Below, piece by piece: positions 1 to 64,000 of a stretch of DNA of 64,000 nt (positions within the stretch are counted from its first letter, which is position 1; each line of letters starts with the position of its first letter). Position numbers and translations under genes: made by a program. The stretch spans positions 4,092,001-4,156,000 of the forward strand of contig NZ_CP039371.1 of the NCBI RefSeq assembly GCF_005080685.1, given 5' to 3'. The stretch comes from Pseudomonas putida (GTDB taxonomy: Bacteria > Pseudomonadota > Gammaproteobacteria > Pseudomonadales > Pseudomonadaceae). The notes beneath the pieces were generated by a model that saw nothing but the letters and a program-made list of their open reading frames with translations, was not told the origin of the DNA and did no database searches.

Positions 1-224
1 CCTGGGGCGTAGGCCTGGCCGCGATAGGTCATCTGCCCGGTGGTCGGGGTTTCCAGGCCACAGATGAGCTTGGACAGCGTGCTCTTGCCGGCGCCGTTCT
101 CGCCGGTCAGCGCCAGCACCTCGCCGGCGCGCAGGCTCAGGCTGACGCCCGCGAGCACGGGCTGGGCGTAGGTCTTGCCCAGGCCGGTGGCGACCAGCAC
201 CACGTCATTGGCCGATGCAGACAT
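1..224 (-). CDS. rbsA: Ribose ABC transporter ATP-binding protein, N-terminal part (RbsA)
   Basis: Only the first 74 codons are present; the gene runs off the left edge. The translation contains the Walker A motif GENGAGKST about 40 residues in, followed by a CGLETPTTG stretch typical of sugar-ABC ATPases of the RbsA/MglA type, which carry two fused nucleotide-binding domains. The ATG at 222-224 is preceded by GGAG at good spacing. It follows the periplasmic binding-protein gene by 18 bases on the same strand, so the two form one operon. The protein would energise ribose import from the cytoplasmic side. The assignment as RbsA rather than another pentose ATPase leans on the RbsB neighbour. 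Confidence 0.85.
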
Positions 225-242
225 GGCCACTCTCCTGCGGGG

Positions 243-1199
243 TCAGGGCTGGGTGATGAGTTTGACCGGGGTCTGGATGACGTTGTCGGCATCCACGTCC
301 GGCTTTTCCCCTTTGAGCACTTTAAGCGCCGCCTGAATGCCGAACACCGCTTGCTGACTGGCGGCCTGGTCGAGGGTGGCGAGCACCCGGCCGTCCTTGA
401 GCATCGGCTTGATGGCGTTGATGTTGTCGTAGCCCACCACTTGCACCTGGCCGGCCTTGCCCGCGGCGCGCACGGCAGCGACGGCGCCCAGCGCCATGCT
501 GTCGTTGCCGGCCAGCAGCGCCTTGAGGTCGGGGTATTCGTTGAGCATCGAGGCGGCGACGGCGTTGCCTTTGTCGATCTCCCAGTTGCCGGACTGCACC
601 GAGACGATGTTCATCTGCGCCGCCTGCATGGCGTCCTTGAAGCCTGCGGTGCGCTGCTGGGCGTTGGTGGTGGTCGGCACGCCTTCGATGATGCCGACCT
701 GGTCACCGGCCTTGAGCTTCTGCTGGGCCAGGTACTCGCCGACCAGGCGGGCGCCCTTGCGGTTGTCGGGGCCGACGAAGGGCACGCTGATGCCCTTGCT
801 CTTGAGCAGTTCGGGATCGAGGCGGTTGTCGATGTTGATCACCACCACGCCTTGGTCCATGGCTTTCTTCACCGCCGAAACCAGGGCCTTGGAGTCGGCC
901 GGAGCGATGACCAGGGCCTTGGCGCCGGAATTGACCATCTGCTCGACGATGCGGATCTGCTCGCCGGTGTCGGTTTCGTTCTTGATGCCGTGGGCGACCA
1001 GGTCGAAGTCTTCGGGATGGGCTTTCTGGTAGTCCTTGGCGCCGTCTTCCATGGTGCGGAAGAACTCGTTGGCGAGCGATTTCATCACCAGGGCGACCTT
1101 GGGTTTTTCGTCGGCGTGGACGGCGGTGAAAGGTGCACAGAGCGCGACCGCCGAGGTGACGGCGAGCGCGAGGAGACGACCGTGGAACGGCAGCTTCAT
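243..1199 (-). CDS. rbsB: Ribose ABC transporter periplasmic binding protein (RbsB)
   Basis: 318 residues, the usual length for a pentose-binding periplasmic protein. A Sec signal peptide with a hydrophobic stretch ends near ALCAPFTAVHA. The mature part starts with KVALVMKSLANEFF, the first strand of a peripla_BP_4 / RbsB fold, and contains a VINIDNRLD segment and a C-terminal VVGYDNINA sugar-binding segment. It is the first gene of the operon, with rbsA 18 bases downstream. A perfect 14-bp palindrome of LacI-family type lies 36 bases upstream, so control by an RbsR-like repressor is likely. Ribose is the most probable ligand, but related pentoses or hexoses cannot be excluded. Confidence 0.9.
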   Translation of the reverse strand: MKLPFHGRLLALAVTSAVALCAPFTAVHADEKPKVALVMKSLANEFFRTMEDGAKDYQKAHPEDFDLVAHGIKNETDTGEQIRIVEQMVNSGAKALVIAPADSKALVSAVKKAMDQGVVVINIDNRLDPELLKSKGISVPFVGPDNRKGARLVGEYLAQQKLKAGDQVGIIEGVPTTTNAQQRTAGFKDAMQAAQMNIVSVQSGNWEIDKGNAVAASMLNEYPDLKALLAGNDSMALGAVAAVRAAGKAGQVQVVGYDNINAIKPMLKDGRVLATLDQAASQQAVFGIQAALKVLKGEKPDVDADNVIQTPVKLITQP

Positions 1200-1234
1200 G
1201 GAAAGGACCCCGAATCTTGTGGTTTTTATCGGAT

Positions 1235-1248
1235 CGCAAACGTTTGCG
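1235..1248. promoter_or_regulatory. LacI-family (RbsR-type) operator upstream of rbsB
   Basis: CGCAAACGTTTGCG is a perfect 14-bp palindrome. LacI/GalR-family repressors recognise palindromes with a central CG, often AAACGTTT, and RbsR is the expected family member next to a ribose operon. It lies 36 bases upstream of the rbsB start. No rbsR gene is visible in the window; it would be expected beyond the left edge. Confidence 0.75.
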
Positions 1249-1544
1249 TTGACTCACTATGGTAACGGGATCGGTGTTTGTCAAATCCCCATAGCGTGGC
1301 GCCTGCGGCCTCTCTGCCGCGGAGTTTCCGAATTATTCCAAAGAACCGGAGCGGTTTCCATCGACACGGCAATATCATTGCGCCACCCACTCTACCACCG
1401 AAATTACAGCTCAAGTCGGACATTGAAACAGGCGCGGAACCAATCTTCTTCCCACGGTCCTATACGGATTTCGCCCCACTTGCTGTTGCGAAAAAACTTA
1501 CAGTGAAATACTGTATGTGCATACAGCAAAATAAGGAATACTCC
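1249..1544. other. Intergenic region between rbsB and the DUF1654 gene
   Basis: The divergent region between rbsB and the DUF1654 gene is about 345 bases in total. Apart from the LacI-type palindrome at its left end and the LexA box at its right end, I see no coding sequence. Open frames here have no ribosome binding site and no recognisable product. A stretch of about 150 bases before the LexA box is less GC-rich and probably holds the promoter. Confidence 0.5.
1511..1526. promoter_or_regulatory. LexA (SOS) box
   Basis: CTGTATGTGCATACAG fits the gammaproteobacterial LexA consensus CTGT-N8-ACAG exactly, with an inverted repeat of seven bases on each side of a TG centre. It lies 18 bases before the GTG start of the DUF1654 gene, a position where bound LexA would block transcription. 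This predicts DNA-damage induction of the downstream gene. Confidence 0.8.
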
Positions 1545-1787
1545 GTGGCCAACACCGCCTCCGCAACCCCGAGCAGCTATGAACAACTGGGTGTACGCAT
1601 CCAGAAGATCATCAACAGCCCCACCGCCCAACGCAGCCGCGCCGCACTGATCTTCCGCCTGGAACATGAGTCGCCCGATGACTGGGAAACCCTGCTCGAG
1701 GAAATCGCCGAGAACGACAACGTCACCCTCGCCCACCGCGACGACGGCGGTGTGCAGATTTTCTGGACCGTGCCCAAGGAAGATTGA
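1545..1787 (+). CDS. DUF1654 family protein, SOS-controlled
   Basis: 80 residues. A longer open frame exists upstream, but the GTG at 1545 is preceded by AAGGA at proper spacing and sits directly after a LexA box, so it is the best start. The sequence SSYEQLGVRIQKIINSP, then RLEHE, then a WETLLEEIAENDNVTL segment and a DDGGVQIFW ending, is that of the small DUF1654 family of Pseudomonas. It is acidic and has no membrane segment. The function is not known. The LexA box suggests a role in the DNA-damage response, and the nuclease gene 120 bases downstream is transcribed in the same direction. Confidence 0.8.
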   Translation: MANTASATPSSYEQLGVRIQKIINSPTAQRSRAALIFRLEHESPDDWETLLEEIAENDNVTLAHRDDGGVQIFWTVPKED

Positions 1788-1906
1788 CCTGTTCGGCAAC
1801 GCTGGCGCCCCAGCCCAGAACCAGGCTTTACCCGAATACCGGCGGTGACGCCCAATAGAAACCGGAGCCGATGCCCATCGCGCTCCCTGATTGATGATGT
1901 GTTTTC

Positions 1907-2863
1907 ATGAAGAAGTGGTTGTACGCTGTAACCCTTTCCCTCGCTGCCTGCAGCGCGTTCGCCAGCCCACCCGCGACATTCACCGAAGCCAAGGTCGTAG
2001 CCAAGCAACAGGTCTACCTCGACCAGGCCAGCAGCGCCATGGGCGAGCTGTACTGTGGCTGCAAATGGACCTGGGTCGGCAAGTCTGGCGGCCGTGTCGA
2101 CGCCAAGTCGTGCGGGTATCAAACCCGCAAGCAGCAGAGCCGCGCCGAGCGAACCGAGTGGGAGCACATCGTGCCGGCGTGGACGTTCGGCCACCAGCGC
2201 CAGTGCTGGCAGAACGGCGGTCGTGAGCACTGCGAGGACGCCGACCCGACCTTCCGTGCCATGGAAGCCAACCTGTTCAATCTGTACCCCGCCGTGGGCG
2301 AAGTGAACGGCGATCGCAGCAACTTCAACTACGGCATGGCCTCCGGCGTGGCGCCGATCTACGGGCAGTGCACCACCCGGATCGACTTCCAGCGCAAAGC
2401 CGCAGAGCCACGCGACGAGGTGAAGGGCCTGGTCGCGCGCACCACGTTCTACATGTTCGATCGCTACAAACTGAGCATGTCCCGCCAGCAGCAGCAACTG
2501 CTCATGGCCTGGGACAAACAACACCCCGTCAGTGCCTGGGAAAAGGAGCGTGACCGGCGGATCGCCAGGATCATGGGGCACGGCAACCCCTTCGTCAGCG
2601 GCGAGCGTAAATGGACCCTGGGCTACACGCCGGTAGGCGACGGCGTAGTGGCGAGCAGGCCGGCCAAGGCTCCAGCGCCTGCGGTCAAACCATCGCTCGC
2701 CAGTGCTGGTGGCGGCATCGTCGGCAACCGCAACAGCCATGTGTATCACCTGGCCGATGGCTGCCCTGGCTACACACAGGTGGCCGTGAAGAACCAGGTG
2801 CTGTTCGACTCCGAAGCCCAAGCGCAAGCAGCGGGCTTTCACAAGGCTGGCAACTGCCGCTAG
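1907..2863 (+). CDS. Secreted endonuclease I family protein (EndA-like) with C-terminal Ada-type zinc-binding domain
   Basis: 318 residues. An N-terminal signal peptide (MKKWLYAVTLSLAACSAFAS) targets the periplasm or outside. The middle matches endonuclease I: ELYCGCKW, then RTEWEHIVPAW with the catalytic His, NLFNLYPAVGEVNGDRSN and the metal-ligand Asn in NFNYG. After about residue 265 there is an extra domain of about 50 residues with HLADGC and a final NC, resembling the Ada-like metal-binding module found at the ends of some secreted nucleases. E. coli EndA is about 235 residues, so this is a longer variant. It degrades double-stranded DNA unspecifically. The ribosome binding site is weak. 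The gene is convergent with the next one. Confidence 0.85.
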   Translation: MKKWLYAVTLSLAACSAFASPPATFTEAKVVAKQQVYLDQASSAMGELYCGCKWTWVGKSGGRVDAKSCGYQTRKQQSRAERTEWEHIVPAWTFGHQRQCWQNGGREHCEDADPTFRAMEANLFNLYPAVGEVNGDRSNFNYGMASGVAPIYGQCTTRIDFQRKAAEPRDEVKGLVARTTFYMFDRYKLSMSRQQQQLLMAWDKQHPVSAWEKERDRRIARIMGHGNPFVSGERKWTLGYTPVGDGVVASRPAKAPAPAVKPSLASAGGGIVGNRNSHVYHLADGCPGYTQVAVKNQVLFDSEAQAQAAGFHKAGNCR

Positions 2864-2881
2864 GCAGCGGTGGCGACAGGA

Positions 2882-3307
2882 TCAGGCGAGCGCCTCGAGG
2901 TAGGCGCGAGCTTCACGATAACGGGCCAGCCGCGCCAGGTCGGCGGGCCCCGGGGTGGCGATGCGGGTGAGGTCGCTGTTGTCGGCCAGGTCCGCAAGCT
3001 TCACGGTCCGCGCCAATGGGTCGCCACCCAGGCGGGCGACGAAGTCGAGATAGCTTTCGCCTTCGCGGCGACTAAGCGCCAGCAGGGCGGCGAGAATCTT
3101 CAGCGCGAAGCCCTCGCGGGCCAGGTCGGAAAGGGTCAGCGGCGTGTCTTCGATCACGTCGTGCAGCACTGCGACGATACGCTGCTCGGGCGTGTCCACT
3201 CGCATCATCACCCGCAGCGGGTGCAGGATATACGCCGCCCCACCCTTGTCGTACTGCCCTTCATGCGCCCTGGCGGCTACGGCAATGGCCCGTTCCAGCG
3301 TCGACAT
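2882..3307 (-). CDS. HD-domain phosphohydrolase, MESH1/SpoT-hydrolase-like
   Basis: 141 residues forming a single HD domain. The motifs occur in the order of (p)ppGpp hydrolases: AARAHEGQYDKGGAAYILHP (His15 and His29), VLHDVIEDT (His49-Asp50 and the ED pair) and KLADLADN (Asp106). There is no synthetase, TGS or ACT domain, so it resembles the small MESH1-type alarmone hydrolases. The reaction would be removal of the 3'-pyrophosphate from (p)ppGpp in a manganese-dependent way. Biochemical proof cannot be taken from sequence, and other nucleotide phosphates are possible substrates. It stands alone, convergent with the nuclease gene. Confidence 0.75.
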   Translation of the reverse strand: MSTLERAIAVAARAHEGQYDKGGAAYILHPLRVMMRVDTPEQRIVAVLHDVIEDTPLTLSDLAREGFALKILAALLALSRREGESYLDFVARLGGDPLARTVKLADLADNSDLTRIATPGPADLARLARYREARAYLEALA

Positions 3308-3367
3308 AAAGGCCCTCCCCGTTCAACCTCTCCTGAGGCAAGCATAGCCGGGTCGGGCGGCGCATGA

Positions 3368-3940
3368 CTAGCGCTGCGCGCCGTGCTGGATCACGACCGA
3401 GTCGGTACCGAGCTTGGCCATGACCTCGGCCTTGCGTGCCTGGGCTTCCTCGCGGGTGGGGAACGGACCCATCAGCACCACCGGTTTGCCGTCGCGGTAC
3501 TCCACCGACGAAGGGATGCCTTTTTCGATCAGGCGGGCGGTCATGTCGCTCAGCGCGCCCATGTTGGCGCCCTGGATCACCTCCACGTCCCAGCCTTGCG
3601 GCGCGGGCTGGCCGGCCAGGGCCTCGGCACGGCGCTGCAGGTCGGCGCCGCCGCAATACTCGCGGATGCGCAGGTTGTCGCCGCTGTCGTCGACGATGAT
3701 CTGGTACTGGCCCGCATCGTCCTTGATCGCGACGTAGCTGCGATACGCCTCGTACTGGCCGGCGTCGTCCTTGCCACGCACCTGGCCGCAGATGGTGCCC
3801 TTGGTGTCGATGCGCACGTTGCCGAACTTGGCGGTCTTGGGGTTGTGCAGGTGCTCGGCGACCTGCTTGTGCACGCCCTCGACTTCGTTGTCACAGCCCG
3901 CCAGGGCCAGCACTGCCATTACCACTGCCAGTTTACGCAC
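3368..3940 (-). CDS. SPOR-like domain lipoprotein
   Basis: 190 residues. I start it at GTG 3938-3940 because GGAGG precedes it at proper spacing and the N-terminus then gives a clean lipoprotein signal, MRKLAVVMAVLALAGC, with the lipidated Cys at residue 16. The middle region (HLHNPKTAKFGNVRI) resembles the small 'PTS/hypothetical' domain seen in other Pseudomonas lipoproteins. The last 70 residues (WDVEVIQGANMGALSDMTAR ... VVLMGPFPTREEAQ) form a SPOR-like peptidoglycan-binding fold with the typical 'vGPF' turn. An envelope role is likely; no specific function is recognised. Confidence 0.75.
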   Translation of the reverse strand: MRKLAVVMAVLALAGCDNEVEGVHKQVAEHLHNPKTAKFGNVRIDTKGTICGQVRGKDDAGQYEAYRSYVAIKDDAGQYQIIVDDSGDNLRIREYCGGADLQRRAEALAGQPAPQGWDVEVIQGANMGALSDMTARLIEKGIPSSVEYRDGKPVVLMGPFPTREEAQARKAEVMAKLGTDSVVIQHGAQR

Positions 3941-4070
3941 GTGTGTACCTCCAGTTTCGAAGGGGCGGATTCTAGCATGCTGGCCCTGGCGCCGGACCGC
4001 GACCATCCGTTACAGGCTGCTACGGTCGTGACGTACAGTCGAAGACAGCAAAGGCCGGAAGCGAAAACGC

Positions 4071-4099
4071 AAAAAGGGCGACCCTCTCGGATCGCCCTT
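4071..4099 (-). terminator. Rho-independent terminator after tRNA-Val copy 1
   Basis: Read on the minus strand, AAGGGCGA pairs with TCGCCCTT around a ten-base loop and a run of five T follows. It lies about 30 bases past the tRNA CCA end. Confidence 0.85.
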
Positions 4100-4127
4100 C
4101 TCGTTGCCCGGAAACCGGGACTTTGTT

Positions 4128-4204
4128 TGGTAGGCACAATTGGACTCGAACCAACGACCCCCACCATGTCAAGGTGGTGCTCTAACCAACTGAGCTATGT
4201 GCCT
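4128..4204 (-). tRNA. tRNA-Val (GAC)
   Basis: 77 bases on the minus strand. The acceptor stem AGGCACA pairs with TGTGCCT and ACCA is encoded. The anticodon loop CTTGACATG lies between CCACC and GGTGG and carries GAC, which reads GUC/GUU valine codons. The T-arm GGTTCGAGTCC is normal. It is identical to the second copy at 4331-4407. Confidence 0.97.
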
Positions 4205-4290
4205 GTCGTGTGGTGCGCATATTAGTAATCGAACGGGAGGCTGTAAAGCTTTTTTTTCAAAAAAATCAAAAACTTTCAGCAGTCCAAAGC

Positions 4291-4319
4291 AAAAAGGGCG
4301 ACCCTTGCGGATCGCCCCT
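4291..4319 (-). terminator. Rho-independent terminator after tRNA-Val copy 2
   Basis: On the minus strand GGGCGA and TCGCCC pair and a T-run follows. It is almost identical to the terminator behind the first copy, so each tRNA copy carries its own terminator and they were probably duplicated together. Confidence 0.85.
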
Positions 4320-4330
4320 TTCGTCGAATT

Positions 4331-4407
4331 TGGTAGGCACAATTGGACTCGAACCAACGACCCCCACCATGTCAAGGTGGTGCTCTAACCAACTGAGCTA
4401 TGTGCCT
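4331..4407 (-). tRNA. tRNA-Val (GAC), second copy
   Basis: A 77-base sequence identical to the tRNA-Val at 4128-4204, with the same GAC anticodon and encoded CCA. The two genes lie in tandem on the minus strand, 126 bases apart, with a terminator between them. Confidence 0.97.
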
Positions 4408-4607
4408 TCGATGTGGGCGCATTCTACGCGTTCCAAAACCAGTGTCAACTGTTTTTTTCACGCTAAGCTACTGAATCTTAAACTGTTTATAGAAAGGAGC
4501 CAGCGCGTCCCTGGTAAAGGATTTTCACCGGACGACTAGCGGGTGTTTATTATTATTGATAGCATCGGTACATTCGTTAAAAATATAAAACACGAGGTTC
4601 CTCGAGC
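4408..4607. other. AT-rich leader before the FAD oxidase gene
   Basis: About 200 bases between the second tRNA-Val (minus) and the oxidase gene (plus). It is clearly less GC-rich than its surroundings (for example TTTATTATTATTGATAG at about 4545) and must contain both the tRNA promoter and the oxidase promoter. A short palindrome CGAGGTTCCTCG lies just before the oxidase ATG. Confidence 0.5.
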
Positions 4608-5891
4608 ATGTCCAATACCCCCTACCCACAGTCCTACTACGCCGCCTCGGCAAACCCGGTGCCGCCACGTCCGGCGCTGCAGGGTGAGGTGGAGACCGAT
4701 GTGTGCATCATCGGCGCCGGCTACACCGGCCTGTCCAGCGCACTGTTCCTGCTGGAAAACGGCTTCAAGGTCACCGTCGTCGAGGCCGCCAAGGTCGGTT
4801 TCGGCGCGTCGGGCCGCAACGGCGGCCAGATCGTCAACAGCTATAGCCGCGACATCGACGTGATCGAGCGCACCGTCGGCCCTAAAGAAGCACAGCTGCT
4901 GGGCCAGATGGCCTTCGAAGGCGGCCGCATCATCCGCGAGCGCGTGGCCAAGTACAACATCCAGTGCGACCTGAAGGACGGCGGCGTGTTCGCGGCCCTG
5001 ACCAGCAAGCAGATGGGCCACCTGGAATCGCAGAAGCGCCTGTGGGAGCGCTTCGGCCATACCCAGCTGGAGCTGATGGACCAGAAGCGCATCCGTGAAG
5101 TGGTGGCCTGCGACAGCTATGTCGGCGGCATGCTGGACATGAGCGGCGGCCACATCCACCCACTTAACCTGGCCTTGGGCGAAGCCGCTGCGGTCGAGTC
5201 GCTGGGTGGCGTCATCTATGAACAGACCCCGGCCGTGCGCATCGAGCGCGGCGCCAACCCGGTGGTGCACACCCCGCAGGGCAAGGTGAAGGCCAAGTTC
5301 ATCATCGTCGCCGGCAACGCCTACCTGGGCAACCTGGTGCCGGAACTGGCCGCCAAGTCGATGCCATGCGGCACCCAGGTGATCACCACCGAGCCACTGG
5401 GCGAAGACCTGGCGCGTACCCTGCTGCCGCAGGACTACTGCGTCGAGGACTGCAACTACCTGCTCGACTACTACCGCCTGACCGGCGACAAGCGCCTGAT
5501 CTTCGGCGGTGGCGTGGTCTACGGTGCCCGCGACCCAGCCAACATCGAAGCGATCATCCGTCCGAAGATGCTCAAGGCGTTCCCGCAACTCAAGGACGTG
5601 AAGATCGACTTCGCCTGGACCGGCAACTTCCTGCTGACCCTGTCGCGCCTGCCGCAGGTTGGGCGGATCGGCGACAACATCTACTACTCCCAGGGCTGCT
5701 CGGGCCATGGCGTGACCTACACCCACCTGGCGGGCAAGGTACTGGCCGAGGCGCTGCGTGGCCAGGCCGAGCGCTTCGACGCGTTCGCCGGCCTGCCGCA
5801 CTACCCGTTCCCGGGTGGGCAGATGTTCCGCGTGCCGTTCAGCGCGATCGGTGCCTGGTACTACAGCCTGCGTGATCGCCTGGGCTTCTGA
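4608..5891 (+). CDS. FAD-dependent amine oxidoreductase, PuuB/DadA type
   Basis: 427 residues, the usual size of DAO-fold flavoenzymes. The Rossmann motif VCIIGAGYTGLSSA starts near residue 32 and ends with the acidic VVEA; GFGASGRNGGQIVN follows, which is characteristic of gamma-glutamylputrescine oxidase (PuuB) and related enzymes. The C-terminal GCSGHGVTYTHLAGKVLAE is the second FAD-binding block. The expected reaction is oxidative deamination of an N-substituted amine with release of H2O2. No puu genes are adjacent, so the substrate is uncertain. Homologous enzymes in Pseudomonas are multi-copy. Confidence 0.8.
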   Translation: MSNTPYPQSYYAASANPVPPRPALQGEVETDVCIIGAGYTGLSSALFLLENGFKVTVVEAAKVGFGASGRNGGQIVNSYSRDIDVIERTVGPKEAQLLGQMAFEGGRIIRERVAKYNIQCDLKDGGVFAALTSKQMGHLESQKRLWERFGHTQLELMDQKRIREVVACDSYVGGMLDMSGGHIHPLNLALGEAAAVESLGGVIYEQTPAVRIERGANPVVHTPQGKVKAKFIIVAGNAYLGNLVPELAAKSMPCGTQVITTEPLGEDLARTLLPQDYCVEDCNYLLDYYRLTGDKRLIFGGGVVYGARDPANIEAIIRPKMLKAFPQLKDVKIDFAWTGNFLLTLSRLPQVGRIGDNIYYSQGCSGHGVTYTHLAGKVLAEALRGQAERFDAFAGLPHYPFPGGQMFRVPFSAIGAWYYSLRDRLGF

Positions 5892-5920
5892 TCGGGTTTT
5901 ATAGGCACCGCATTACCCCT

Positions 5921-6033
5921 TGTGGGAGCGGCCTTGCGTCGCGATGGGGCGCGTAGCGGCCCCAAGATATGGGCAGCGCCCCAGATTGCTGGGGCCGCTA
6001 CGCGCCCCATCGCGGCGCAAGGCCGCTCCTACA
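5921..6033. repeat. Inverted pair of REP elements
   Basis: TGTGGGAGCGGCC at the left is mirrored by GGCCGCTCCTACA at the right, and the inner parts (GATGGGGCGCGTAGCGG / CCGCTACGCGCCCCATC) also pair. This is a Pseudomonas REP doublet that could form a long cruciform between convergent genes. Confidence 0.9.
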
Positions 6034-6046
6034 AGAGCCTGCCCTA

Positions 6047-6724
6047 TCACTGACCCAAGGTGTTGACGGCCTGTTTCGCGGCGATTTCCTGGCCAGCCCG
6101 GGCCAGTTCGTCGGCGGCCTGCAACCAGCGCTGGTGGTCCACCTGGGCCGGCAGCTGGCGCGGAGGCTGCACCAGCACCGCCCAACTCCCCTCCTCGGCC
6201 CAGGCCGACTCGAATTCGTCGAACGTCATCATCTGCCGCCGATGCATGCCCGAACGCAACAGCACCCGGCCCTTGTAGCGGTCGAAGCCGATCAGCACCG
6301 CATAGCGCGGCTCGCTCCACCAGGCCGACCCCTCCTGATAACGCACCAGCACCGGATTGCCGGCGGCGACCTGTACCAGCAAGGCATCCAGTGTCTTGTC
6401 CAGCGGGTACACGACCATGCCGTATTCACGCGCCACGCGCGGGATGCCGGTATCCAGCGCGTCGGCGCCCTCGGGCAGCTTCAGCGGTTTGTCGAGCAGG
6501 CCTGGGGTGATCGGCGCGCCCTGCTGCGACAGCACCGCGGCCAGGGCCATGGCGCCACTGTGGTTGGCGTTGCCACGGTAGAACGGCACGCTGCTGATCT
6601 CGACCTTCTGCGGCACGCCCTTGACCGCTACCGGCGGGGCACTGGCGCAACCGGCCAGTGTGGCGGCCAGCAGACAGGCCGCCAGCAGACGACGGGGAGT
6701 GAAGAAATGTTGCTGCATGGGCAC
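6047..6724 (-). CDS. C39-like (PA2778-type) lipoprotein without catalytic residues
   Basis: 225 residues with a lipoprotein signal ending in TLAGC (Cys26). The remainder resembles the papain-fold C39-type peptidases annotated in Pseudomonas as PA2778-like: a first helix with HSGAMALAAVLSQQGAPITP at 55-74 and a strand WSEPRYAVLIGFD at 136-148. In active members the helix starts QCGPAAL and the strand has HYxVVxG. Here the Cys position is Ser56 and the His position is Arg140, so it is probably a pseudo-enzyme or binding protein. The C-terminal helix (WLQAADELARAGQEIAAKQA) resembles half a TPR. The REP pair just downstream marks the end of the transcript. Confidence 0.65.
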   Translation of the reverse strand: MPMQQHFFTPRRLLAACLLAATLAGCASAPPVAVKGVPQKVEISSVPFYRGNANHSGAMALAAVLSQQGAPITPGLLDKPLKLPEGADALDTGIPRVAREYGMVVYPLDKTLDALLVQVAAGNPVLVRYQEGSAWWSEPRYAVLIGFDRYKGRVLLRSGMHRRQMMTFDEFESAWAEEGSWAVLVQPPRQLPAQVDHQRWLQAADELARAGQEIAAKQAVNTLGQ

Positions 6725-6926
6725 TCGCTAGTTCCAACGCCAGGCGTGCGGCCCGGCCCTGGGCACGATGATAAGGGCGCAGGCGTTGTGGGTATAGTAG
6801 GCCGGCGGCTAGGAACCAAATGGCCCAAGCAATAGACCTTCGGTCAATGGAACGTCACAGGTGCCGAGCTAAACTTCTGGTGTGTCCGGATGGCCGCCTT
6901 GCGCAGGCCGGGATAAGGAGGCACAC

Positions 6927-7106
6927 ATGAGCCTGACAATGGCAATCCTCATGCTGGTAGGCATGTGGCTGAGCGTCGCGGCCGCCATGCTCTGGGGCGT
7001 CCTACGCATCGTGCGGCGCCACTCGCAGCACCATCACCTGCCCGCGCAGCCCGCCGCCAAGCCGCAGCCCGCACGCCGTGCAAGGCGCCATGCCGGGGCG
7101 CATTGA
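6927..7106 (+). CDS. Small single-pass membrane protein
   Basis: 59 residues. ATG 6927 has a strong AAGGAG at good spacing. Residues 4-28 form one hydrophobic segment (TMAILMLVGMWLSVAAAMLW), followed by a basic His/Arg/Pro-rich tail with HHH and RRARRH. No family is recognised. A perfect 13-bp terminator hairpin follows 20 bases after the stop codon, supporting an independent transcript. Confidence 0.65.
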   Translation: MSLTMAILMLVGMWLSVAAAMLWGVLRIVRRHSQHHHLPAQPAAKPQPARRARRHAGAH

Positions 7107-7126
7107 AGAACAGATCCCGTTACAAC

Positions 7127-7155
7127 GAGAAGGGGGCGCGATGCGCCCCCTTCTC
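7127..7155. terminator. Bidirectional terminator
   Basis: GAGAAGGGGGCGC pairs perfectly with GCGCCCCCTTCTC around a three-base loop. It lies between two convergent genes, so it probably ends both transcripts, although the T-run is short. Confidence 0.75.
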
Positions 7156-7166
7156 CGTTCGTGGCC

Positions 7167-7919
7167 TCAACCCTCGGCCGCTTCGCGCTTGAGCCGCGCC
7201 CGGCGAGCCATGATGTTGAGAATCTCGATCAGCGTCGAGAACGCCATCGCCGCATACACGTAGCCTTTCGGCACATGGGCACCGAAGCCTTCGGCGATCA
7301 GCGTCATGCCGATCATGATCAGGAAGCCCAGGGCCAGCATCACCACGGTCGGGTTCTTGTTGATGAAGTCGGCCAGCGGGTCGGCCGCCACCATCATCAC
7401 CACCACGGCACTGATCACGGCGATGATCATGATCGGCAGGTGCTCAGTCATGCCCACGGCGGTGATGATGCTGTCGACCGAGAAGACGATGTCCAGCAAC
7501 AGGATCTGGAAGATCGCCGCGGCAAAGCCCAGGGTGACCGTGGACGATACCTTGGCCTCTTCCTTGGCGCCGTGCGGGTCGACGTTTTCGTGGATTTCCT
7601 TGGTCGCCTTCCACAACAGGAACAGGCCACCGGCGATGAGGATCACGTCCTTCCACGAGAACGCATGGCCGAACACGTCGAACACCGGGTCGGTGAGCTG
7701 GACGATCCAGGCCACGGTGCTGAGCAGCGCCAGGCGCATCACCAGGGCCATGCTGATGCCCACGCGGCGGGCCTTGGAGCGGTACTCCACTGGCAGTTTG
7801 TTGGTGAGGATGGAGATGAAGATCAGGTTGTCGATGCCTAGCACGACTTCCATGGCCACCAGCGTGGCCAGGGCAACCCAGGCGGTAGGGCTAGCGGCGA
7901 GTTCCAGCAAATATTCCAT
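7167..7919 (-). CDS. TerC family integral membrane protein
   Basis: 250 residues with about seven hydrophobic segments. The conserved TerC features are [16 protein letters not shown] near residue 25 and [20 protein letters not shown] near residue 138; both have the buried Asp in an 'xLGxDNxxF / FSxDS' setting, proposed to bind metal. Such proteins sit in the inner membrane and have been linked to tellurite resistance and to metalation of exported proteins with manganese. No ter operon is present, so this is the stand-alone housekeeping type. Confidence 0.88.
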
Positions 7920-7944
7920 TGATCAATCCTGCATCGGGTCTGGG

Positions 7945-8184
7945 TCAGATGTCCTGGGTACGCTGTTCGGGCGCTGCGGCCTTGGGCTTTTCACCATCGC
8001 TGCCGATAGCGTCGCTCAAGGCCTGCTGGGCCGCGTCGTTGGTCTTGTCGATGGCCTGCTTGGCCGATTCGGCGGCTTGGTCGAGCATCTGCTGGGCGGA
8101 TTTCTCGGCCTGGTCACAACCGGCAAGGCTTAGCAGGGCCAGTGCCAGCACCAAGGGGGTGCCGATGGATTTTAGATGGAGCAT
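7945..8184 (-). CDS. Small lipoprotein
   Basis: 79 residues. ATG 8182-8184 gives a lipoprotein signal (MLHLKSIGTPLVLALALL, then SLAGC with Cys23). The rest is an Ala/Gln/Asp-rich amphipathic helix (EKSAQQMLDQAAESAKQAID) likely to be a coiled coil, and it ends in a charged tail. It lies 25 bases upstream of terC on the same strand, so the two are probably co-transcribed. No specific function is recognised. Confidence 0.7.
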   Translation of the reverse strand: MLHLKSIGTPLVLALALLSLAGCDQAEKSAQQMLDQAAESAKQAIDKTNDAAQQALSDAIGSDGEKPKAAAPEQRTQDI

Positions 8185-8319
8185 GGGGTCCTCGCTGATC
8201 GATAAACCGGCGGCGCCTTGTGGCGCCTGATGGGGGCCAATTCTAGAGAGGCGCATACATCAGTAAAATTCGTATTTTCAGCGGTTATACTTCGGTTTTT
8301 ACGAATCGGGACCGGACCG

Positions 8320-9213
8320 ATGCTCAATTACCGCCAGCTTCACTACTTCTGGGCCGTGGCCAAGACCGGCAGCATCGTGCGCGCCAGCGAACAACTCAAC
8401 CTCACCCCCCAGACCATCAGCGGCCAGATCAGCCTGTTCGAGCACACCTACGGCCTGGAGCTGTTCCAGCGCGTCGGCCGACAGCTCGAACTGACCGAGA
8501 CCGGCCGCCAGGCACTGGCCTACGCCGAGCAGATGTTCCAGCTGGGCGCAGAGCTGGAAACCCTGCTGCGCGCAGGCCCCCAGGAGCAGATCCTGTTCCG
8601 CGTAGGCGTGGCCGACGTGGTGCCGAAGTCCATCGTCTATCGCCTGCTGGCGCCGACCATGGAGCTGGACAATGTACTGCGCATCAACTGCCGGGAAGAC
8701 AAGCTCGAGCGGCTGCTGGCAGACCTTGCGATCCAGCGCCTGGACCTGGTGATCTCCGACAGCCCGATGCCCAGCCACCTGGACATCAAGGGCTACAGCC
8801 AGAAACTCGGTGAGTGCGGCCTGAGCTTCTTCGCCACCCCGGCCCTGGCCCGGCGCCATGCCGGGCCCTTCCCCGGTTGCCTGCAGGATGCACCGCTACT
8901 GATCCCGGGGCAGGAAACCGTGGTGCGCAGCCGCCTGCTGCGCTGGCTGGGAGAGCAGCAGGTGCAGCCGCGGATCATCGGCGAATTCGACGACAGCGCG
9001 TTGATGCAGGCCTTCGGCCAATCGGGCAGCGGCATCTTCGTGGCGCCGAGCGTGATCGCCGAGGAGGTCTGCCGCCAATACGGGGTCGAGTTGATCGGGC
9101 AGACCGAGGCGGTGCACGAGTCGTTCTATGCCATTTCGGTGGAGCGCAAGGTCAAGCACCCTGGCATCGTGGCGATTACGGAAGGGGCAAGACGGGAGTT
9201 GTTCCATTGGTGA
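8320..9213 (+). CDS. nhaR: LysR-family regulator, NhaR type
   Basis: 297 residues. ATG 8320 is chosen because MLNYRQLHYFWAVAKTGSIV is the standard LysR N-terminus; upstream codons of the open frame are non-conserved. The HTH covers about residues 15-45 (ASEQLNLTPQTISGQISLFE), and the pattern 'LxYFWxVxKxGSIxxAxExLxLTPQTIxGQI' is that of NhaR, the activator of Na+/H+ antiporter genes. An effector-binding domain follows. No nhaA gene is adjacent. The transporter gene sstT starts 58 bases downstream on the same strand, so control of sodium-coupled transport is a possible role. Confidence 0.75.
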   Translation: MLNYRQLHYFWAVAKTGSIVRASEQLNLTPQTISGQISLFEHTYGLELFQRVGRQLELTETGRQALAYAEQMFQLGAELETLLRAGPQEQILFRVGVADVVPKSIVYRLLAPTMELDNVLRINCREDKLERLLADLAIQRLDLVISDSPMPSHLDIKGYSQKLGECGLSFFATPALARRHAGPFPGCLQDAPLLIPGQETVVRSRLLRWLGEQQVQPRIIGEFDDSALMQAFGQSGSGIFVAPSVIAEEVCRQYGVELIGQTEAVHESFYAISVERKVKHPGIVAITEGARRELFHW

Positions 9214-9271
9214 ATGACCGGGCAGCTATAGTAAGGTCGCCCCCTTTTCCGCAACCGAGATAGCGCTGCAC

Positions 9272-10486
9272 ATGACCCCCGTCTTTCGTCTGCTCAACCG
9301 CATCAGCCTGGTAACGCAGATCATCATCGGCCTGCTGGCGGGTATCGCCTTGGCCCTGCTCGCCCCCGAAGCAGCCCGCGACCTGGCCTTCCTCGGCAAA
9401 GTGTTCGTCAGTGCGCTCAAGGCCGTGGCTCCGGTGCTGGTGTTCGTCCTGGTGATGGCATCGATCGCCAATCACCGTCAGGGCCAGCAAACCCATATCC
9501 GCCCGATCCTCTGGCTGTACCTGCTCGGCACCTTCGCCGCCGCGGTGGTAGCGGTGGGCGCGAGCATGCTGTTCCCCTCGACCCTGGCGCTGAGCGCCGC
9601 CGACGCCAGCCTGAGTGCCCCCGGCGGCATCACCGAGGTGCTGCAGAACCTGCTGCTGAGCGCGGTCGACAACCCGATCAATGCCCTGCTCAACGCCAAC
9701 TTCATCGGTGTGCTGGTGTGGGCCATCGGCCTCGGCGTGGCCCTGCGCCGGGGCAGCGAGACCACCCGTGGCGTGGTCGAGGACCTGTCCAATGGTGTGA
9801 CGCTGATGGTGCGCGTGGTGATTCGCTTCGCCCCACTGGGCATCTTCGGGCTGGTCAGCTCGACGCTGGCCGAATCCGGCCTCGAGGCGCTGCTCGGCTA
9901 CCTGCACCTGCTCGCCGTGCTGATCGGTTGCATGCTGTTCGTGGCCCTGGTGATGAACCCACTGATCGTGTTCTGGAAGATCCGTCGCAACCCCTACCCG
10001 CTCACCCTGCTGTGCCTGCGCGAGAGTGGCATCACGGCGTTCTTCACCCGCAGTTCGGCCGCGAACATCCCGGTCAACCTGGCATTGTCCGAGCGCCTGG
10101 GCCTGCACGAAGACACCTATTCGGTATCGATTCCGCTGGGTGCGACCATCAACATGGCCGGCGCGGCGATCACCATCACCGTGCTGACCCTGGCGGCGGT
10201 GAGCACCTTGGGCATCGCCGTCGACCTGCCCACGGCCGTGCTGCTGAGCGTGGTCGCGGCCGTTTGCGCCTGCGGCGCCTCGGGCGTGGCGGGTGGGTCG
10301 CTGTTGTTGATCCCGCTGGCGTGCAGCCTGTTCGGCATTCCGAGCGAGGTGGCCATGCAGGTGGTCGCGGTGGGTTTCATCATCGGCGTGCTGCAGGATT
10401 CGGCCGAAACGGCGCTCAACTCATCGACCGACGTCTTGTTCACCGCAGCGGCGTGCATGGCCGAGGAGCGGCAAGCGGGCCGGTGA
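9272..10486 (+). CDS. sstT: Serine/threonine:Na+ symporter (SstT)
   Basis: 404 residues, a typical length for SstT of the DAACS family. Hydrophobic segments alternate through the protein; family motifs are [14 protein letters not shown] in hairpin 1, [20 protein letters not shown] in the substrate/sodium site, and the [20 protein letters not shown] block with [19 protein letters not shown] near the end. It imports L-serine and L-threonine with Na+ across the inner membrane. A terminator was not found directly downstream. The NhaR-type gene upstream runs in the same direction. Confidence 0.95.
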
Positions 10487-10546
10487 TTGCTTAAGGCGGG
10501 CGCATTACCTACGCTAGTGGCCTTTTCCTAGTAAAGAGACAGGGCC

Positions 10547-11194
10547 ATGTCCGACCAAGAAACCGCAGGCGAAGGCCGCTTCAACAGCATCGAGATCCGT
10601 ATTCTCGGCTCGCTGATCGAGAAGCAGGCCACCAGCCCGGAAAGCTACCCCCTGACGCTCAATGCGCTGCTCCTGGCCTGCAACCAGAAAACCAGCCGCG
10701 AGCCGGTCATGAACCTCACCCAGGGGCAGGTCGGCCAGGCCCTTCGGGCCCTCGAAGGCCAGGACATGACTCGCCTGCAGATGGGTAGCCGAGCGGACCG
10801 CTGGGAGCATCGCGTGGACAAGGCACTGGAGCTGGTGCCCGCGCAGCTGGTGCTGATGGGGCTGATGTTCCTGCGCGGGCCGCAGACCTTGAGCGAGCTG
10901 CTGAGCCGCAGCAACCGCCTGCATGCCTTCGACGACACCGAGCAGGTCCAGCACCAGCTCGAGCGTCTGATTTCACGCGGCCTGGCCCTGCACCTGCCGC
11001 GCCAGGCGGGGCAACGCGAGGACCGTTATACCCATGCACTGGGCGATCCGGCGGAAATCGAGGCGATCCTTGCCGCACGCCAGCAGGAAAGCGGTGGCCG
11101 CAGCGGCGGTGGCAGTGTGTCGGAGGAGCGGATCGAAGCCTTGGAAGCGCGGATAGCGGCGCTCGAAGCACGCCTGGCAGAGCTCGAAGGCTGA
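10547..11194 (+). CDS. YceH / UPF0502 (DUF480) family protein
   Basis: 215 residues. The motif [20 protein letters not shown] followed by [21 protein letters not shown] is diagnostic of the YceH (DUF480) family, which consists of two winged-helix domains. The last 30 residues ([21 protein letters not shown]) are a predicted coiled coil. DNA binding is suggested by the fold, but the target is unknown. The start at ATG 10547 is the only one consistent with the family N-terminus. Confidence 0.88.
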
Positions 11195-11199
11195 GCCGG

Positions 11200-11388
11200 T
11201 CAAGGCTCCGGGTCGGGGAAATTGCGGCAACTCTTGCGTTCGGCCAGCTCCCGGTCGCTGGGGCGCTGGTCGACGAACACGGTACGGCCATCGGCGTAGA
11301 TTTCCAGGTAGCCCCAGTGCAGGTCCTGCTCCTGCTGCCCGGGCTTGGGTGGCACTAGCCACCAGGGTTCGCGGCTGATCAGGGTCAT
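11200..11388 (-). CDS. Small conserved-looking hypothetical protein
   Basis: 62 residues from ATG 11386-11388, which has AGGA nine bases upstream; an alternative ATG at 11425-11427 with GAGG would add 13 residues. The protein has a compact Trp/Tyr-rich core (WWLVPPKPGQ, HWGYLEIYADGRTVFVD) and a charged C-terminus. It has no signal or membrane segment. The family is not recognised. It is convergent with the YceH gene, only five bases apart. Confidence 0.6.
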   Translation of the reverse strand: MTLISREPWWLVPPKPGQQEQDLHWGYLEIYADGRTVFVDQRPSDRELAERKSCRNFPDPEP

Positions 11389-11454
11389 GGGTCGGGTTCC
11401 TGAGGGGTCTGCAGTAAGCATAGACATCCTCAGGTTCAGCTTGGCTTGTCAGGG

Positions 11455-11546
11455 CCCTTTCGCGGGACAAGCCCGCTCCTACAGGGACCGCACAGTGTTG
11501 AAAACAGTGCGGATCCTGTGGGAGCGGGCTCGTCCCGCGAAAGGGT
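11455..11546. repeat. Inverted pair of REP elements
   Basis: CCTTTCGCGGGACAAGCCCG at the left is mirrored by a CGGGCTCGTCCCGCGAAAGG at the right, with GCACAGTGTTGAAAACAGTGC as inner hairpin. This is a typical Pseudomonas REP doublet at the 3' end of ahpF. Confidence 0.9.
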
Positions 11547-11556
11547 CGCGATGCAG

Positions 11557-13119
11557 TTACGCGGGTGCCGACGTGCGGATCAGGTGGTCGAACGCCGCCA
11601 GCGATGCCTTGGCGCCCTCGCCCACGGCGATGACGATCTGCTTGTACGGCACCGTGGTCACGTCACCGGCAGCGAACACGCCCGGTACGCTGGTCTGGCC
11701 CTTGGCGTCGACGATGATCTCGCCACGCGGCGACAGTTCGACGGTACCTTTGAGCCAATCGGTGTTCGGCAGCAGGCCGATCTGCACGAAGATGCCTTCC
11801 AGCGCCAGGTCGTGCACCTCGTCGGTGGTGCGGTCCTTGTAGCGCAGGCCGGTGACCTTCTCGCCATTGCCCACCACTTCGGTGGTCAACGCACTGGTAA
11901 TCACCTTGACGTTCGGCAGGCTGTGCAACTTGCGCTGCAGCACGGCGTCGGCACGCAGCTGGCTGTCGAATTCGATCAGCGTCACCTGGGCGACGATGCC
12001 CGCCAGGTCGATGGCCGCTTCCACACCCGAGTTGCCACCACCGATCACCGCCACGCGCTTGCCCTTGAACAGTGGGCCGTCGCAGTGCGGGCAGTAGGCC
12101 ACGCCACGGGCGCGGTACTCCTGCTCGCCCGGGACGTTCATTTCACGCCAGCGGGCGCCGGTGGCGAGGATCACGGTCTTGGCCTTGAGCGAGGCGCCGC
12201 CGGCCAGGCGTACTTCATGCAGGCCGCCGTCGGTGGCCGGGATCAGCGCTTCACCGCGCTGCAGGTTCATGATGTCGACGTCATACTGCTTGACGTGCTC
12301 TTCCAACGCCGTGGCCAGTTTCGGGCCTTCGGTTTCCTGCACCGAGATGAAGTTCTCGATGGCCAGGGTGTCGAGCACCTGGCCGCCGAAACGCTCGGCC
12401 GCGACACCGGTGCGAATGCCTTTACGCGCGGCGTAGATGGCCGCTGCGGCGCCAGCAGGGCCACCGCCGACCACCAGCACGTCGAAGGCGTCCTTGGCGT
12501 TGATCTTCTCGGCCTGGCGGGCACCTGCGTTGGTGTCGATCTTGCCGAGGATCTCTTCCAGGCCCATGCGGCCCTGGCCGAACACTTCGCCGTTGAGATA
12601 GACGCTCGGCACCGCCATGATCTTGCGCGACTCGACTTCGTCCTGGAACAGCGCACCGTCGATCGCCACGTGGCGAACGTTGGGGTTGAGCACAGCCATC
12701 AGGTTCAGCGCCTGGACCACGTCCGGGCAGTTCTGGCACGACAGCGAGAAGTAGGTTTCGAAGGTGAACTCACCTTCCAGTGCCTGGATCTGCTCGATCA
12801 CTTCGGCGCTGGCCTTGGAGGGGTGGCCGCCGACTTGCAGCAGCGCCAGCACCAGGGAAGTGAATTCGTGACCCATGGGGATGCCGGCGAAGCGCAGGCT
12901 GATGTCGGCCCCCGGGCGGTTGAGCGAGAACGAAGGACGACGGGCGTCGGTACCGTCCGCGCTCAGGGTAATCAGGTTCGACAGACCGGCGATTTCCACC
13001 AGCAGGTCATGCAATTCGCGGGATTTCGCGCCGTCGTCGAGGGATGCAACGATCTCGATCGGCTGGGTGACCCGCTCCAGGTAGGTTTTCAGTTGCGATT
13101 TAAGCGTGGCGTCCAACAT
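11557..13119 (-). CDS. ahpF: Alkyl hydroperoxide reductase subunit F (AhpF)
   Basis: 520 residues, full length. The start at ATG 13117-13119 follows AAGGAA at ideal spacing. The N-terminal tandem thioredoxin-fold domain carries [11 protein letters not shown] (the CxxC that passes electrons to AhpC). Then come [19 protein letters not shown] for FAD, the redox centre [25 protein letters not shown] for NADH, and the final [10 protein letters not shown] ... [11 protein letters not shown]. It is a cytoplasmic NADH-dependent reductase that recycles AhpC. It is downstream of ahpC on the same strand, separated by a terminator, so part of its transcription may be read-through. Confidence 0.97.
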
Positions 13120-13151
13120 ACGGGCGATTCCTTTTTTCAAAACTTGGATAC

Positions 13152-13185
13152 AAAAACGCCCAGGCGAGATCGCCCGGGCGTTTTT
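13152..13185 (-). terminator. Terminator between ahpC and ahpF
   Basis: AAAAACGCCC and GGGCGTTTTT pair around an inner AGGCGAGATCGCC stretch, which itself contains GGCGA/TCGCC. In the minus direction a T-run ends the stem. Its position after ahpC would make ahpC mRNA more abundant than ahpF mRNA. Confidence 0.85.
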
Positions 13186-13249
13186 ACGGGGCGGTGACTA
13201 CTTCAGCTTTGGCGGCTGCTCACCGCCCGCGATCGACACATGGTCTTGC

Positions 13250-13813
13250 TTAGATCTTGCCGACCAGGTCCAGCGACGGCGCCAGGGTGGCTTCGCCTTC
13301 TTTCCACTTGGCCGGGCAGACTTCACCTGGGTGGGCGGCGACGTACTGGGCAGCCTTGACCTTGCGCAGCAGCTCGGCAGCGTCACGGCCTACACCACCG
13401 TCGTTCAGTTCGACGATCTTGATCTGGCCTTCCGGGTTGATCACGAAGGTACCGCGATCGGCCAGGCCGGCTTCTTCGATCAGCACGTCGAAATTGCGCG
13501 AGATGATGTGGGTCGGGTCACCGATCAGCGGGTATTGGATCTTGCCGATGGTTTCCGAGGTGTCGTGCCAGGCTTTGTGGGTGAAGTGGGTGTCGGTGGA
13601 CACGCCGTAGATTTCCACGCCCAGCTTCTGGAACTCGGCGTAGTTGTCGGCCAGGTCACCCAGTTCGGTTGGGCAGACGAAGGTGAAGTCGGCCGGGTAG
13701 AAGAACACGACAGACCACTTGCCCTTCAGGTCGGCTTCGCTTACCTGAACGAATTCGCCTTTGTGGTAGGCGGTGGCGTTGAACGGTTTGACCTGGCTGT
13801 TGATGATAGGCAT
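13250..13813 (-). CDS. ahpC: Alkyl hydroperoxide reductase subunit C, peroxiredoxin (AhpC)
   Basis: 187 residues, the standard length. The peroxidatic cysteine is in [17 protein letters not shown] (about Cys47), the resolving cysteine in [10 protein letters not shown] (about Cys166). It reduces H2O2, organic peroxides and peroxynitrite in the cytoplasm, with electrons from AhpF. An OxyR-type site lies about 75-110 bases upstream. The order ahpC then ahpF is the usual one. Confidence 0.98.
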
Positions 13814-13885
13814 GAGAGACGCTCCTTCATGGGGTTGAAATCAGTTGACGGAGAGAATCCTAACCGCTGGCCGTGACAAAGGCTC

Positions 13886-13922
13886 ATTGGCAAAGCTCAT
13901 GCTGATGATTGGTTTTGGCTAT
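13886..13922 (-). promoter_or_regulatory. OxyR-type binding site upstream of ahpC
   Basis: Read on the minus strand: ATAG-N7-CAAT-N7-ATGA-N7-CAAT. The OxyR consensus is ATAG-N7-CTAT-N7-ATAG-N7-CTAT, so the spacing is exact and about 12 of 16 core bases match. It lies 73-109 bases upstream of the ahpC start, as in other OxyR-activated ahpC promoters. Confidence 0.65.
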
Positions 13923-13995
13923 AACCGAGGTTTATTAATAGAAGGGATTGGGCTGAGCAAAGGATTGCGCGGCTCATCCAACCAACCACTGGGTA

Positions 13996-14110
13996 TGTGG
14001 GAGCGGCCCTGCGTCGCGAGCGGGCTGCGTAGCAGCCCAAACGATATCAGCCTTGGCGCAATATCGAGGGGCCGCTTTGCGGCCCTTTCGCGACATAAGG
14101 CCGCTCCCAT
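13996..14110. repeat. Inverted pair of REP elements
   Basis: TGTGGGAGCGGCCCTGCGTC at the left is mirrored by the GGCCGCTCCCAT end at the right. Inner hairpins GGGCTGCGTAGCAGCCC and GGGGCCGCTTTGCGGCCC are also visible. The doublet sits between gor and ahpC. Confidence 0.88.
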
Positions 14111-14133
14111 GCTTGGCGACGTGCGATGCGCGG

Positions 14134-15489
14134 TCAGCGGGTCGCCGTACGCATGGTGACGAACTCCTCGGCTGCGGTGGGGTGCACGCCGATGGTCTCG
14201 TCGAACTGCTGCTTGGTGGCCCCGGCCTTCAAGGCAACGCCCAGGCCCTGGATGATCTCGCCAGCGTCCGGCCCGACCATGTGGCAACCCAGCACCTTGT
14301 CGGTCTCGGCATCCACCACCAGTTTCATCAGGGTCTTTTCCTGGATGTCGGTGAGGGTCAGCTTCATGGCGCGGAAGCGGCTCTCGAAGACCTGCACCTT
14401 GTGCCCGGCTTCCAGCGCCTGCTCCTCGGTCAGACCCACGGTGCCGATCGGCGGCTGGCTGAACACCGCAGTCGGGATGTTCTGGTAGTCCACCGGGCGG
14501 TATTGCTCGGGCTTGAACAGGCGACGCGCCACGGCCATGCCTTCGGCCAGGGCAACCGGGGTGAGTTGCACGCGGCCGATGACATCGCCAATGGCGAGAA
14601 TCGATGGCGCGGTGGTCAGGTATTGCTCGTCAACGCGAACGTAGCCGCGCTCGTCCAGTTCGACACCGGTATTCTCAAGGCCCAGGTTGTCCAGCATCGG
14701 CCTGCGGCCAGTGGCGTAGAACACGCAATCGGCGACCAGCTCGCGGCCGTCCTTGAGCGTGGCCTTCAGGCTGCCGTCCTCGAGCTTATCGATACGCTGA
14801 ATGTCGGCATTGAACTGCAGGTTCAGGCCGCGCTTTTCCAGCTCTTCCTTGAGGTGGGTTCGCACCGAGCCGTCGAAACCGCGCAGGAACAGGTCGCCGC
14901 GGTACAGCAGCGTGGTGTCGGCACCCAGGCCTTGGAAGATCCCGGCGAACTCGACCGCGATGTAGCCACCCCCGACCACCAGCACGCGGCGTGGCAGGGC
15001 CTTGAGGTAAAACGCCTCGTTGGAGGTGATCGCCAGTTCCTTGCCGGGGATGTCCGGTACCTGCGGCCAGCCGCCAGTGGCGATGAGGATGTGCTCGGCG
15101 CTGTAGCGCTGGCCGTCGACCTCGACTTCGTTGGCACCGGTGATGCGCGCATGGCCCTGCAACAGGCTGACACCGCTGTTGACCAGCAGGTTGCGGTAGA
15201 TGCCGTTGAGCCGCTCGATCTCGCGGTTCTTGTTGGCGATCAGCGTGCCCCAATCGAAATGACCCTCTTCCAGGGTCCAGCCAAAACCTGCAGCCTGCTC
15301 CAGCTCGTCGGCCACGTGGGCGCCGTACACCAGCAGTTTTTTCGGCACGCAGCCGACGTTGACGCAGGTGCCTCCCAGGTAGCGGCTTTCGGCTACCGCC
15401 ACCTTGGCGCCGAAGCCTGCGGCAAAGCGTGCGGCACGCACGCCACCGGAGCCGGCACCAATCACGAACAGATCAAAATCGTAGGCCAT
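14134..15489 (-). CDS. gor: Glutathione-disulfide reductase (Gor)
   Basis: 451 residues. The N-terminal FAD motif [20 protein letters not shown] is followed by the redox-active disulfide [13 protein letters not shown] (Cys about 42 and 47). NADPH binding is in [20 protein letters not shown], followed by basic residues, and the C-terminal dimer domain ends with [18 protein letters not shown], which contains the catalytic His-Glu pair. It keeps glutathione reduced in the cytoplasm. It is next to the OxyR-type ahpCF genes, fitting an oxidative-stress neighbourhood. Confidence 0.96.
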
Positions 15490-15524
15490 GTATTCAGTCT
15501 CCTAGGCAGCGGCCCAGCATAACG

Positions 15525-15652
15525 CACTGGGGCCGCTTTGCGGCCCTTCGCGGGCCAAGCCCGCTCCCAAGGGTACTGCGCATATCCATGGATGTGCGAC
15601 AGTCCTGTGGGAGCGGGCTTGGCCCGCGAAGGGCTGCAAAGCAGCCCCAGTG
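15525..15652. repeat. Inverted pair of REP elements
   Basis: CACTGGGGCCGCTTTGCGG at the left is mirrored by a CTGCAAAGCAGCCCCAGTG right end. CCCTTCGCGGGCCAAGCCCG and CGGGCTTGGCCCGCGAAGGG form the central long inverted repeat. It separates gor from galU. Confidence 0.9.
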
Positions 15653-15668
15653 TCAGCGAAGGCTTGGA

Positions 15669-16508
15669 TCAGTAAGCCTTGCCTGCCTTGTAGTAGTTCT
15701 CGAAGCAGAAGTTGGTCGCGTCGATGTAGCCTTCGGCGCCACCGCAGTCGAAGCGCTGGCCCTTGAACTTGTAGGCGATCACGCAGCCATTCTGCGCCTG
15801 CTGCATCAGGGCGTCGGTGATCTGGATCTCGCCACCTTTGCCTGGCTCGGTGTTGGCGATGATGTCGAAGATATCCGGGGTGAGGATGTAACGACCGATG
15901 ATCGCAAGGTTCGACGGCGCATCTTCAGGCTTGGGCTTCTCGACCATGTTGGTCACGCGGAAGATGTCGTCGCGGATCATGTCGCCGGCAATCACGCCGT
16001 ACTTGTTGGTTTCCTGCGGGTCGACTTCCTGGATGGCGACGATCGAGCAGCGGAACTGGTTGTACAGCTTGACCATCTGGGTCAGTACACCATCACCCTC
16101 TGGGTTGACGCACAGGTCGTCCGCCAGGACCACGGCGAACGGCTCGTCGCCGATCAGTGGGCGGCCGGTCAGAATGGCGTGGCCCAGGCCTTTCATTTCG
16201 GTCTGGCGCGTGTAGGAGAACGAGCACTCGTTGAGCAGGCGACGAATGCCGACCAGGTATTTTTCCTTGTCGGTGCCCTTGATCTGGTTTTCCAGCTCAT
16301 AGCTGATGTCGAAGTGGTCTTCCAAGGCGCGCTTGCCGCGGCCGGTAACGATGGAGATCTCGTTCAGGCCGGCATCCAGCGCCTCCTCGACGCCATACTG
16401 GATCAGCGGCTTGTTGACCACCGGCAGCATTTCCTTGGGCATGGCTTTGGTAGCAGGCAGGAAGCGAGTGCCGTAACCGGCTGCCGGGAACAAGCATTTC
16501 TTGATCAT
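15669..16508 (-). CDS. galU: UTP-glucose-1-phosphate uridylyltransferase (GalU)
   Basis: 279 residues, full length. The nucleotide-binding signature FPAAGYGTRFLPATKAMPKE starts at residue 7, with the catalytic Lys in EMLPVVNKPLIQY. The conserved VVLADDLCVNP Mg2+/UTP site and ALLQ-like QITDALMQQAQNG segment follow. It makes UDP-glucose for exopolysaccharide and LPS. In many pseudomonads the UDP-glucose dehydrogenase gene lies directly upstream; here only its last codons remain. Confidence 0.97.
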   Translation of the reverse strand: MIKKCLFPAAGYGTRFLPATKAMPKEMLPVVNKPLIQYGVEEALDAGLNEISIVTGRGKRALEDHFDISYELENQIKGTDKEKYLVGIRRLLNECSFSYTRQTEMKGLGHAILTGRPLIGDEPFAVVLADDLCVNPEGDGVLTQMVKLYNQFRCSIVAIQEVDPQETNKYGVIAGDMIRDDIFRVTNMVEKPKPEDAPSNLAIIGRYILTPDIFDIIANTEPGKGGEIQITDALMQQAQNGCVIAYKFKGQRFDCGGAEGYIDATNFCFENYYKAGKAY

Positions 16509-16556
16509 ATACGTCCTTAAACGAAGGCTGGGCCTATGGGTTTCGGCGCAGTCTAA

Positions 16557-16700
16557 TCAGGCGGCAGTCACCTTACAATGCCCCGCCCGTGGCCGACCGA
16601 TGCCATGATAGAGATAACCCAGTGTAGATAGTTCAAAGGGATCGTAAATATTACGGTCATCGAATATCGCGGGCATGCGTATCCCGCTCGATTGCAGCCC
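16557..16700 (-). pseudogene. ugd: C-terminal remnant of UDP-glucose 6-dehydrogenase (ugd)
   Basis: The minus-strand frame ending at TGA 16557-16559 reads MPAIFDDRNIYDPFELSTLG, then YLYHGIGRP and a short tail. This matches the last part of UDP-glucose dehydrogenase (family pattern 'xIFDGRNIYDPxxLxxxGFxYxxIGR'). No start, NAD-binding or catalytic Cys region precedes it: homology stops before about 16700, where a terminator belonging to the next gene begins. So all but about 40 codons have been lost. It is the expected place for ugd, immediately upstream of galU. The exact left breakpoint is a guess. Confidence 0.65.
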
Positions 16701-16724
16701 CGTGCAGAGACGCCCGACAACGCA

Positions 16725-16748
16725 AAAAGCCATCCGAAGATGGCTTTT
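16725..16748 (-). terminator. Rho-independent terminator
   Basis: AAAAGCCATC and GATGGCTTTT pair perfectly around a CGAA tetraloop, with a T-run on either strand. It lies about 30 bases after the stop codon of the lipoprotein gene at 16780-17139. Confidence 0.9.
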
Positions 16749-16779
16749 CACGGGTTGATCGAGAATGCCTTGCGCCCGC

Positions 16780-17139
16780 TCAACTGCCCGAGATGCACTG
16801 GGTTGCGGCGGTGCGCACATCACCCAGGCGCAGCGGGAAATTGTTCAGCCGCTCATGCAACTTGATGCTGCTGCCGCTGCCGCGCTTGTCGATGTCGATC
16901 AATGCAGCCGGGCCTGCGCCGGCGGTGAGTTTTTGCGGCACGATCAGGCGCAAGCCATCACCACGCTGTTCTTCCTCAAGCGGCTCCCGGCTGTCTGCCA
17001 GTTTGTGCTTCACGCAATCGGCGTATTCGCGCGGGGTCTTGCCGGACATCACATCCAGCGTTTCATGCGACTGTTCCAGCTCGGAAACACTGACACACCC
17101 ACCCAACGTCAGGGACAACGCCGCTACCACCCACTTCAT
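16780..17139 (-). CDS. Small lipoprotein of unknown function
   Basis: 119 residues, started at ATG 17137-17139 so that a lipoprotein signal results (MKWVVAALSLTLGGC, Cys15). The mature part has four blocks typical of a small envelope protein: HETLDVMSGKTPREYADCV, KHKLADSREP, RLIVPQKLTAGAG and DIDKRGSGSSIKLHERLNN, ending in a second Cys pair with the one near residue 43. No family is recognised with certainty. A strong terminator follows. Confidence 0.7.
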   Translation of the reverse strand: MKWVVAALSLTLGGCVSVSELEQSHETLDVMSGKTPREYADCVKHKLADSREPLEEEQRGDGLRLIVPQKLTAGAGPAALIDIDKRGSGSSIKLHERLNNFPLRLGDVRTAATQCISGS

Positions 17140-17300
17140 TAGCCACACCTCTGCCTTCGATGAAATCATTTCGACAGCAGCCAGGCGGTTTTGCTCCCTG
17201 CTTTGGCGTAAATATCTTCGCCCTGTCATACCGCCCGGCAGTGTATCGCGCCATCGTGGTATCTTTCGCGTTTGCAGAACCAAACCTTGCGGAGCATCAC

Positions 17301-17603
17301 ATGAAATTCATACACCAGCGCGAGCACCTCAACGAGGACGACATCGTCGTCATCGAGTGCTCCCAGCGCTGCAACATCCGCCTGATGAACGACGCCAACT
17401 TCCGCAGCTTCAAGAACGGCGGGCGGCACACCTACCACGGCGGCCACTTCGAACGCTTCCCGGCCAAGATCACCGTGCCCAGCACCGGCTTCTGGAACAT
17501 CACCATCGACACCGTCACCGCGCGGCCGATCTCGGTTACCCGCAAGCCGACCTTCAGCCACAAGATCAAGATCGTCCGCCGCTCTTCGTCGAAGCTCGGC
17601 TAA
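17301..17603 (+). CDS. DUF1883 domain protein
   Basis: 100 residues. ATG 17301 has GGAG at good spacing. The sequence MKFIHQREHLNEDDIVVIEC followed by CNIRLMNDANFRSFKNG and YHGGHFERFPAKITVPSTGFWN is that of DUF1883, a small beta-rich domain. In other proteins the domain is fused to a TIR domain, but none is present here. No membrane segment. The next small gene starts 21 bases later on the same strand. Confidence 0.8.
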   Translation: MKFIHQREHLNEDDIVVIECSQRCNIRLMNDANFRSFKNGGRHTYHGGHFERFPAKITVPSTGFWNITIDTVTARPISVTRKPTFSHKIKIVRRSSSKLG

Positions 17604-17624
17604 TTCATCGGAATACCTCGCACC

Positions 17625-17795
17625 ATGACCCAGACCATCAAGTACGTGATCAAATACAAACTCGACGGCCAGCGTCGCTGGGACTTCGCCCTGATGGCGG
17701 ACGCCTCCCAGGAGCAAGCGCTGGATGCCCTGCGCAAGATCCACGGCGACGACGCCGACAAGATCAGCGACATCCAGGTCAGCAAAGCCCTGTAA
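17625..17795 (+). CDS. Small hypothetical protein
   Basis: 56 residues, ATG 17625 to TAA 17793-17795. It is too short for most gene finders' default cut-offs but has normal codon use: a short beta strand pair (TIKYVIKYKLDGQRRWDFAL), an acidic helix (ASQEQALDALRKIHG) and a final strand. It lies between the DUF1883 gene and the monooxygenase gene, with gaps of 21 and 29 bases, which suggests a three-gene transcript. Function unknown. Confidence 0.65.
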   Translation: MTQTIKYVIKYKLDGQRRWDFALMADASQEQALDALRKIHGDDADKISDIQVSKAL

Positions 17796-17824
17796 ACAGC
17801 ACACCGGCATAGAAGGAGCAGCGC

Positions 17825-18898
17825 ATGAGCAACTGGCCCGACCGACGTATCCTCGATCTGCTGGGCATCGAGTTGCCCATCCTGCAAGCGCCCATGGCCG
17901 GTGCTTGCGGCTCACCCCTGGCGATCGCCGTGGGCAACGCCGGTGGCCTGGGCGCCCTGCCCTGCGCCATGCTCACCGCCGAGCAGGTGCGCAGCGAGAT
18001 CGAGGCCTTCCGCAACGCCTGTCGCGGCCCGTTGAACCTGAACTTTTTCTGCCACCAGCCGCCCGAGCCGGACGCTGCGCGCGCCGAGCGCTGGAAGCAG
18101 GCCCTGGAGCCGTATTACCAGGAGGTTGGCGCGGACTACGCAGCGCCGACGCCGGTCTCCAACCGCGCACCCTTCGATGAACAGAGCTGCCAGTTGATCG
18201 AGCAACTGCGCCCGGAAGTGGTGAGCTTCCACTTCGGCCTGCCGGCGCCGGACCTGTTGCAGCGAGTGAAGGCCAGCGGCGCCAAGGTCCTGTCGAGTGC
18301 CACTACCGTGGAAGAAGCTGTCTGGCTCGAGACCCATGGCTGCGACGCCATCATTGCCATGGGCTACGAAGCTGGCGGCCACCGCGGCATGTTCCTCAGC
18401 GACGACATCACCAGCCAGATCGGCACCTTCGCCCTGGTGCCGCAGGTGGTCGATGCGGTGCAGGTGCCCGTGATCGCCGCAGGCGGGATCGGCGACCATC
18501 GCGGTCTGCTCGCGGCCCTGGCCTTGGGCGCCTCGGCCGTGCAGATCGGTACCGCCTACCTGTTTTGCCCCGAGGCCAAGGTGTCGCCGGCTCACCGCCA
18601 CGCCCTGGACCACGCGCCGGCCAGCGACACAGCGCTGACCAACCTGTTCACCGGTCGCCCGGCGCGCGGTATCAACAATCGCATCATGCGCGAGCTGGGG
18701 CCGATGAGCGAACTCGCCCCACGCTTTCCACTGGCTGGCGGTGCGCTGATGCCTCTGCGGGCGATTACCGACCCGCAGGGCAACAGTGACTTCAGCAACC
18801 TCTGGGCGGGCCAGGGGCTGCGCCTGGGCCGGCACCTGCCAGCAGCTGATCTGACACGGGACATTGCCGACAAGGCCTTGAGCCGCTGCGGGCGCTGA
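17825..18898 (+). CDS. Nitronate monooxygenase (2-nitropropane dioxygenase) family flavoprotein
   Basis: 357 residues in a TIM-barrel fold. LGIELPILQAPMAGACGSPL at the N-terminus is the FMN-binding start, AMGYEAGGHRGMFLSDD carries the catalytic-region His, and PVIAAGGIGDHRGLLAALALGASAVQIGT is the phosphate-binding part. It uses FMN and O2 to oxidise alkyl nitronates such as propionate-3-nitronate. It follows two small genes on the same strand. The enzyme class is clear, the physiological substrate is not. Confidence 0.88.
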   Translation: MSNWPDRRILDLLGIELPILQAPMAGACGSPLAIAVGNAGGLGALPCAMLTAEQVRSEIEAFRNACRGPLNLNFFCHQPPEPDAARAERWKQALEPYYQEVGADYAAPTPVSNRAPFDEQSCQLIEQLRPEVVSFHFGLPAPDLLQRVKASGAKVLSSATTVEEAVWLETHGCDAIIAMGYEAGGHRGMFLSDDITSQIGTFALVPQVVDAVQVPVIAAGGIGDHRGLLAALALGASAVQIGTAYLFCPEAKVSPAHRHALDHAPASDTALTNLFTGRPARGINNRIMRELGPMSELAPRFPLAGGALMPLRAITDPQGNSDFSNLWAGQGLRLGRHLPAADLTRDIADKALSRCGR

Positions 18899-19752
<854 letters not shown>

Positions 19753-19753
<1 letters not shown>

Positions 19754-20433
19754 TGCCACTGGACGCCAGTGACCTGGGGGCGGTCTGGCTGACCATCAAA
19801 CTGGCCAGCCTGACCACCCTGATCCTGCTGGTGGTGGGCACGCCCATCGCCTGGTGGCTGGCGCGCACGCGCTCGTGGTTGCGCGGCCCGGTGGGTGCGG
19901 TGGTGGCGCTGCCGCTGGTGCTGCCGCCGACGGTCATTGGTTTTTATCTGCTGATCGCGCTGGGCCCGCACGGCTGGCTCGGTCAAGCGACCCAGGCACT
20001 GGGCCTGGGCACCGTGGTGTTCAGCTTCACCGGGCTGGTGATCGGCTCGACGGTGTATTCGATGCCCTTCGTGGTACAGCCGCTGCAGAACGCCTTCGGC
20101 GCCATCGGCCAGCGACCGTTGGAAGTAGCTGCCACCCTTCGCGCCAGCCCCTGGGACACCTTCGTGCACGTCGTGCTGCCGCTGGCCCGCCCAGGCTTCG
20201 TCACTGCCAGCATCCTCGGCTTCGCCCACACCGTAGGCGAGTTCGGCGTGGTACTGATGATCGGCGGCAACATTCCCGACAAGACCCGCGTGGTCTCGGT
20301 GCAGATCTTCGATCACGTCGAGGCCATGGAATACGCCCAGGCCCACTGGCTGGCCGGGGCCATGCTGGTGTTCTCCTTCCTGGTGCTGCTGATGCTGTAT
20401 GCAGGGCGCCGCGGCAAGGCTGGCTGGAGCTGA
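19753..20433 (+). CDS. modB: Molybdate ABC transporter permease (ModB)
   Basis: 226 residues with five or six membrane segments. The cytoplasmic 'EAA' loop that contacts ModC is [20 protein letters not shown] followed by PLARPGF; another conserved block is [17 protein letters not shown]. Its start overlaps the modA stop and its stop is followed after one base by the modC start, so the three are translationally linked. Confidence 0.96.
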
Positions 20434-20434
20434 T

Positions 20435-21526
20435 ATGACCGCATCGATCGTGGCGCGCCTGCAGTTGGTGCGCGCCGACTTCAAGCTGGATGTCGACCTG
20501 CAATTGCCAGGGCGCGGCATCAGCGCGCTGTTCGGCCATTCGGGCTCGGGCAAGACGTCCTGCCTGCGCTGCCTGGCCGGCCTCGAGCGGGCTGCCAGCG
20601 CCTACATCGAGGTCAACGGCGAGGTCTGGGAAGACAGCGCCCGTGGCCACTTCGTCGCACCGCACCTGCGCCCGCTGGGCTACGTGTTCCAGGAAGCCAG
20701 CCTGTTCCCGCACCTGTCGGTGCGCGGCAACCTGGAATTCGGCTGGCGCCGGGTAGCGGCCAATCAGCGCAAGGTCAGCCTGGCGCAGGCCAGCGAGCTG
20801 TTGGGCATCGGCCATCTGCTCGAGCGCAGGCCAGCCACCCTGTCCGGTGGCGAGGCGCAGCGCGTGGGCATCGCTCGTGCCCTGCTGAGCAGCCCGCGGC
20901 TACTGCTGATGGACGAACCGCTGGCCGCGCTGGACGGGCCACGCAAACGCGAGATCCTGCCCTACCTCGAACGCCTGCACGACGAACTGGATATCCCGGT
21001 GGTGTACGTCAGCCATGCCCAGGACGAAGTCGCCCGCCTGGCCGACCACCTGGTGCTGCTGGAACAAGGCCGGGCCACGGCCAGCGGCCCGATCGGCACG
21101 ACCCTGGCACGCCTGGACCTTTCACTGGCCCAGGACGATGACGCCGGGGTGGTGTTCGATGGCAGGGTGGTTGGCCACGACCCCCGCTACGATCTGCTCG
21201 ACCTGCGCCTGCCTGGCAGCGAAGGCCCAGTGCTGCGCATCGCCCACCCGGCGCACAGCATCGGCAGTACCTTGCGTATCAAGGTCCAGGCCCGCGATGT
21301 CAGCCTGGCGCTGGCGGCCGACAGCGCCTCGAGCATCCTCAATCGCCTGCTGGTGCATGTCCGGGAAAGCCGCCCGGCCGACAACCCCGCGCATGTGCTG
21401 GTGAGTCTGGATGCCGGCGGCAATACCCTGCTGGCGCGCATCACCCGCTACTCGGCGGACCAACTGCGTCTGCACCCCGGCCAGGCACTGTGGGCGCAGA
21501 TAAAGTCGGTGGCACTGTTGGGCTGA
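20435..21526 (+). CDS. modC: Molybdate ABC transporter ATPase (ModC)
   Basis: 363 residues. Walker A GHSGSGKT at about 35-42, signature [15 protein letters not shown], Walker [13 protein letters not shown] and the His-loop [11 protein letters not shown] are all intact. The C-terminal part (from about residue 290, [14 protein letters not shown]) is the TOBE/Mop-type domain that senses molybdate. The ATG at 20435 lies directly behind the modB stop. The last gene of the operon; the topoisomerase gene follows 43 bases later. Confidence 0.95.
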
Positions 21527-21569
21527 GCGCGCTGTCCATTGAGCAATACCTGCTCGACGGAACGCGTCC

Positions 21570-22592
21570 ATGCTCGACTGCCCATTGCCCCGCTCCCTGC
21601 ACTATGTCGACGACAGCCAGCCCGGCCTTAGCCGAAAGCGCTGGCGCGATCGCTTCATCTACCTGGACGCCGACGGCGAGCGGGTGCGTGATCCGGACAC
21701 CCTGGCGCGCATCGCCGCGCTGGTGATCCCACCGGCCTACACCGACGTGTGGATCTGCGCCGACCCGCAAGGTCACCTGCAAGCTACCGGCCGCGACGCC
21801 CGCGGTCGCAAGCAATACCGCTACCACGCCGAGTGGCGCGCCCTGCGCGACCAGCACAAGTATGGGCGCATGCTGGCCTTCGCCCAGGCGCTGCCCAAGC
21901 TGCGCGCACAACTGGAACTGCACCTGGCACGCCCGGGGCTGGACCGGGAAAAGGTCATGGCACTGGTGGTGAGCCTGCTCGACAATACGCTGATCCGCAT
22001 CGGCAATCCGCAGTACCTGCGCGACAACAAGTCGTACGGCTTGACCACATTGCGCAACCGTCACGTCAAGGTCCAGGGCAGCACCGTACGCTTCCAGTTC
22101 CGCGGCAAGCGGGGTGTCGAGCACGACGTCACCCTGCGCGACCGGCGCCTGGCCAACCTGCTGAAACGTTGCATGGAGCTGCCCGGGCAGGCGCTGTTCC
22201 AGTATCTGGACGAGCAAGGCCAACGCCACAGCGTCGGCTCCAGCGAGGTGAACCAGTTTCTCCAGCAACTGACCGGGGCCGACTTCACCGCCAAGGACTA
22301 TCGCACCTGGGCGGGCAGCAGCCTGGCGCTGAGCCTGCTGCGGCCCCTGGCCTGGGAGCCGGAAAGCGAAGCCAAGCGCCAAGTGGCGGCCATCGTTCGC
22401 CAGGTAGCCCAGCGCCTGGGCAACACACCGGCAGTGTGCCGACGCTGCTACATCCACCCTGCCGTGCTCGAACACTACCACCTGGGGCGGCTCGCGGATC
22501 TACCCAGGCATCGCCGCCGCAAAGGCTTGCAGGCGGAGGAAGTGGCATTGCTGCTGTTTCTGCAAGCGCAGGAGGCGCTCACGACCGATTGA
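21570..22592 (+). CDS. DNA topoisomerase IB
   Basis: 340 residues, the compact bacterial/poxvirus-type enzyme. N-terminal PGLSRKRWRDRFIYLDADGE and IPPAYTDVWICADPQGHLQA form the small domain. The catalytic domain has ALVVSLLDNTLIRIGNPQY and KSYGLTTLRNRHV (Arg), RFQFRGKRG (Lys), TAKDYRTWAGSSLA (Arg/His region) and the nucleophilic Tyr in RRCYIHPAVLEHY. It relaxes supercoils of either sign by a 3'-phosphotyrosine intermediate. It is not obviously linked to modABC in function. Confidence 0.93.
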   Translation: MLDCPLPRSLHYVDDSQPGLSRKRWRDRFIYLDADGERVRDPDTLARIAALVIPPAYTDVWICADPQGHLQATGRDARGRKQYRYHAEWRALRDQHKYGRMLAFAQALPKLRAQLELHLARPGLDREKVMALVVSLLDNTLIRIGNPQYLRDNKSYGLTTLRNRHVKVQGSTVRFQFRGKRGVEHDVTLRDRRLANLLKRCMELPGQALFQYLDEQGQRHSVGSSEVNQFLQQLTGADFTAKDYRTWAGSSLALSLLRPLAWEPESEAKRQVAAIVRQVAQRLGNTPAVCRRCYIHPAVLEHYHLGRLADLPRHRRRKGLQAEEVALLLFLQAQEALTTD

Positions 22593-22846
22593 ACAGGGCT
22601 ATCTAAACGATCATGCAGAGAAATTTCCCATCCGGCGCGAAGCCCCCTATTCTTGCCAGCGAGCACCTTCGCCGACGCTTCATTGAGGCTTTATCTCGGC
22701 GCCTGCAAGTGAAGACACTCAACAGTTTTTGTGAGTTCGGGGAATTACTATCCGCCGAAAGCGTCTTTAATGAGAAGGAAGAGGGACAGGCTCCCACCGC
22801 CGCGGCATTTGGCCCGACGGACTTTTATATCACCAAGGAGAACTAC
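22593..22846 (+). promoter_or_regulatory. Leader and promoter region of csrA
   Basis: About 254 bases between the topoisomerase gene and csrA without a supported gene. The lower-GC part from about 22680 to 22760 is the likely promoter area. The final stretch contains the AAGGAG ribosome site; such GGA triplets are also potential CsrA self-binding sites. I see no hairpin strong enough to call a terminator. Confidence 0.4.
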
Positions 22847-23047
22847 ATGCTGATACTCACCCGTAAGGTTGGCGAAAGCATCGTCATTAACGACGACATC
22901 AAAGTCACCATTCTGGGAGTCAAAGGGATGCAGGTGAGAATCGGCATCGATGCACCCAAGGATGTCCAGGTTCACCGCGAGGAAATCTTCAAACGCATCC
23001 AGGCTGGCAGCCCGGCCCCGGAAAAGGGCAACGAAGATCATCACTGA
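22847..23047 (+). CDS. csrA: Carbon storage regulator CsrA/RsmA
   Basis: 66 residues. [20 protein letters not shown] is the invariant CsrA start; RNA-contacting residues are in LTRK at the N-terminus and VHREEI around Arg44. It has a short charged C-terminal tail (PEKGNEDHH). ATG 22847 has a strong AAGGAG. A longer frame running upstream has no conserved sequence and is leader. The protein binds GGA motifs in mRNA leaders and is titrated by small RNAs in pseudomonads. Several paralogues exist per genome, and this one lies next to a kinase/KaiC operon. Confidence 0.96.
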
Positions 23048-23132
23048 TCGTTCGTCCTCAAGCCGCACGGATGCGCTTGTTCTGCCCCGCCCGCTCAGGC
23101 GCAGCCCTGCGCCTCAAGCGCCCAACCGGCAC

Positions 23133-23492
23133 TCAGGTGCCTAGCAGCTCCCGAACCTTGGCGATCATCCTGTCCATGTCGAACGGCTTGTCGAAAACTG
23201 CCGCGAACCATTGCGGGCAGACCAGGCCCTGGCTTGCCTGGGCGCCGCTCATGAGAATCACCGGCAGGTCCGCCAGTTCCAGTTCCTCGCGAATCGCCCG
23301 CACCAGCTCCTCGCCATTGAGCACCGGCATCATGTAGTCGGTGATCACCAGCTGCACGCGTTTGTCCTGCAGCGCTTCCAGGGCCTTGCGCCCGTTGCTG
23401 GCCTTTTCCACCAGATAGCCTGCGTCCTCCAGGGCGAAGCCGAGGATATCGGCAATCAGGTACTCGTCATCGACGACCAGGATAGTGTTCAT
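23133..23492 (-). CDS. Single-domain response regulator
   Basis: 119 residues, only a receiver domain. MNTILVVDDEYLIADIL gives the acidic pair, Asp52 in QLVITDYMMPVLNGEEL is the phosphorylation site, PVILMSG carries the conserved Thr/Ser position and VFDKPFDMDRMI the conserved Lys. No output domain follows, so it acts by protein contacts. It is the last gene of a kinase - KaiC - regulator operon and is probably phosphorylated by that kinase. Confidence 0.88.
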   Translation of the reverse strand: MNTILVVDDEYLIADILGFALEDAGYLVEKASNGRKALEALQDKRVQLVITDYMMPVLNGEELVRAIREELELADLPVILMSGAQASQGLVCPQWFAAVFDKPFDMDRMIAKVRELLGT

Positions 23493-23502
23493 GGGCGAGC
23501 CT

Positions 23503-24948
23503 TCAGCCACTGCCCTGCGGCACGGGCGTACCCGACAACACCCCACAGGCACCTTCGAACGCACGGGTCAGGGTAATACCTCCTGGCCCGATCTGCAGGT
23601 CGTGCAAGGCAGGGTCATGGTTGCTGTCGCGCACCTTGAGAATCGACAACAAGCGCCGCAACTGCGAGTCCAGCTCGACGAAGCGCATCAACACGAGGTT
23701 GTCGACCAGGCTGGAAAGGTCCGGCGCCGGCGCACTGATCTCCGCGCCGAACAGGTCGCGCATTTCCCAGGTCAGCATCACGCTGACGTTACGGGCTCGC
23801 AGCTCGCCGGCCAACGCGCGGAAAAAGCCATTGAGCCGCGCCGGCTCGACTGCCAGGCGGCTGAAAGCACCAAGGCTGTCGATCAGCACGCGCTTGCTGC
23901 CCTGGGCATCCACCTGTGCCAGCAAGCGAGCGCCGACCTCGTCCAACAGCCCCTCTGTGGTAGGTTGCCAACTGAGCGCCAAGGCGCCCTGGCGCTCCAG
24001 CGCGGCAAAGTCGAAGCCCAACGAGGCAGCCTTCAGGCGCAGGCGTGCCGGGGTTTCGTAGAAGCCGAAATGCAGGCCCGGCGAGTCAGGCGTGGATGCG
24101 CCGAGAAAAGCCAGCCCCAACGAGGTCTTGCCGACCCCGGAAGGGCCCATCAACAGGCTGACCGAGCCACTGGCCAGCCCCCCTTCGAGCATCGCGTCCA
24201 GCGTCGGCACGCCACTGGTGACGCGCTCCAGGCCGTCATTACCGTACTGGCTTGGGTGGCTGTACAGCGCTTCCAGGCGCGGGTACACGTGCAGCCCGCG
24301 GTCGTCGATGAAGCACTCATGTCGGCCCGACAACGCCGCGCTGCCACGGGTCTTGCGCAGCTGGACATGGCGCACCGCGCGGCTGCCTACCAGTTGTTCG
24401 CCAAGCTCGATCACGCCGTCGACCATGGTGTGCTCCGGGCTGCCCTCGTCCAGGCGCGCGCTGGTCAGCAGCAACACGGTACAGCCGGCGAAGGCGGCAT
24501 GCCCCTGCAGTTCGGAGACGAATTTCTTGGTGTCGAGGGTGGTTTCGGCACGTACCCGAGCATTGAGTACGCCATCGACGATCAACAGGCTGGCCTGCTG
24601 CCGGGAAATTTCCTGGCGCAGCAGCCGCACCACAGCCTCGAGGCCTTCCTGCTCGAGGGTGTCGAAGGCGCTGACGAACTGGATGGGGTCCCCCACCAAC
24701 GTGGGGTCGAAGAACTCCAATGTGCCCAGGTACTGGAACAACCGCTCGTGGGACTCGCTGAGCAAGGTCGCCACCAGCACGCGGCCCCCTTGGCGCACGT
24801 GGTTACAGGCCAGTTGGTTGGCCAGGATGGTCTTGCCCGCACCCGGTGGGCCCTGGACGATGTAGGAGGCGCCCGCGACCAAGCCTCCCTTGAGCAGGGC
24901 ATCGAGCCCCTCTATTCCAGTCGTCAACCGCTGCAATGCCTGAACCAT
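23503..24948 (-). CDS. Double-domain KaiC-like ATPase
   Basis: 481 residues with two RecA-type domains: Walker A GPPGAGKT at 33-40 and GPSGVGKT at 268-275, Walker B-like LLIVDGV and RVLIDSLG. Domain starts RLTTGIEGLDALLKGGLVAG and RVTSGVPTLDAMLEGGLASG are the KaiC pattern. In cyanobacterial KaiC each domain has a Glu-Glu pair after Walker A; here there is one Glu (SESHERL, YETPARL). No kaiA or kaiB is nearby. The start at ATG 24946-24948 has AAAGGAAGG. It lies between the kinase and the regulator genes, so it probably links energy state to that signalling pair. Confidence 0.85.
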   Translation of the reverse strand: MVQALQRLTTGIEGLDALLKGGLVAGASYIVQGPPGAGKTILANQLACNHVRQGGRVLVATLLSESHERLFQYLGTLEFFDPTLVGDPIQFVSAFDTLEQEGLEAVVRLLRQEISRQQASLLIVDGVLNARVRAETTLDTKKFVSELQGHAAFAGCTVLLLTSARLDEGSPEHTMVDGVIELGEQLVGSRAVRHVQLRKTRGSAALSGRHECFIDDRGLHVYPRLEALYSHPSQYGNDGLERVTSGVPTLDAMLEGGLASGSVSLLMGPSGVGKTSLGLAFLGASTPDSPGLHFGFYETPARLRLKAASLGFDFAALERQGALALSWQPTTEGLLDEVGARLLAQVDAQGSKRVLIDSLGAFSRLAVEPARLNGFFRALAGELRARNVSVMLTWEMRDLFGAEISAPAPDLSSLVDNLVLMRFVELDSQLRRLLSILKVRDSNHDPALHDLQIGPGGITLTRAFEGACGVLSGTPVPQGSG

Positions 24949-24959
24949 GATGCCTTCCT

Positions 24960-26105
24960 TTACCGGGGGTCGCCTGGACATGCCGGCAGGTAGAGGCTCA
25001 TGCAACTGCCTTCGCCTACGCTGCTGGCCACGCTGATTGCACCATTGCTCTGTTTGGCGAAGCCATACACCTGGCTGAGCCCGAGGCCCGTACCTTTGCC
25101 GAAGGGCTTGGTGGTGAAGAACGGTTCGAAGATCCGCGGCAACACGACAGGATCGATACCCGACCCCGTATCCCGAATATCGAAGCGTACATGCGGGCCA
25201 CACAAGCCATCCACTTCACCGGCCAATGTCACGGTGTCCACCGACAGCTCGATACGCCCTTCACCCTCGATGGCATCGCGGGCATTGAACAGCAGGTTGA
25301 GCAGCACCATCTGCAACTGTCCGGCATCCACATCGATCAATGGCAGGTCGGACGGCACGCGTTGGTGCAGCGCGATAGCGCTGGGCAATGCATGCTCGAT
25401 GAGACCACGCGTGGATGCGATCAGTTCGGCAGGGGCAATGCGCGTCACGTTCAATTGCCGGTGGCGGGCAAAGCTGAGCAGTTGCTGGGTCAGTTGCGTC
25501 CCGCGTTGTCCAGCATCGACGATGTGCTCGAGCATGCGCTGGATCCGCGCCGGGTCCTGCGCATTGAGCGCCAGGCGCGCGGAACTGAGAATGATGGTGA
25601 GCAGGTTGTTGAAGTCATGGGCCATACCGCCGGCCAACTGCCCAAGGGCCTCGAGCTTCTGTGCCTGGAACAGCTGGGCGCGCACGGCATCGAGCTGCTG
25701 GGCGGACTCGCGGCGGTCGGTGATGTCCCGCGTGACCTTGGCCAGCCCGACGATCTGGCCCTGTTCGTCGCGGATCACATCGAGCGCGGCCAGGGCCCAG
25801 AACTGCGTACCGTCCTTGCGCACCCGCCAACCTTCATCCTGCGCCACGCCCTTGTCGAGCGCTTCGCGAAACAGCCGCTCGGGGCGGCCGTCGCGGATAT
25901 CCTGAGGAGTGAAGAACAAAGAGAAATGCCGACCGATCACCTCGTCGGCGCGATAGCCCTTGATCCGCTCTGCCCCGGCGTTCCACGACACCACGTGGCC
26001 AAGGGGGTCGAGCATGTAGATGGCATAGTCGACCACCGACTGCACCAGTTGCTCGTAGCGCTCGGCAGGCATCACCGCCTGGTCGAGACATTCAGCTGAA
26101 ACCAT
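24960..26105 (-). CDS. PAS-domain sensor histidine kinase
   Basis: 381 residues from ATG 26103-26105, which has GGAG six bases upstream; an in-frame ATG at 26138 is the alternative. One PAS domain (about 15-130, VVDYAIYMLDPLGHVVSWN ... RDITDRRE) without membrane segments, then a phosphoacceptor helix GQLAGGMAHDFNNLLTIIL, and an ATPase domain with NLLFNARDAIEGEG, DTGSGID and GTGLGLSQVYGF. So it is a cytoplasmic kinase of the type whose His lies in 'HDFNN'. It ends 11 bases before the KaiC gene. Confidence 0.88.
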   Translation of the reverse strand: MVSAECLDQAVMPAERYEQLVQSVVDYAIYMLDPLGHVVSWNAGAERIKGYRADEVIGRHFSLFFTPQDIRDGRPERLFREALDKGVAQDEGWRVRKDGTQFWALAALDVIRDEQGQIVGLAKVTRDITDRRESAQQLDAVRAQLFQAQKLEALGQLAGGMAHDFNNLLTIILSSARLALNAQDPARIQRMLEHIVDAGQRGTQLTQQLLSFARHRQLNVTRIAPAELIASTRGLIEHALPSAIALHQRVPSDLPLIDVDAGQLQMVLLNLLFNARDAIEGEGRIELSVDTVTLAGEVDGLCGPHVRFDIRDTGSGIDPVVLPRIFEPFFTTKPFGKGTGLGLSQVYGFAKQSNGAISVASSVGEGSCMSLYLPACPGDPR

Positions 26106-26182
26106 ACACGCTCCACTGGCACGGCGGGAGGGATACAACGGGCTTGGCCGGACAGCTCAAGCGCGAGGAATGCACGGGCCGT

Positions 26183-26467
26183 TCACGGGTCTGCCTCGAT
26201 CAGCAATGGGCTGACCCGACGCGGCATGGCCACTTTCAGCAGCCAGGCCCCGACCAGGCTGATCGAACCACCTCCGAGCAGGGCCTGCAAGCGTTGCGTG
26301 TCAGGGTACTCGGCATCGAACGCGAGCATCAGCAAATAACCCCCGAGGCAGATCAGGCACAGGTACAGGAAGGCGGCCAGCAGCACCACCTGGGCAAACA
26401 ACAGGCGCCAGAACAGCCGGGGACGAATCAAACGTCCGGGTTGGGCAGGAGGAGTGGCCAGGGTCAT
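26183..26467 (-). CDS. Small membrane protein, two predicted helices
   Basis: 94 residues from ATG 26465-26467. Residues about 17-50 (RLFWRLLFAQVVLLAAFLYL) and a second stretch near 62-82 (LGGGSISLVGAWLLKVA) are hydrophobic and suggest two membrane spans. It lies on the same strand as, and 77 bases upstream of, the sensor kinase. A ribosome binding site is not obvious. No family is recognised; it could be part of the signalling operon. Confidence 0.55.
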   Translation of the reverse strand: MTLATPPAQPGRLIRPRLFWRLLFAQVVLLAAFLYLCLICLGGYLLMLAFDAEYPDTQRLQALLGGGSISLVGAWLLKVAMPRRVSPLLIEADP

Positions 26468-26808
26468 GGCTTCACACTCTTGGATCCAATTTAAACCGCG
26501 ACAGTGGCTTATTGACATTGTGGTGTCAATCAACCCGGCGCGACGGTCTCCATTCTTGATCATAGGCGCTGCGCACGGGGGATATATAACATTGGTGCAT
26601 ATAAGCTGCAGGTATATCGCCGCGAGCCACCCTTAGCCTGACACATCCCTGGCCATAGTCAGGCTCATCAAAGGCGCGCCCGGTTCTGCCAGAGCCTCTA
26701 CGGCGAGGGCTTCCTGCACCGGGACAAACCTGTAGGACAAGGCCGCGACAGCGTCTAATACATTGATTTCCGCCGCCTTTTCGTGTCTAATCGCCAGCTT
26801 CCCGTCAT

Positions 26809-26893
26809 GCCCTGATGGTGAAATTGGTAGACACATCGCACTTAAAATGCGCCGTCGCGAGACGTGCCGGTTCGAGTCCGGCTCGGGGCACCA
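26809..26893 (+). tRNA. tRNA-Leu (UAA)
   Basis: 85 bases including CCA. Acceptor GCCCTGA pairs with the CTCGGGGC-side 3' end, anticodon loop ACTTAAAAT carries TAA between CGC and GCG stems, and the extra arm (CGTCGCGAGACG) is the long variable arm of class II tRNAs. GGTTCGAGTCC is the T-arm. Confidence 0.97.
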
Positions 26894-26905
26894 GTTTTAA
26901 GCAGA

Positions 26906-26930
26906 AAAGCCCAGTGAACGCTGGGCTTTC
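26906..26930 (+). terminator. Terminator after tRNA-Leu
   Basis: AAAGCCCAG and CTGGGCTTT pair around TGAACG; a CTTTCTT tail follows. It starts 13 bases after the CCA end of the tRNA. Confidence 0.85.
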
Positions 26931-27085
26931 TTGCATCTGACGCCGACTCACGCACTCGCCAATGTACTATTTTCGTCACGCTGGACGATCAATTTCCAGC
27001 TACCCGCCGCGCTTGCCCTTGCGCGCCAGCAAACCGCCATGCAACTGCTAGAGTGGAGCTTGTCCTCCTCCACTGGAACACCGCC

Positions 27086-27499
27086 ATGCGCTATTCCCTG
27101 TTCGAAGGCCAACGCGACCTGATCATCCTGCTCGCACGCGTACTGCTGATGATCCTGTTCGTGCTGTCAGGCTGGGCCAAGCTCACCGGTTTCGATGGCA
27201 CGGTCGGCTACATGAGTTCACTTGGAGCCCCTGCCCCAACGCTGGCGGCGGCGGTTGCAGTGTTCATGGAATTCTTCGTCGCGATCGTGCTGATCCTGGG
27301 TTTCTATACCCGGCCACTGGCGTTTCTGTTCGCCCTCTTCGTGCTCGGCACCGCGCTGATTGGCCACCCGTTCTGGAACATGGTCGACCCAGAGCGCAGC
27401 GCCAACATGACCCAGTTCCTGAAGAACCTGAGCATCATCGGCGGCCTGCTGCTACTGGCGGTAAGCGGGCCGGGGCGCTTCTCGGTCGACGGACGCTGA
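27086..27499 (+). CDS. DoxX family membrane protein
   Basis: 136 residues from ATG 27086 (GGAA eight bases upstream). Four membrane helices: LIILLARVLLMILFVLSGWAK, LAAAVAVFMEFFVAIVLILG, RPLAFLFALFVLGTALIGH and LSIIGGLLLLAVSGPG. The pattern RVLLMILFVLSGWAKLTGFDG and the HPFW / NMTQFLKNLSIIGGLL blocks are DoxX. Members are inner-membrane proteins linked to thiol and redox homeostasis, without proven reaction in Pseudomonas. It is not in a visible operon. Confidence 0.88.
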   Translation: MRYSLFEGQRDLIILLARVLLMILFVLSGWAKLTGFDGTVGYMSSLGAPAPTLAAAVAVFMEFFVAIVLILGFYTRPLAFLFALFVLGTALIGHPFWNMVDPERSANMTQFLKNLSIIGGLLLLAVSGPGRFSVDGR

Positions 27500-27500
27500 C

Positions 27501-27695
27501 TCAGTCGTCGACATCGTCGAGCCAGGCTGGGTGGCCTTCGTCGTCATCGAGAAAGTCATCCAGCGTGTCTTCATCTTCCTCGACTTCGTCCTCGGCGCCC
27601 TGGGCATCCGCTTCGTGGTCGAGGTCGTCGTAGAGAAACTCCTGGTCGAGCAGGTGATCGTGTTCGGGTTCATTCAGGTCATCTTCGTCGCGCAT
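27501..27695 (-). CDS. Very acidic small protein
   Basis: 64 residues from ATG 27693-27695, chosen because AGGAG precedes it at ideal spacing. More than 40 % of residues are Asp or Glu (for example DEVEEDEDTLDDFLDDDEG), with few hydrophobic residues (FLYDDLDHE). Such composition suggests a disordered protein, perhaps a nucleic-acid mimic or a cation-binding partner, but I recognise no family. The gene is convergent with doxX, with only one base between stop codons. Confidence 0.65.
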   Translation of the reverse strand: MRDEDDLNEPEHDHLLDQEFLYDDLDHEADAQGAEDEVEEDEDTLDDFLDDDEGHPAWLDDVDD

Positions 27696-27819
27696 ATTGG
27701 CTCCTGGGAATTGGCCAGGCCTGTATAGGCACATCATCGCCTGTGGTCAATGCATTTGGGTTAATCCCCGCTTAACCCAACCCGCTGTAGTCTGCAGGCT
27801 CTCCCTTCAGACGTTCGTT

Positions 27820-27845
27820 GCCCACCTTCACGGTGGGCTTTTTTA
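27820..27845 (+). terminator. Strong terminator without an upstream gene on the same strand
   Basis: GCCCACC pairs with GGTGGGC around TTCAC, followed by a run of seven T. The nearest plus-strand gene end upstream is doxX at 27499, more than 300 bases away, so the terminator may belong to a short untranslated RNA (see findings) or to a long doxX tail. Confidence 0.8.
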
Positions 27846-27935
27846 TGCGCGGCCACTGGGCAGAAAGCCGGAACTTTGCAGCCCGTGCCAAGGCTCGCAA
27901 GAAAGGCAGGACTTGTCTTTCAAAGGAGAACGCCA

Positions 27936-28610
27936 ATGGCCGTGAATATCGACAACCTGACCATCACAACCCCGGTGCCCAAATCCGCCAGCAACCCCGT
28001 TGCGCTCGAAGTGAGCGGTGCCCAGGCCCTGGCGACCCTGACCCAGGTAGTGGCCCGCCTGCCCGACGGCTCGATCCGCATGACCGCCCCCACCAAGGGG
28101 GCATCGAGCAAAAGCACCCACCGCACTCGCTGCGAATGGAAGGAAGCCGTGTATTGGGCGCTTGGCAGCGCCACTCGCCACCGCAACGCTCAGGCAATGA
28201 CCCTGGAAAAGGTCAACCTGGCGCAGAAAGTGGTGATTTCACAACTGCACGTCAAGGATGACGACAACCCGCCAATCAAGGTGTTCTGGAACAAGGGCAA
28301 GATCACCGTCGGCCTGCGCGCCGAATTCAACCAGGTGGCCAGCACCAGCAGCACCTTGCTGGCTGACGTGCCATTGGGCACACCGTTCGAGGTCGTCATC
28401 GAGGTCAGCGGCAGCGGTACTTGCACGGTCAACGCCAGCTGCAATGGACGCAACGGCACCGCCGCGACCCTGCAACTGGCAAGCTCCTGGGCGACCCGCA
28501 CCTTCAACTTCCATGGCGGGGTATACAACCAGGTCGACTACACCGATGAAACCCCGGCCGATGATGCCTCGATCTGTGTGATAAGCCGCCTGGAGCTGAC
28601 CCATGCCTGA
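27936..28610 (+). CDS. Polysaccharide lyase family 7 (alginate-lyase-like) protein
   Basis: 224 residues, the size of a single PL7 beta-jelly-roll. The three PL7 motifs are present in modified form: HRTRCEWKE at 62-70 (usual RxELR), SQLHVKDDDNPPIKVFW at 102-118 (usual QIH) and FNFHGGVYNQVDY near the C-terminus (usual YFKAGxYxQ). The start ATG 27936 has AAAGGAG. There is no signal peptide. PL7 enzymes cleave mannuronate/guluronate polymers by beta-elimination; cytosolic location would imply release by lysis or a dedicated export route, or action on imported oligomers. Confidence 0.75.
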   Translation: MAVNIDNLTITTPVPKSASNPVALEVSGAQALATLTQVVARLPDGSIRMTAPTKGASSKSTHRTRCEWKEAVYWALGSATRHRNAQAMTLEKVNLAQKVVISQLHVKDDDNPPIKVFWNKGKITVGLRAEFNQVASTSSTLLADVPLGTPFEVVIEVSGSGTCTVNASCNGRNGTAATLQLASSWATRTFNFHGGVYNQVDYTDETPADDASICVISRLELTHA

Positions 28611-28690
28611 CGATTGGAAAAAGATCCACTGTCCTTCACAAAATTCTGACATGTGAATAGGTATCCTGGCATAGCTCCAAACGTTCTTTG

Positions 28691-28717
28691 AACCCGCCCC
28701 AAGCGGCGGGTTTTTCT
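28691..28717 (+). terminator. Terminator after the PL7 lyase gene
   Basis: AACCCGCC pairs with GGCGGGTT around six bases, and TTTTTCTTTG follows. It lies 80 bases past the stop codon. Confidence 0.85.
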
Positions 28718-28745
28718 TTGTCCCACGCCAAACACCCCTCGATTT

Positions 28746-28761
28746 TGTGACGCATCTCACA
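28746..28761. promoter_or_regulatory. Perfect CRP/Vfr-type site
   Basis: TGTGACGCATCTCACA equals the full consensus TGTGA-N6-TCACA. It lies 153 bases upstream of the start of the secreted protein gene at 28914, and 30 bases after the terminator of the preceding gene, so it is in the promoter region of that gene. Confidence 0.75.
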
Positions 28762-28913
28762 CTTCAAGCGCGCCTGCCATTACAAATGGAGGCCTTCCTA
28801 CATCATTTCGACATTGTTACCATTGTACGCATAGCACTTTGGCAGCATTGAAGACCGCTTCCGGGCGAGTATTCTGCACTCCTATTGTCCATATATTCCC
28901 AAGGACGGATTCC

Positions 28914-29516
28914 ATGAAACCCCTTTCCCTTCTCGTCATTTCGGCGCAATTGCTCATTGTGAGCGCTGCCTGGGCTGATGAAAACCGCAGCACCTGGTCG
29001 CAGGAACCGACCGCGTTCCTCGGTGTAGATCTGCAGGGCGACTTCGTCCAGCAAGTGCCCGAGTGCGCCGCCGACGGCAGCAAGCCCGAGGGCCTGTGCC
29101 GTGTCGCCACCGCCAACCCTGACAGCTTCGAAGTCCGCGGCCTGCCCTACCTGCCGATCTCGCCGGGTTACACGCTGGTCGCCAACCTCAAGGACGGCCA
29201 ACTCAACCAACTGGTATTCAGCGGCAACGCCAACAGCCTGTACCTGGTAACGGACATGCTGACCCAACGCTTTGGCGAGCCGGGCGACCAGCACATGCAG
29301 TGGATCAAGATGAAATCCGGCGCGTCCTACCAGACCGAAGTCATGGCCTGGCAAGGTGAGAAGGTGGCCGTGAACTTCCAGCGCATGGAAACCGACCTGG
29401 GTAAATATGCGGTCACACTGACCAACGTGATGCCGGCTGCTGCCACCCCTGCAGTTGAATCGATCTCCAGTGCTGAGGCGTCCGAGGTGGTCGAGACCCC
29501 GTCTTCCAAGCTCTGA
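28914..29516 (+). CDS. Secreted protein of unknown function
   Basis: 200 residues. Signal peptide to about residue 22 (LLIVSAAWA|DENRS). The mature protein is soluble, with two Cys in PECAADGSKPEGLC that may form a disulfide, a beta-rich core (GYTLVANLKDGQLNQLVFSG, LYLVTDMLTQRFGEPG) and a disordered Ala/Ser/Glu-rich tail from about residue 172. The core recalls small periplasmic proteins with a beta-sheet around 'RFGEP', but I name no family. ATG 28914 has AAGGA ten bases upstream. A strong bidirectional terminator follows. Confidence 0.7.
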   Translation: MKPLSLLVISAQLLIVSAAWADENRSTWSQEPTAFLGVDLQGDFVQQVPECAADGSKPEGLCRVATANPDSFEVRGLPYLPISPGYTLVANLKDGQLNQLVFSGNANSLYLVTDMLTQRFGEPGDQHMQWIKMKSGASYQTEVMAWQGEKVAVNFQRMETDLGKYAVTLTNVMPAAATPAVESISSAEASEVVETPSSKL

Positions 29517-29525
29517 GGCTTGTCG

Positions 29526-29569
29526 AAAAAACGCGCCAACGGTAGGGCCTGCCGCTGGCGCGTTTTTTT
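29526..29569. terminator. Bidirectional terminator
   Basis: AAAAACGCGCCA pairs with TGGCGCGTTTTT; the T-run ends the plus-strand transcript and the A-run ends the minus-strand one. It lies between two convergent genes. Confidence 0.9.
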
Positions 29570-29586
29570 GTGCCGGGTGGTTGCGC

Positions 29587-30027
29587 TCAGTCCAGCGCGC
29601 CGTTGAGCACCTCGTAGATAATGCCCGTTGCCACGGCCACCAAGATCAAGTCCACCCCCGCCTGCTGCCATTCATAGCCATCGTAGTGCGGCAATTGGCC
29701 AAGCAAGCGACCATCGAGTTTCTTGGCGATCCCGGGCGGAAGCGGCTTGCCTCGCGCCAGGTTCTTCTGGATACCCGGCGGCAACGCTGGCCCAGGGCTC
29801 CAGTAATCACGATGGCCTCTCAAAATGCCCAGCACATCGCCACGGTCGATAGAGGGGCCTGAGTGCCCATCGTAGTGTCCGCTTTTCTTCTGGTGGCTTT
29901 CTGCATGCCCTTGGCCCTTGCCATGCCCTTGCCCCTTCCCATTACCGGGATCGGCCAGCGCGAGCGTTGGCCCGGCCAGCAACGAAATGGATGTGATTGC
30001 CGCGATGACGAATCCACACCTGGCCAT
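29587..30027 (-). CDS. CigR-like exported protein (anti-virulence regulator family)
   Basis: 146 residues from ATG 30025-30027 (AAGGAA six bases upstream). A signal segment (VIAAITSISLLAGPTLALA) is followed by a low-complexity Gly/Lys/His/Gln stretch (GNGKGQGHGKGQGHAESHQ), a Pro-rich LPPGIQKNLARGKPLPPGI region, and a conserved end WQQAGVDLILVAVATGIIYEV that may anchor it in the membrane. This layout is that of the CigR family, named after a Salmonella protein. The function in Pseudomonas is unknown. It lies just outside the left end of the integrated element. Confidence 0.7.
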   Translation of the reverse strand: MARCGFVIAAITSISLLAGPTLALADPGNGKGQGHGKGQGHAESHQKKSGHYDGHSGPSIDRGDVLGILRGHRDYWSPGPALPPGIQKNLARGKPLPPGIAKKLDGRLLGQLPHYDGYEWQQAGVDLILVAVATGIIYEVLNGALD

Positions 30028-30170
30028 GACTGATTCCTTATGCATAGGTGACCCCATGAAATCTAGACGATGCAGGCATGAGAAGCTCCGCCGACGGAGC
30101 AAGAAAACAAGCCAAATGTGGCGCACGCCCCTGAAACCATCCCCCGTTCTGGAACTTCCACATTTTCCGA

Positions 30171-30266
30171 CCCATAAAGAAAAACCCCGCAGACGTTAAT
30201 CTGCGGGGCTTTCGAATATGGAGGCCGAGGTCGGAATCGAACCGGCGTAGACGGATTTGCAATCCG
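30171..30266. repeat. attL: left 96-bp direct repeat with partial tRNA-Cys
   Basis: It begins CCCATAAAGAAAAACCCCGC and ends AATCCG. It holds a terminator hairpin (AACCCCGCAGA / TCTGCGGGGCTT at 30183-30211) and the 3' 48 bases of tRNA-Cys (30219-30266, minus), including the anticodon loop but not the 5' half. Identity with the right copy is complete over all 96 bases. Confidence 0.95.
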
Positions 30267-30690
30267 CTATAGGGCCTAGGTTTTTCGCGCCCTGCAGGCT
30301 GTAGGTCGCGTAATCACTGGTCTATGCCTTAATGGCTGGTGTTGGTAGTTCATGAGCATTTGGGACATCCAGTGTCCCAGGATTGTCCCTCGTCATGCGA
30401 GCCGGCCAATGACCAGAACTCCTACCACATCACCAGCTGCTGCCTCGTTCGGGCCATCGCTCAGCAGCAGTGTACCCTTGTTGCGCTTGCCGGTCAGATC
30501 ACCGTTGTGGCCGTCACCGTTCCCGGCACAGCGAAATTGCTGGTGTCCATATAACCACCATGAGTAGGCGAATCGACAGATCAATTATTGACCAGATGTG
30601 CAGCATTGCCACGCCTCGACGTTGGTTTATCAGGCAGCCGACGCTATCATGCTCGGCGTTTCATAAAGCTAATCAAAGATCAATGGACCG
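30267..30690. other. Non-coding or degraded left part of the element
   Basis: About 424 bases between attL and the epimerase gene. Short open frames exist on both strands (the longest on the minus strand, 30393-30584, is 63 codons) but none has a ribosome binding site or recognisable product. A small inverted repeat TGGGACATCCAGTGTCCCA lies at 30361-30379. Probably the rest of deleted phage genes plus the promoter of the next gene. Confidence 0.5.
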
Positions 30691-31695
30691 ATGAAAAAAA
30701 TATCAATTACCGTAGTTTCAGTCATAGCTCTCGCGCTAGTCGGATATGTTGGCTACCAATTCATACCTAAATGGCCAGATCCAGTCGTGTCTGAAAGCAA
30801 CTATGAATACGGAAAATCTCTTTTAGAGGATTTTAAAAAATCCCCATACAGACCTGCTCTCAGGTCGCAAGAGTACTCTCCTACCGGAGACTACATGAAC
30901 TACAGCAAAACCCAGTCATTCAAGAATGAGGGTCGTATCAAGCTCGATGGAAATGGGCTACCGACAGTTTTGTACGAAAGCCAATATCAGTATAACCCAA
31001 TAACAATTTCAAATTTCGCGCTGTACGAGTACGGAAAGAATCTTCCTGAAAGACCAACAAATAAGTTTTGGGCTGCCACAAATAAACTAATGTCCATGCA
31101 GGGATTTGATGGATCATTTAGGTATGGTTTCTCTTTCAAGCATTACGCGCTTTCAAAATCATACCCTGTCGGCTGGTCTAGCGGAATGGCTCAAGGTTTG
31201 GCCATGAGCGTTCTTGCTAGAGCCTATACATTTGACAAGCGTCAGGATTATCTTGACGCAGGTAATAAGGCTCTAGATTTTTTAATGGTCCCCGTATCTC
31301 ATGGCGGCCCACTTAGCTCAATGGCTGGACTTGATCCGTCTCTCAACAATTATATTTTCTTTGAAGAGTACATTGGTGACCGTGGAATCTACACGCTTAA
31401 CGGCTATATGTTTACCCTGATAGGATTATATGACTGGTGGAGTGTTACCGGATCAGAAAAGGCGCATGAAGCTTTTCAAGAAGGCATGAAGACATTAGTT
31501 AAAATATTACCTTACTACGACTTCGGGGGATCCTCATCATATGACCTTACTTTCAGGACTTATGGTCGAGAAAAACCGCACTACAACATCCGATATCATT
31601 CCACCCACATCTACCTACTAAATAACCTTTATTCAATAACAAAAAACAAAACTTTGAAGGAATTTTCTGAACACTGGAATCCAACAGGGCTTTGA
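30691..31695 (+). CDS. Membrane-anchored D-glucuronyl C5-epimerase-like protein
   Basis: 334 residues. One N-terminal hydrophobic segment (ITVVSVIALALVGYVGYQF) is a signal anchor, so the enzyme domain lies outside the inner membrane. The rest carries the blocks of the heparan/heparosan glucuronyl C5-epimerase C-terminal domain: YNPITISNFALYEYGK at 101-116, GWSSGMAQGLAMSVLARAY at 161-179, FFEEYIGDRGIYTLNGYMFT at 223-242 with LIGLYD, YDLTFR at 284 and RYHSTHIYLL at 301-310, including the Tyr residues involved in catalysis in animal enzymes. Expected action: inversion of C5 of uronic acid in a polymer. It is AT-rich, unlike its surroundings, a mark of recent transfer. The real substrate is unknown. 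Confidence 0.75.
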   Translation: MKKISITVVSVIALALVGYVGYQFIPKWPDPVVSESNYEYGKSLLEDFKKSPYRPALRSQEYSPTGDYMNYSKTQSFKNEGRIKLDGNGLPTVLYESQYQYNPITISNFALYEYGKNLPERPTNKFWAATNKLMSMQGFDGSFRYGFSFKHYALSKSYPVGWSSGMAQGLAMSVLARAYTFDKRQDYLDAGNKALDFLMVPVSHGGPLSSMAGLDPSLNNYIFFEEYIGDRGIYTLNGYMFTLIGLYDWWSVTGSEKAHEAFQEGMKTLVKILPYYDFGGSSSYDLTFRTYGREKPHYNIRYHSTHIYLLNNLYSITKNKTLKEFSEHWNPTGL

Positions 31696-31707
31696 TTAAA
31701 AGTGAAG

Positions 31708-33201
31708 CTATTCGTTAAGAATAGCTTCCCACATCAGATTCACTGCTACGCCTGCCGTCATGCTACCCCCGGTCGTATAGATACGAAGTGTTGCGCCGTT
31801 CGTGGTAATTGATATCGGTGTGTAGAATATGTTCACCCCGGCAGCAGAAAGGTTTCCATTCAGGCGCATTGACGGCGCTTTAGGGAACCTTCGATTGAAG
31901 GTGATTGGCACATCTTGGAATGTGGTGGCGGTTGTCACTGCTGCAACTGTACCACCCTCAGTCATGCCGCATACCTTTGCCGCATCGATGGTTGTGCCTG
32001 CTGGTGCGCCTGCGTTCGGAAGATCAACCTCAAATCTTACGCGGTCAAACTGAGTGCCTGAGAGGCTCTGAATTATGCCGTTCGAGGAACGAGTTACAGG
32101 GGAATCAGGACAGTTTATCTTTATGTCAACACACTTTCCTGTAGCAGTAGATCCACGGTTTACAATCTTGATTGGAATCCTAGCATTCGGCGCGCTCATA
32201 TCGATATCGCGGAAAGTCATGCACCCACCTAGAATGGTGTCCGCTGACATGCTCACACTGTTTCCTCCGCAATCAATCACACCCCGGCTGGTAGTCGAAG
32301 GATCGCCGTCTGCGATTATCTTGAAACCTTCAAACAGGAAGCTGGTTCCACGCATCTCGTTGATAGAGATTGCAACACCGTTACCCGTGGCAGCCAGAGC
32401 TGGAGCGAAGACCGTGCCACCGCGCACACTGTTGTGATTGCCGCTGATAGTCACGCCATTACGGTGGATGCAGTTCACGTACTGGCAATGCTCAACGTTT
32501 CCATGCATATCCGACCCTTGGACATCCCAAGAAGACGTTTCTGCGCCATCAACAACGCAGAAGCGCGTTGGCACACTGCCAGGCAAATCGTTACCTCCCA
32601 TGGTGATGCCATGCCGCCTAGCGTGAAATGTCCCACCCGAAACAAGACAATGCTGCGCGTTACTGAGTCTGAGCCCGTAGTTGTCAGCCGCTGCTGACTC
32701 CCTATCGCTGAATGTCTCGCAGAACAGGGAAGTTCCCCCAAGTGCCCGCTGGTGAATGATGCCGCCACCTGATGTACCAAATACCCGCACGTACTCGAAT
32801 TGGGCATTGCGCGTTACATCGCCGAGAAGCCCAGCAATCATCACACCGCTGGTAGGCATCAAAATGTCACCACCGCGGATCTTCGGCCTGGTGGGATTCA
32901 TCTTGTAAATCTTCAGGCCCTTGCCGTTGCCATCCAGCACGATCGACATACTTGCCAGGATTGGAGCGGTGAGGTTGACAGTCAGTCCGCTTACACTCCG
33001 AGCCGCGGCGGTCGCCCCCTGGTAGGCCGCCAGTACGCTCGCCAGAAGTTGGGCGGCGTGGTTATCGACACCGTCCCCGTGACCGCTGCACCACCCCCGG
33101 CGCCAGCCTGGACCCCTGACTTCTCCCGAGTGAAGTGAAATGCGACCCAGAAGTACCGAGAATCGCGACCTGCCGCCGGGCATGTACCGGCGCAAGCGCA
33201 C
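31708..33201 (-). pseudogene. Phage tail-spike-like beta-helix protein, N-terminally damaged
   Basis: The open frame codes for up to 497 residues, but the first about 40 are not protein-like and overlap the 5' end of the integrase gene on the other strand. From about residue 42 (GDGVDNHAAQLLASVLAAYQ) it looks like the usual spike start, then a right-handed beta-helix (SIVLDGNGKGLKIYK, DNYGLRLSNAQHCLVSGG, HRNGVTISGNHNSVRGG). The last about 80 residues (FQDVPITFNRRFPKAPSMRL ... AVNLMWEAI) resemble the C-terminal domain of tail fibres. A second frame (HFTREKSGVQAGAGG) just upstream may be the displaced N-terminus, suggesting a frameshift or fusion point near 33080. A spike would bind or cut a surface polysaccharide. 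Confidence 0.6.
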
Positions 33202-34192
33202 CAGGAAGAACGGAAAGGTGTGGGTCGGGTACTACTACCGCGACCAGAACGGCAAGGAAATCCCACTCGGTACCGACCTGGTGCAAGCCAAGCTGGAGTG
33301 GGCGGCCCTGGAGGCAAAGGCGACGCCGAGCGAACTGAAGACCATGCAGGGCATTTTCGACGAGTACGAGCGCAAGATCATCCCGGGCAAGGCAGCACGG
33401 ACGCAGAAGGACAACATCTACGAGCTCAAGCAGCTGCGGGCCGTGTTCGATTCAGCGCCGATCGATGCCATCACGCCAGCCATGATCGCCCAGTACAGGG
33501 ATTCGCGGTCGGCCAAGACACGCGCAAACAGGGAGATCGCCCTGCTCTCCCACGTTTTCAACACGGCGCGGGAATGGGGGCTGACCACACGGGATAACCC
33601 GTGCTTGGGCGTGAGAAAGAACAAGGAGAAACCGCGCGACTTCTACGCCAACGAAACGGTGTGGCAGGCGGTGTATGAGGCAGCTCCACCGGAGCTGAAG
33701 GATGCGATGGACCTGGCGTACCTGACCGGCCAGCGACCGGCAGACGTACTGTCCATGCGAAAGGACGATGTGGAGGGAATCTATCTACTGGTCAGCCAGG
33801 GCAAAACCAGCAAACGATTGAGGATCGTCCTTGAGGTGGACGGAGTGAAGAACAGCCTGGGACTGCTGCTCGAGCGCATCATGATCCGCACCAGCCAGCA
33901 CCTGTCGCCGTTCTTCATCGTCAACGAGCACGGTAAGCGCATGAGCTGGGCGATGCTGCGCAATCGCTGGGCAGATGCGCGGGAGGACGCCAGAGTGAAA
34001 GCCGAGGTCGAGAAGAAGCCTGACCTGGCCAATCGAATCGCCCAGTTCCAGTTCCGCGATATCCGACCGAAGGCGGCGTCGGAGATCAACGACCTGAGCG
34101 ATGCAAGCGTGCTGTTGGGGCACTCAAAGGAGGGAATTACCGAGCGTGTTTACCGCCGCGTCGGGGCCATCGCCAAGCCTTCGAAAGGCTGA
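33140..34192 (+). CDS. Phage-type tyrosine recombinase (integrase)
   Basis: 350 residues. MRPRSTENRDLPPGMYRRKR followed by KVWVGYYYRDQNGKEIPLG is an N-terminal arm-binding domain. A core-binding SAM-like domain follows (about 70-165). The catalytic domain has LAYLTGQRPADVLSMR with the first Arg, a Lys in SQGKTSKRL, FRDIRPKAASE with the second Arg, LLGHSKEGITERVYRR with His and the nucleophilic Tyr. All key residues are there except that the His before box II is replaced by Arg, as is common in this subgroup. The gene ends 48 bases before attR and is expected to drive integration at tRNA-Cys. Confidence 0.93.
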   Translation: MRPRSTENRDLPPGMYRRKRTRKNGKVWVGYYYRDQNGKEIPLGTDLVQAKLEWAALEAKATPSELKTMQGIFDEYERKIIPGKAARTQKDNIYELKQLRAVFDSAPIDAITPAMIAQYRDSRSAKTRANREIALLSHVFNTAREWGLTTRDNPCLGVRKNKEKPRDFYANETVWQAVYEAAPPELKDAMDLAYLTGQRPADVLSMRKDDVEGIYLLVSQGKTSKRLRIVLEVDGVKNSLGLLLERIMIRTSQHLSPFFIVNEHGKRMSWAMLRNRWADAREDARVKAEVEKKPDLANRIAQFQFRDIRPKAASEINDLSDASVLLGHSKEGITERVYRRVGAIAKPSKG

Positions 34193-34193
34193 G

Positions 34194-34237
34194 GTTTCGG
34201 AACTCCATGCCTTTAGTTTCGGAACTCCTGCCTTTTT
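34194..34237. repeat. Two tandem 22-bp repeats between integrase and attR
   Basis: GTTTCGGAACTCC-A-TGCCTTTA is followed directly by GTTTCGGAACTCC-TGCCTTTTT. Such repeats beside an integrase gene and att core are candidates for integrase arm-type or excisionase sites. A diverged copy (TCTGGAACTTCC) is found at the same distance left of attL. Confidence 0.5.
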
Positions 34238-34240
34238 CAG

Positions 34241-34336
34241 CCCATAAAGAAAAACCCCGCAGACGTTAATCTGCGGGGCTTTCGAATATGGAGGCCGAGG
34301 TCGGAATCGAACCGGCGTAGACGGATTTGCAATCCG
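34241..34336. repeat. attR: right 96-bp direct repeat within intact tRNA-Cys
   Basis: Same 96 bases as attL. It includes the tRNA terminator and, from 34289, the 3' half of tRNA-Cys, which continues into the host 5' half at 34337. Confidence 0.95.
34253..34281 (-). terminator. Terminator after tRNA-Cys
   Basis: AACCCCGCAGA and TCTGCGGGGCTT pair around CGTTAA; the A-run on the plus strand is the T-run on the minus strand. The same hairpin is repeated at 30183-30211 in attL. Confidence 0.85.
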
Positions 34337-34362
34337 GAGCATAACCACTTTGCTACTCGGCC
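34289..34362 (-). tRNA. tRNA-Cys (GCA)
   Basis: 74 bases on the minus strand with encoded CCA. Acceptor GGCCGAG pairs with CTCGGCC; the anticodon loop ATTGCAAAT carries GCA between the CCGG/CCG-side stems; GGTTCGATTCC is the T-arm. Its 3' half comes from the integrated element and is identical to the remnant at 30219-30266. Confidence 0.97.
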
Positions 34363-34515
34363 TCAAAGTCGGATCTAGCTGCTTACGCTTTGCTATCTCC
34401 TTGAAACACTGAACCTTTTTCAAAGTTCGCTGCGTTTCGATGGGCGCCATTATGTCTGCATTCGAACAACCTTGCAACCCCCTGATTTAAAAAAATCTTC
34501 AAGAGGTTCAAGGTG

Positions 34516-35541
34516 TTAGCGCAAGCGGCCGAATTTGCTCCAGAGGCTGACCACGGTGTTCTCCACGGTACCGCTCGCCGCCACGCCGATCCGCTCCTGC
34601 AGGCTCTTGCGCTCGGCATAGTGCACGTGGAACAGGTTGGCCTCGCGGGCACGGTCGCTGAGGTATTCGTCGCTGGTACGCAGCTCGTCCACCAGTTTGC
34701 GGTTGAGTGCAGCGACGCCCAGCCAGACCTCGCCGGTCGCCACTTCGTCGATATGCAGCTGCGGGCGGTAGCGGCTGACGAAATCCTTGAACAACTGATG
34801 GGTCACGTCGAGGTCTTCCTGGAACTTCTCCCGGCCCTTCTCGGTGTTTTCACCGAACACGGTGAGGGTGCGCTTGTACTCACCGGCAGTCAGCACCTCG
34901 AAGTCGATGTCGTGCTTCTTCAACAGGCGATTCACGTTGGGCAACTGCGCCACCACACCGATGGAGCCGAGCACGGCGAACGGAGCGCTGACGATCTTCT
35001 CGCCGATGCAGGCCATCATGTAGCCGCCGCTGGCCGCTACCTTGTCGATGCACACGGTCAGCGGGATGCCAGCCTGGCGGATGCGCGCCAGTTGCGAGGC
35101 GGCCAGGCCGTAGCTGTGTACCAGGCCGCCGCCGCTCTCGAGGCGCAGCACCACTTCGTCACGCGGGGTGGCCAGGGTCAGCAGCGCGGTGATTTCGTTG
35201 CGCAGGCTCTCGGTAGCCGAGGCCTTGATGTCGCCGTCGAAGTCGAGCACGAACACCCGGGGCTTTTCCTCGGCCTTGCCCTTGCCCTTCTTCTGCTGTT
35301 TTTCCGCCTTGGCCTGCTGCTTGCGCAAGGCCTTGAGCTGCGGCTTGTCGAGCAGGCCCGACTCCAGGCGCTCGCGCAGTTCCTTGTAGAACTCGTTCAG
35401 GCGGGTGACGTGCAATTGTCCACCCGACTTGCGCCGCCCCTTCCCCCGCATGCCGACGATGGCGGAGAGCACCACCAGGATGGCGATCACCAGGGTGGCG
35501 GTTTTGGCCAGAAAGCTTGCGTATTCGGCAAGAAACTCCAC
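34516..35541 (-). CDS. sohB: SohB-type inner-membrane serine protease (S49)
   Basis: 341 residues. GTG 35539-35541 is the start: AAGGAG lies at ideal spacing and MEFLAEYASFLAKTATLVIA is the SohB N-terminus; upstream codons are not conserved. A membrane helix (ATLVIAILVVLSAIVGM) is followed by a Lys/Gln-rich linker (LRKQQAKAEKQQKKGKGKAE), then the peptidase domain with CIDKVAASGGYMMACIGEKI (catalytic Ser) and AGEYKRTLTVFGENTEKGRE (catalytic Lys). It acts on periplasmic side substrates. E. coli SohB has 349 residues. Confidence 0.93.
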   Translation of the reverse strand: MEFLAEYASFLAKTATLVIAILVVLSAIVGMRGKGRRKSGGQLHVTRLNEFYKELRERLESGLLDKPQLKALRKQQAKAEKQQKKGKGKAEEKPRVFVLDFDGDIKASATESLRNEITALLTLATPRDEVVLRLESGGGLVHSYGLAASQLARIRQAGIPLTVCIDKVAASGGYMMACIGEKIVSAPFAVLGSIGVVAQLPNVNRLLKKHDIDFEVLTAGEYKRTLTVFGENTEKGREKFQEDLDVTHQLFKDFVSRYRPQLHIDEVATGEVWLGVAALNRKLVDELRTSDEYLSDRAREANLFHVHYAERKSLQERIGVAASGTVENTVVSLWSKFGRLR

Positions 35542-35739
35542 GTTGACTCCTTGATAGACCAGCGCCTGCGCGGCGCGAAACTGTAGCAAGCATACCGGTG
35601 CGCCAGTGACCCTGCCAGCCGGTGCAAATGCTGGCAACACAGTTCAAACAAGCTTTTCAAACGCTTGTATGTTTTTTCGTTGACAGCCTCGGTGGCGCAT
35701 CCTAACCTCGCATCAACCTTCCAACGGCCGGATTTCTTC

Positions 35740-36450
35740 GTGGGCAACCTGTACCTCATCCGACATGGCCAAGCCTCCTTCGGCGCCGAGGACTACGACG
35801 TCCTGTCGGCCACCGGGGCGCGCCAGAGCCATGCCCTGGGCGAGCACCTGGCGCAGCTTGGGGTGCGCCTGGATCGTTGCCTGGCCGGCAGCCTGCGGCG
35901 CCAGCAAGACACCGCCCGCCTCGCCCTGCAGGCGATGCAGGCCACAGGTTGCCCGGCTCCGGCCATTGAGACCGACCCGGCGTTCAACGAGTTCGATGCC
36001 GACGGTGTCGTACGTGCCCTGGCCCCAGGCCTGCTGGCGGACGAACCCGACGCGCTGCACATCCTGCGCAACGGTGCCCAGCACCGCAGCGAATTCCAGC
36101 GCCTGTTCGCGCTGATGGTGCAACGCTGGCACGATGGGCAGCACCAGGGCGAAGGCCTGGAAACCTGGGAGGCCTTCACCGGCAGGGTCGAAGCGGGCCT
36201 GCTGCGGGTGCTGGACCAGGCCGGCAGTGGCGACAACATTGCCATCTTCACCTCCGGCGGTACCATTGCCGCGCTGCTCCACCTGGTCACACGCATCACC
36301 CCCAGCCAGGCCTTCGCGCTGAACTGGCAGATCATCAACACGTCGCTCAGCCAGCTGAAATTCCGCGGCCGCGACGTGTCCCTGGCCACCTTCAACAGCC
36401 AGGCGCATGTGCAGCTGTTGAAGGCGCCGGAGCTCATCACCTATCGATGA
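35740..36450 (+). CDS. Histidine phosphatase family protein
   Basis: 236 residues. GTG 35740 gives the typical start [15 protein letters not shown] with the phosphorylated His in RHG. Other key residues are in [16 protein letters not shown] (Arg), AFNEFD (Glu region) and [11 protein letters not shown] (second catalytic position, where Ser-Gly-Gly replaces the usual S-HGG, so the second His is missing or moved). Phosphoglycerate-mutase-like phosphatases of this type hydrolyse phosphate esters. It is followed 55 bases later by an SCP2 gene on the same strand. The substrate cannot be told. Confidence 0.8.
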
Positions 36451-36505
36451 CCCGGCCTGTTGTGTCCCTTCGGGGACGTGAAAACCACTCTATAAGGAAT
36501 GCACC

Positions 36506-36823
36506 ATGACCTCCGTAGCTGATGCCGTTAAGAAGATGCAAGAGAAGTTCAACCCATCCGCTGCCGCCGGCCTGGACCTGGTGTTCGGCTTCAACGTCAC
36601 CGACGAAGACAAGCACTACGCGCTGATCGTCAAGGACGGCACCTGCGAGCTGCAGGAAGGCGAAAACCCGGATGCCAACTGCACCCTGGTGATGGACAGC
36701 GAAACCCTCAAAGGCATCGTCAACGGCGAAACCGACGGCATGCAGGCCTTCATGAGCGGCAAGCTGCGCGTCGAAGGCGACATGATGCTGTCGATGAAGC
36801 TGAGCGAGCTGTTCCCGGCCTGA
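36506..36823 (+). CDS. SCP2 sterol-carrier domain protein
   Basis: 105 residues, one SCP2 domain: [60 protein letters not shown] and [20 protein letters not shown]. It binds fatty acids, acyl-CoA or other lipids in the cytoplasm. The genes after the terminator (acyl-CoA-type phosphotransferase and SDR) fit a lipid-related cluster. Confidence 0.93.
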
Positions 36824-36850
36824 GTGCCAGGCCAGCCATGCGAGACGAAG

Positions 36851-36881
36851 ACCGAAGCCCTGGTGGCTTCGGTTTTTTTTT
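36851..36881 (+). terminator. Rho-independent terminator after the SCP2 gene
   Basis: ACCGAAGCC pairs with GGCTTCGGT around CTGGT, followed by eight or nine T. Confidence 0.92.
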
Positions 36882-37021
36882 GCGCGCCGAGCAGACGCGT
36901 CATCAAGACAGTTGATCGGCCGGCAACACCCTCGCCTATGGGGAGGCTGGGACGCTTGTTCCAGTCGGCGCTGGCCATTAAATTAGCCAATAGTCCTTGC
37001 GACAGATAATAAGGAAAACGC

Positions 37022-38089
37022 ATGACGCTCACCGACCCCTCCACCCAGGTACGCCCCGGCGAAGAAATCGACGCGAGGGTCATCGACGCCTTTCTCAAGG
37101 ACAACATCGAGGGGCTCGAAGGCTCGCCGAGCATCAGCCAGTTCCCTGGCGGTGCTTCCAACCTGACCTACCTGGTGGCCTACCCAGGCCGTGAATTCGT
37201 GCTGCGCCGGCCGCCCTTCGGCGAGAAGGCCAAGTCCGCGCACGACATGGGCCGGGAGTTTCGCATCCTCAACCAGCTCAACAGCGGCTTCCCCTACTGC
37301 CCCAAGGCCTATGTGCACTGCACCGATACGGCGCAGATCGGCAGCGAGTTCTACGTCATGGAGCGGGTCAGGGGCGTGATCCTGCGCTCGGACATTCCCA
37401 CCGGACTCGGCCTCGATGCCCGGCGTACCGAACACCTGTGCAAGAGCTTCATCGACCGCCTGGTGCAACTGCACCAGGTCGACTACCAGGCCTGTGGCCT
37501 GGCTGACCTGGGCAAGCCCGAAGGCTACGTACAGCGCCAGATCGAGGGCTGGAGCAGCCGCTACGACAAAGCCCTGACCCCGGATGCGCCGCACTGGGAG
37601 CAGGTGATGGCCTGGTTGCGCGAGAAGATGCCTGCTGACCACCCGCGCCCGGGCATCGTGCACAACGACTATCGCTTCGACAACGTCATCCTCGATGCCG
37701 AAAACCCCATGCGCATCATCGGCGTGCTGGACTGGGAGATGGCCACCATCGGCGACCCGCTGATGGACCTGGGCAACAGCCTGGCCTACTGGATCGAGGC
37801 CACCGACCCGCCCGCTGTGCAACTGATGCGGCGCCAGCCCAGCAACGCCCCGGGCATGCTGACGCGCCGGCAGTTCGTCGACCACTACGCCGAGCGCGCC
37901 GGTATCCGCCTGGACAATTTCGACTACTACTATTGCTACGGCCTGTTCCGCCTGGCCGGCATCGTCCAGCAGATCTACTACCGCTACTACCACGGCCAGA
38001 CCCAGGACAAGCGCTTCGCCCAGTTCATCGACATGAACCGCTTGCTCGAGCAGATGACCCTGCAGGTCATCGACAAGTCCGCGCTCTGA
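37022..38089 (+). CDS. Phosphotransferase family protein (APH/ACAD10-type)
   Basis: 355 residues with an aminoglycoside-phosphotransferase fold: SQFPGGASNLTYLVAYPGRE near residue 40, VLRRPPFGEKAKSAHDMGRE, the catalytic loop GIVHNDYRFDNVILD at about 218 and the Mg2+-binding GVLDWEMATIGDPLMDLG. The 'LRRPPxGxxxxxAHDMxRE' pattern is that of kinases next to acyl-CoA dehydrogenase genes, thought to phosphorylate hydroxyacyl-CoA in lipid breakdown. The SDR gene follows after 32 bases, so they form an operon with a shared hydroxy-acid role. Confidence 0.9.
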   Translation: MTLTDPSTQVRPGEEIDARVIDAFLKDNIEGLEGSPSISQFPGGASNLTYLVAYPGREFVLRRPPFGEKAKSAHDMGREFRILNQLNSGFPYCPKAYVHCTDTAQIGSEFYVMERVRGVILRSDIPTGLGLDARRTEHLCKSFIDRLVQLHQVDYQACGLADLGKPEGYVQRQIEGWSSRYDKALTPDAPHWEQVMAWLREKMPADHPRPGIVHNDYRFDNVILDAENPMRIIGVLDWEMATIGDPLMDLGNSLAYWIEATDPPAVQLMRRQPSNAPGMLTRRQFVDHYAERAGIRLDNFDYYYCYGLFRLAGIVQQIYYRYYHGQTQDKRFAQFIDMNRLLEQMTLQVIDKSAL

Positions 38090-38121
38090 CAACCGCCCCG
38101 ACGACCGACAAGGAACACCGC

Positions 38122-38889
38122 ATGTCCAAGACCCACCTGTTCGACCTCGACGGCAAGATCGCCTTCGTCTCCGGCGCCAGCCGCGGCATCGGCGAGGCCA
38201 TTGCCCATCTGCTGGCCCAGCAGGGCGCCCATGTGATCGTTTCCAGCCGCAAGCTCGAAGGCTGCCAACAGGTCGCCGACGCGATCATCAAAGCGGGCGG
38301 CAAGGCGACCGCGGTGGCCTGCCACATTGGTGAGCTGGAGCAGATCCAGCAGGTATTCGGCGCCATCCGCGAACAGTTCGGGCGCCTGGACATCCTGGTC
38401 AACAATGCCGCTACCAACCCACAGTTCTGCAACGTGCTGGACACCGACCCGAGCGCTTTCCAGAAAACCGTGGACGTGAATATCCGCGGTTACTTCTTCA
38501 TGTCGGTGGAGGCCGGCAAGCTGATGCGCGAGCATGGCGGCGGCAGCATCATCAACGTGGCCTCGATCAACGGTGTATCGCCCGGCCATTTCCAGGGCAT
38601 CTATTCGGTGACCAAGGCTGCGGTCATCAACATGACCAAGGTGTTCGCCAAGGAGTGCGCGCAGTTCGGCATTCGCTGCAATGCGCTGCTGCCGGGCCTG
38701 ACCGACACCAAGTTCGCCTCGGCGCTGGTGAAGAACGACGCGATCCTGAACGTTGCGCTACAGCAGATCCCGCTCAGGCGCGTGGCCGCGCCCGAGGAAA
38801 TGGCCGGCGCCGTGCTGTACCTGGCCAGCGATGCGTCCAGCTACACCACCGGCACCGCGCTCAACGTCGACGGTGGCTACCTGTCCTGA
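38122..38889 (+). CDS. Short-chain dehydrogenase/reductase
   Basis: 255 residues. Cofactor motif SGASRGIGEAIAHLL (TGxxxGxG), NNAATNPQF, active-site Ser in NVASING, YSVTKAAVINM (YxxxK), and the end IPLRRVAAPEEMAGAVLYLA SDAS typical of classical SDRs. It is an NAD(P)-dependent oxidoreductase, probably of hydroxyacyl or alcohol substrates. Located behind the phosphotransferase gene in the same operon. ATG 38122 has AAGGA at good spacing. Confidence 0.92.
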   Translation: MSKTHLFDLDGKIAFVSGASRGIGEAIAHLLAQQGAHVIVSSRKLEGCQQVADAIIKAGGKATAVACHIGELEQIQQVFGAIREQFGRLDILVNNAATNPQFCNVLDTDPSAFQKTVDVNIRGYFFMSVEAGKLMREHGGGSIINVASINGVSPGHFQGIYSVTKAAVINMTKVFAKECAQFGIRCNALLPGLTDTKFASALVKNDAILNVALQQIPLRRVAAPEEMAGAVLYLASDASSYTTGTALNVDGGYLS

Positions 38890-38919
38890 CTCCTGATCGC
38901 GCCGGCGGCCCTGCCTGAG

Positions 38920-39270
38920 CTACAGGCAGGTTGCCGCGGCCGCGCGGCGCTGCAAGGCAACGCCATCATTCTGCTTGGCGTAGTAGTCGACGCGAGTGCC
39001 GCCAGCCTGCGGATAGACATCAACGAACGACTCGGCGCCACGGGTATACACCGTCAGGCCGCCCTGGGCACGCGGCTCCAGGTAGCCGCTGGCGTCGACG
39101 CCGAAACGCACGTCATCCTGCCAACTGTACTGGATGCACTGGGCAACCAGCTGCGGTGCCTTCTGCGAGTCGAACTGGGCCGCCGGCTTGCCGCCACGCG
39201 CCGCATCCATGGTCGCTGAAGCACAACCGGCCAGCATCAGTACTACGGCCATCGGCACGATCGCTCGCAT
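38920..39270 (-). CDS. Small lipoprotein
   Basis: 116 residues with a lipoprotein signal (MRAIVPMAVVLMLAGC, Cys16). The mature part has QLVAQCIQYSWQDDVRFGVD, GLTVYTRGAESFVDVYPQAG and a C-terminal Cys that could pair with the first. This looks like a small beta-sandwich envelope protein. I do not recognise the family with certainty. Convergent with the SDR gene. Confidence 0.75.
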   Translation of the reverse strand: MRAIVPMAVVLMLAGCASATMDAARGGKPAAQFDSQKAPQLVAQCIQYSWQDDVRFGVDASGYLEPRAQGGLTVYTRGAESFVDVYPQAGGTRVDYYAKQNDGVALQRRAAAATCL

Positions 39271-39386
39271 GTTCCACCCTCGGTAAGAAAAAAGAACGCG
39301 ACTCTAGCACTGCCGGGCAATCGGAGTGAATTGTCGTGCGTTCGGCGCTGTCGCAATGAAGACCTATTACCGCACAAGGAACTGCC

Positions 39387-39689
39387 ATGCGACCGCTTCC
39401 CCTGATCTGCGCCCTGCTCTTCGCCGGCCTGCCCGTGCTGCCCATGACCGCCTCGGCGGCGCCCTCGGCCGAGGAAAGCATGCAGGGTCCGGAAACCCAC
39501 AACCGCGAAGTGAAAGTCGGTGACAAGGCCCCCGACCAGTACAAGCGCGACGACCAGACCATCGCCGACTGGAAGGCCAAGGGCCTGCCGGAACCGGAAA
39601 AGGAGAGCCACTGGGTGCGCATGGGCGACCATTACGTGCTGGTGCAGATCACCAACGGCGTGATCCTGGCCATCCATCCCGCCTCCTGA
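39387..39689 (+). CDS. RcnB-family periplasmic protein
   Basis: 100 residues. A signal peptide (LICALLFAGLPVLPMTASAA) is followed by KVGDKAPDQYKRDDQTIADW, then PEPEKESHWVRMGDHYVLVQ and ITNGVILAIHPAS. The ending 'WxxxGDxYVLxxxxxGxIxxI' is that of RcnB, a small periplasmic protein that tunes Ni/Co homeostasis in E. coli. Metal binding in this organism is untested. A GC-rich hairpin (39698-39718) lies right after the stop codon and may be its terminator. Confidence 0.82.
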   Translation: MRPLPLICALLFAGLPVLPMTASAAPSAEESMQGPETHNREVKVGDKAPDQYKRDDQTIADWKAKGLPEPEKESHWVRMGDHYVLVQITNGVILAIHPAS

Positions 39690-39867
39690 ATACCTCCGGG
39701 CCGCCATCCTGGCGGCCCTCCCTTCTGTTTCACCCCCTCCCACCTCCTCGCCTGCCTGTGCCGCTTATCGCTGGCGCCAGAAAATCTTGCGCGGCAAGGA
39801 AACCAAATGGATCGTTTCCAGTCTCAGTAGGTGTCCCGTAAACCTTTGCGGATCAAGGACCTATATC

Positions 39868-40047
39868 GTGATCAAGCGCATTGCCAGCCTGTCTTTACTC
39901 GCCGCCATCCTGCTCAGCGCAGGCTGCTATCACCACCACTACCGCGACGACGACGGCTGGCGCGACCACGACCGTGGCGACCGCCACCACCGCCGTCACG
40001 ATCGCGACGACGACAACCGTCAGTACCGTGACCGCTACTACCGCTGA
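39868..40047 (+). CDS. Small Asp/His/Arg-rich lipoprotein
   Basis: 59 residues from GTG 39868 (AAGGA seven bases upstream). A lipoprotein signal (IASLSLLAAILLSAGC) is followed by a 38-residue tail made nearly only of His, Asp, Arg and Tyr (for example YHHHYRDDDGWRDHDRGDRH). The tail could bind metal ions or anionic envelope polymers. It lies 50 bases before the glycine-zipper gene and after the RcnB gene, so a metal-envelope theme is plausible. No family is named. Confidence 0.65.
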   Translation: MIKRIASLSLLAAILLSAGCYHHHYRDDDGWRDHDRGDRHHRRHDRDDDNRQYRDRYYR

Positions 40048-40097
40048 AGCGTCTGTTCAACCCACCTTTACCCGATGATTCCTCTGAGGTTCATATC

Positions 40098-40505
40098 ATG
40101 CGTCTGACTTTGCCTTCCCTCGCCCTTGGCCTGCTCCTGTGCCAGGGCGCTTTCGCCGGTGACGGTACTGCCGCCGTTGGCGGCGGTCTGGGGGGTGCCC
40201 TGGGCAATATCGTCGGCCAATCGATGGGCGGCAAGACGGGCGCCGCCATCGGCGCGGGCCTGGGCGGCGCAGCCGGTAGCGCCGTGGGCGCACGCAAGGG
40301 CAACCGTACCGAAGCCGCGATCGGCGGTGGCCTGGGCTCGGCTGGTGGCTCGTTGCTGGGCGGCGCGGTCGGGGGTTCGACCGGCTCCACCATCGGTGCA
40401 GGCCTCGGCGGCGCGGCCGGCGGCGCGCTGGGCAACCATGTAGGTGACAACAACCGCAGCAGCGGCAGCGGCCACAAGCACAAGCACCGCCGCCACCGTC
40501 ACTGA
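40098..40505 (+). CDS. Glycine-zipper exported protein
   Basis: 135 residues. A signal peptide (LALGLLLCQGAFA) is followed by about 80 residues of repeated GxxxG units (GGGLGGALGNIVGQSMGGKT, GAAIGAGLGGAAGSAVG and so on), the 'glycine zipper' that packs helices in membranes, and a basic His/Lys/Arg tail (GHKHKHRRHRH). Proteins of this kind sit in the outer membrane or periplasm. A GC-rich hairpin after the stop (40514-40535) may end the transcript. Confidence 0.85.
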   Translation: MRLTLPSLALGLLLCQGAFAGDGTAAVGGGLGGALGNIVGQSMGGKTGAAIGAGLGGAAGSAVGARKGNRTEAAIGGGLGSAGGSLLGGAVGGSTGSTIGAGLGGAAGGALGNHVGDNNRSSGSGHKHKHRRHRH

Positions 40506-40647
40506 TCCCTCCGGGCCAGGGCGCCGTCCCTGGCCTGCCCCGCCGCGGGCAAATTCCTGCAACATGTCAATAACGCCTTCACCGCAGGCTGGCACACTGG
40601 CTGCTACTGTCTATCGTGCCCCTTGAGTGAAGGAACACCCTCCCCCC

Positions 40648-42483
40648 ATGAACCAAGAGCTACTCTGGGTCCTCGGCCTGCTGGCCGTCGTCGTCACCCT
40701 GTTCATCGTCAATCGCCCACGCATGGACGTGGTCGCGTTGCTGGTCATTCTCGCCCTGCCCTTGTTGGGGATCCTCACCGTCGAACAGGCCCTGGCGGGC
40801 TTCGCCGACCCCAACGTGGTGCTCATCGCCGCATTGTTCGTGATCGGCGAAGGCCTGGTGCGCACCGGCATCGCCTACCGCATCGGCGAATGGATGAGCG
40901 AACGGGCCGGCAACAGTGAGGCGCGCCTGCTGGTGCTGTTGATGGTATCGGTGGCCGGCCTGGGATCGATCATGAGTTCCACCGGCGTGGTGGCGATCTT
41001 CATCCCGGTGGTGCTGAGCATCGCCGCGCGCCTGCGTATCTCGCCCAGCCGCCTGATGATGCCACTGGCCTTCGCCGGCCTGATCAGCGGCATGCTTAGC
41101 CTGGTGGCCACGCCGCCCAACGTCGTGGTTCACAGCGAACTGGTGCGCCGCGGCGAAGCAGGTTTCCATTTCTTCAGCTTCACCCCGTTCGGCCTGGTGG
41201 TGCTGGTGCTCGGCGTGGGTTACATGCTGCTCACGCGCAATTGGCTCAAGGGCGAGGCGCGCAAGGACGGCCGGGTGGAAACGCGGCGCACCCTGCTCGA
41301 CCTGGTGCTCGACTACAAGCTCAACGGCCGCGAGCGGCGCCTGCGCATCCGCCCGCATTCGCCGTTGATCGGCCACACCCTGGGCGAGCTGGAGCTGCGC
41401 ACCCGCCATGGCGCCAACGTGATCGGCATCGAGCGCCAGCACAAGTTCACCACCCGGGTGATGACGGCAGACTCCAGTACCGTGCTGCATCAGGGCGATG
41501 TGTTGCTCCTCGACCTGTTCGGCCCGCGTGACGGCGATGACCTGCGCACCTTGTGCCAGACCATGCAGCTCGAGCCCCTGCACTTCAAGGCAGCCTATTT
41601 CATCGATCAATCGCAAGACCTGGGCATGGCTGAAGTCTCGCTGCCGCCAGGTTCCCAGTGCATCGGCAAAAGTATTCTGGAACTGGCTTTCCGTACGCGC
41701 TTCGACCTCAACGTGGTTGGCCTGCGCCGCGAGCAGTCGGCCATCGAGGCGCAGTTGCTGGAAGAAAAACTGCGCCTGGGCGACACACTTTTGGTGGTCG
41801 GGCCCTGGAAGGCCATACGCCAACTGCAAAGCCGCCCGTACGACTTCCTGGTGCTGAGCATGCCCGCAGAGATCGACCAGGTCGCGCCGGCCCGCGAACG
41901 TGCACCGCATGCGCTGATCAGCCTGGCGGTGATGGTCGCGCTGATGGTCAGCGGCGTGGTGCCCAACGTGCTCGCGGCCCTGATCGGCTGCCTGCTGATG
42001 GGTGCCGGCCGCTGCATCGACATGAACAGCGCCTACCGCGCGATCCACTGGCAGAGCCTGGTGCTGATCGTCGGCATGCTGCCCTTCGCCCAGGCGCTGC
42101 AGAAAACCGGTGGTATCGACCTGGCGGTGAGCGGCCTGGTGGGCGTGCTCGGCGGCGCCGGCCCGCTGGCCATCCTCGCCTGCCTGTTCGCCCTCACCGC
42201 AGTGATCGGGCTGTTCATCTCCAACACCGCCACCGCCGTACTGATGGCACCGGTGGCGATCAGCACGGCCGCACAACTGGGTATGTCGCCGTATCCGTTC
42301 GCCATGACCGTGGCCCTCGCCGCCTCGGCCGCGTTCATGACGCCGGTATCGTCGCCCGTGAACACCCTGGTACTGGGGCCAGGGCAGTACCGCTTCGCCG
42401 ACTTCATCAAGATCGGCGTGCCCTTTACGGTACTGGTGATGCTGGTGACCGTGCTGATGGTGCCATGGATCTTCCGCCTGTGA
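40648..42483 (+). CDS. SLC13-family transporter with two RCK_C domains
   Basis: 611 residues from ATG 40648 (an in-frame GTG lies 21 bases upstream). Membrane halves are about 1-200 ([40 protein letters not shown]) and 430-611 ([53 protein letters not shown]). In between are two TrkA-C/RCK_C domains ([20 protein letters not shown] and [20 protein letters not shown]), about 215-400. This is the divalent-anion:Na+ symporter layout used for sulfate or dicarboxylates. The substrate is not known. Confidence 0.9.
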
Positions 42484-42625
42484 AGGCCATGAGCATATGC
42501 CTGCCGCCTGCGAAAGCGTGCGGCAGATTGACATCAGCCAGTGTCTGGAAACACACTGCATTGTTATTGCCCCAGGTGTTCACAGCCGTCGTCCTGGATT
42601 CCGTCTCCGCTTGCCGGTCGAGCCC

Positions 42626-44035
42626 ATGGTTTCTCCAGCCCAGTCGCGCCTGTTGTCCTACGCCATCCTTTTCTGCCTGACCCTTGCCCTGACCCTCGGT
42701 GGCATCCTGGCACGCCCCATCGAATCGCTGTCGTTGTTCTGGCCGGTGAATGCCGTGCTGGCCGGGGTGCTATTGCGTTACCCGCGCAAGGCGACGCCGA
42801 TCGGCTTCGCCCTGGTGTGGCTGGCGATGGTCCTGGCCGACCTTGCCACCGGCAGCGCCTGGGCCCCGGCATTGTGGTTCAACCTGTGTAACCTCGGCGT
42901 GGTCGTGACCCTTTGGGCAATCCTGTCGCGCCTGCCGCGGCTGCACCGGCGAATGCGCACGCCACAGGGCGTGCTGAGCGTGTTCGGCGCCTGCGCCGCA
43001 GGCGCAATGGTAGCGGCCACCCTGGCCAGCGTGATGGCCACGCCGTGGTTCGAGCAGTCGCTGTGGGCCACTTGGCTTGCATGGTTCAGTGAACAGTTCT
43101 CGACCAGCGTGCTGGTACTACCGGTGTTGCTCACTGCGCCGTCTTCCCGTGCCCTGGTACGCAGCGGCGGCCACCCGGTGCGCCTGGCGCAGCTGTTGGT
43201 GCTGCTGGCATCGCTGGGGCTGAGCATCGTGTTCGGCGGTCCAGGAGCCATCGCCTTCCCGATCGCAGCACTGCTGTGGTGCGCGTGGACTTATTCGCCC
43301 TTCCTGGTTTCCCTGCTCACCTTGACGGCAGGGAGCACCCTGATCGTGGCGGTGGCGCAGAACCTCATGCACTTCAGCGTGCCGCAAAGCCAAAGCGGAG
43401 TGACCACGCTGATGTCGGCGCGCCTGGGCATCGCCATGCTGGTGCTCGGGCCACTCGTAGTCGCCTGCGTCAGCCAGGCCAATCGCAGCCTCATGGCGCG
43501 CCTTGCGCATCAGGCGAGCATCGACCACCTCACCGGCGTGCTCACCCGCAGTGCCTTCTCCCGGCGCGCCAATGCGTTGCTCGACAGCCGCCAGCAGCAT
43601 GCGCCCGCCCTGCCGCTGACCTTGATGATGCTCGACATCGACCACTTCAAGTCGATCAACGACCTGCACGGCCACGCGGTCGGCGATCAGGTGCTGCGCC
43701 AGTTCGCCATGACTCTGCAAGAACACCTGCACGACGGCGAATTGCTGGCGCGCATGGGCGGCGAGGAGTTCGTCGTGGTGATCCCGGGACTGGCCCCGGA
43801 ACGTGCGCTGTTCACTGCCGAACGCCTGCGCCGGGCAGTGCAGGACCTGCATGTGGCACAGGGCGATGCACGCCTGCAGATCACCGTGAGCATCGGCCTT
43901 GCCGGCTGCGCCGCCGATGCGCCCGCGCCGAGCCTGGACCAGCTACTGGCCAGTGCCGACCAGGCCCTTTATCGGGCCAAGGCCCATGGCCGCAACCGGA
44001 TCGAACAGGCCGAAGCGACCCGCCAGGTCATCTGA
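42626..44035 (+). CDS. MASE1-GGDEF diguanylate cyclase
   Basis: 469 residues from ATG 42626; a longer frame upstream is not conserved-looking, but its ribosome site here is weak. Residues about 1-290 hold eight or so membrane helices of MASE1 type (LSLFWPVNAVLAGVLLRYPR, WFNLCNLGVVVTLWAILSRL). The GGDEF domain starts DHLTGVLTRSAFSRRANALL and has LLARMGGEEFVVVIPG, an active GGEEF site. The product-inhibition motif RxxD usual five residues upstream is missing (HDGE instead). So it makes c-di-GMP in response to a membrane-perceived signal, perhaps without feedback inhibition. Confidence 0.87.
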   Translation: MVSPAQSRLLSYAILFCLTLALTLGGILARPIESLSLFWPVNAVLAGVLLRYPRKATPIGFALVWLAMVLADLATGSAWAPALWFNLCNLGVVVTLWAILSRLPRLHRRMRTPQGVLSVFGACAAGAMVAATLASVMATPWFEQSLWATWLAWFSEQFSTSVLVLPVLLTAPSSRALVRSGGHPVRLAQLLVLLASLGLSIVFGGPGAIAFPIAALLWCAWTYSPFLVSLLTLTAGSTLIVAVAQNLMHFSVPQSQSGVTTLMSARLGIAMLVLGPLVVACVSQANRSLMARLAHQASIDHLTGVLTRSAFSRRANALLDSRQQHAPALPLTLMMLDIDHFKSINDLHGHAVGDQVLRQFAMTLQEHLHDGELLARMGGEEFVVVIPGLAPERALFTAERLRRAVQDLHVAQGDARLQITVSIGLAGCAADAPAPSLDQLLASADQALYRAKAHGRNRIEQAEATRQVI

Positions 44036-44247
44036 TGCAGCCCCGCGAGAAGGGCTGCTCAAATTCTGCTCAATTTGACAGAGACCGCCGCCCACCTGGC
44101 CTGCAGAATGTTATCCACAGACCTACCCACGTTTTTTGTGGACAGAATTCCCCGCATAAAGAACGACTTATCGCACACGCAGCAACGCCGCGTTGGCTTG
44201 CCTTGCACGCTGCCAAGATCAGGCCGGAATCGGCACAACTAATCAGA
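44036..44247. other. Intergenic, no gene seen
   Basis: About 210 bases after the cyclase gene. AT-richer stretches (TTATCCACAGA, TTTTTTGTGGACAGAATTCC) but no supported gene; TTATCCACA resembles a DnaA box, a single copy of which is not evidence for an origin. Confidence 0.4.
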
Positions 44248-44331
44248 TCAGCTCGGCGGAATGGTGCCGAGCAGACCGACCAGAATCGTCAACAAAAGGA
44301 AACCACCCAAGAACAGTGCCAGCTTGCCCAT
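44248..44331 (-). CDS. 27-residue hydrophobic micro-protein
   Basis: ATG 44329-44331 to TGA 44248-44250, with AGAGG at six bases spacing. Sequence: MGKLALFLGGFLLLTILVGL, then LGTIPPS. It is one membrane helix with a conserved-looking Pro end. It is too short to be in usual gene calls. Small inner-membrane peptides of this kind occur often in Pseudomonas, but I cannot name it. The evidence is the ribosome site plus a clear helix. Confidence 0.5.
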   Translation of the reverse strand: MGKLALFLGGFLLLTILVGLLGTIPPS

Positions 44332-44676
44332 CGGAACCTCTGCGATGTAATGAGGAGATGGCACTCATTGTCCTGCCGAGGCTGATACGGTTACAGATGC
44401 AGGTTGATGGAAAAAAACCATATCAGATCGGCCGTGCTATAGATTCGGCAGGGCATTTTCAGCAGTCATTAGACCGAGCGCCGCGCGGGCGGCGCTCGAT
44501 CGACAACACACCGCAAAAACCACGGCGGGCCTTCGAGGCCATTGTATCTTTATGTGTACAAACTGCGACCTGACACACAACCAGGCAACATGCCCACGCC
44601 ATGGACACAGTGCAGATACAGCAATCTTCTTTACTGGCTGCATCAACCGCACCGATGCCCACGCAAGGAGATGCCC
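44332..44676. other. Intergenic region upstream of the exported hydrolase gene
   Basis: 345 bases. It must hold the promoters of the micro-protein gene and of the hydrolase. A GC-rich hairpin GAGCGCCG / CGGCGCTC (44476-44497) without T-run is the only clear structure. No further gene is supported. Confidence 0.5.
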
Positions 44677-45720
44677 ATGTTCGCCAGCCGCCCCGCCACC
44701 GCTCCCCGCCGCCTGACCCACGCAGCCCTGTTCGCCTGTGCCTTGCTGCCACTCGGGCTGACCGCCGCCGCCACCAGCCTGGCCGCGCAAGCGCCAGCCC
44801 AGGCGTCTGCCAGCAGCGTGGATACGTTCGGCCCGCTCAAGCACATCAAGGCTGGCGTACTGGACGTGGCCTACGTCGAGCAGGGCCCGGCCGATGGACC
44901 CGTAGTGGTCCTGCTGCATGGCTGGCCGTACGACATCCACAGCTTCCAGGAAGTCGCCCCGGCCCTGGCCGCCAAGGGCTACCGGGTGCTGGTGCCCTAT
45001 GTGCGCGGCTATGGCCAGACCCGCTTCCTGTCGGCGCAAACGCCACGCAATGCCCAGCCGACGGCGTTGGCCAGCGACCTGATCGCGTTCATGGATGCCT
45101 TGCACGTGCAGCACGCCGTGCTCGCCGGGTTTGACTGGGGTGCCCGCACCGCAGACATCGTCGCGGCGCTGTGGCCGGAGCGGGTCAAGGCGCTGGTCTC
45201 GGTCAGTGGCTATCTGATCAGCAGCCAGGAAGCTGCCAAGACCCCACTGCCGCCGAGCGCCGAGTTGCAGTGGTGGTACCAGTACTATTTCGCCACGGCC
45301 CGTGGCCAGGCCGGCTATGACGCCAACCGCCATGCCTTCGCCAAGCTCATCTGGCAGACCGCCTCGCCCAAGTGGGCATTCGACGATGCCACCTTCGAGC
45401 GCAGCGCCCAGGCGCTGGACAACCCAGATCAAGTGGCCATCACCGTGCACAACTACCGCTGGCGCCTGGGGCTGGCCCAGGGCGAAGCGCAATACGATCC
45501 GCTGGAGGCCAAGCTGGCCAAGCTGCCGAGCATCACGGTGCCGACCATTACCCTGGAAGGCGACGCCAACGGCGCCCCACATCCGCCTGCCGAGGCCTAT
45601 GCCCAGCGGTTTACCGGCAAGTATGAATACCGCTTGGTCAGCGGAGGCATCGGCCACAACCTGCCCCAGGAAGCACCGCAGGCATTCGCCAAGGCGGTAG
45701 TGGATGCCGACCATTTGTGA
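44677..45720 (+). CDS. Exported alpha/beta hydrolase (epoxide-hydrolase/dehalogenase type)
   Basis: 347 residues from ATG 44677, which has AAGGAG at six bases; an ATG six bases upstream is part of that spacing. A signal peptide with PRRLTHAALFACALLPLGLT and AAQA end is visible. The fold has the oxyanion HGWPYDIHSF, the nucleophile Asp in AGFDWGARTADI (Asp instead of Ser, as in epoxide hydrolases and haloalkane dehalogenases) and the catalytic His in GGIGHNLPQEAP. The reaction is hydrolysis of an epoxide, C-halogen bond or similar. Likely periplasmic; the substrate is unknown. Confidence 0.85.
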   Translation: MFASRPATAPRRLTHAALFACALLPLGLTAAATSLAAQAPAQASASSVDTFGPLKHIKAGVLDVAYVEQGPADGPVVVLLHGWPYDIHSFQEVAPALAAKGYRVLVPYVRGYGQTRFLSAQTPRNAQPTALASDLIAFMDALHVQHAVLAGFDWGARTADIVAALWPERVKALVSVSGYLISSQEAAKTPLPPSAELQWWYQYYFATARGQAGYDANRHAFAKLIWQTASPKWAFDDATFERSAQALDNPDQVAITVHNYRWRLGLAQGEAQYDPLEAKLAKLPSITVPTITLEGDANGAPHPPAEAYAQRFTGKYEYRLVSGGIGHNLPQEAPQAFAKAVVDADHL

Positions 45721-46019
45721 AACACAACATGTCAGCTGCCTGCGGAAATCGCCAATATGGGATCTACGCAGGCGTGGCTGGCCTGGGCACCCTTTGATTC
45801 GTTACAGACCAAGCCCGCCGAGGCGTCGTCTGCCCAGCCATCGTTTACCAACGGAAACGTGTCCTTCCTACACTTGTAGGAAACAATGACCAGAACTGTA
45901 GGCCGCAATACCCGCCCGCTCGATGCCTGTATGAAACCTCAGTTCCGACCCCAACTCCGAGCTGTTACGGTCCGCGCTTCCTACAAACGGCACGGAAGCC
46001 CACCACAAAGAGAAACATC
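45721..46019. other. Intergenic with inverted repeat
   Basis: About 300 bases without a supported gene. It contains the perfect inverted repeat TTCCTACA-CT-TGTAGGAA (45865-45882) and, 95 bases later, TTCCTACA again as half site (45979-45986). It precedes the small gene at 46020. Confidence 0.5.
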
Positions 46020-46205
46020 ATGGAACAGCTCCACTACGCAGCACGCGGGCTACAGAGGACATTGATCGACCTGCGCCGCTCTCGCGATCGCCTGCGTGAA
46101 GGCGGCGAGGAAGAAAAAGCAGCGGCTCTGGGCAAACACATCGAGCGCATCGAGCAGGTGCTAAGAGGCCTGCCTGAAGCGCTTCGGCCACCTACCTTGC
46201 AATAA
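46020..46205 (+). CDS. Small helical protein
   Basis: 61 residues, charged and helical throughout (YAARGLQRTLIDLRRSRDRL, AAALGKHIERIEQVLRGLPE), with a heptad-like pattern. It has no membrane segment. The ribosome site is AAGAGA at seven bases. No family is recognised. An inverted repeat lies about 140 bases upstream. The gene is convergent with glcC. Confidence 0.6.
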   Translation: MEQLHYAARGLQRTLIDLRRSRDRLREGGEEEKAAALGKHIERIEQVLRGLPEALRPPTLQ

Positions 46206-46219
46206 AGTCCAAGCGGCCC

Positions 46220-46999
46220 TCAGCGCCAGCCTTCCAGGCGCATGGTGGCCCGCACCAGTCGCTGCTCTTCCTGCTCGATCTCGCGCAGATTGTCGCGAAT
46301 GCTGTGGATGTGCTCTTTGGCGGCCCGCTGCGCCTGCTCCGGCAACTGCTCCATCACGGCGTGATACAGCCGTGAGTGCTGCCGGTCTATCTGGCGCTTC
46401 TGCGCGGGTCGGCAGTAGAGGTTGTTGACCGAAGCGAACACGGTGCTCAGGGTCAGGTCGCTGAGGGTTTGCAGGGTATGGACGAGTACCGGGTTGTGCG
46501 AGGCCTCGCTGATCGCCCGGTGGAATGCATGGTCCAGCCGCGCCTGCTCGCGGGGATCGTGCGATTGCGCCTCTTCGTGGGCGGCGACCATGTCGTCGAA
46601 GCGCCGCTTGATCAACAGGCGATCGACCTCGGTGGCGCGCAATGCAGCCAAACGGGCCGACTCGCCTTCGAGCAAGGCGCGCACCTCGAGCAGGTCGAAC
46701 AGCGTGCGCGGCTGCGAACTGAACAAATGCATCAGGGGCGTGGTGTTGTCGGTACGGGTCAGGTCGGCGACATAGGAGCCGCGACCGTGCTCGGTTTCCA
46801 CGATGCCCCTGCCCCTGAGAATCCTCAGCCCCTCGCGCAGTGCCGAGCGCGAACAGCCGAGCTTCTCGACCAAGCGCCGCTCGGACGGCAAGGCCTGCCC
46901 GACCTTGATGACGCCGTCGACGATCAACTTCTCGATTCGCTCGGCGACCTGGTCAGCGACCTGAACCCTTTCTTGTTTGACATGCGGCGAACTGGCCAT
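46220..46999 (-). CDS. glcC: GntR/FadR-family regulator of glycolate genes (GlcC)
   Basis: 259 residues. N-terminal winged helix (ADQVAERIEKLIVDGVIKVG, then PSERRLVEKLGCSRSALREG) and a C-terminal FCD domain (about 95-240) with RTLFDLLEVRALLEGESARL, His-containing LDHAFHRAISEASHNPVLV and QHSRLYHAV that would bind a carboxylate via metal. Divergent from glcD, which fits GlcC, the glycolate-responsive activator. LldR-type regulators look similar, but context favours GlcC. Confidence 0.88.
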   Translation of the reverse strand: MASSPHVKQERVQVADQVAERIEKLIVDGVIKVGQALPSERRLVEKLGCSRSALREGLRILRGRGIVETEHGRGSYVADLTRTDNTTPLMHLFSSQPRTLFDLLEVRALLEGESARLAALRATEVDRLLIKRRFDDMVAAHEEAQSHDPREQARLDHAFHRAISEASHNPVLVHTLQTLSDLTLSTVFASVNNLYCRPAQKRQIDRQHSRLYHAVMEQLPEQAQRAAKEHIHSIRDNLREIEQEEQRLVRATMRLEGWR

Positions 47000-47014
47000 C
47001 GAAACCTCGTGCTA

Positions 47015-47029
47015 ACTGGTAGGACCAGT
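47015..47029. promoter_or_regulatory. GlcC operator, glcC-proximal
   Basis: ACTGGTAGGACCAGT is a perfect palindrome around AGG, of the FadR-type TGGTnnnACCA pattern. It lies 15 bases from the glcC start. Confidence 0.7.
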
Positions 47030-47114
47030 CATTGATTCACCCAATACACTGAAATCGATCCTAGCCCAGCAAGCCCCCAACCATCCAGCTTTTCGCCACC
47101 GCCCGCCGACAAAG

Positions 47115-47127
47115 TGGTAGGACCAGT
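47115..47127. promoter_or_regulatory. GlcC operator, glcD-proximal
   Basis: TGGTAGGACCAGT repeats the core of the first site exactly, 98 bases away. It lies about 100 bases upstream of the glcD start. Two identical sites in a divergent promoter suggest one controls each gene or that they act together by looping. Confidence 0.7.
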
Positions 47128-47228
47128 TCGCTTACCTCTCGACGCCGCGCCGCCCAGGCCGCAGTCTCGAAAACGTTCAGCTTGGAGAGCCTCAGGCTCT
47201 TTAAACAAAAAAGACAAAAGTGAGCACT

Positions 47229-48728
47229 ATGAACATTCTCTACGACGAGCGCGTCGACGGCGCGCTGACCCGAGTGGACAAGGCGATGCTTCTCGAGCGC
47301 CTGCGCTCGGCCCTGCCCGACCTGGAGATTTTGCACACCCTCGAAGACCTGCGCCCTTATGAGTGCGACGGGCTGTCGGCCTATCGCGTGGTGCCGCTGC
47401 TGGTCGTGCTGCCAGAGCGCATCGAACAGGTTCAGGCGCTGCTCAAGATTTGCCACGCGTTGAACGTGCCCGTGGTGGCACGCGGTGCCGGCACTGGGCT
47501 GTCTGGCGGTGCGCTGCCGTTGGAGCAAGGCATCCTGCTGGTGATGGCGCGCTTCAACCGCATTCTCGAGATCAACCCCGAGGGCCGCTTCGCCCGGGTC
47601 CAGCCCGGCGTGCGCAACCTGGCCATTTCCCAAGCCGCCTCGCCCCATGGCCTGTACTACGCTCCCGATCCCTCGTCGCAGATTGCCTGTTCGATCGGCG
47701 GCAACGTGGCCGAGAACGCCGGCGGCGTGCACTGCCTGAAGTACGGGCTGACCGTGCACAACCTGCTGAAAGTGGAAATCCTCACCGTCGAAGGCGAATG
47801 CATGACCCTGGGCAGCGACGCCTTCGACGCCCCGGGCTTCGACCTGCTGGCGCTGTTCACCGGCTCCGAAGGCATGCTCGGCATCGTCACCGAGGTCACC
47901 GTCAAGCTGTTGCCCAAGCCGCAGGTCGCCCGGGTACTGCTGGCCAGCTTCGACTCGGTGGAAAAAGCCGGCCGGGCGGTGGCCGACATCATCAGCGCCG
48001 GGATCATCCCCGGTGGCCTGGAGATGATGGACAACCTGTCGATCCGCGCAGCCGAAGACTTCATCCACGCCGGGTATCCAGTGGACGCCGCGGCCATCCT
48101 GCTGTGCGAGCTCGATGGCGTGGAGGCCGACGTGCAGGACGACTGCGAGCGGGTCGACGCGGTGCTCAGGGCAGCCGGAGCCACCGACGTGCGCCTGGCC
48201 TGCGACGAGGCCGAACGGGCGCGCTTCTGGGCAGGGCGCAAGAACGCCTTCCCCGCAGTCGGGCGCATTTCTCCGGACTACTACTGCATGGATGGCACCA
48301 TTCCACGCCGGGCCCTGCCCGAGGTTCTCATCGGCATCGGCGCATTGTCGGAAGCGTTTGGCCTGCGTGTGGCCAACGTGTTCCATGCCGGCGACGGCAA
48401 CATGCATCCGCTGATCCTGTTCGATGCCAACCAGCCCGGCGAGCTGGAGCGCGCCGAAGCGCTCGGCGCGCGCATCCTCGAACTGTGCGTGGCGGTGGGC
48501 GGCAGCATCACCGGCGAGCATGGCGTGGGCCGCGAGAAGATCAACGCGATGTGCGCGCAGTTCAACAGCGACGAGCTGACCCTGTTCCACGCCGTCAAGC
48601 ACGCCTTCGATCCACAGGGCCTGCTCAACCCCGGCAAGAACATCCCGACCCTGCATCGTTGCGCCGAATTCGGCTCGATGCACGTGCACCACGGCCAACT
48701 GCCGTTCCCTGAACTGGAGCGTTTCTGA
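47229..48728 (+). CDS. glcD: Glycolate oxidase FAD subunit (GlcD)
   Basis: 499 residues from ATG 47229 (a GTG nine bases upstream is possible). The FAD-binding PCMH domain has VVARGAGTGLSGGALPLEQG and GLYYAPDPSSQIACSIGGNV; the C-terminal catalytic lobe has VANVFHAGDGNMHPLILFD and GSITGEHGVGREKINAM, the FAD-oxidase_C signatures. With GlcE and GlcF it oxidises glycolate (and D-lactate) to glyoxylate and feeds electrons to the quinone pool. First gene of glcDEFG-glcB. Confidence 0.96.
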   Translation: MNILYDERVDGALTRVDKAMLLERLRSALPDLEILHTLEDLRPYECDGLSAYRVVPLLVVLPERIEQVQALLKICHALNVPVVARGAGTGLSGGALPLEQGILLVMARFNRILEINPEGRFARVQPGVRNLAISQAASPHGLYYAPDPSSQIACSIGGNVAENAGGVHCLKYGLTVHNLLKVEILTVEGECMTLGSDAFDAPGFDLLALFTGSEGMLGIVTEVTVKLLPKPQVARVLLASFDSVEKAGRAVADIISAGIIPGGLEMMDNLSIRAAEDFIHAGYPVDAAAILLCELDGVEADVQDDCERVDAVLRAAGATDVRLACDEAERARFWAGRKNAFPAVGRISPDYYCMDGTIPRRALPEVLIGIGALSEAFGLRVANVFHAGDGNMHPLILFDANQPGELERAEALGARILELCVAVGGSITGEHGVGREKINAMCAQFNSDELTLFHAVKHAFDPQGLLNPGKNIPTLHRCAEFGSMHVHHGQLPFPELERF

Positions 48729-49780
48729 TGCGACACGATCACGACGCCAGCGTGGCGTTGCTGGAGCAGGTCAACCAGGCGCTCAACGAACGCACGCCGC
48801 TGCGCATTCAGGGTGGCAACAGCAAGGCCATGCTCGGCCGCCCGGTTCAGGGCGAGGTGCTCGACACCCGCGTGCACCGCGGCATCGTCAGCTACGACCC
48901 GACCGAACTGGTACTCACCGCCCGTGCCGGTACACCACTGGCGGAAATCGAAGCGGCGTTGCAGGCCCAAGGGCAGATGTTGCCCTTCGAACCCCCGCAC
49001 CTGGGCCCCGAGGCGACGCTCGGCGGCATGGTCGCCGCCGGCCTGTCCGGCCCACGCCGGCCATGGGCCGGCTCGACCCGCGACTACGTGCTCGGCACCC
49101 GGGTGATCACCGGTCACGGCAAGCTGCTGCGCTTTGGCGGCGAAGTGATGAAGAACGTCGCCGGCTACGACCTGTCGCGGCTGATGGCCGGCAGCTTCGG
49201 CTGCCTGGGGTTGCTGGTCGAGGTATCGCTCAAAGTGCTGCCCAAGCCGCGCGCATGCCAGAGCCTGCGCTTGCCGATGGATGCCCGCCAGGCCCTGGGC
49301 GAGCTGGCCGAGTGGGGCCAGCAGCCGATCCCGATCACTGCCGCCTGCCATGACGGCGAAGCGCTGCACCTGCGTTTGGAGGGTGGTGAAGGTTCGGTGG
49401 CATCGGCTGTCGACCGGCTCGGCGGCCAGGCGCTGGACAGTCGCTATTGGGTCGAGCTGCGCGAGCAGCGCCTGGCCTTTTTTGCTGGCGAAGAACCGCT
49501 GTGGCGCCTGTCGCTGCCGAACAACACGCAGCTCCCGACCTTGCCTGGCAGGCAGTTGCTCGATTGGGGCGGCGCCCAGCGTTGGCTGAAGTCCGACGCC
49601 CCGGCGGCAACCATTCGCGCCGCTGCGGCCCAGGCCGGTGGCCACGCGACGTTGTTCCGCCAGGACCCGGCGCCGTTCCAGCCGCTGGCCGAACCGCTGT
49701 TGCGCTACCACCGCAACCTCAAGCAGCAACTCGATCCCCAGGGCATCTTCAACCCTGGCCGTCTGTACGCCGACGTCTGA
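48728..49780 (+). CDS. glcE: Glycolate oxidase FAD-binding subunit (GlcE)
   Basis: 350 residues. It begins with a PCMH-type FAD-binding half: LRIQGGNSKAMLGRPVQGEV, LTARAGTPLAEIEAALQAQG and LPFEPPHLGPEATLGGMVAA, followed by KNVAGYDLSRLMAGSFGCLG. The catalytic lobe found in GlcD is reduced. The start codon overlaps the glcD stop codon (TGATG), indicating coupled translation. It is required for activity of the complex in E. coli. Confidence 0.95.
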   Translation: MRHDHDASVALLEQVNQALNERTPLRIQGGNSKAMLGRPVQGEVLDTRVHRGIVSYDPTELVLTARAGTPLAEIEAALQAQGQMLPFEPPHLGPEATLGGMVAAGLSGPRRPWAGSTRDYVLGTRVITGHGKLLRFGGEVMKNVAGYDLSRLMAGSFGCLGLLVEVSLKVLPKPRACQSLRLPMDARQALGELAEWGQQPIPITAACHDGEALHLRLEGGEGSVASAVDRLGGQALDSRYWVELREQRLAFFAGEEPLWRLSLPNNTQLPTLPGRQLLDWGGAQRWLKSDAPAATIRAAAAQAGGHATLFRQDPAPFQPLAEPLLRYHRNLKQQLDPQGIFNPGRLYADV

Positions 49781-49789
49781 GAGCGCGCC

Positions 49790-51007
49790 ATGCAAACCAA
49801 TCTGAGCGAATACGCCAAAAGCCTTCCTCGCGCCGAGGAAGCCGAACGCATCCTGCGCTCGTGTGTGCACTGCGGCTTCTGCACCGCCACCTGCCCGACC
49901 TACCAGTTGCTGGGCGACGAACTGGACGGCCCGCGCGGGCGCATCTACCTGATCAAGCAGGTACTCGAAGGCCAGGAGGTGACGGCCAAGACGCAACGCC
50001 ACCTGGACCGCTGCCTGACCTGCCGCAACTGCGAAACCACCTGCCCCTCGGGCGTGGAGTACCACAGCCTGCTCGATATCGGCCGCGCCGTGGTCGAGGA
50101 AAAAGTCCCGCGCCCGCTTGGCCAGCGCCTGCTGCGCGAAGGCCTGCGCAGCGTGGTGCCACGGCCTGCAGTGTTCAAGGCACTGACGCAGACCGCCAAG
50201 GCCCTGCGGCCGCTGTTGCCACAAACGCTGCAAGCCAAGCTGCCACGCCATGCGCAGCCGGCCAAGCCGCGCCCACAGCGCCAGCATGCGCGCAAGGTGC
50301 TGATGCTCGAAGGCTGCGTGCAACCGAGCCTGTCGCCCAATACCAACGCCGCAGCGGCCCGTGTGCTCGACCGCCTGGGCATTTCGGTGACCGCAGCGCG
50401 CGAGGCGGGTTGCTGCGGCGCGGTGGACTATCACCTCAACGCCCAGGACAAGGGCCTGGAGCGGGCCCGTCGCAACATCGACGCGTGGTGGCCGGCGATC
50501 GAAGCCGGGGCCGAGGCCATCGTCCAGACCGCCAGCGGCTGCGGTGCCTTCGTCCGCGACTATGGCCACCTGCTCGCCGCTGATCCGGCCTATGCCGCCA
50601 AGGCGGACAAGGTCAGTGCCCTGGCCCGCGACCTGGTCGAAGTGCTGCGCGAGGAACCCCTGGAAAGCCTCGGCGTGCACGCCGATCGGCGCCTGGCGTT
50701 CCACTGCCCGTGCACCCTGCAACATGCGCAAAAACTAGGCGGCGCCGTCGAAGGCGTGCTGGGCCGTCTAGGCTTCAGTCTCACCGCGGTGCCCGACAGC
50801 CACCTGTGCTGCGGTTCGGCCGGCACCTATTCGCTGACCCAGCCGGCGCTGTCGCTACAACTGCGGGACAACAAGCTCAACGCGCTGGAAAGCGGCAACC
50901 CGGAGGTGATCGTCACCGCCAACATCGGTTGCCAGACCCACCTCGACGGGGCTGGGCGCACGCCCGTGCGCCATTGGATCGAACTGGTGGAAGAAGCCCT
51001 CATCTAG
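49790..51007 (+). CDS. glcF: Glycolate oxidase iron-sulfur subunit (GlcF)
   Basis: 405 residues. Two 4Fe-4S motifs: CVHCGFCTATCPTYQL near residue 22 and CLTCRNCETTCPSGVEY near residue 72. Then two CCG domains with EAGCCGAVDYHL and HLCCGSAGTYS. It transfers electrons from the FAD subunits to the membrane quinone. It starts nine bases after the glcE stop. Confidence 0.96.
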   Translation: MQTNLSEYAKSLPRAEEAERILRSCVHCGFCTATCPTYQLLGDELDGPRGRIYLIKQVLEGQEVTAKTQRHLDRCLTCRNCETTCPSGVEYHSLLDIGRAVVEEKVPRPLGQRLLREGLRSVVPRPAVFKALTQTAKALRPLLPQTLQAKLPRHAQPAKPRPQRQHARKVLMLEGCVQPSLSPNTNAAAARVLDRLGISVTAAREAGCCGAVDYHLNAQDKGLERARRNIDAWWPAIEAGAEAIVQTASGCGAFVRDYGHLLAADPAYAAKADKVSALARDLVEVLREEPLESLGVHADRRLAFHCPCTLQHAQKLGGAVEGVLGRLGFSLTAVPDSHLCCGSAGTYSLTQPALSLQLRDNKLNALESGNPEVIVTANIGCQTHLDGAGRTPVRHWIELVEEALI

Positions 51008-51016
51008 GAGAAGACC

Positions 51017-51415
51017 ATGCAACGCAAAGCCGTACTGGAACAAGCCGACGTCGCCCGTATCCTCGCCGCCGCCCGCGACGAGGCGCAACGCAACCAGTGG
51101 AAAGTGACCATTGCCGTGGTCGACGATGGCGGCCACCCGCTGGCCCTGGAACGCCTCGACGGCTGCGCGCCGATCGCCGCCTACATCGCCACCGAGAAGG
51201 CCCGCAGCTCGGCCCTGGGCCGGCGTGACACCAAGGGCTACGAGGAGATGGTCAACGGTGGCCGCACGGCCTTCGTCAGCGCCCCGCTGCTGACCTCGCT
51301 CGAAGGCGGCCTGCCGGTGGTGGTCGATGGCCAGGTGATTGCCGCGGTAGGCGTGTCCGGGGTCAAGGCCGAGCAGGACGCGCAGGTGGCAGCCGCCGGT
51401 ATCGCCGCGCTCTGA
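51017..51415 (+). CDS. glcG: GlcG/HbpS-like (DUF336) protein
   Basis: 132 residues. The heme-binding protein HbpS-like fold shows in ADVARILAAARDEAQRNQWK, VTIAVVDDGGHPLALERLDG and EGGLPVVVDGQVIAAVGVSG. GlcG occurs in glc operons; its exact role is not known, perhaps cofactor or glycolate binding. It follows glcF after nine bases and precedes glcB. Confidence 0.92.
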   Translation: MQRKAVLEQADVARILAAARDEAQRNQWKVTIAVVDDGGHPLALERLDGCAPIAAYIATEKARSSALGRRDTKGYEEMVNGGRTAFVSAPLLTSLEGGLPVVVDGQVIAAVGVSGVKAEQDAQVAAAGIAAL

Positions 51416-51458
51416 GCGCGCCGGCAAGGATCAACGAATCAAGCATTAGGAGAATGAC

Positions 51459-53636
51459 ATGACCGAGCGTGTAGCGTGCCAGCGCCTGAGCGTAGCCGAC
51501 AACTTCAAGCGCTTCATCGAGGGCGAAGTCCTGCCTGGCACCGAGATCGATGCAGCGCAATTCTGGAAAGGGTTCGACGCCCTGGTGCACGACCTCGCCC
51601 CGCGTAACCGCGCGCTGCTGGCCGAACGCGACCGCCTGCAGACCGAGCTGGATGCCTGGCACCGCGCCCACCCGGGCCCTGTACAGGACATGGCGGCCTA
51701 CCAGCGCCACCTCGAAACCATCGGCTACCTGTTGCCGCAGCCCGAGCAGGTCAAGGTCGATACCCGCAACGTCGATACCGAGATCACCACCCAGGCCGGC
51801 CCGCAGCTGGTGGTGCCGGTGATGAATGCACGCTATGCGCTGAACGCCGCCAACGCTCGCTGGGGTTCGCTGTACGATGCGCTGTACGGCACCGACGCCA
51901 TCAGCGAGGCCGACGGCGTGCAGAAAGGCCCAGGCTACAACCCGGTACGTGGCGACAAGGTGATCGCCTTCGCCCGCGCCTTCCTCGATCAAGCTTTCCC
52001 CCTGCAAGGTGCCTCGCATGTCGATGCCAGCGCCTACCAGGTACTGGATGGCCAACTGCGCGTGACCCTGGGCACCGGCGAAAGCGCAAGCCTGGCGCAG
52101 CCGGAGCAGTTCCTTGGCCACCAAGGCCAGGCCTCGGCGCCCACGGCCGTGCTGTTGAAGAATCACGACCTGCACGTGGAGATCCAGATCGACCCTACCA
52201 GCGCCATCGGCAGCACCGACCGCGCCGGGGTCAAGGACCTGCTGCTCGAATCGGCACTGACCACCATCATGGATTGCGAAGACTCTGTGGCAGCCGTGGA
52301 TGCCGAAGACAAGGTCCTGGTCTATCGCAACTGGCTGGGGCTGATGAAGGGCGATCTGTCCGAAAGCGTCAGCAAGGGCGGCAAGGCCTTTACCCGTACC
52401 CTCAACCCCGACCGCAGCTACCAGGGCCGCGACGGCTCGACCCTGACCCTGCCGGGGCGTTCGCTGCTGTTCGTGCGTAACGTCGGCCACCTGATGAGCA
52501 ACCCGACGGTGCTCGATGAAAACGGCCAGGAGATCCCCGAAGGCATTCTCGATGCCGTGGTCACCAGCCTGGCCGCGCTGCACGACCTGCAACGCCGGGG
52601 CAATTCGCGTAGCGGCAGCGTGTACATCGTCAAGCCGAAGATGCACGGCCCGGCCGAAGTGGCCTTCGCCAGCGAGCTGTTCGACCGTGTCGAAGACTTG
52701 CTGGGCCTGGCTCGCAACACCTTGAAGATGGGCATCATGGACGAGGAGCGGCGCACCACCGTCAACCTCAAGGCCTGCATCGCCCAGGCAGCCCAGCGCG
52801 TGGTGTTCATCAACACCGGCTTCCTCGACCGCACCGGTGACGAGATGCACACGGCCATGGAAGCCGGGCCGATGCTGCGCAAGGGCGACATGAAGTCGAC
52901 GGCGTGGATCCAGGCCTACGAGCGCAACAACGTGTTGGTGGGCCTGAACTGTGGCCTGCGTGGCCATGCGCAGATCGGCAAGGGCATGTGGGCCATGCCC
53001 GACCTGATGGCGGCCATGCTCGAACAGAAGATCGCCCATCCCAAGGCCGGTGCCAACACCGCCTGGGTGCCCTCACCCACCGCCGCCACCCTGCACGCCC
53101 TGCACTACCACCAGGTGGACGTACGTCAGGTGCAGATCGAGCTGGAACGTGTTTCGCTGGGCGCAGAGCGCGCCAGCCTGCTGCGCGACCTGCTCACGGT
53201 GCCGGTCAGCGCCACGCGGGACTGGAGCGCCACGGATATCCAGGCCGAGTTGGACAACAACTGCCAGGGGATCCTCGGCTACGTGGTGCGTTGGGTCGAA
53301 CAGGGCGTCGGTTGCTCGAAGGTGCCGGACATTCATGACGTCGGCCTGATGGAGGACCGCGCAACCCTGCGGATCTCGGCGCAGCACATCGCCAACTGGC
53401 TGCACCACGGGGTGGTCAGCAGCGAGCAGGTGCGCGCGACCTTGGCGCGCATGGCCCAGGTGGTGGACGGGCAAAACGCCGGGGACCCTGCGTACCGGGC
53501 GATGGCGGCGGATCTGGAAGGGTCGTATGCCTTCAGGGCGGCCAGTGACCTGGTGTTCAAGGGGCGGGAGCAGCCTAGCGGGTATACCGAGCCGTTGCTG
53601 CATGCATGGCGGTTGAAGTTCAAGCAGGGGTCGTGA
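51459..53636 (+). CDS. glcB: Malate synthase G (GlcB)
   Basis: 725 residues, the length of isoform G. Signature: [23 protein letters not shown]…, with the catalytic acid, plus [20 protein letters not shown] and [20 protein letters not shown] in the C-terminal part. It condenses glyoxylate with acetyl-CoA to malate. As the last gene of the glc operon it consumes the glyoxylate made by GlcDEF. A REP array follows the stop codon directly. Confidence 0.97.
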
Positions 53637-53640
53637 TCGG

Positions 53641-54005
53641 GGGCCCGATGGCACCGGCTTCGCCGGTGTTCGCGGGCGAGCCCGCTCCCACAGGTACCGC
53701 GCAGGCCCGGCAGCTGTGAAGATCCTGTAGGAGCGGGTTTACCCGCGAAAAGGACACCGCGGGGCATGGCACCGGCTTTGCCGGTGTTCGCGGGCAAGCC
53801 CGCTCCCACAGGTACCGCACAAGCCCTGGCAGCTGTGAAGATCCTGTAGGAGCGGGTTTACCCGCGAAAAGGACACCGCGGGGCATGGCACCGGCTTTGC
53901 CGGTGTTCGCGGGCAAGCCCGCTCCCACAGGTAGCGCACAAGCCCTGGCAGCGGTGAGGATCCTGGGGAGCGGGCTTGCCCGCGAAGAGGACACCGCAGG
54001 GCTTG
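53641..54005. repeat. Tandem array of REP doublets with 119-bp period
   Basis: Three units start at 53648, 53766 and 53885 (periods 118 and 119), each with GGCACCGGC-TTTGCCGGTG, CGCGGGCAAGCCCGCTCCCA, and the inverted GTAGGAGCGGGTTTACCCGC. Units two and three are almost identical; the last is shortened and changed (GGAGCGGGCTTGCCCGCGAA). This is a BIME-type array between the convergent glcB and SHMT-like genes. Open frames within are artefacts. Confidence 0.92.
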
Positions 54006-54011
54006 CCGGTG

Positions 54012-55232
54012 TTACAGGGGCTGCACCGAGCGAGGACGGGCGAGCAACGCCTTCACCTCGGCTCCGCCATCGCTCTCGCCTGCCAATACGCGCCTTAACA
54101 GCCCAGCGATATCGGCCATGTCCCGAGGCTCCAACCCCAGCCGGGTCAAAACCTGCGTGCCCAGCCGTAGCGCATGCTGCCCTGGGCGCGAAGGGTTCGC
54201 GCAGGTGCCGACGACGATACCGCTGCGTTCCAACTGCCGCATCACGGCGCGAGGGTCCGCGGCATCGCCAAGCGGAATCAACAACTGGTGCGTCGCCTGC
54301 CGCACCGTAGCGCCAGCCATCACCGGCAAACCTTGCTCACGCAAAGCATCGGCCAAGGCCACGGTGTTGCCAGTGATCCGCCGTGCATACCCCTCCCCGT
54401 CCCGCTTCACCTCGCTGAGCAACTGCAACAGGCACGGCAGGCGCCCGGCGTCATAGTTGGCGAGGAAGTACCGATCGAGGAACGCCTTGAACCTCACAGC
54501 ATGCTCGGGCTCACGCCCTAGAACCAGGCCCTGGGGCAGCCCCGGCAGGGTCTTGTAGGTCGACGTGGTGATCAGGTCGACACCCGCTTCGAACGGATTC
54601 GGAAACGTCTTGCCGGCAATCAGCCCCGACACATGCGAGGCATCGAATATCGTCAGCGCACCGACGGCATGCGCAGCCTCCACGACCTCGACGATATCGT
54701 CAGGCTCGAGCAGAACACTGCGCCCCAGCATCACCAGCTTCGGCTCTCGCTGCCGCACCTGGGCAGCCGCACGCTTGCCATCCAACCGACAAGCCACGGC
54801 ATCGAACGGCAGGTCCTCGACACGTAACCCCGCAAGCTCCGGCGTACCACCCCGACGCTGGCTCAGGTGCCCACCATGGCCAGCAGCCGGCGCCAGAAGC
54901 AGGTCGCCAGGCGCCGCGAAGCTATGGAACACCGCCAGATTGGCCAGGATGCAACTGGGTAACCGCACCTCCGCCCAACCCGCGCCGAACACCTCGCAGG
55001 CCAGCGCTTCGACACGTTGCTCCAGGCGAGAAACCAGATCGGTATCCGGCTGCTCCTTGGCAAAGCTCGGCCCCATCGCCGGATAGGCACTCAGCCCTGG
55101 TGCATAGGCACCGATGACCTCGGCGCTGGGCAGGTTGGCCCCGGCATACAACACCAACCGCGCCTCGCTGAGTTGCCGGGTGCGCGCGCGCGCCGCCCCG
55201 GCCAGTGCTACATCGCTTTCGATCCCCGACAT
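54012..55232 (-). CDS. Divergent serine hydroxymethyltransferase-like PLP enzyme
   Basis: 406 residues in the fold-type I PLP family. It follows SHMT order: GANLPSAEVIGAYAPGLSAY, then AGHGGHLSQRRG (the His that stacks on PLP), VGALTIFDASHVSGLIAGKT (Asp for the pyridine nitrogen, as in SHMT 'DxAHIAGL') and VDLITTSTYKTLPGLPQG with the PLP Lys (SHMT has TTTHKTLRG). Normal SHMT is 417-420 residues and better conserved, so this is a paralogue, possibly a beta-hydroxy-amino-acid aldolase. It lies in an operon with the GntR gene 13 bases upstream, opposite to a glyoxylate-type aminotransferase. Confidence 0.75.
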   Translation of the reverse strand: MSGIESDVALAGAARARTRQLSEARLVLYAGANLPSAEVIGAYAPGLSAYPAMGPSFAKEQPDTDLVSRLEQRVEALACEVFGAGWAEVRLPSCILANLAVFHSFAAPGDLLLAPAAGHGGHLSQRRGGTPELAGLRVEDLPFDAVACRLDGKRAAAQVRQREPKLVMLGRSVLLEPDDIVEVVEAAHAVGALTIFDASHVSGLIAGKTFPNPFEAGVDLITTSTYKTLPGLPQGLVLGREPEHAVRFKAFLDRYFLANYDAGRLPCLLQLLSEVKRDGEGYARRITGNTVALADALREQGLPVMAGATVRQATHQLLIPLGDAADPRAVMRQLERSGIVVGTCANPSRPGQHALRLGTQVLTRLGLEPRDMADIAGLLRRVLAGESDGGAEVKALLARPRSVQPL

Positions 55233-55245
55233 GCATGACTCCCGG

Positions 55246-55962
55246 TCAGCGAGTTTGGGCCGCCTCCTGGGTGGCCATCAGCACCAGCACCGCATCGCGT
55301 TTTTCCAGCAGGTGATGGCGCAGGATGGCGCTCAAGCGCTTGCCGTCACGGGCTTCGAGGGCCTCGATCATTTCTTCGTGATCGTGCACGGCGCGGTCCC
55401 ATTTCGGCGGCAGGTGGTTGGAGCGGAACCGGAACGCCTGCAGCCGAGCGTTCAACTGCTGGTACTGCTGGCTGAGCAGGCTGTTGCGCGCGGCCAGGTT
55501 GATACGCTCGTGAATGGCATGGTTGAGCTTGTAGTAACCCGCCAGGTCGTCCTGGTTGCGGCACACCAGCATCGCATAGTGCATGGCCTTGATCTCGGCC
55601 ACTTCCTCGGCGGTGATGCGCTCGCAGGCCAGCTCGCCGGAAAACGCCTCCAGGCCGCTCATCAACTCGAATGCCTCGCGCATCTCCACCTCGGACAAGC
55701 GCGCGACGCTGGCGCCGCGGTTTGGCGCGATATCGATCAGACGCTCGGCAGCCAGCACCTTCAGCGCTTCGCGCAGCGGCGTGCGGGAAATACCCAGGTG
55801 CTCGCACAACTCACGCTCGTTGAGCTTCTGACCAGGCGCCAGGATGCCTTCGGTGATGAACGTGCGCAGGTGCTCGACCACGGTGTCGTGCAACCGCTGA
55901 CGTTCGACTTTCGGCAGCACCCGATCGAGCGCCGCCGGTCCCGCAGAATCTGAATATTGCAT
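55246..55962 (-). CDS. GntR/FCD-family transcriptional regulator
   Basis: 238 residues from ATG 55960-55962, which has GAGGGGG at good spacing. Winged-helix part: RLHDTVVEHLRTFITEGILA, then NERELCEHLGISRTPLREAL. The C-terminal FCD domain has LNHAIHERINLAARNSLL and HDHEEMIEALEARDG, with the metal-binding His positions. A palindromic site ATATTG-CATG-CAAAAT overlaps its start codon, so it probably represses itself. The same site recurs before the aminotransferase gene and the malic enzyme gene. Confidence 0.9.
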   Translation of the reverse strand: MQYSDSAGPAALDRVLPKVERQRLHDTVVEHLRTFITEGILAPGQKLNERELCEHLGISRTPLREALKVLAAERLIDIAPNRGASVARLSEVEMREAFELMSGLEAFSGELACERITAEEVAEIKAMHYAMLVCRNQDDLAGYYKLNHAIHERINLAARNSLLSQQYQQLNARLQAFRFRSNHLPPKWDRAVHDHEEMIEALEARDGKRLSAILRHHLLEKRDAVLVLMATQEAAQTR

Positions 55963-55969
55963 GCAAAAT
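55954..55969. promoter_or_regulatory. GntR operator 1 (autoregulation)
   Basis: ATATTG-CATG-CAAAAT, overlapping the start codon of the GntR gene. Same half sites as at 56068 and 61302. Confidence 0.6.
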
Positions 55970-56067
55970 CCCCCCTCAGACTTCGCAATCATAGTTCAAA
56001 GCCTCGTAATCCGGCCATTCCCGGCTTGCACAAATTGGCGTTTGACGAGGTTCGACCGGCTGCTATT

Positions 56068-56087
56068 GTATATTGCATTCAAAATAC
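56068..56087. promoter_or_regulatory. GntR operator 2 (aminotransferase promoter)
   Basis: GTATATTG-CATT-CAAAATAC, an inverted repeat with one mismatch per half, 21 bases before the aminotransferase start. Confidence 0.65.
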
Positions 56088-56107
56088 AAAAACAAAAGGA
56101 GACACCC

Positions 56108-57319
56108 ATGCTCACGCTCGACTTCCATCCTGCCGGCCGCCACTTCCTGCAGATTCCTGGGCCCAGCCCGGTACCGGATCGCATCCTGCGGGCCATGAGC
56201 TACCCCACCATCGACCACCGCGGCCCGGAGTTCGGCGAACTCGGGCTCAAGGTGCTCGACGGCATCAAGAAGATCTTCAAGACCGTGCACCCGGTGGTCA
56301 TCTACCCGGCGTCGGGCACCGGCGCCTGGGAAGCGGCGCTGTGCAACACCCTGAGCGCCGGCGATGAAGTGCTGATGTTCGAAACCGGGCACTTCGCCAC
56401 GCTGTGGCAGAAGATGGCCGTGAACCTGGGCCTCAAGCCGCAGTTCATCGGCCGGCCGGGGATCGAGGGCTGGCGCGGTGGCGTCGATGCCGCGATGATC
56501 GAGGCCCACCTGCGCGCCGACAGTGGCCAGCGCATCAAGGCGGTGTGCGTGGTGCACAACGAGACCAGCACCGGCGTGACCTCCGACATCGCCGCCGTGC
56601 GCAAGGCCATCGATGCGGCGGGCCACCCCGCCCTGCTGCTGGTCGACACCATTTCCGGCCTGGCCTCGGCGGACTATCGCCATGACGAATGGGGCGTGGA
56701 CGTCACGGTGTCCGGCTCGCAAAAGGGCCTGATGCTGCCGCCGGGCATCAGCTTCAATGCCCTGTCGCCCAAAGCCATAGAAGCCAGCAAGCAGGCGAAA
56801 CTGCCACGCAGCTTCTGGGGCTGGGACGAAATCATCGAGATGAACAAGACCGGCTACTGGCCCTACACGCCCAACACCAACCTGCTGTACGGCCTGGCCG
56901 AAGCCCTGGACATGATCCTCGGCGAAGGCCTGGACAACGTCTTCAGCCGTCATCAACGCCTCGCCCAGGCCTGCCGCAGCGCGGTCAACGCCTGGGGGCT
57001 GGACATCCAGTGCGCCGACCCGCGCGTGTACAGCCCCGTGCTGACCGGCGTCATGACCCCTGAAGGCGTCGACGCCGACGCCGTGCGCAAGGTGATCTAC
57101 GAACGCTTCGACATGTCGCTGGGCACGGGCCTTGGCAAGATGAAGGGGCGCATGTTTCGCATCGGCCACCTGGGCGACTGCAACGACCTGACGCTGATGG
57201 CAACCCTGACCGGCTGCGAAATGGGCTTGCAGCTGGCGGGCGTTAAACTGAAATCGAGTGGCGTGCTGGCGGCAATGGACTACCTGGGTGCGCAAGCGGT
57301 GCCACTGCGCCGCGAATGA
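56108..57319 (+). CDS. Class V aminotransferase (serine-glyoxylate or aspartate-glyoxylate type)
   Basis: 403 residues from ATG 56108. The start FLQIPGPSPVPDRILRAMSY, PTIDHRGPEF and YPASGTGAWEAALCNTLSAG are the substrate and PLP-phosphate sites; VSGSQKGLMLPPGISF carries the PLP Lys; RIGHLGDCNDLTLMATL the C-terminal Arg site. This is the subgroup of serine-glyoxylate aminotransferase (SgaA) and of BhcA, the aspartate-glyoxylate aminotransferase of the beta-hydroxyaspartate cycle. Either way glyoxylate would be the amino acceptor and glycine the product. It is divergent from the GntR gene. Confidence 0.85.
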   Translation: MLTLDFHPAGRHFLQIPGPSPVPDRILRAMSYPTIDHRGPEFGELGLKVLDGIKKIFKTVHPVVIYPASGTGAWEAALCNTLSAGDEVLMFETGHFATLWQKMAVNLGLKPQFIGRPGIEGWRGGVDAAMIEAHLRADSGQRIKAVCVVHNETSTGVTSDIAAVRKAIDAAGHPALLLVDTISGLASADYRHDEWGVDVTVSGSQKGLMLPPGISFNALSPKAIEASKQAKLPRSFWGWDEIIEMNKTGYWPYTPNTNLLYGLAEALDMILGEGLDNVFSRHQRLAQACRSAVNAWGLDIQCADPRVYSPVLTGVMTPEGVDADAVRKVIYERFDMSLGTGLGKMKGRMFRIGHLGDCNDLTLMATLTGCEMGLQLAGVKLKSSGVLAAMDYLGAQAVPLRRE

Positions 57320-57340
57320 CTGGCCCCTCGCAGTGAAGCG

Positions 57341-57361
57341 CACTGCGGCACTGCCGCAGTG
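57341..57361. other. Intercistronic hairpin
   Basis: CACTGCGGC-ACT-GCCGCAGTG, a perfect nine-base stem without T-run, lies between the aminotransferase and the transporter gene. It may stabilise or partly end the first message. Confidence 0.5.
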
Positions 57362-57429
57362 CCATGAACGACTGACTATCCCGAATCCTCGCGTTGTCGG
57401 CGAGAACAATAAGAAATTGGAGATAGACC

Positions 57430-58728
57430 ATGAAGTTTTTTCGTCTGCGCCCCACCACCGTGGTGCTGTTCATGCTGTGCGCCATGTACTTCATCACCTA
57501 CCTGGACCGGGTCAACGTCAGTACTGCCGCTGTAGGTTTCGGCCCTGAATTCGGACTCAGCAAGACCGAGATCGGCTTCGTCTTTTCTGCCTTCGCCTAT
57601 CCCTACCTGATCTTCCAGATCATCGGCGGCTGGGTCAGTGACCGCTTCGGTGCCAAGCGAACCCTGGTGGTCTGCGGCATCATCTGGGCGGCCGGCACGT
57701 TCATGACCGGCCTTGCCGGTGGCTTCGTTTCGCTGATCGTCGCCCGGGTGCTGCTCGGCCTTGGCGAGGGTGCGACCTTCCCTGCAGCCACGGCTGCCAT
57801 GTCACGCTGGGTACCCAAGGAAAAACGCGGCTTCGCCCAGGGCATCACCCATGCTTTCGCAAGGCTCGGCAATGCCCTGGCGCCGGCAGCGATGGTCGCG
57901 ATCATGGCCGCCTACGGCTGGCGCGAGTCGTTCTATGCCTGCGCCATCATCAGCTTCGTCTGGGTCGCTCTCTGGGCGCTGGTGTTCACCGACTCGCCGA
58001 AGAACCATCCGCGCATCTCGCAAGAGGAGCTGGACTCACTGCCGGGGCTGCGCAGCAAAAGCAAGCAACCCTTGCCGTGGGGGCGCCTGTTCAGGCGCAT
58101 GGCACCCGTGACCATCGTCTACTTCTGCTACGGCTGGACGCTCTGGCTGCTGCTGAGCTGGGTGCCGATGTACTTCATGAACCTGGGCCTGGACCTCAAG
58201 GGCACCGCCATCTTCGCCTCCGCCGTGTTCTTCGGCGGCGTGGTCGGCGACACGCTGGGCGGTATCGTCAGCGACCGCATCTACGCCAAGACCCAGGACC
58301 TGAACAAGGCCCGCAGCCGCATGGTCGCCATCTGCCTCAGCCTGACGCTGCTGTCGCTGCTGCCGCTGATGTTCACCACCAACCTGCACGTGTCCCTGGC
58401 ATGCCTGGCCATTGGTTTCTTCTTCTCGGAAATGACCATCGGCCCGATGTGGGCCATCCCCATGGACATCGCCCCCGACCACTCCGGCACCGCCAGCGGC
58501 ATGATGAACACCGGTTCCGCCATGGCCGCGATCATCAGCCCGGTGGCATCGGGTATGCTGATCGACACCTTCGACAACTGGCAGCTGCCGTTTCTGGTCA
58601 GCATCATCCTGCTAGGGATCGGCGTGATACTGTCGTTCCGCATGAAGCCGCAGAACAAGTTCGAGTATGCCAAGCCGCCGCTGGCACCTGCCAGCGACGC
58701 GCAACCCTCTCCCGCCATTGGCAAATGA
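57430..58728 (+). CDS. MFS transporter, anion:cation symporter family
   Basis: 432 residues with 12 membrane helices. The first helix region CAMYFITYLDRVNVSTAAVG and the loop GGWVSDRFGAKRTLVVCGII are typical of the ACS family (phthalate, hexuronate, galactonate and tartrate permeases). It would import an organic acid with protons. Located between the aminotransferase and the hydratase genes, so its substrate is probably the precursor of the pathway, for example a hydroxy-acid or amino-acid derivative. Confidence 0.9.
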   Translation: MKFFRLRPTTVVLFMLCAMYFITYLDRVNVSTAAVGFGPEFGLSKTEIGFVFSAFAYPYLIFQIIGGWVSDRFGAKRTLVVCGIIWAAGTFMTGLAGGFVSLIVARVLLGLGEGATFPAATAAMSRWVPKEKRGFAQGITHAFARLGNALAPAAMVAIMAAYGWRESFYACAIISFVWVALWALVFTDSPKNHPRISQEELDSLPGLRSKSKQPLPWGRLFRRMAPVTIVYFCYGWTLWLLLSWVPMYFMNLGLDLKGTAIFASAVFFGGVVGDTLGGIVSDRIYAKTQDLNKARSRMVAICLSLTLLSLLPLMFTTNLHVSLACLAIGFFFSEMTIGPMWAIPMDIAPDHSGTASGMMNTGSAMAAIISPVASGMLIDTFDNWQLPFLVSIILLGIGVILSFRMKPQNKFEYAKPPLAPASDAQPSPAIGK

Positions 58729-58776
58729 GCAATGAGCCCGCGCGTCAGGCGCGGGCGCTTGAAAAGGAGCGACACC

Positions 58777-59541
58777 TTGAATACAGCAGTCAATCCCACG
58801 CGCCTGGCGCAATTGATCGTCGATGCGCAGCGCCAGGGCAATGCATTGGGGGAACTCGACGAGGCGCTTTATCCAAAGGACTTCACGGCGGCCTACCAGA
58901 CCCAGCAAGCGATCTTCGACCTGCGTGGCATCACCCCTGGCGGCTGGAAGATCGGCTCGAAATCTCACACCGGGCCGGTCCAGGGCTCGCCCCTGCCCGC
59001 CGAGTGCGTCCACACCCAGGCGGCTTCGTTCAAGCGGACCGATTACGCGCCAGCGGCGCTGGAGCTGGAAATCGCCTTTCGCTTCAACCGCGACTTCGCC
59101 CCGCGTGAGCAAGCGTACAGCGACGAGGAAGTGCTCGGCAGCATCGGCGAAATGGCCGCAGCCGTGGAAATCGTCGCTAGCCGTTTTGCCGCCTGGCCGA
59201 AGGTCGAGCCCCTGACCCAATTGGCCGACCTGCTCAATCACGGCGCGTTGATAGTCGGGGCGTTCGTGCCCTACCGGGCAGATTTCCCCTTCGCCCAACC
59301 TTCGCTCGAGTTCCTGTTCAACGACCAGAGCATCGTGCCGGGAACCGCCGCGAACCCGGCGGGCGACCCGCGCCGGCTACTGCCGTGGCTGGTCAACCAC
59401 CACACCGGCCAGGGGCGCACGCTGTCGAAGGACCTGGTGATCACCACCGGTTCGTTCACCGGCATGTACATCCCCAAAACCCAGGGAAAAGTCGCCGGCG
59501 TGATCGAAGGGTTGCCACCGGTAACACTCGACATCCAATGA
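58777..59541 (+). CDS. 2-keto-4-pentenoate hydratase / fumarylacetoacetate-hydrolase-fold protein
   Basis: 254 residues from TTG 58777, chosen because AAAAGGAG precedes it by eight bases and the natural N-terminus begins there; no good ATG exists. MhpD-like blocks are AYQTQQAIFDLRGITPGGWK, IGSKSHTGPVQG, APAALELEIAFRFNRD (Glu pair for the metal) and AAAVEIVASRF. MhpD adds water to 2-hydroxypentadienoate; related enzymes decarboxylate oxo-acids. Why it should lie in a glyoxylate/amino-acid cluster is unclear. Confidence 0.75.
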   Translation: MNTAVNPTRLAQLIVDAQRQGNALGELDEALYPKDFTAAYQTQQAIFDLRGITPGGWKIGSKSHTGPVQGSPLPAECVHTQAASFKRTDYAPAALELEIAFRFNRDFAPREQAYSDEEVLGSIGEMAAAVEIVASRFAAWPKVEPLTQLADLLNHGALIVGAFVPYRADFPFAQPSLEFLFNDQSIVPGTAANPAGDPRRLLPWLVNHHTGQGRTLSKDLVITTGSFTGMYIPKTQGKVAGVIEGLPPVTLDIQ

Positions 59542-59610
59542 TTAACCGGCCACACCGCTGAACGGACAAGCCTGCGGCGCCACAGGACATTCGTGTGGCG
59601 CCGCTTGCTG

Positions 59611-61278
59611 TCAGGCGGTGACGTAGTCGCGGTACTTCGGCTCCCAGAACGTCGCTGCGATCGCCTCGCGCAGCGCCGCTTCCTCCTGTTGTGGCGCCAC
59701 GCCTTCGGCGCACGCCTCGAGGGCCACGGCCAGGGCGATATCCTTGCTCACCCGCTGCACCTCGTTCATCGGCGGCAGCATCTCACCCGCCTGTGCGCTG
59801 GCAGCCAACGCCCTGGCCGAGGCCATCAACATGCGCTCGGTGACTCGCCGCGCCTTGCTGGCAATCACGCCCAGGCCGACCCCGGGGAAGATGTACGAGT
59901 TGTTGCACTGGGCGATGCGGAAAGTGCGCCCGTCCACTTCGACCGGCTGGAATGGGCTGCCGGTGGCCACCAGCGCCTGGCAGTCGGTCCAGCGCAGGAT
60001 GTCGGCCGGATGCGCCTCGATCTGCGAAGTGGGGTTGGACAGCGGCATCACGATCGGCTTGGCGCAGCCCTTGTACAACGTGGTGATGACGTCCTCGGTG
60101 AACAGCCCGGCCTTGCCCGACACGCCGATCAACACCGTCGGCCGGGCATTGGCCACCACTTCCTGCAGGTTCGGCCAGTCGCCCTGGTAGCCCCACTGGG
60201 CCAGCGACGCCGTCGGGTGCGACAGGCGCTTCTGGAAGTCGTACAGCCCTTCCTGGCGGTCGGTGAGCAGGCCCTTGCTGTTGAGCAGGAATACCTGGCT
60301 GCGCGCCTGGGCGTCGCTCAGCCCCTCCTCGACCATGGCCTGGATGATCTGCTCGGCGATGCCACAGCCAGCGGAACCTGCGCCGACGAAGGCGATGGTC
60401 TGACGCGACAGCGGTTCGCCCTTGATCTTGCAGGCCGCCAGCAAGGTGCCGACGGTGACTGCAGCGGTCCCCTGGATATCGTCGTTGAAGCAGCACACCT
60501 TGTCGCGGTAGCGCGCCAGCAGCGGCATGGCGGTGGTCAGGGCGAAGTCCTCGAACTGCAGCAAGGCATCGGGCCAGCGCTTTTGCACAGCGTCGACGAA
60601 GGCCTGGAGAAACGCGTCGTAGTCGGCGCCACGCACCCGTGGCTGCTTGAGGCCGAAGTACTCGGGGTCTTCGAGCAGGGTGCTGTTGCCGGTGCCGACG
60701 TCGAGTACCACCGGCAACGTGTAGGCCGGGCTGATGCCGCCGCAGGCGGTGTACAGCGACAGCTTGCCGATCGGAATGCCCATGCCGCCCACACCCTGGT
60801 CGCCAAGGCCGAGGATGCGTTCGCAGTCACTGACGACGATCACCTTGACCTTGTCCTTGGTGACGTTGTTGAGGATTTCGTCGATACGGTCGCGGTCGTC
60901 GTAGGAAATGAAAACGCCACGGTAGCTGCGGTAAATGCGGGAAAATTCCTGACAGGCCTTGCCGACGGTTGGGGTGTAGATGATCGGCAGCATCTCTTCG
61001 AGATGGGTTTCCACCAGCTTGTAGTAGAGGGTTTCGTTGCGGTCCTGGACCGAGCGCAGGTAGACGTGCTTTTCCAGATTGCCGGGCGCCTCGCTGAACT
61101 GCCGATAACACCTGGCCACCTGTTGCTCCAGCGTCTCGACGTGGGCTGGGAGCAGGCCGAGCAGGTGAAACTGCTCGCGCTCACTCGCCGAAAAGGCAGT
61201 ACCTTTGTTCAACAATGGGGTTTCCAGCAGCGTTGGGCCGCGGAACTTGACGGGCAACGGACGACGTACTGACGGCAT
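59611..61278 (-). CDS. maeA: NAD-dependent malic enzyme (MaeA)
   Basis: 555 residues from ATG 61276-61278. Large malic-enzyme form. [20 protein letters not shown] carries the catalytic Tyr; [20 protein letters not shown] and [12 protein letters not shown] the catalytic Lys; [20 protein letters not shown] the metal site; [15 protein letters not shown] the NAD site. It oxidatively decarboxylates malate to pyruvate. An inverted repeat equal to the GntR operator lies 24-43 bases upstream. It is convergent with the hydratase gene. It can turn the malate made by GlcB into pyruvate. Confidence 0.95.
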
Positions 61279-61301
61279 GGAAATGGCCTCGTTTGCTTGT
61301 T

Positions 61302-61321
61302 GTATTTTGCATTCAATATAC
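61302..61321. promoter_or_regulatory. GntR operator 3 (malic enzyme promoter)
   Basis: GTATTTTG-CATT-CAATATAC. Read on the other strand it is GTATATTG-AATG-CAAAATAC, identical in both half sites to operator 2. It ends 43 bases upstream of the malic enzyme start. Confidence 0.65.
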
Positions 61322-61342
61322 CAAGCAGGCGCGGGATTGCAA

Positions 61343-62257
61343 TCAAGCGCCGGCATCGTCCCAGTATCCTGCTGTGTTGTAGACCTCTTTAAGGTAGTCG
61401 ACGAAAAACCTCACCTTGGCTGGCAAGTGGCGCTGTTGCGGCCACACCGCCTGGATGTCGTAGTCTGGCAGCGCGAACTCGTCGAGCACCGTGACCAGCG
61501 TGCCCTGGTCGAGCGCCGCCTGGATCTCCCAGGTCGAGCGCCAGCCGATACCGACGCCCTGCTGCATCCACGAGGCGAGCAGCTCGCCATCGTTGCAGGC
61601 CAGGTTGCCGCTGACCTTCATGGCCACCGGCCGCCCCTCGCGCAGGAAGGTCCAACCGCGTTGCTGGCCGCCTTGCAGGGTGAAGGCCAGGCAGTTGTGC
61701 TCGGCCAGGTCTTCGAGGGTTTGCGGGCGGCCGTGCCGGGCGAAGTACTCCGGCGTGCCGCACACCACCCGGCGGTTGGGGAACAGCTTCACCGCCACAT
61801 AGTTGGGGTCGCGGATCTCGCCGATGCGGATGCTCAGATCGTAGCCTTCGCTGACCAGGTCGACCACGCTGTCGGTCAGGTTGAAGGCCAGCTTCACGTG
61901 GGGGTAGCGCTGCTGGAAACCCAGTGCGTGAGGGGCCACATGCACCCGCCCGAACGCTGCAGGCGCCGATATCTGCAGGCTGCCCTTGACCAGGGATGAA
62001 CTGCTGCAGATCGCCGCCTCCAGATCATCGAAATCGAGCAACACCTGCTTGGCCCGCTCCAGCAACTGTTCACCCAAGGCGGTCAGTTTCAGGCCGCGGG
62101 TGGAGCGATGCATGAGCTTCACCCCCAGGCGTTTTTCCAGGCTGTCGAGGCGCCGCCCCATGATCACCGGCGTGACGCCTTCGACCAGCGCGGCGGCGGC
62201 GAAGCTGCCCTTTTGCGCCACCTGCACGAAGCTCTGCAACTCAACGTATCGCCCCAT
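61343..62257 (-). CDS. LysR-family regulator next to gcl
   Basis: 304 residues from ATG 62255-62257 (GAGG six bases upstream). HTH region: [40 protein letters not shown] and [15 protein letters not shown]; effector domain follows with [20 protein letters not shown] and [13 protein letters not shown]. This is the CrgA-like LysR group. It is divergent from gcl, 112 bases apart, and is likely to control it. A 6-1-6 inverted repeat overlaps its ribosome site. Confidence 0.9.
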
Positions 62258-62260
62258 TCC

Positions 62261-62273
62261 ATACCTCAGGTAT
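62261..62273. promoter_or_regulatory. Candidate LysR operator
   Basis: ATACCT-C-AGGTAT, a perfect inverted repeat with the T-N11-A layout of LysR sites. It lies three bases upstream of the LysR gene start and within the divergent promoter to gcl. Confidence 0.45.
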
Positions 62274-62369
62274 CGACAGAATCTAACCAAGCGGCCTTCA
62301 ACCAGGCCAGTCCGTACTCCATGCTGGCACTCATTAAGAAAAATATCGACCACCCGACAGGAGAACACC

Positions 62370-64000
<1,631 letters not shown>

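Follow-up and report, generated by a model that had tools for sequence, protein, structure and literature searches.

The element inserted at tRNA-Cys in the analyzed Pseudomonas putida DNA (the window, the whole stretch of 64,000 nucleotides) is almost certainly, judging from its sequence, a prophage that collapsed through one internal deletion. A C5-epimerase gene survives in it, and we consider it probable overall that collapse of the prophage and surface conversion by the epimerase together explain the element. The features are listed in Table 1.

Table 1. Features of the tRNA-Cys element and its integration site (positions in the window).
Feature	Position	Strand	Remarks
att repeat, left copy	30171..30266		3' half of tRNA-Cys and terminator hairpin; 96/96 identical to 34241-34336
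Three GGGACA/TGTCCC hexamers	30362..30389		Immediately inside the left att
Tip of a phage late-region gene	30393..30535	-	Shared with the left end of prophage G125
D-glucuronyl C5-epimerase family protein, 334 aa	30691..31695	+	PF06662, E 1.6e-54
Terminator-like stem where the spike and epimerase genes converge	31704..31728	-	Such scans gave fewer sites than in shuffles
LKA1 gp49-like tail spike, C-terminal ~430 residues	31708..33000	-	Without anchor and start; phrog_13768, PF22442, 4ru4 E 1.3e-21
Proposed deletion junction	32998..33002		Edge of homology to five relatives
Excisionase-family (DUF4224) gene, last 46 codons	33000..33138	+	Upstream of int; intact relatives 80-81 aa
Tyrosine integrase, 350 aa, intact	33140..34192	+	Pfam Phage_integrase, Int_N, lambda-type arm-binding domain
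att repeat, right copy	34241..34336		Within the intact tRNA-Cys and its terminator
tRNA-Cys (GCA), intact, integration site	34289..34362	-	ARAGORN

Exact extension of the two perfect repeats gave a length of 96 bp and a spacing of 4070, and the bounds given in the original prediction, with half of tRNA-Cys and its terminator inside the repeat, were right to the base. The tRNA-Cys share is the 3' 48 nt. Because the two copies are identical throughout and no 20-mer of the repeat recurs elsewhere within the 64 kb, the att repeat is not attributable to chance. As in cryptic prophages, a phage integrase is thus flanked by duplicated att halves at a tRNA gene. The integrase was intact as predicted, and, also as predicted, no replication, packaging or head genes were seen among the ORFs of the element, with family scans covering the three large ORFs and two short pieces. 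The three large ORFs also gave no match to the replication, regulation or capsid-hijacking genes that mark PICI- or P4-type satellites. NCBIfam had no model for the epimerase or the integrase, and promoter-like sites in the element showed no excess. The hexamers near the left att, which are perhaps candidate integrase arm sites, recurred close to att in L116 (G125), L119 (G166) and L048 (G003) and were absent from the examined pieces of L056, L057 and L047.

The integrase is 94% identical to the integrase of prophage G131 at tRNA-Cys, and intact relatives of the cut gene next to it belong to PF13986 and to the excisionase family phrog_4764. Position 33000, inside this gene, is the sharp start of homology to the excisionase-integrase region of five relatives; each of the bases 33000-33005 agrees in 5/5 relatives, and before 33000 agreement is near chance. 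Both the spike and the excisionase-family gene are truncated compared with intact homologues, as genes of cryptic prophages are. The reading as a deletion is preferred because two phage genes with known intact homologues are broken off at a single sharp junction and because the surviving ends match the ends of larger tRNA-Cys prophages. An assembly misjoin that fused the two ends of a prophage is extremely improbable, as no more than about three bases at the junction are common to the two joined genes, the site lies on a single 6.5-Mb contig in an assembly of two contigs, and the host genome contains no further match to the PF22442 spike family.

When tRNA-Cys loci were compared, one half of what the original prediction had looked for was found, namely prophage-sized, undeleted relatives at the same tRNA gene; clean empty sites were not. 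The intact prophages G131, G015 and G003 are integrated at tRNA-Cys like the element and, together with phage PseuP_222, have the same order of integrase and excisionase-family gene; in G131 and G015, tail genes lie close to the far att. In contrast to the element, all four retain their interior. A second, independent collapse, of 4.9 kb, was present at the same tRNA-Cys. We found no undeleted sister prophage with the same spike and epimerase; the epimerase was absent by search from the genomes of intact same-integrase prophages and by profile test from eight far-end or small-element stretches, including that of G131. For the empty site, the two flanks of the window were joined and compared with eight genomes for which a single tRNA-Cys copy is listed. 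Of these, 8/8 contained the right flank including the tRNA end (83-88%) and 0/8 the left flank, and two had an integrase 3' scar. DNA of the left flank was found past the G125 element (74% over 271 bp).

The original prediction had also allowed for a minimal integrase-mobile element, in which an integrase and glycan cargo would have evolved towards joint transfer as a 4-kb unit. The integrase is intact, the att repeats are exact, and att-copy intervals of up to 15 kb are frequent at tRNA-Cys (33/58). However, a single base marks the cut in both the spike and the excisionase-family gene, and the two other small intervals compared by integrase were a collapsed prophage (G125) and one without an integrase relative (G285). 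Additionally, among 298 Pseudomonas genomes the spike body occurred in this one only, the other matches, except that in G004, being to the int/xis antisense end. A minimal mobile element is accordingly very improbable, and this reading and that of a phage satellite were both rejected on the junction and the gene content. Trans-mobilization by the second prophage of the host, 90 kb away and with an integrase at 67%, was considered unlikely, since that integrase adjoins tRNA-Ser.

At the left end, positions 30146-30535 matched the left end of G125 at 80% over 397 bp. The stretch 30393-30535, common to G125 and in part to phage MR14, was missing from the earlier feature listing; it holds a 63-aa ORF whose C-terminal residues 30-61 align at 85% identity with a hypothetical MR14 protein, and it had no PHROG match. 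A tail-fibre reading of this stretch and of L116:6936-7361 in G125, made by eye, found no family support.

The partial tail spike of the original prediction was upheld for its C-terminal part, and it was corrected in its strand and in its first ~66 codons, which are the antisense of the integrase start and the truncated excisionase-family gene. In the ORF as a whole (31708-33201), residues 64-497 match positions 280-717 of the 718 in the tail family profile; full-length homologues have 657-792 aa. The proposed search of phages with the integrase and spike led to PseuP_222 for the former and, with a spike alignment against viral contigs, to one locus, on the contig of L069. A relative of the spike, LKA1 gp49, is an O5 O-antigen lyase (PMC5701251). 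The two proteins aligned over chain 168-598 of 4ru4, and Asp497, His499 and Arg459 of LKA1 gp49 correspond to D231, H233 and R196 of the spike. The similarity is limited to 26% identity, and Gln228 of the spike replaces His494. The putative active-site Arg329 of LKA1 gp49 falls ahead of the aligned part, and its smallest active fragment (389-584) is spanned by the spike fragment, which, unlike LKA1 gp49, has no virion anchor.

The AT-rich epimerase of the original prediction was confirmed by a G+C content of 0.41, compared with 0.63 for the window, and by a PF06662 score of 184.7 bits, above the curated cut-off of 23.3. Its structure was predicted with a pLDDT of 92, and its N-terminal helix is a probable membrane anchor. 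The identity of the enzyme rests on its fold and on the catalytic Glu and Tyr: the C-terminal domain resembles that of vertebrate GLCE (6hzz, 6i01, 4pw2) in fold and in sequence (E 7e-24), and E226 and Y302 correspond to Glu499 and Tyr578 of GLCE. In contrast to the GLCE chains of 527-585 aa, the epimerase of the element is a bacterial or phage enzyme of 334 aa. The animal PF06662 enzymes use GlcA as substrate, and the activity of the family is known on GlcA polymers.

PF06662 C5-epimerases adjoin tail genes in 11/13 IMG/VR loci, a count made over epimerase loci. These 13 viral loci were found with an epimerase alignment, and a single-sequence scan of the viral contigs gave none. The epimerases of L075 and L077 had no recognizable tail neighbor, and in L080 the epimerase frame was broken. 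In the P. aeruginosa phages CF213a and CF23a, the epimerase lies behind the spike, in the slot of the phage D3 serotype-conversion genes; in the pair compared, the CF213a spike was 95% identical to D3 orf27. The epimerase of these D3-type phages is only distantly related to that of the element (26%, E 4e-6) and has Met at Tyr227 of the others. The D3 conversion locus (iap, oac, wzy-beta; AF165214) places a surface-modifying gene directly behind an LKA1-like spike, as here, where only 31696-31707 separates the two genes. The D3 genes are annotated as an O-antigen acetylase, a polymerase inhibitor and a beta polymerase, whereas the element carries a C5-epimerase; this gene is convergent with the spike, and the collapsed prophage around it belongs to a different Pseudomonas.

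We also observed a second, phage-derived epimerase copy in the host genome, next to wbpM; the O-antigen locus concerned includes genes of the UDP-ManNAc3NAcA type. WbpI was present in 4/4 Pseudomonas genomes with an epimerase relative, at the same locus, compared with 16/298 overall. For 23/33 loci of bacterial relatives of the epimerase, the examined DNA contained no WbpI- or WbpD-like neighbor. We lean towards an epimerase that acts on O antigen as a conversion enzyme because of its adjacency to tail genes, the D3 slot, the copy beside wbpM, the co-occurrence with WbpI and the O5 lyase among the relatives of the spike. Points against the overall explanation are the GlcA substrate of the animal enzymes, the 23 loci without such a neighbor, L075, L077 and L080, the distant D3-type epimerase with its Met, Gln228 of the spike, the lack of a promoter-like excess and the failure to find an empty site or an undeleted sister prophage. 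Alternatively, the epimerase of the collapsed prophage might modify another polymer, such as a GlcA exopolysaccharide or capsule, as the known activity of the family would allow, or be a passive passenger without effect on adsorption. An intact frame in the epimerase says nothing about function, since the spike fragment likewise lacks stop codons. Even so, this alternative is unlikely given the wbpM-side placement, the D3 slot and the WbpI co-occurrence. The equally stop-free spike fragment also points to a recent collapse. Where the original prediction had proposed reduction by deletion with selection for the cargo, the deletion stood, with its sharp junction and two cut genes, and selection found no support at this site; a hint of selection on the epimerase was seen only at the second copy beside the O-antigen locus.

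The comparisons show that a temperate phage with this integrase entered tRNA-Cys and that one later deletion removed the interior, so that the spike gene, broken at a point corresponding to about residue 291 in a homologue of 720 aa, now abuts the excisionase-family gene. On one side of the junction, int and one att end remained; on the other, the epimerase, the spike tail and the second att end. With the excisionase-family gene cut, excision is presumably poor or absent, and the element may have become a fixed relic in which one gene is still live. In this conversion model, the epimerase would travel with the spike as a lysogenic-conversion gene. Working from an inner-membrane anchor on the periplasmic side, the enzyme could invert C5 of the O-antigen 2,3-diacetamido-hexuronic acid. 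The exact substrate and product, D-ManNAc3NAcA to L-GulNAc3NAcA, are tentative, with slightly less than an even chance of being right. The lyase-type spike of the phage itself and related phages may then fail to recognize or cut the O antigen of the lysogen, and the relic could continue the O-antigen change without the phage.

In the titles and abstract openings of open-licence papers, we found no C5-epimerase tied to phage conversion. Collapsed prophages are common, and the interest of this element lies in a candidate type of receptor conversion. Known chemistries of O-antigen conversion include acylation, glucosylation and polymerase switching, to which C5 inversion, if true, would add a further one. 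It is an evenly balanced proposition that temperate phages pair a polymer-level C5-epimerase with a lyase-type spike, so that inversion at the carbon of the spike's beta-elimination makes the lysogen O antigen uncuttable for their own and related phages, and that the gene is retained by hosts once the phage has been lost, possibly twice here (the tRNA-Cys relic and the wbpM-side copy). If C5 inversion is the conversion reaction, phage exclusion would follow a simple chemical rule, a lyase spike against an inverted uronate. Under the same condition, the epimerase would also supply a genetic origin, open to testing, for C5-epimeric O antigens in Pseudomonas; variants of this kind exist among serotypes of the genus with one common biosynthesis cluster.

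The relic at tRNA-Cys was found to be bracketed by two perfect 96-bp att repeats, as had been claimed, each containing the tRNA terminator hairpin together with 48 nt from the 3' end of tRNA-Cys. The intact integrase, AT-rich epimerase and partial tail spike of the original prediction were all located between them.

Features of the relic (window positions) and of the second epimerase group on the host chromosome (G000:C1)
Feature	Position	Strand	Remark
att repeat, left copy	30171-30266		perfect 96-bp match to right copy
GGGACA/TGTCCC hexamers and stretch common to left end of another prophage	30362-30535		
C5-epimerase gene	30691-31695	plus	AT-rich
Tail spike	31708-33000	minus	C-terminal part
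Excisionase-family gene	33000-33138	plus	last 46 codons
Tyrosine integrase	33140-34192	plus	intact
att repeat, right copy	34241-34336		spacing 4070 to left copy
tRNA-Cys	34289-34362	minus	intact
Second epimerase, frameshifted acyltransferase, endolysin fragment	G000:C1:1628811-1631389		loci L058:18812 to L059:1390

The blastn homology on the integrase side started at 33000 in the Pseudomonas genomes G015, G003, G009, G131 and G238 and in the host's second prophage; elsewhere it started later, at 33003 in the other integrase locus of G125 and at 33091 in G019. When the window was aligned with G015, G003, G009, the host's second prophage and phage PseuP_222, all five relatives matched it at every base of 33000-33005, and upstream of 33000 the agreement was 0.23-0.33 per 15 bases. 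At the position of the truncated excisionase-family gene, the relatives carry a complete gene of 80-81 aa, and the two versions scanned (G003 and PseuP_222) are DUF4224 proteins matching phrog_4764 'excisionase' along their full length. The spike-side homology reaches the same point: the eleven spike homologues listed (657-792 aa) are 47-85% identical over 88% of the window ORF, and measured on the homologue P0081 (720 aa) the window spike starts near residue 291. Judged by eye, the two homologies overlap by at most ~3 bases, which fits the expectation for illegitimate recombination. On the evidence of these alignments, the relic was made by one deletion; the proposed reduction of a prophage is thus borne out, with the excisionase-family gene and the spike cut at one junction where relatives are intact.

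On the host chromosome 90 kb downstream, next to tRNA-Ser, lies another integrase of this kind (67%; G000:C1:4215557-4216603, L062/L063), accompanied by a region with an excisionase-like gene. Window 27876-28610 (plus strand), near tRNA-Leu, encodes a 244-aa protein of possible phage origin, similar by eye to the ORF L062:10497-11171 from the region of the host's second prophage.

The tRNA-Cys stretch is present in 297 of 298 Pseudomonas genomes. The 72 better-matching genomes with two or more copies were re-searched using only copy pairs on the same contig, which revealed, among the matches listed, at least 58 att-att intervals in at least 47 genomes (at least 33 of at most 15 kb, at least four of 15-40 kb and at least 21 of 40-57 kb). 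Intervals were classed by size, and gene content was viewed in G015, G003, G131, G125 and G285. The suggested comparison with related loci yielded prophage-sized relatives in G015 (57.2-kb interval, integrase 84% identical), G003 (48.7-kb interval with integrase 82%, plus an adjoining 45.9-kb interval) and G131 (integrase 94% beside tRNA-Cys, next att copy 32.9 kb away). With its three att copies (L048/L049/L056), G003 may carry two prophages in tandem at a single tRNA-Cys. Near the far end in G131, a tail protein of 710 aa, which has the anchor domain typical of the relic's spike family, is oriented toward att, as is the window spike. G125 contains a 4.9-kb interval (within L116, G125:C1:2906000-2916000) with an integrase (60%) and a late-gene end, including the tip common to the window (30393-30535) and, near att, a gene of phrog_4770, the family found behind the tail protein of G131; this element is a second, independent prophage collapse. 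In the 4.65-kb interval of G285 (within L117, G285:C15:83500-93500), no integrase relative was found, and other cargo lies inside. Prophage decay has thus happened repeatedly at tRNA-Cys, the window being a single case of it.

Only an integrase 3' end is left beside tRNA-Cys in G007 (L053), G006 (L054), G210 (L134) and G184 (L139), and these are scars of earlier prophages. In G015, the genes at L057:2777-5746, which lie at the distal end of its complete prophage, resemble by eye an arsenic-resistance set.

Selection for the cargo had also been proposed. All 430 codons of the spike fragment are open, as are the epimerase and integrase frames, and the fragment cannot function as a virion part. 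Because this useless fragment is as open as the epimerase, the open epimerase is no sign of selection at the relic; a recent collapse accounts for all three open frames. The host O-antigen locus (L058) contains putative wzz, wbpA, wbpB, wbpD, wbpE, wzx, wzy, wbpI, wbpL and wbpM genes; the Wbp names are presumed from gene order, since the NCBIfam cut-off was reached solely by general sugar dehydrogenase and UDP-GlcNAc 2-epimerase models. A second host epimerase (61%, open) adjoins wbpM in the opposite direction, followed first by an acyltransferase gene broken into three frames, 54-63% identical to its counterpart in the IMG/VR locus L071, and then by a piece of an endolysin gene, of which 36 residues are 83% identical to a G003 phage endolysin and which matches phrog_90 weakly. 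Gene order is the same in L071, although its endolysin is from a different family, phrog_181. This group is phage-derived, and its epimerase, open while its phage-type neighbours decayed, gives the one hint of selection.

The relic epimerase belongs to PF06662 (E 1.6e-54) and resembles D-glucuronyl C5-epimerase (GLCE) by sequence and by fold; all eight fold matches of its AlphaFold2 model (pLDDT 92) at E <= 0.001 were C5-epimerases. In human GLCE, as described in PMC12834895, Tyr578 takes the C5 proton and Glu499 gives a proton back. These correspond to Y302 and E226, the numbering offset having been fixed via a Tyr/Phe difference between two deposited chains, and both are invariant in a 16-sequence alignment and in 11 more diverse sequences. 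The D3-type phage epimerase has Met at position Y227. In the relic epimerase, the helix formed by residues 2-24 at the N terminus points to membrane anchoring, which would place the enzyme in the periplasm.

Epimerase relatives occur in 13 IMG/VR loci and, by profile, adjoin a tail gene in 11: a spike of the relic's family, phrog_13768 (L069, L076 and L080, the last with a broken epimerase frame), fibre genes (L078, L079), a fibre-assembly gene (L081) or a tail fibre about 0.65-0.8 kb behind the epimerase (the mutual near copies L070-L074). The neighbour in L075 belongs to a PHROG family of unknown function, and that in L077 gave no match in the PHROG scan. Spike P0083 and epimerase P0002 (longest contig 3914 bases for each) probably share one contig. 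Sixteen GenBank phage records match the epimerase, 15 from P. aeruginosa and one from Bradyrhizobium, where the gene comes after a tail-fibre gene. In CF213a and CF23a, the two P. aeruginosa records viewed, a PF06662 epimerase lies behind a 747-aa spike of phrog_13768. Phage D3 orf27 and the CF213a spike share 95% identity, and behind orf27 D3 carries genes annotated as iap (inhibitor of alpha-polymerase), oac (putative O-antigen acetylase) and wzy-beta (O-antigen beta polymerase). Serotype conversion by D3 is described in the review PMC11436027 and is, by title, the topic of Newton 2001, cited in PMC7168646. Since the spikes correspond and conversion genes lie behind that of D3, the epimerase sits in a known conversion slot. 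Speculatively, the tip beyond the spike and epimerase (30393-30535) would be consistent with insertion of a cassette of both ahead of an older late gene.

An epimerase relative was found in four of 298 Pseudomonas genomes. Each of these four also belongs to the 16 genomes that have a WbpI relative (E <= 1e-80) and to the 36 with WbpD at >=73% (40 listed, four merely 43-47%), with hypergeometric values of 5.7e-6 and 1.8e-4, respectively, that ignore kinship and post-hoc gene choice. All four have an epimerase-domain gene within ~8 kb of wbpI; two of the four proteins are 1400 aa long with a transglutaminase domain, and the epimerases of the three non-host genomes are only about 27-33% identical. 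In Pseudomonas sp. BBP2017 (L095), the epimerase lies directly behind a wbpM relative (83%); that locus also includes a WbpI (71%), and the genome has a WbpD (91%). Ten of 33 epimerase loci in genome contigs have a WbpI-like (>=45%) or WbpD-like (>=50%) neighbour; the other 23, several of them short contigs, have neither in the DNA compared. In PAO1, the UDP-ManNAc3NAcA pathway is described as comprising five enzymes, WbpA, B, E, D and I (PMC10622841).

The solved relative of the relic spike, LKA1 gp49 (4ru4; 26% identity), is reported as an O5 O-antigen lyase acting by beta-elimination, with 4,5-unsaturated 2,3-diacetamido-2,3-dideoxyhexuronic acid as product (PMC5701251). D231, H233 and R196 of the relic spike correspond to LKA1 Asp497, His499 and Arg459, whereas Gln228 stands where LKA1 has His494. 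Beyond the deletion, integration site, gene identities and neighbourhoods, which these comparisons demonstrate, we propose that the epimerase would invert C5 of D-ManNAc3NAcA within the O antigen to the L-gulo form, and that this would block a lyase spike attacking the same residue. A search of open-licence papers by titles and abstract starts found no link of C5-epimerase to phage conversion, and the term 'epimer' is absent from the text of the superinfection exclusion review PMC11436027. The relic itself is an ordinary kind of thing; if the proposal is true, C5 inversion would be a new form of phage serotype conversion.
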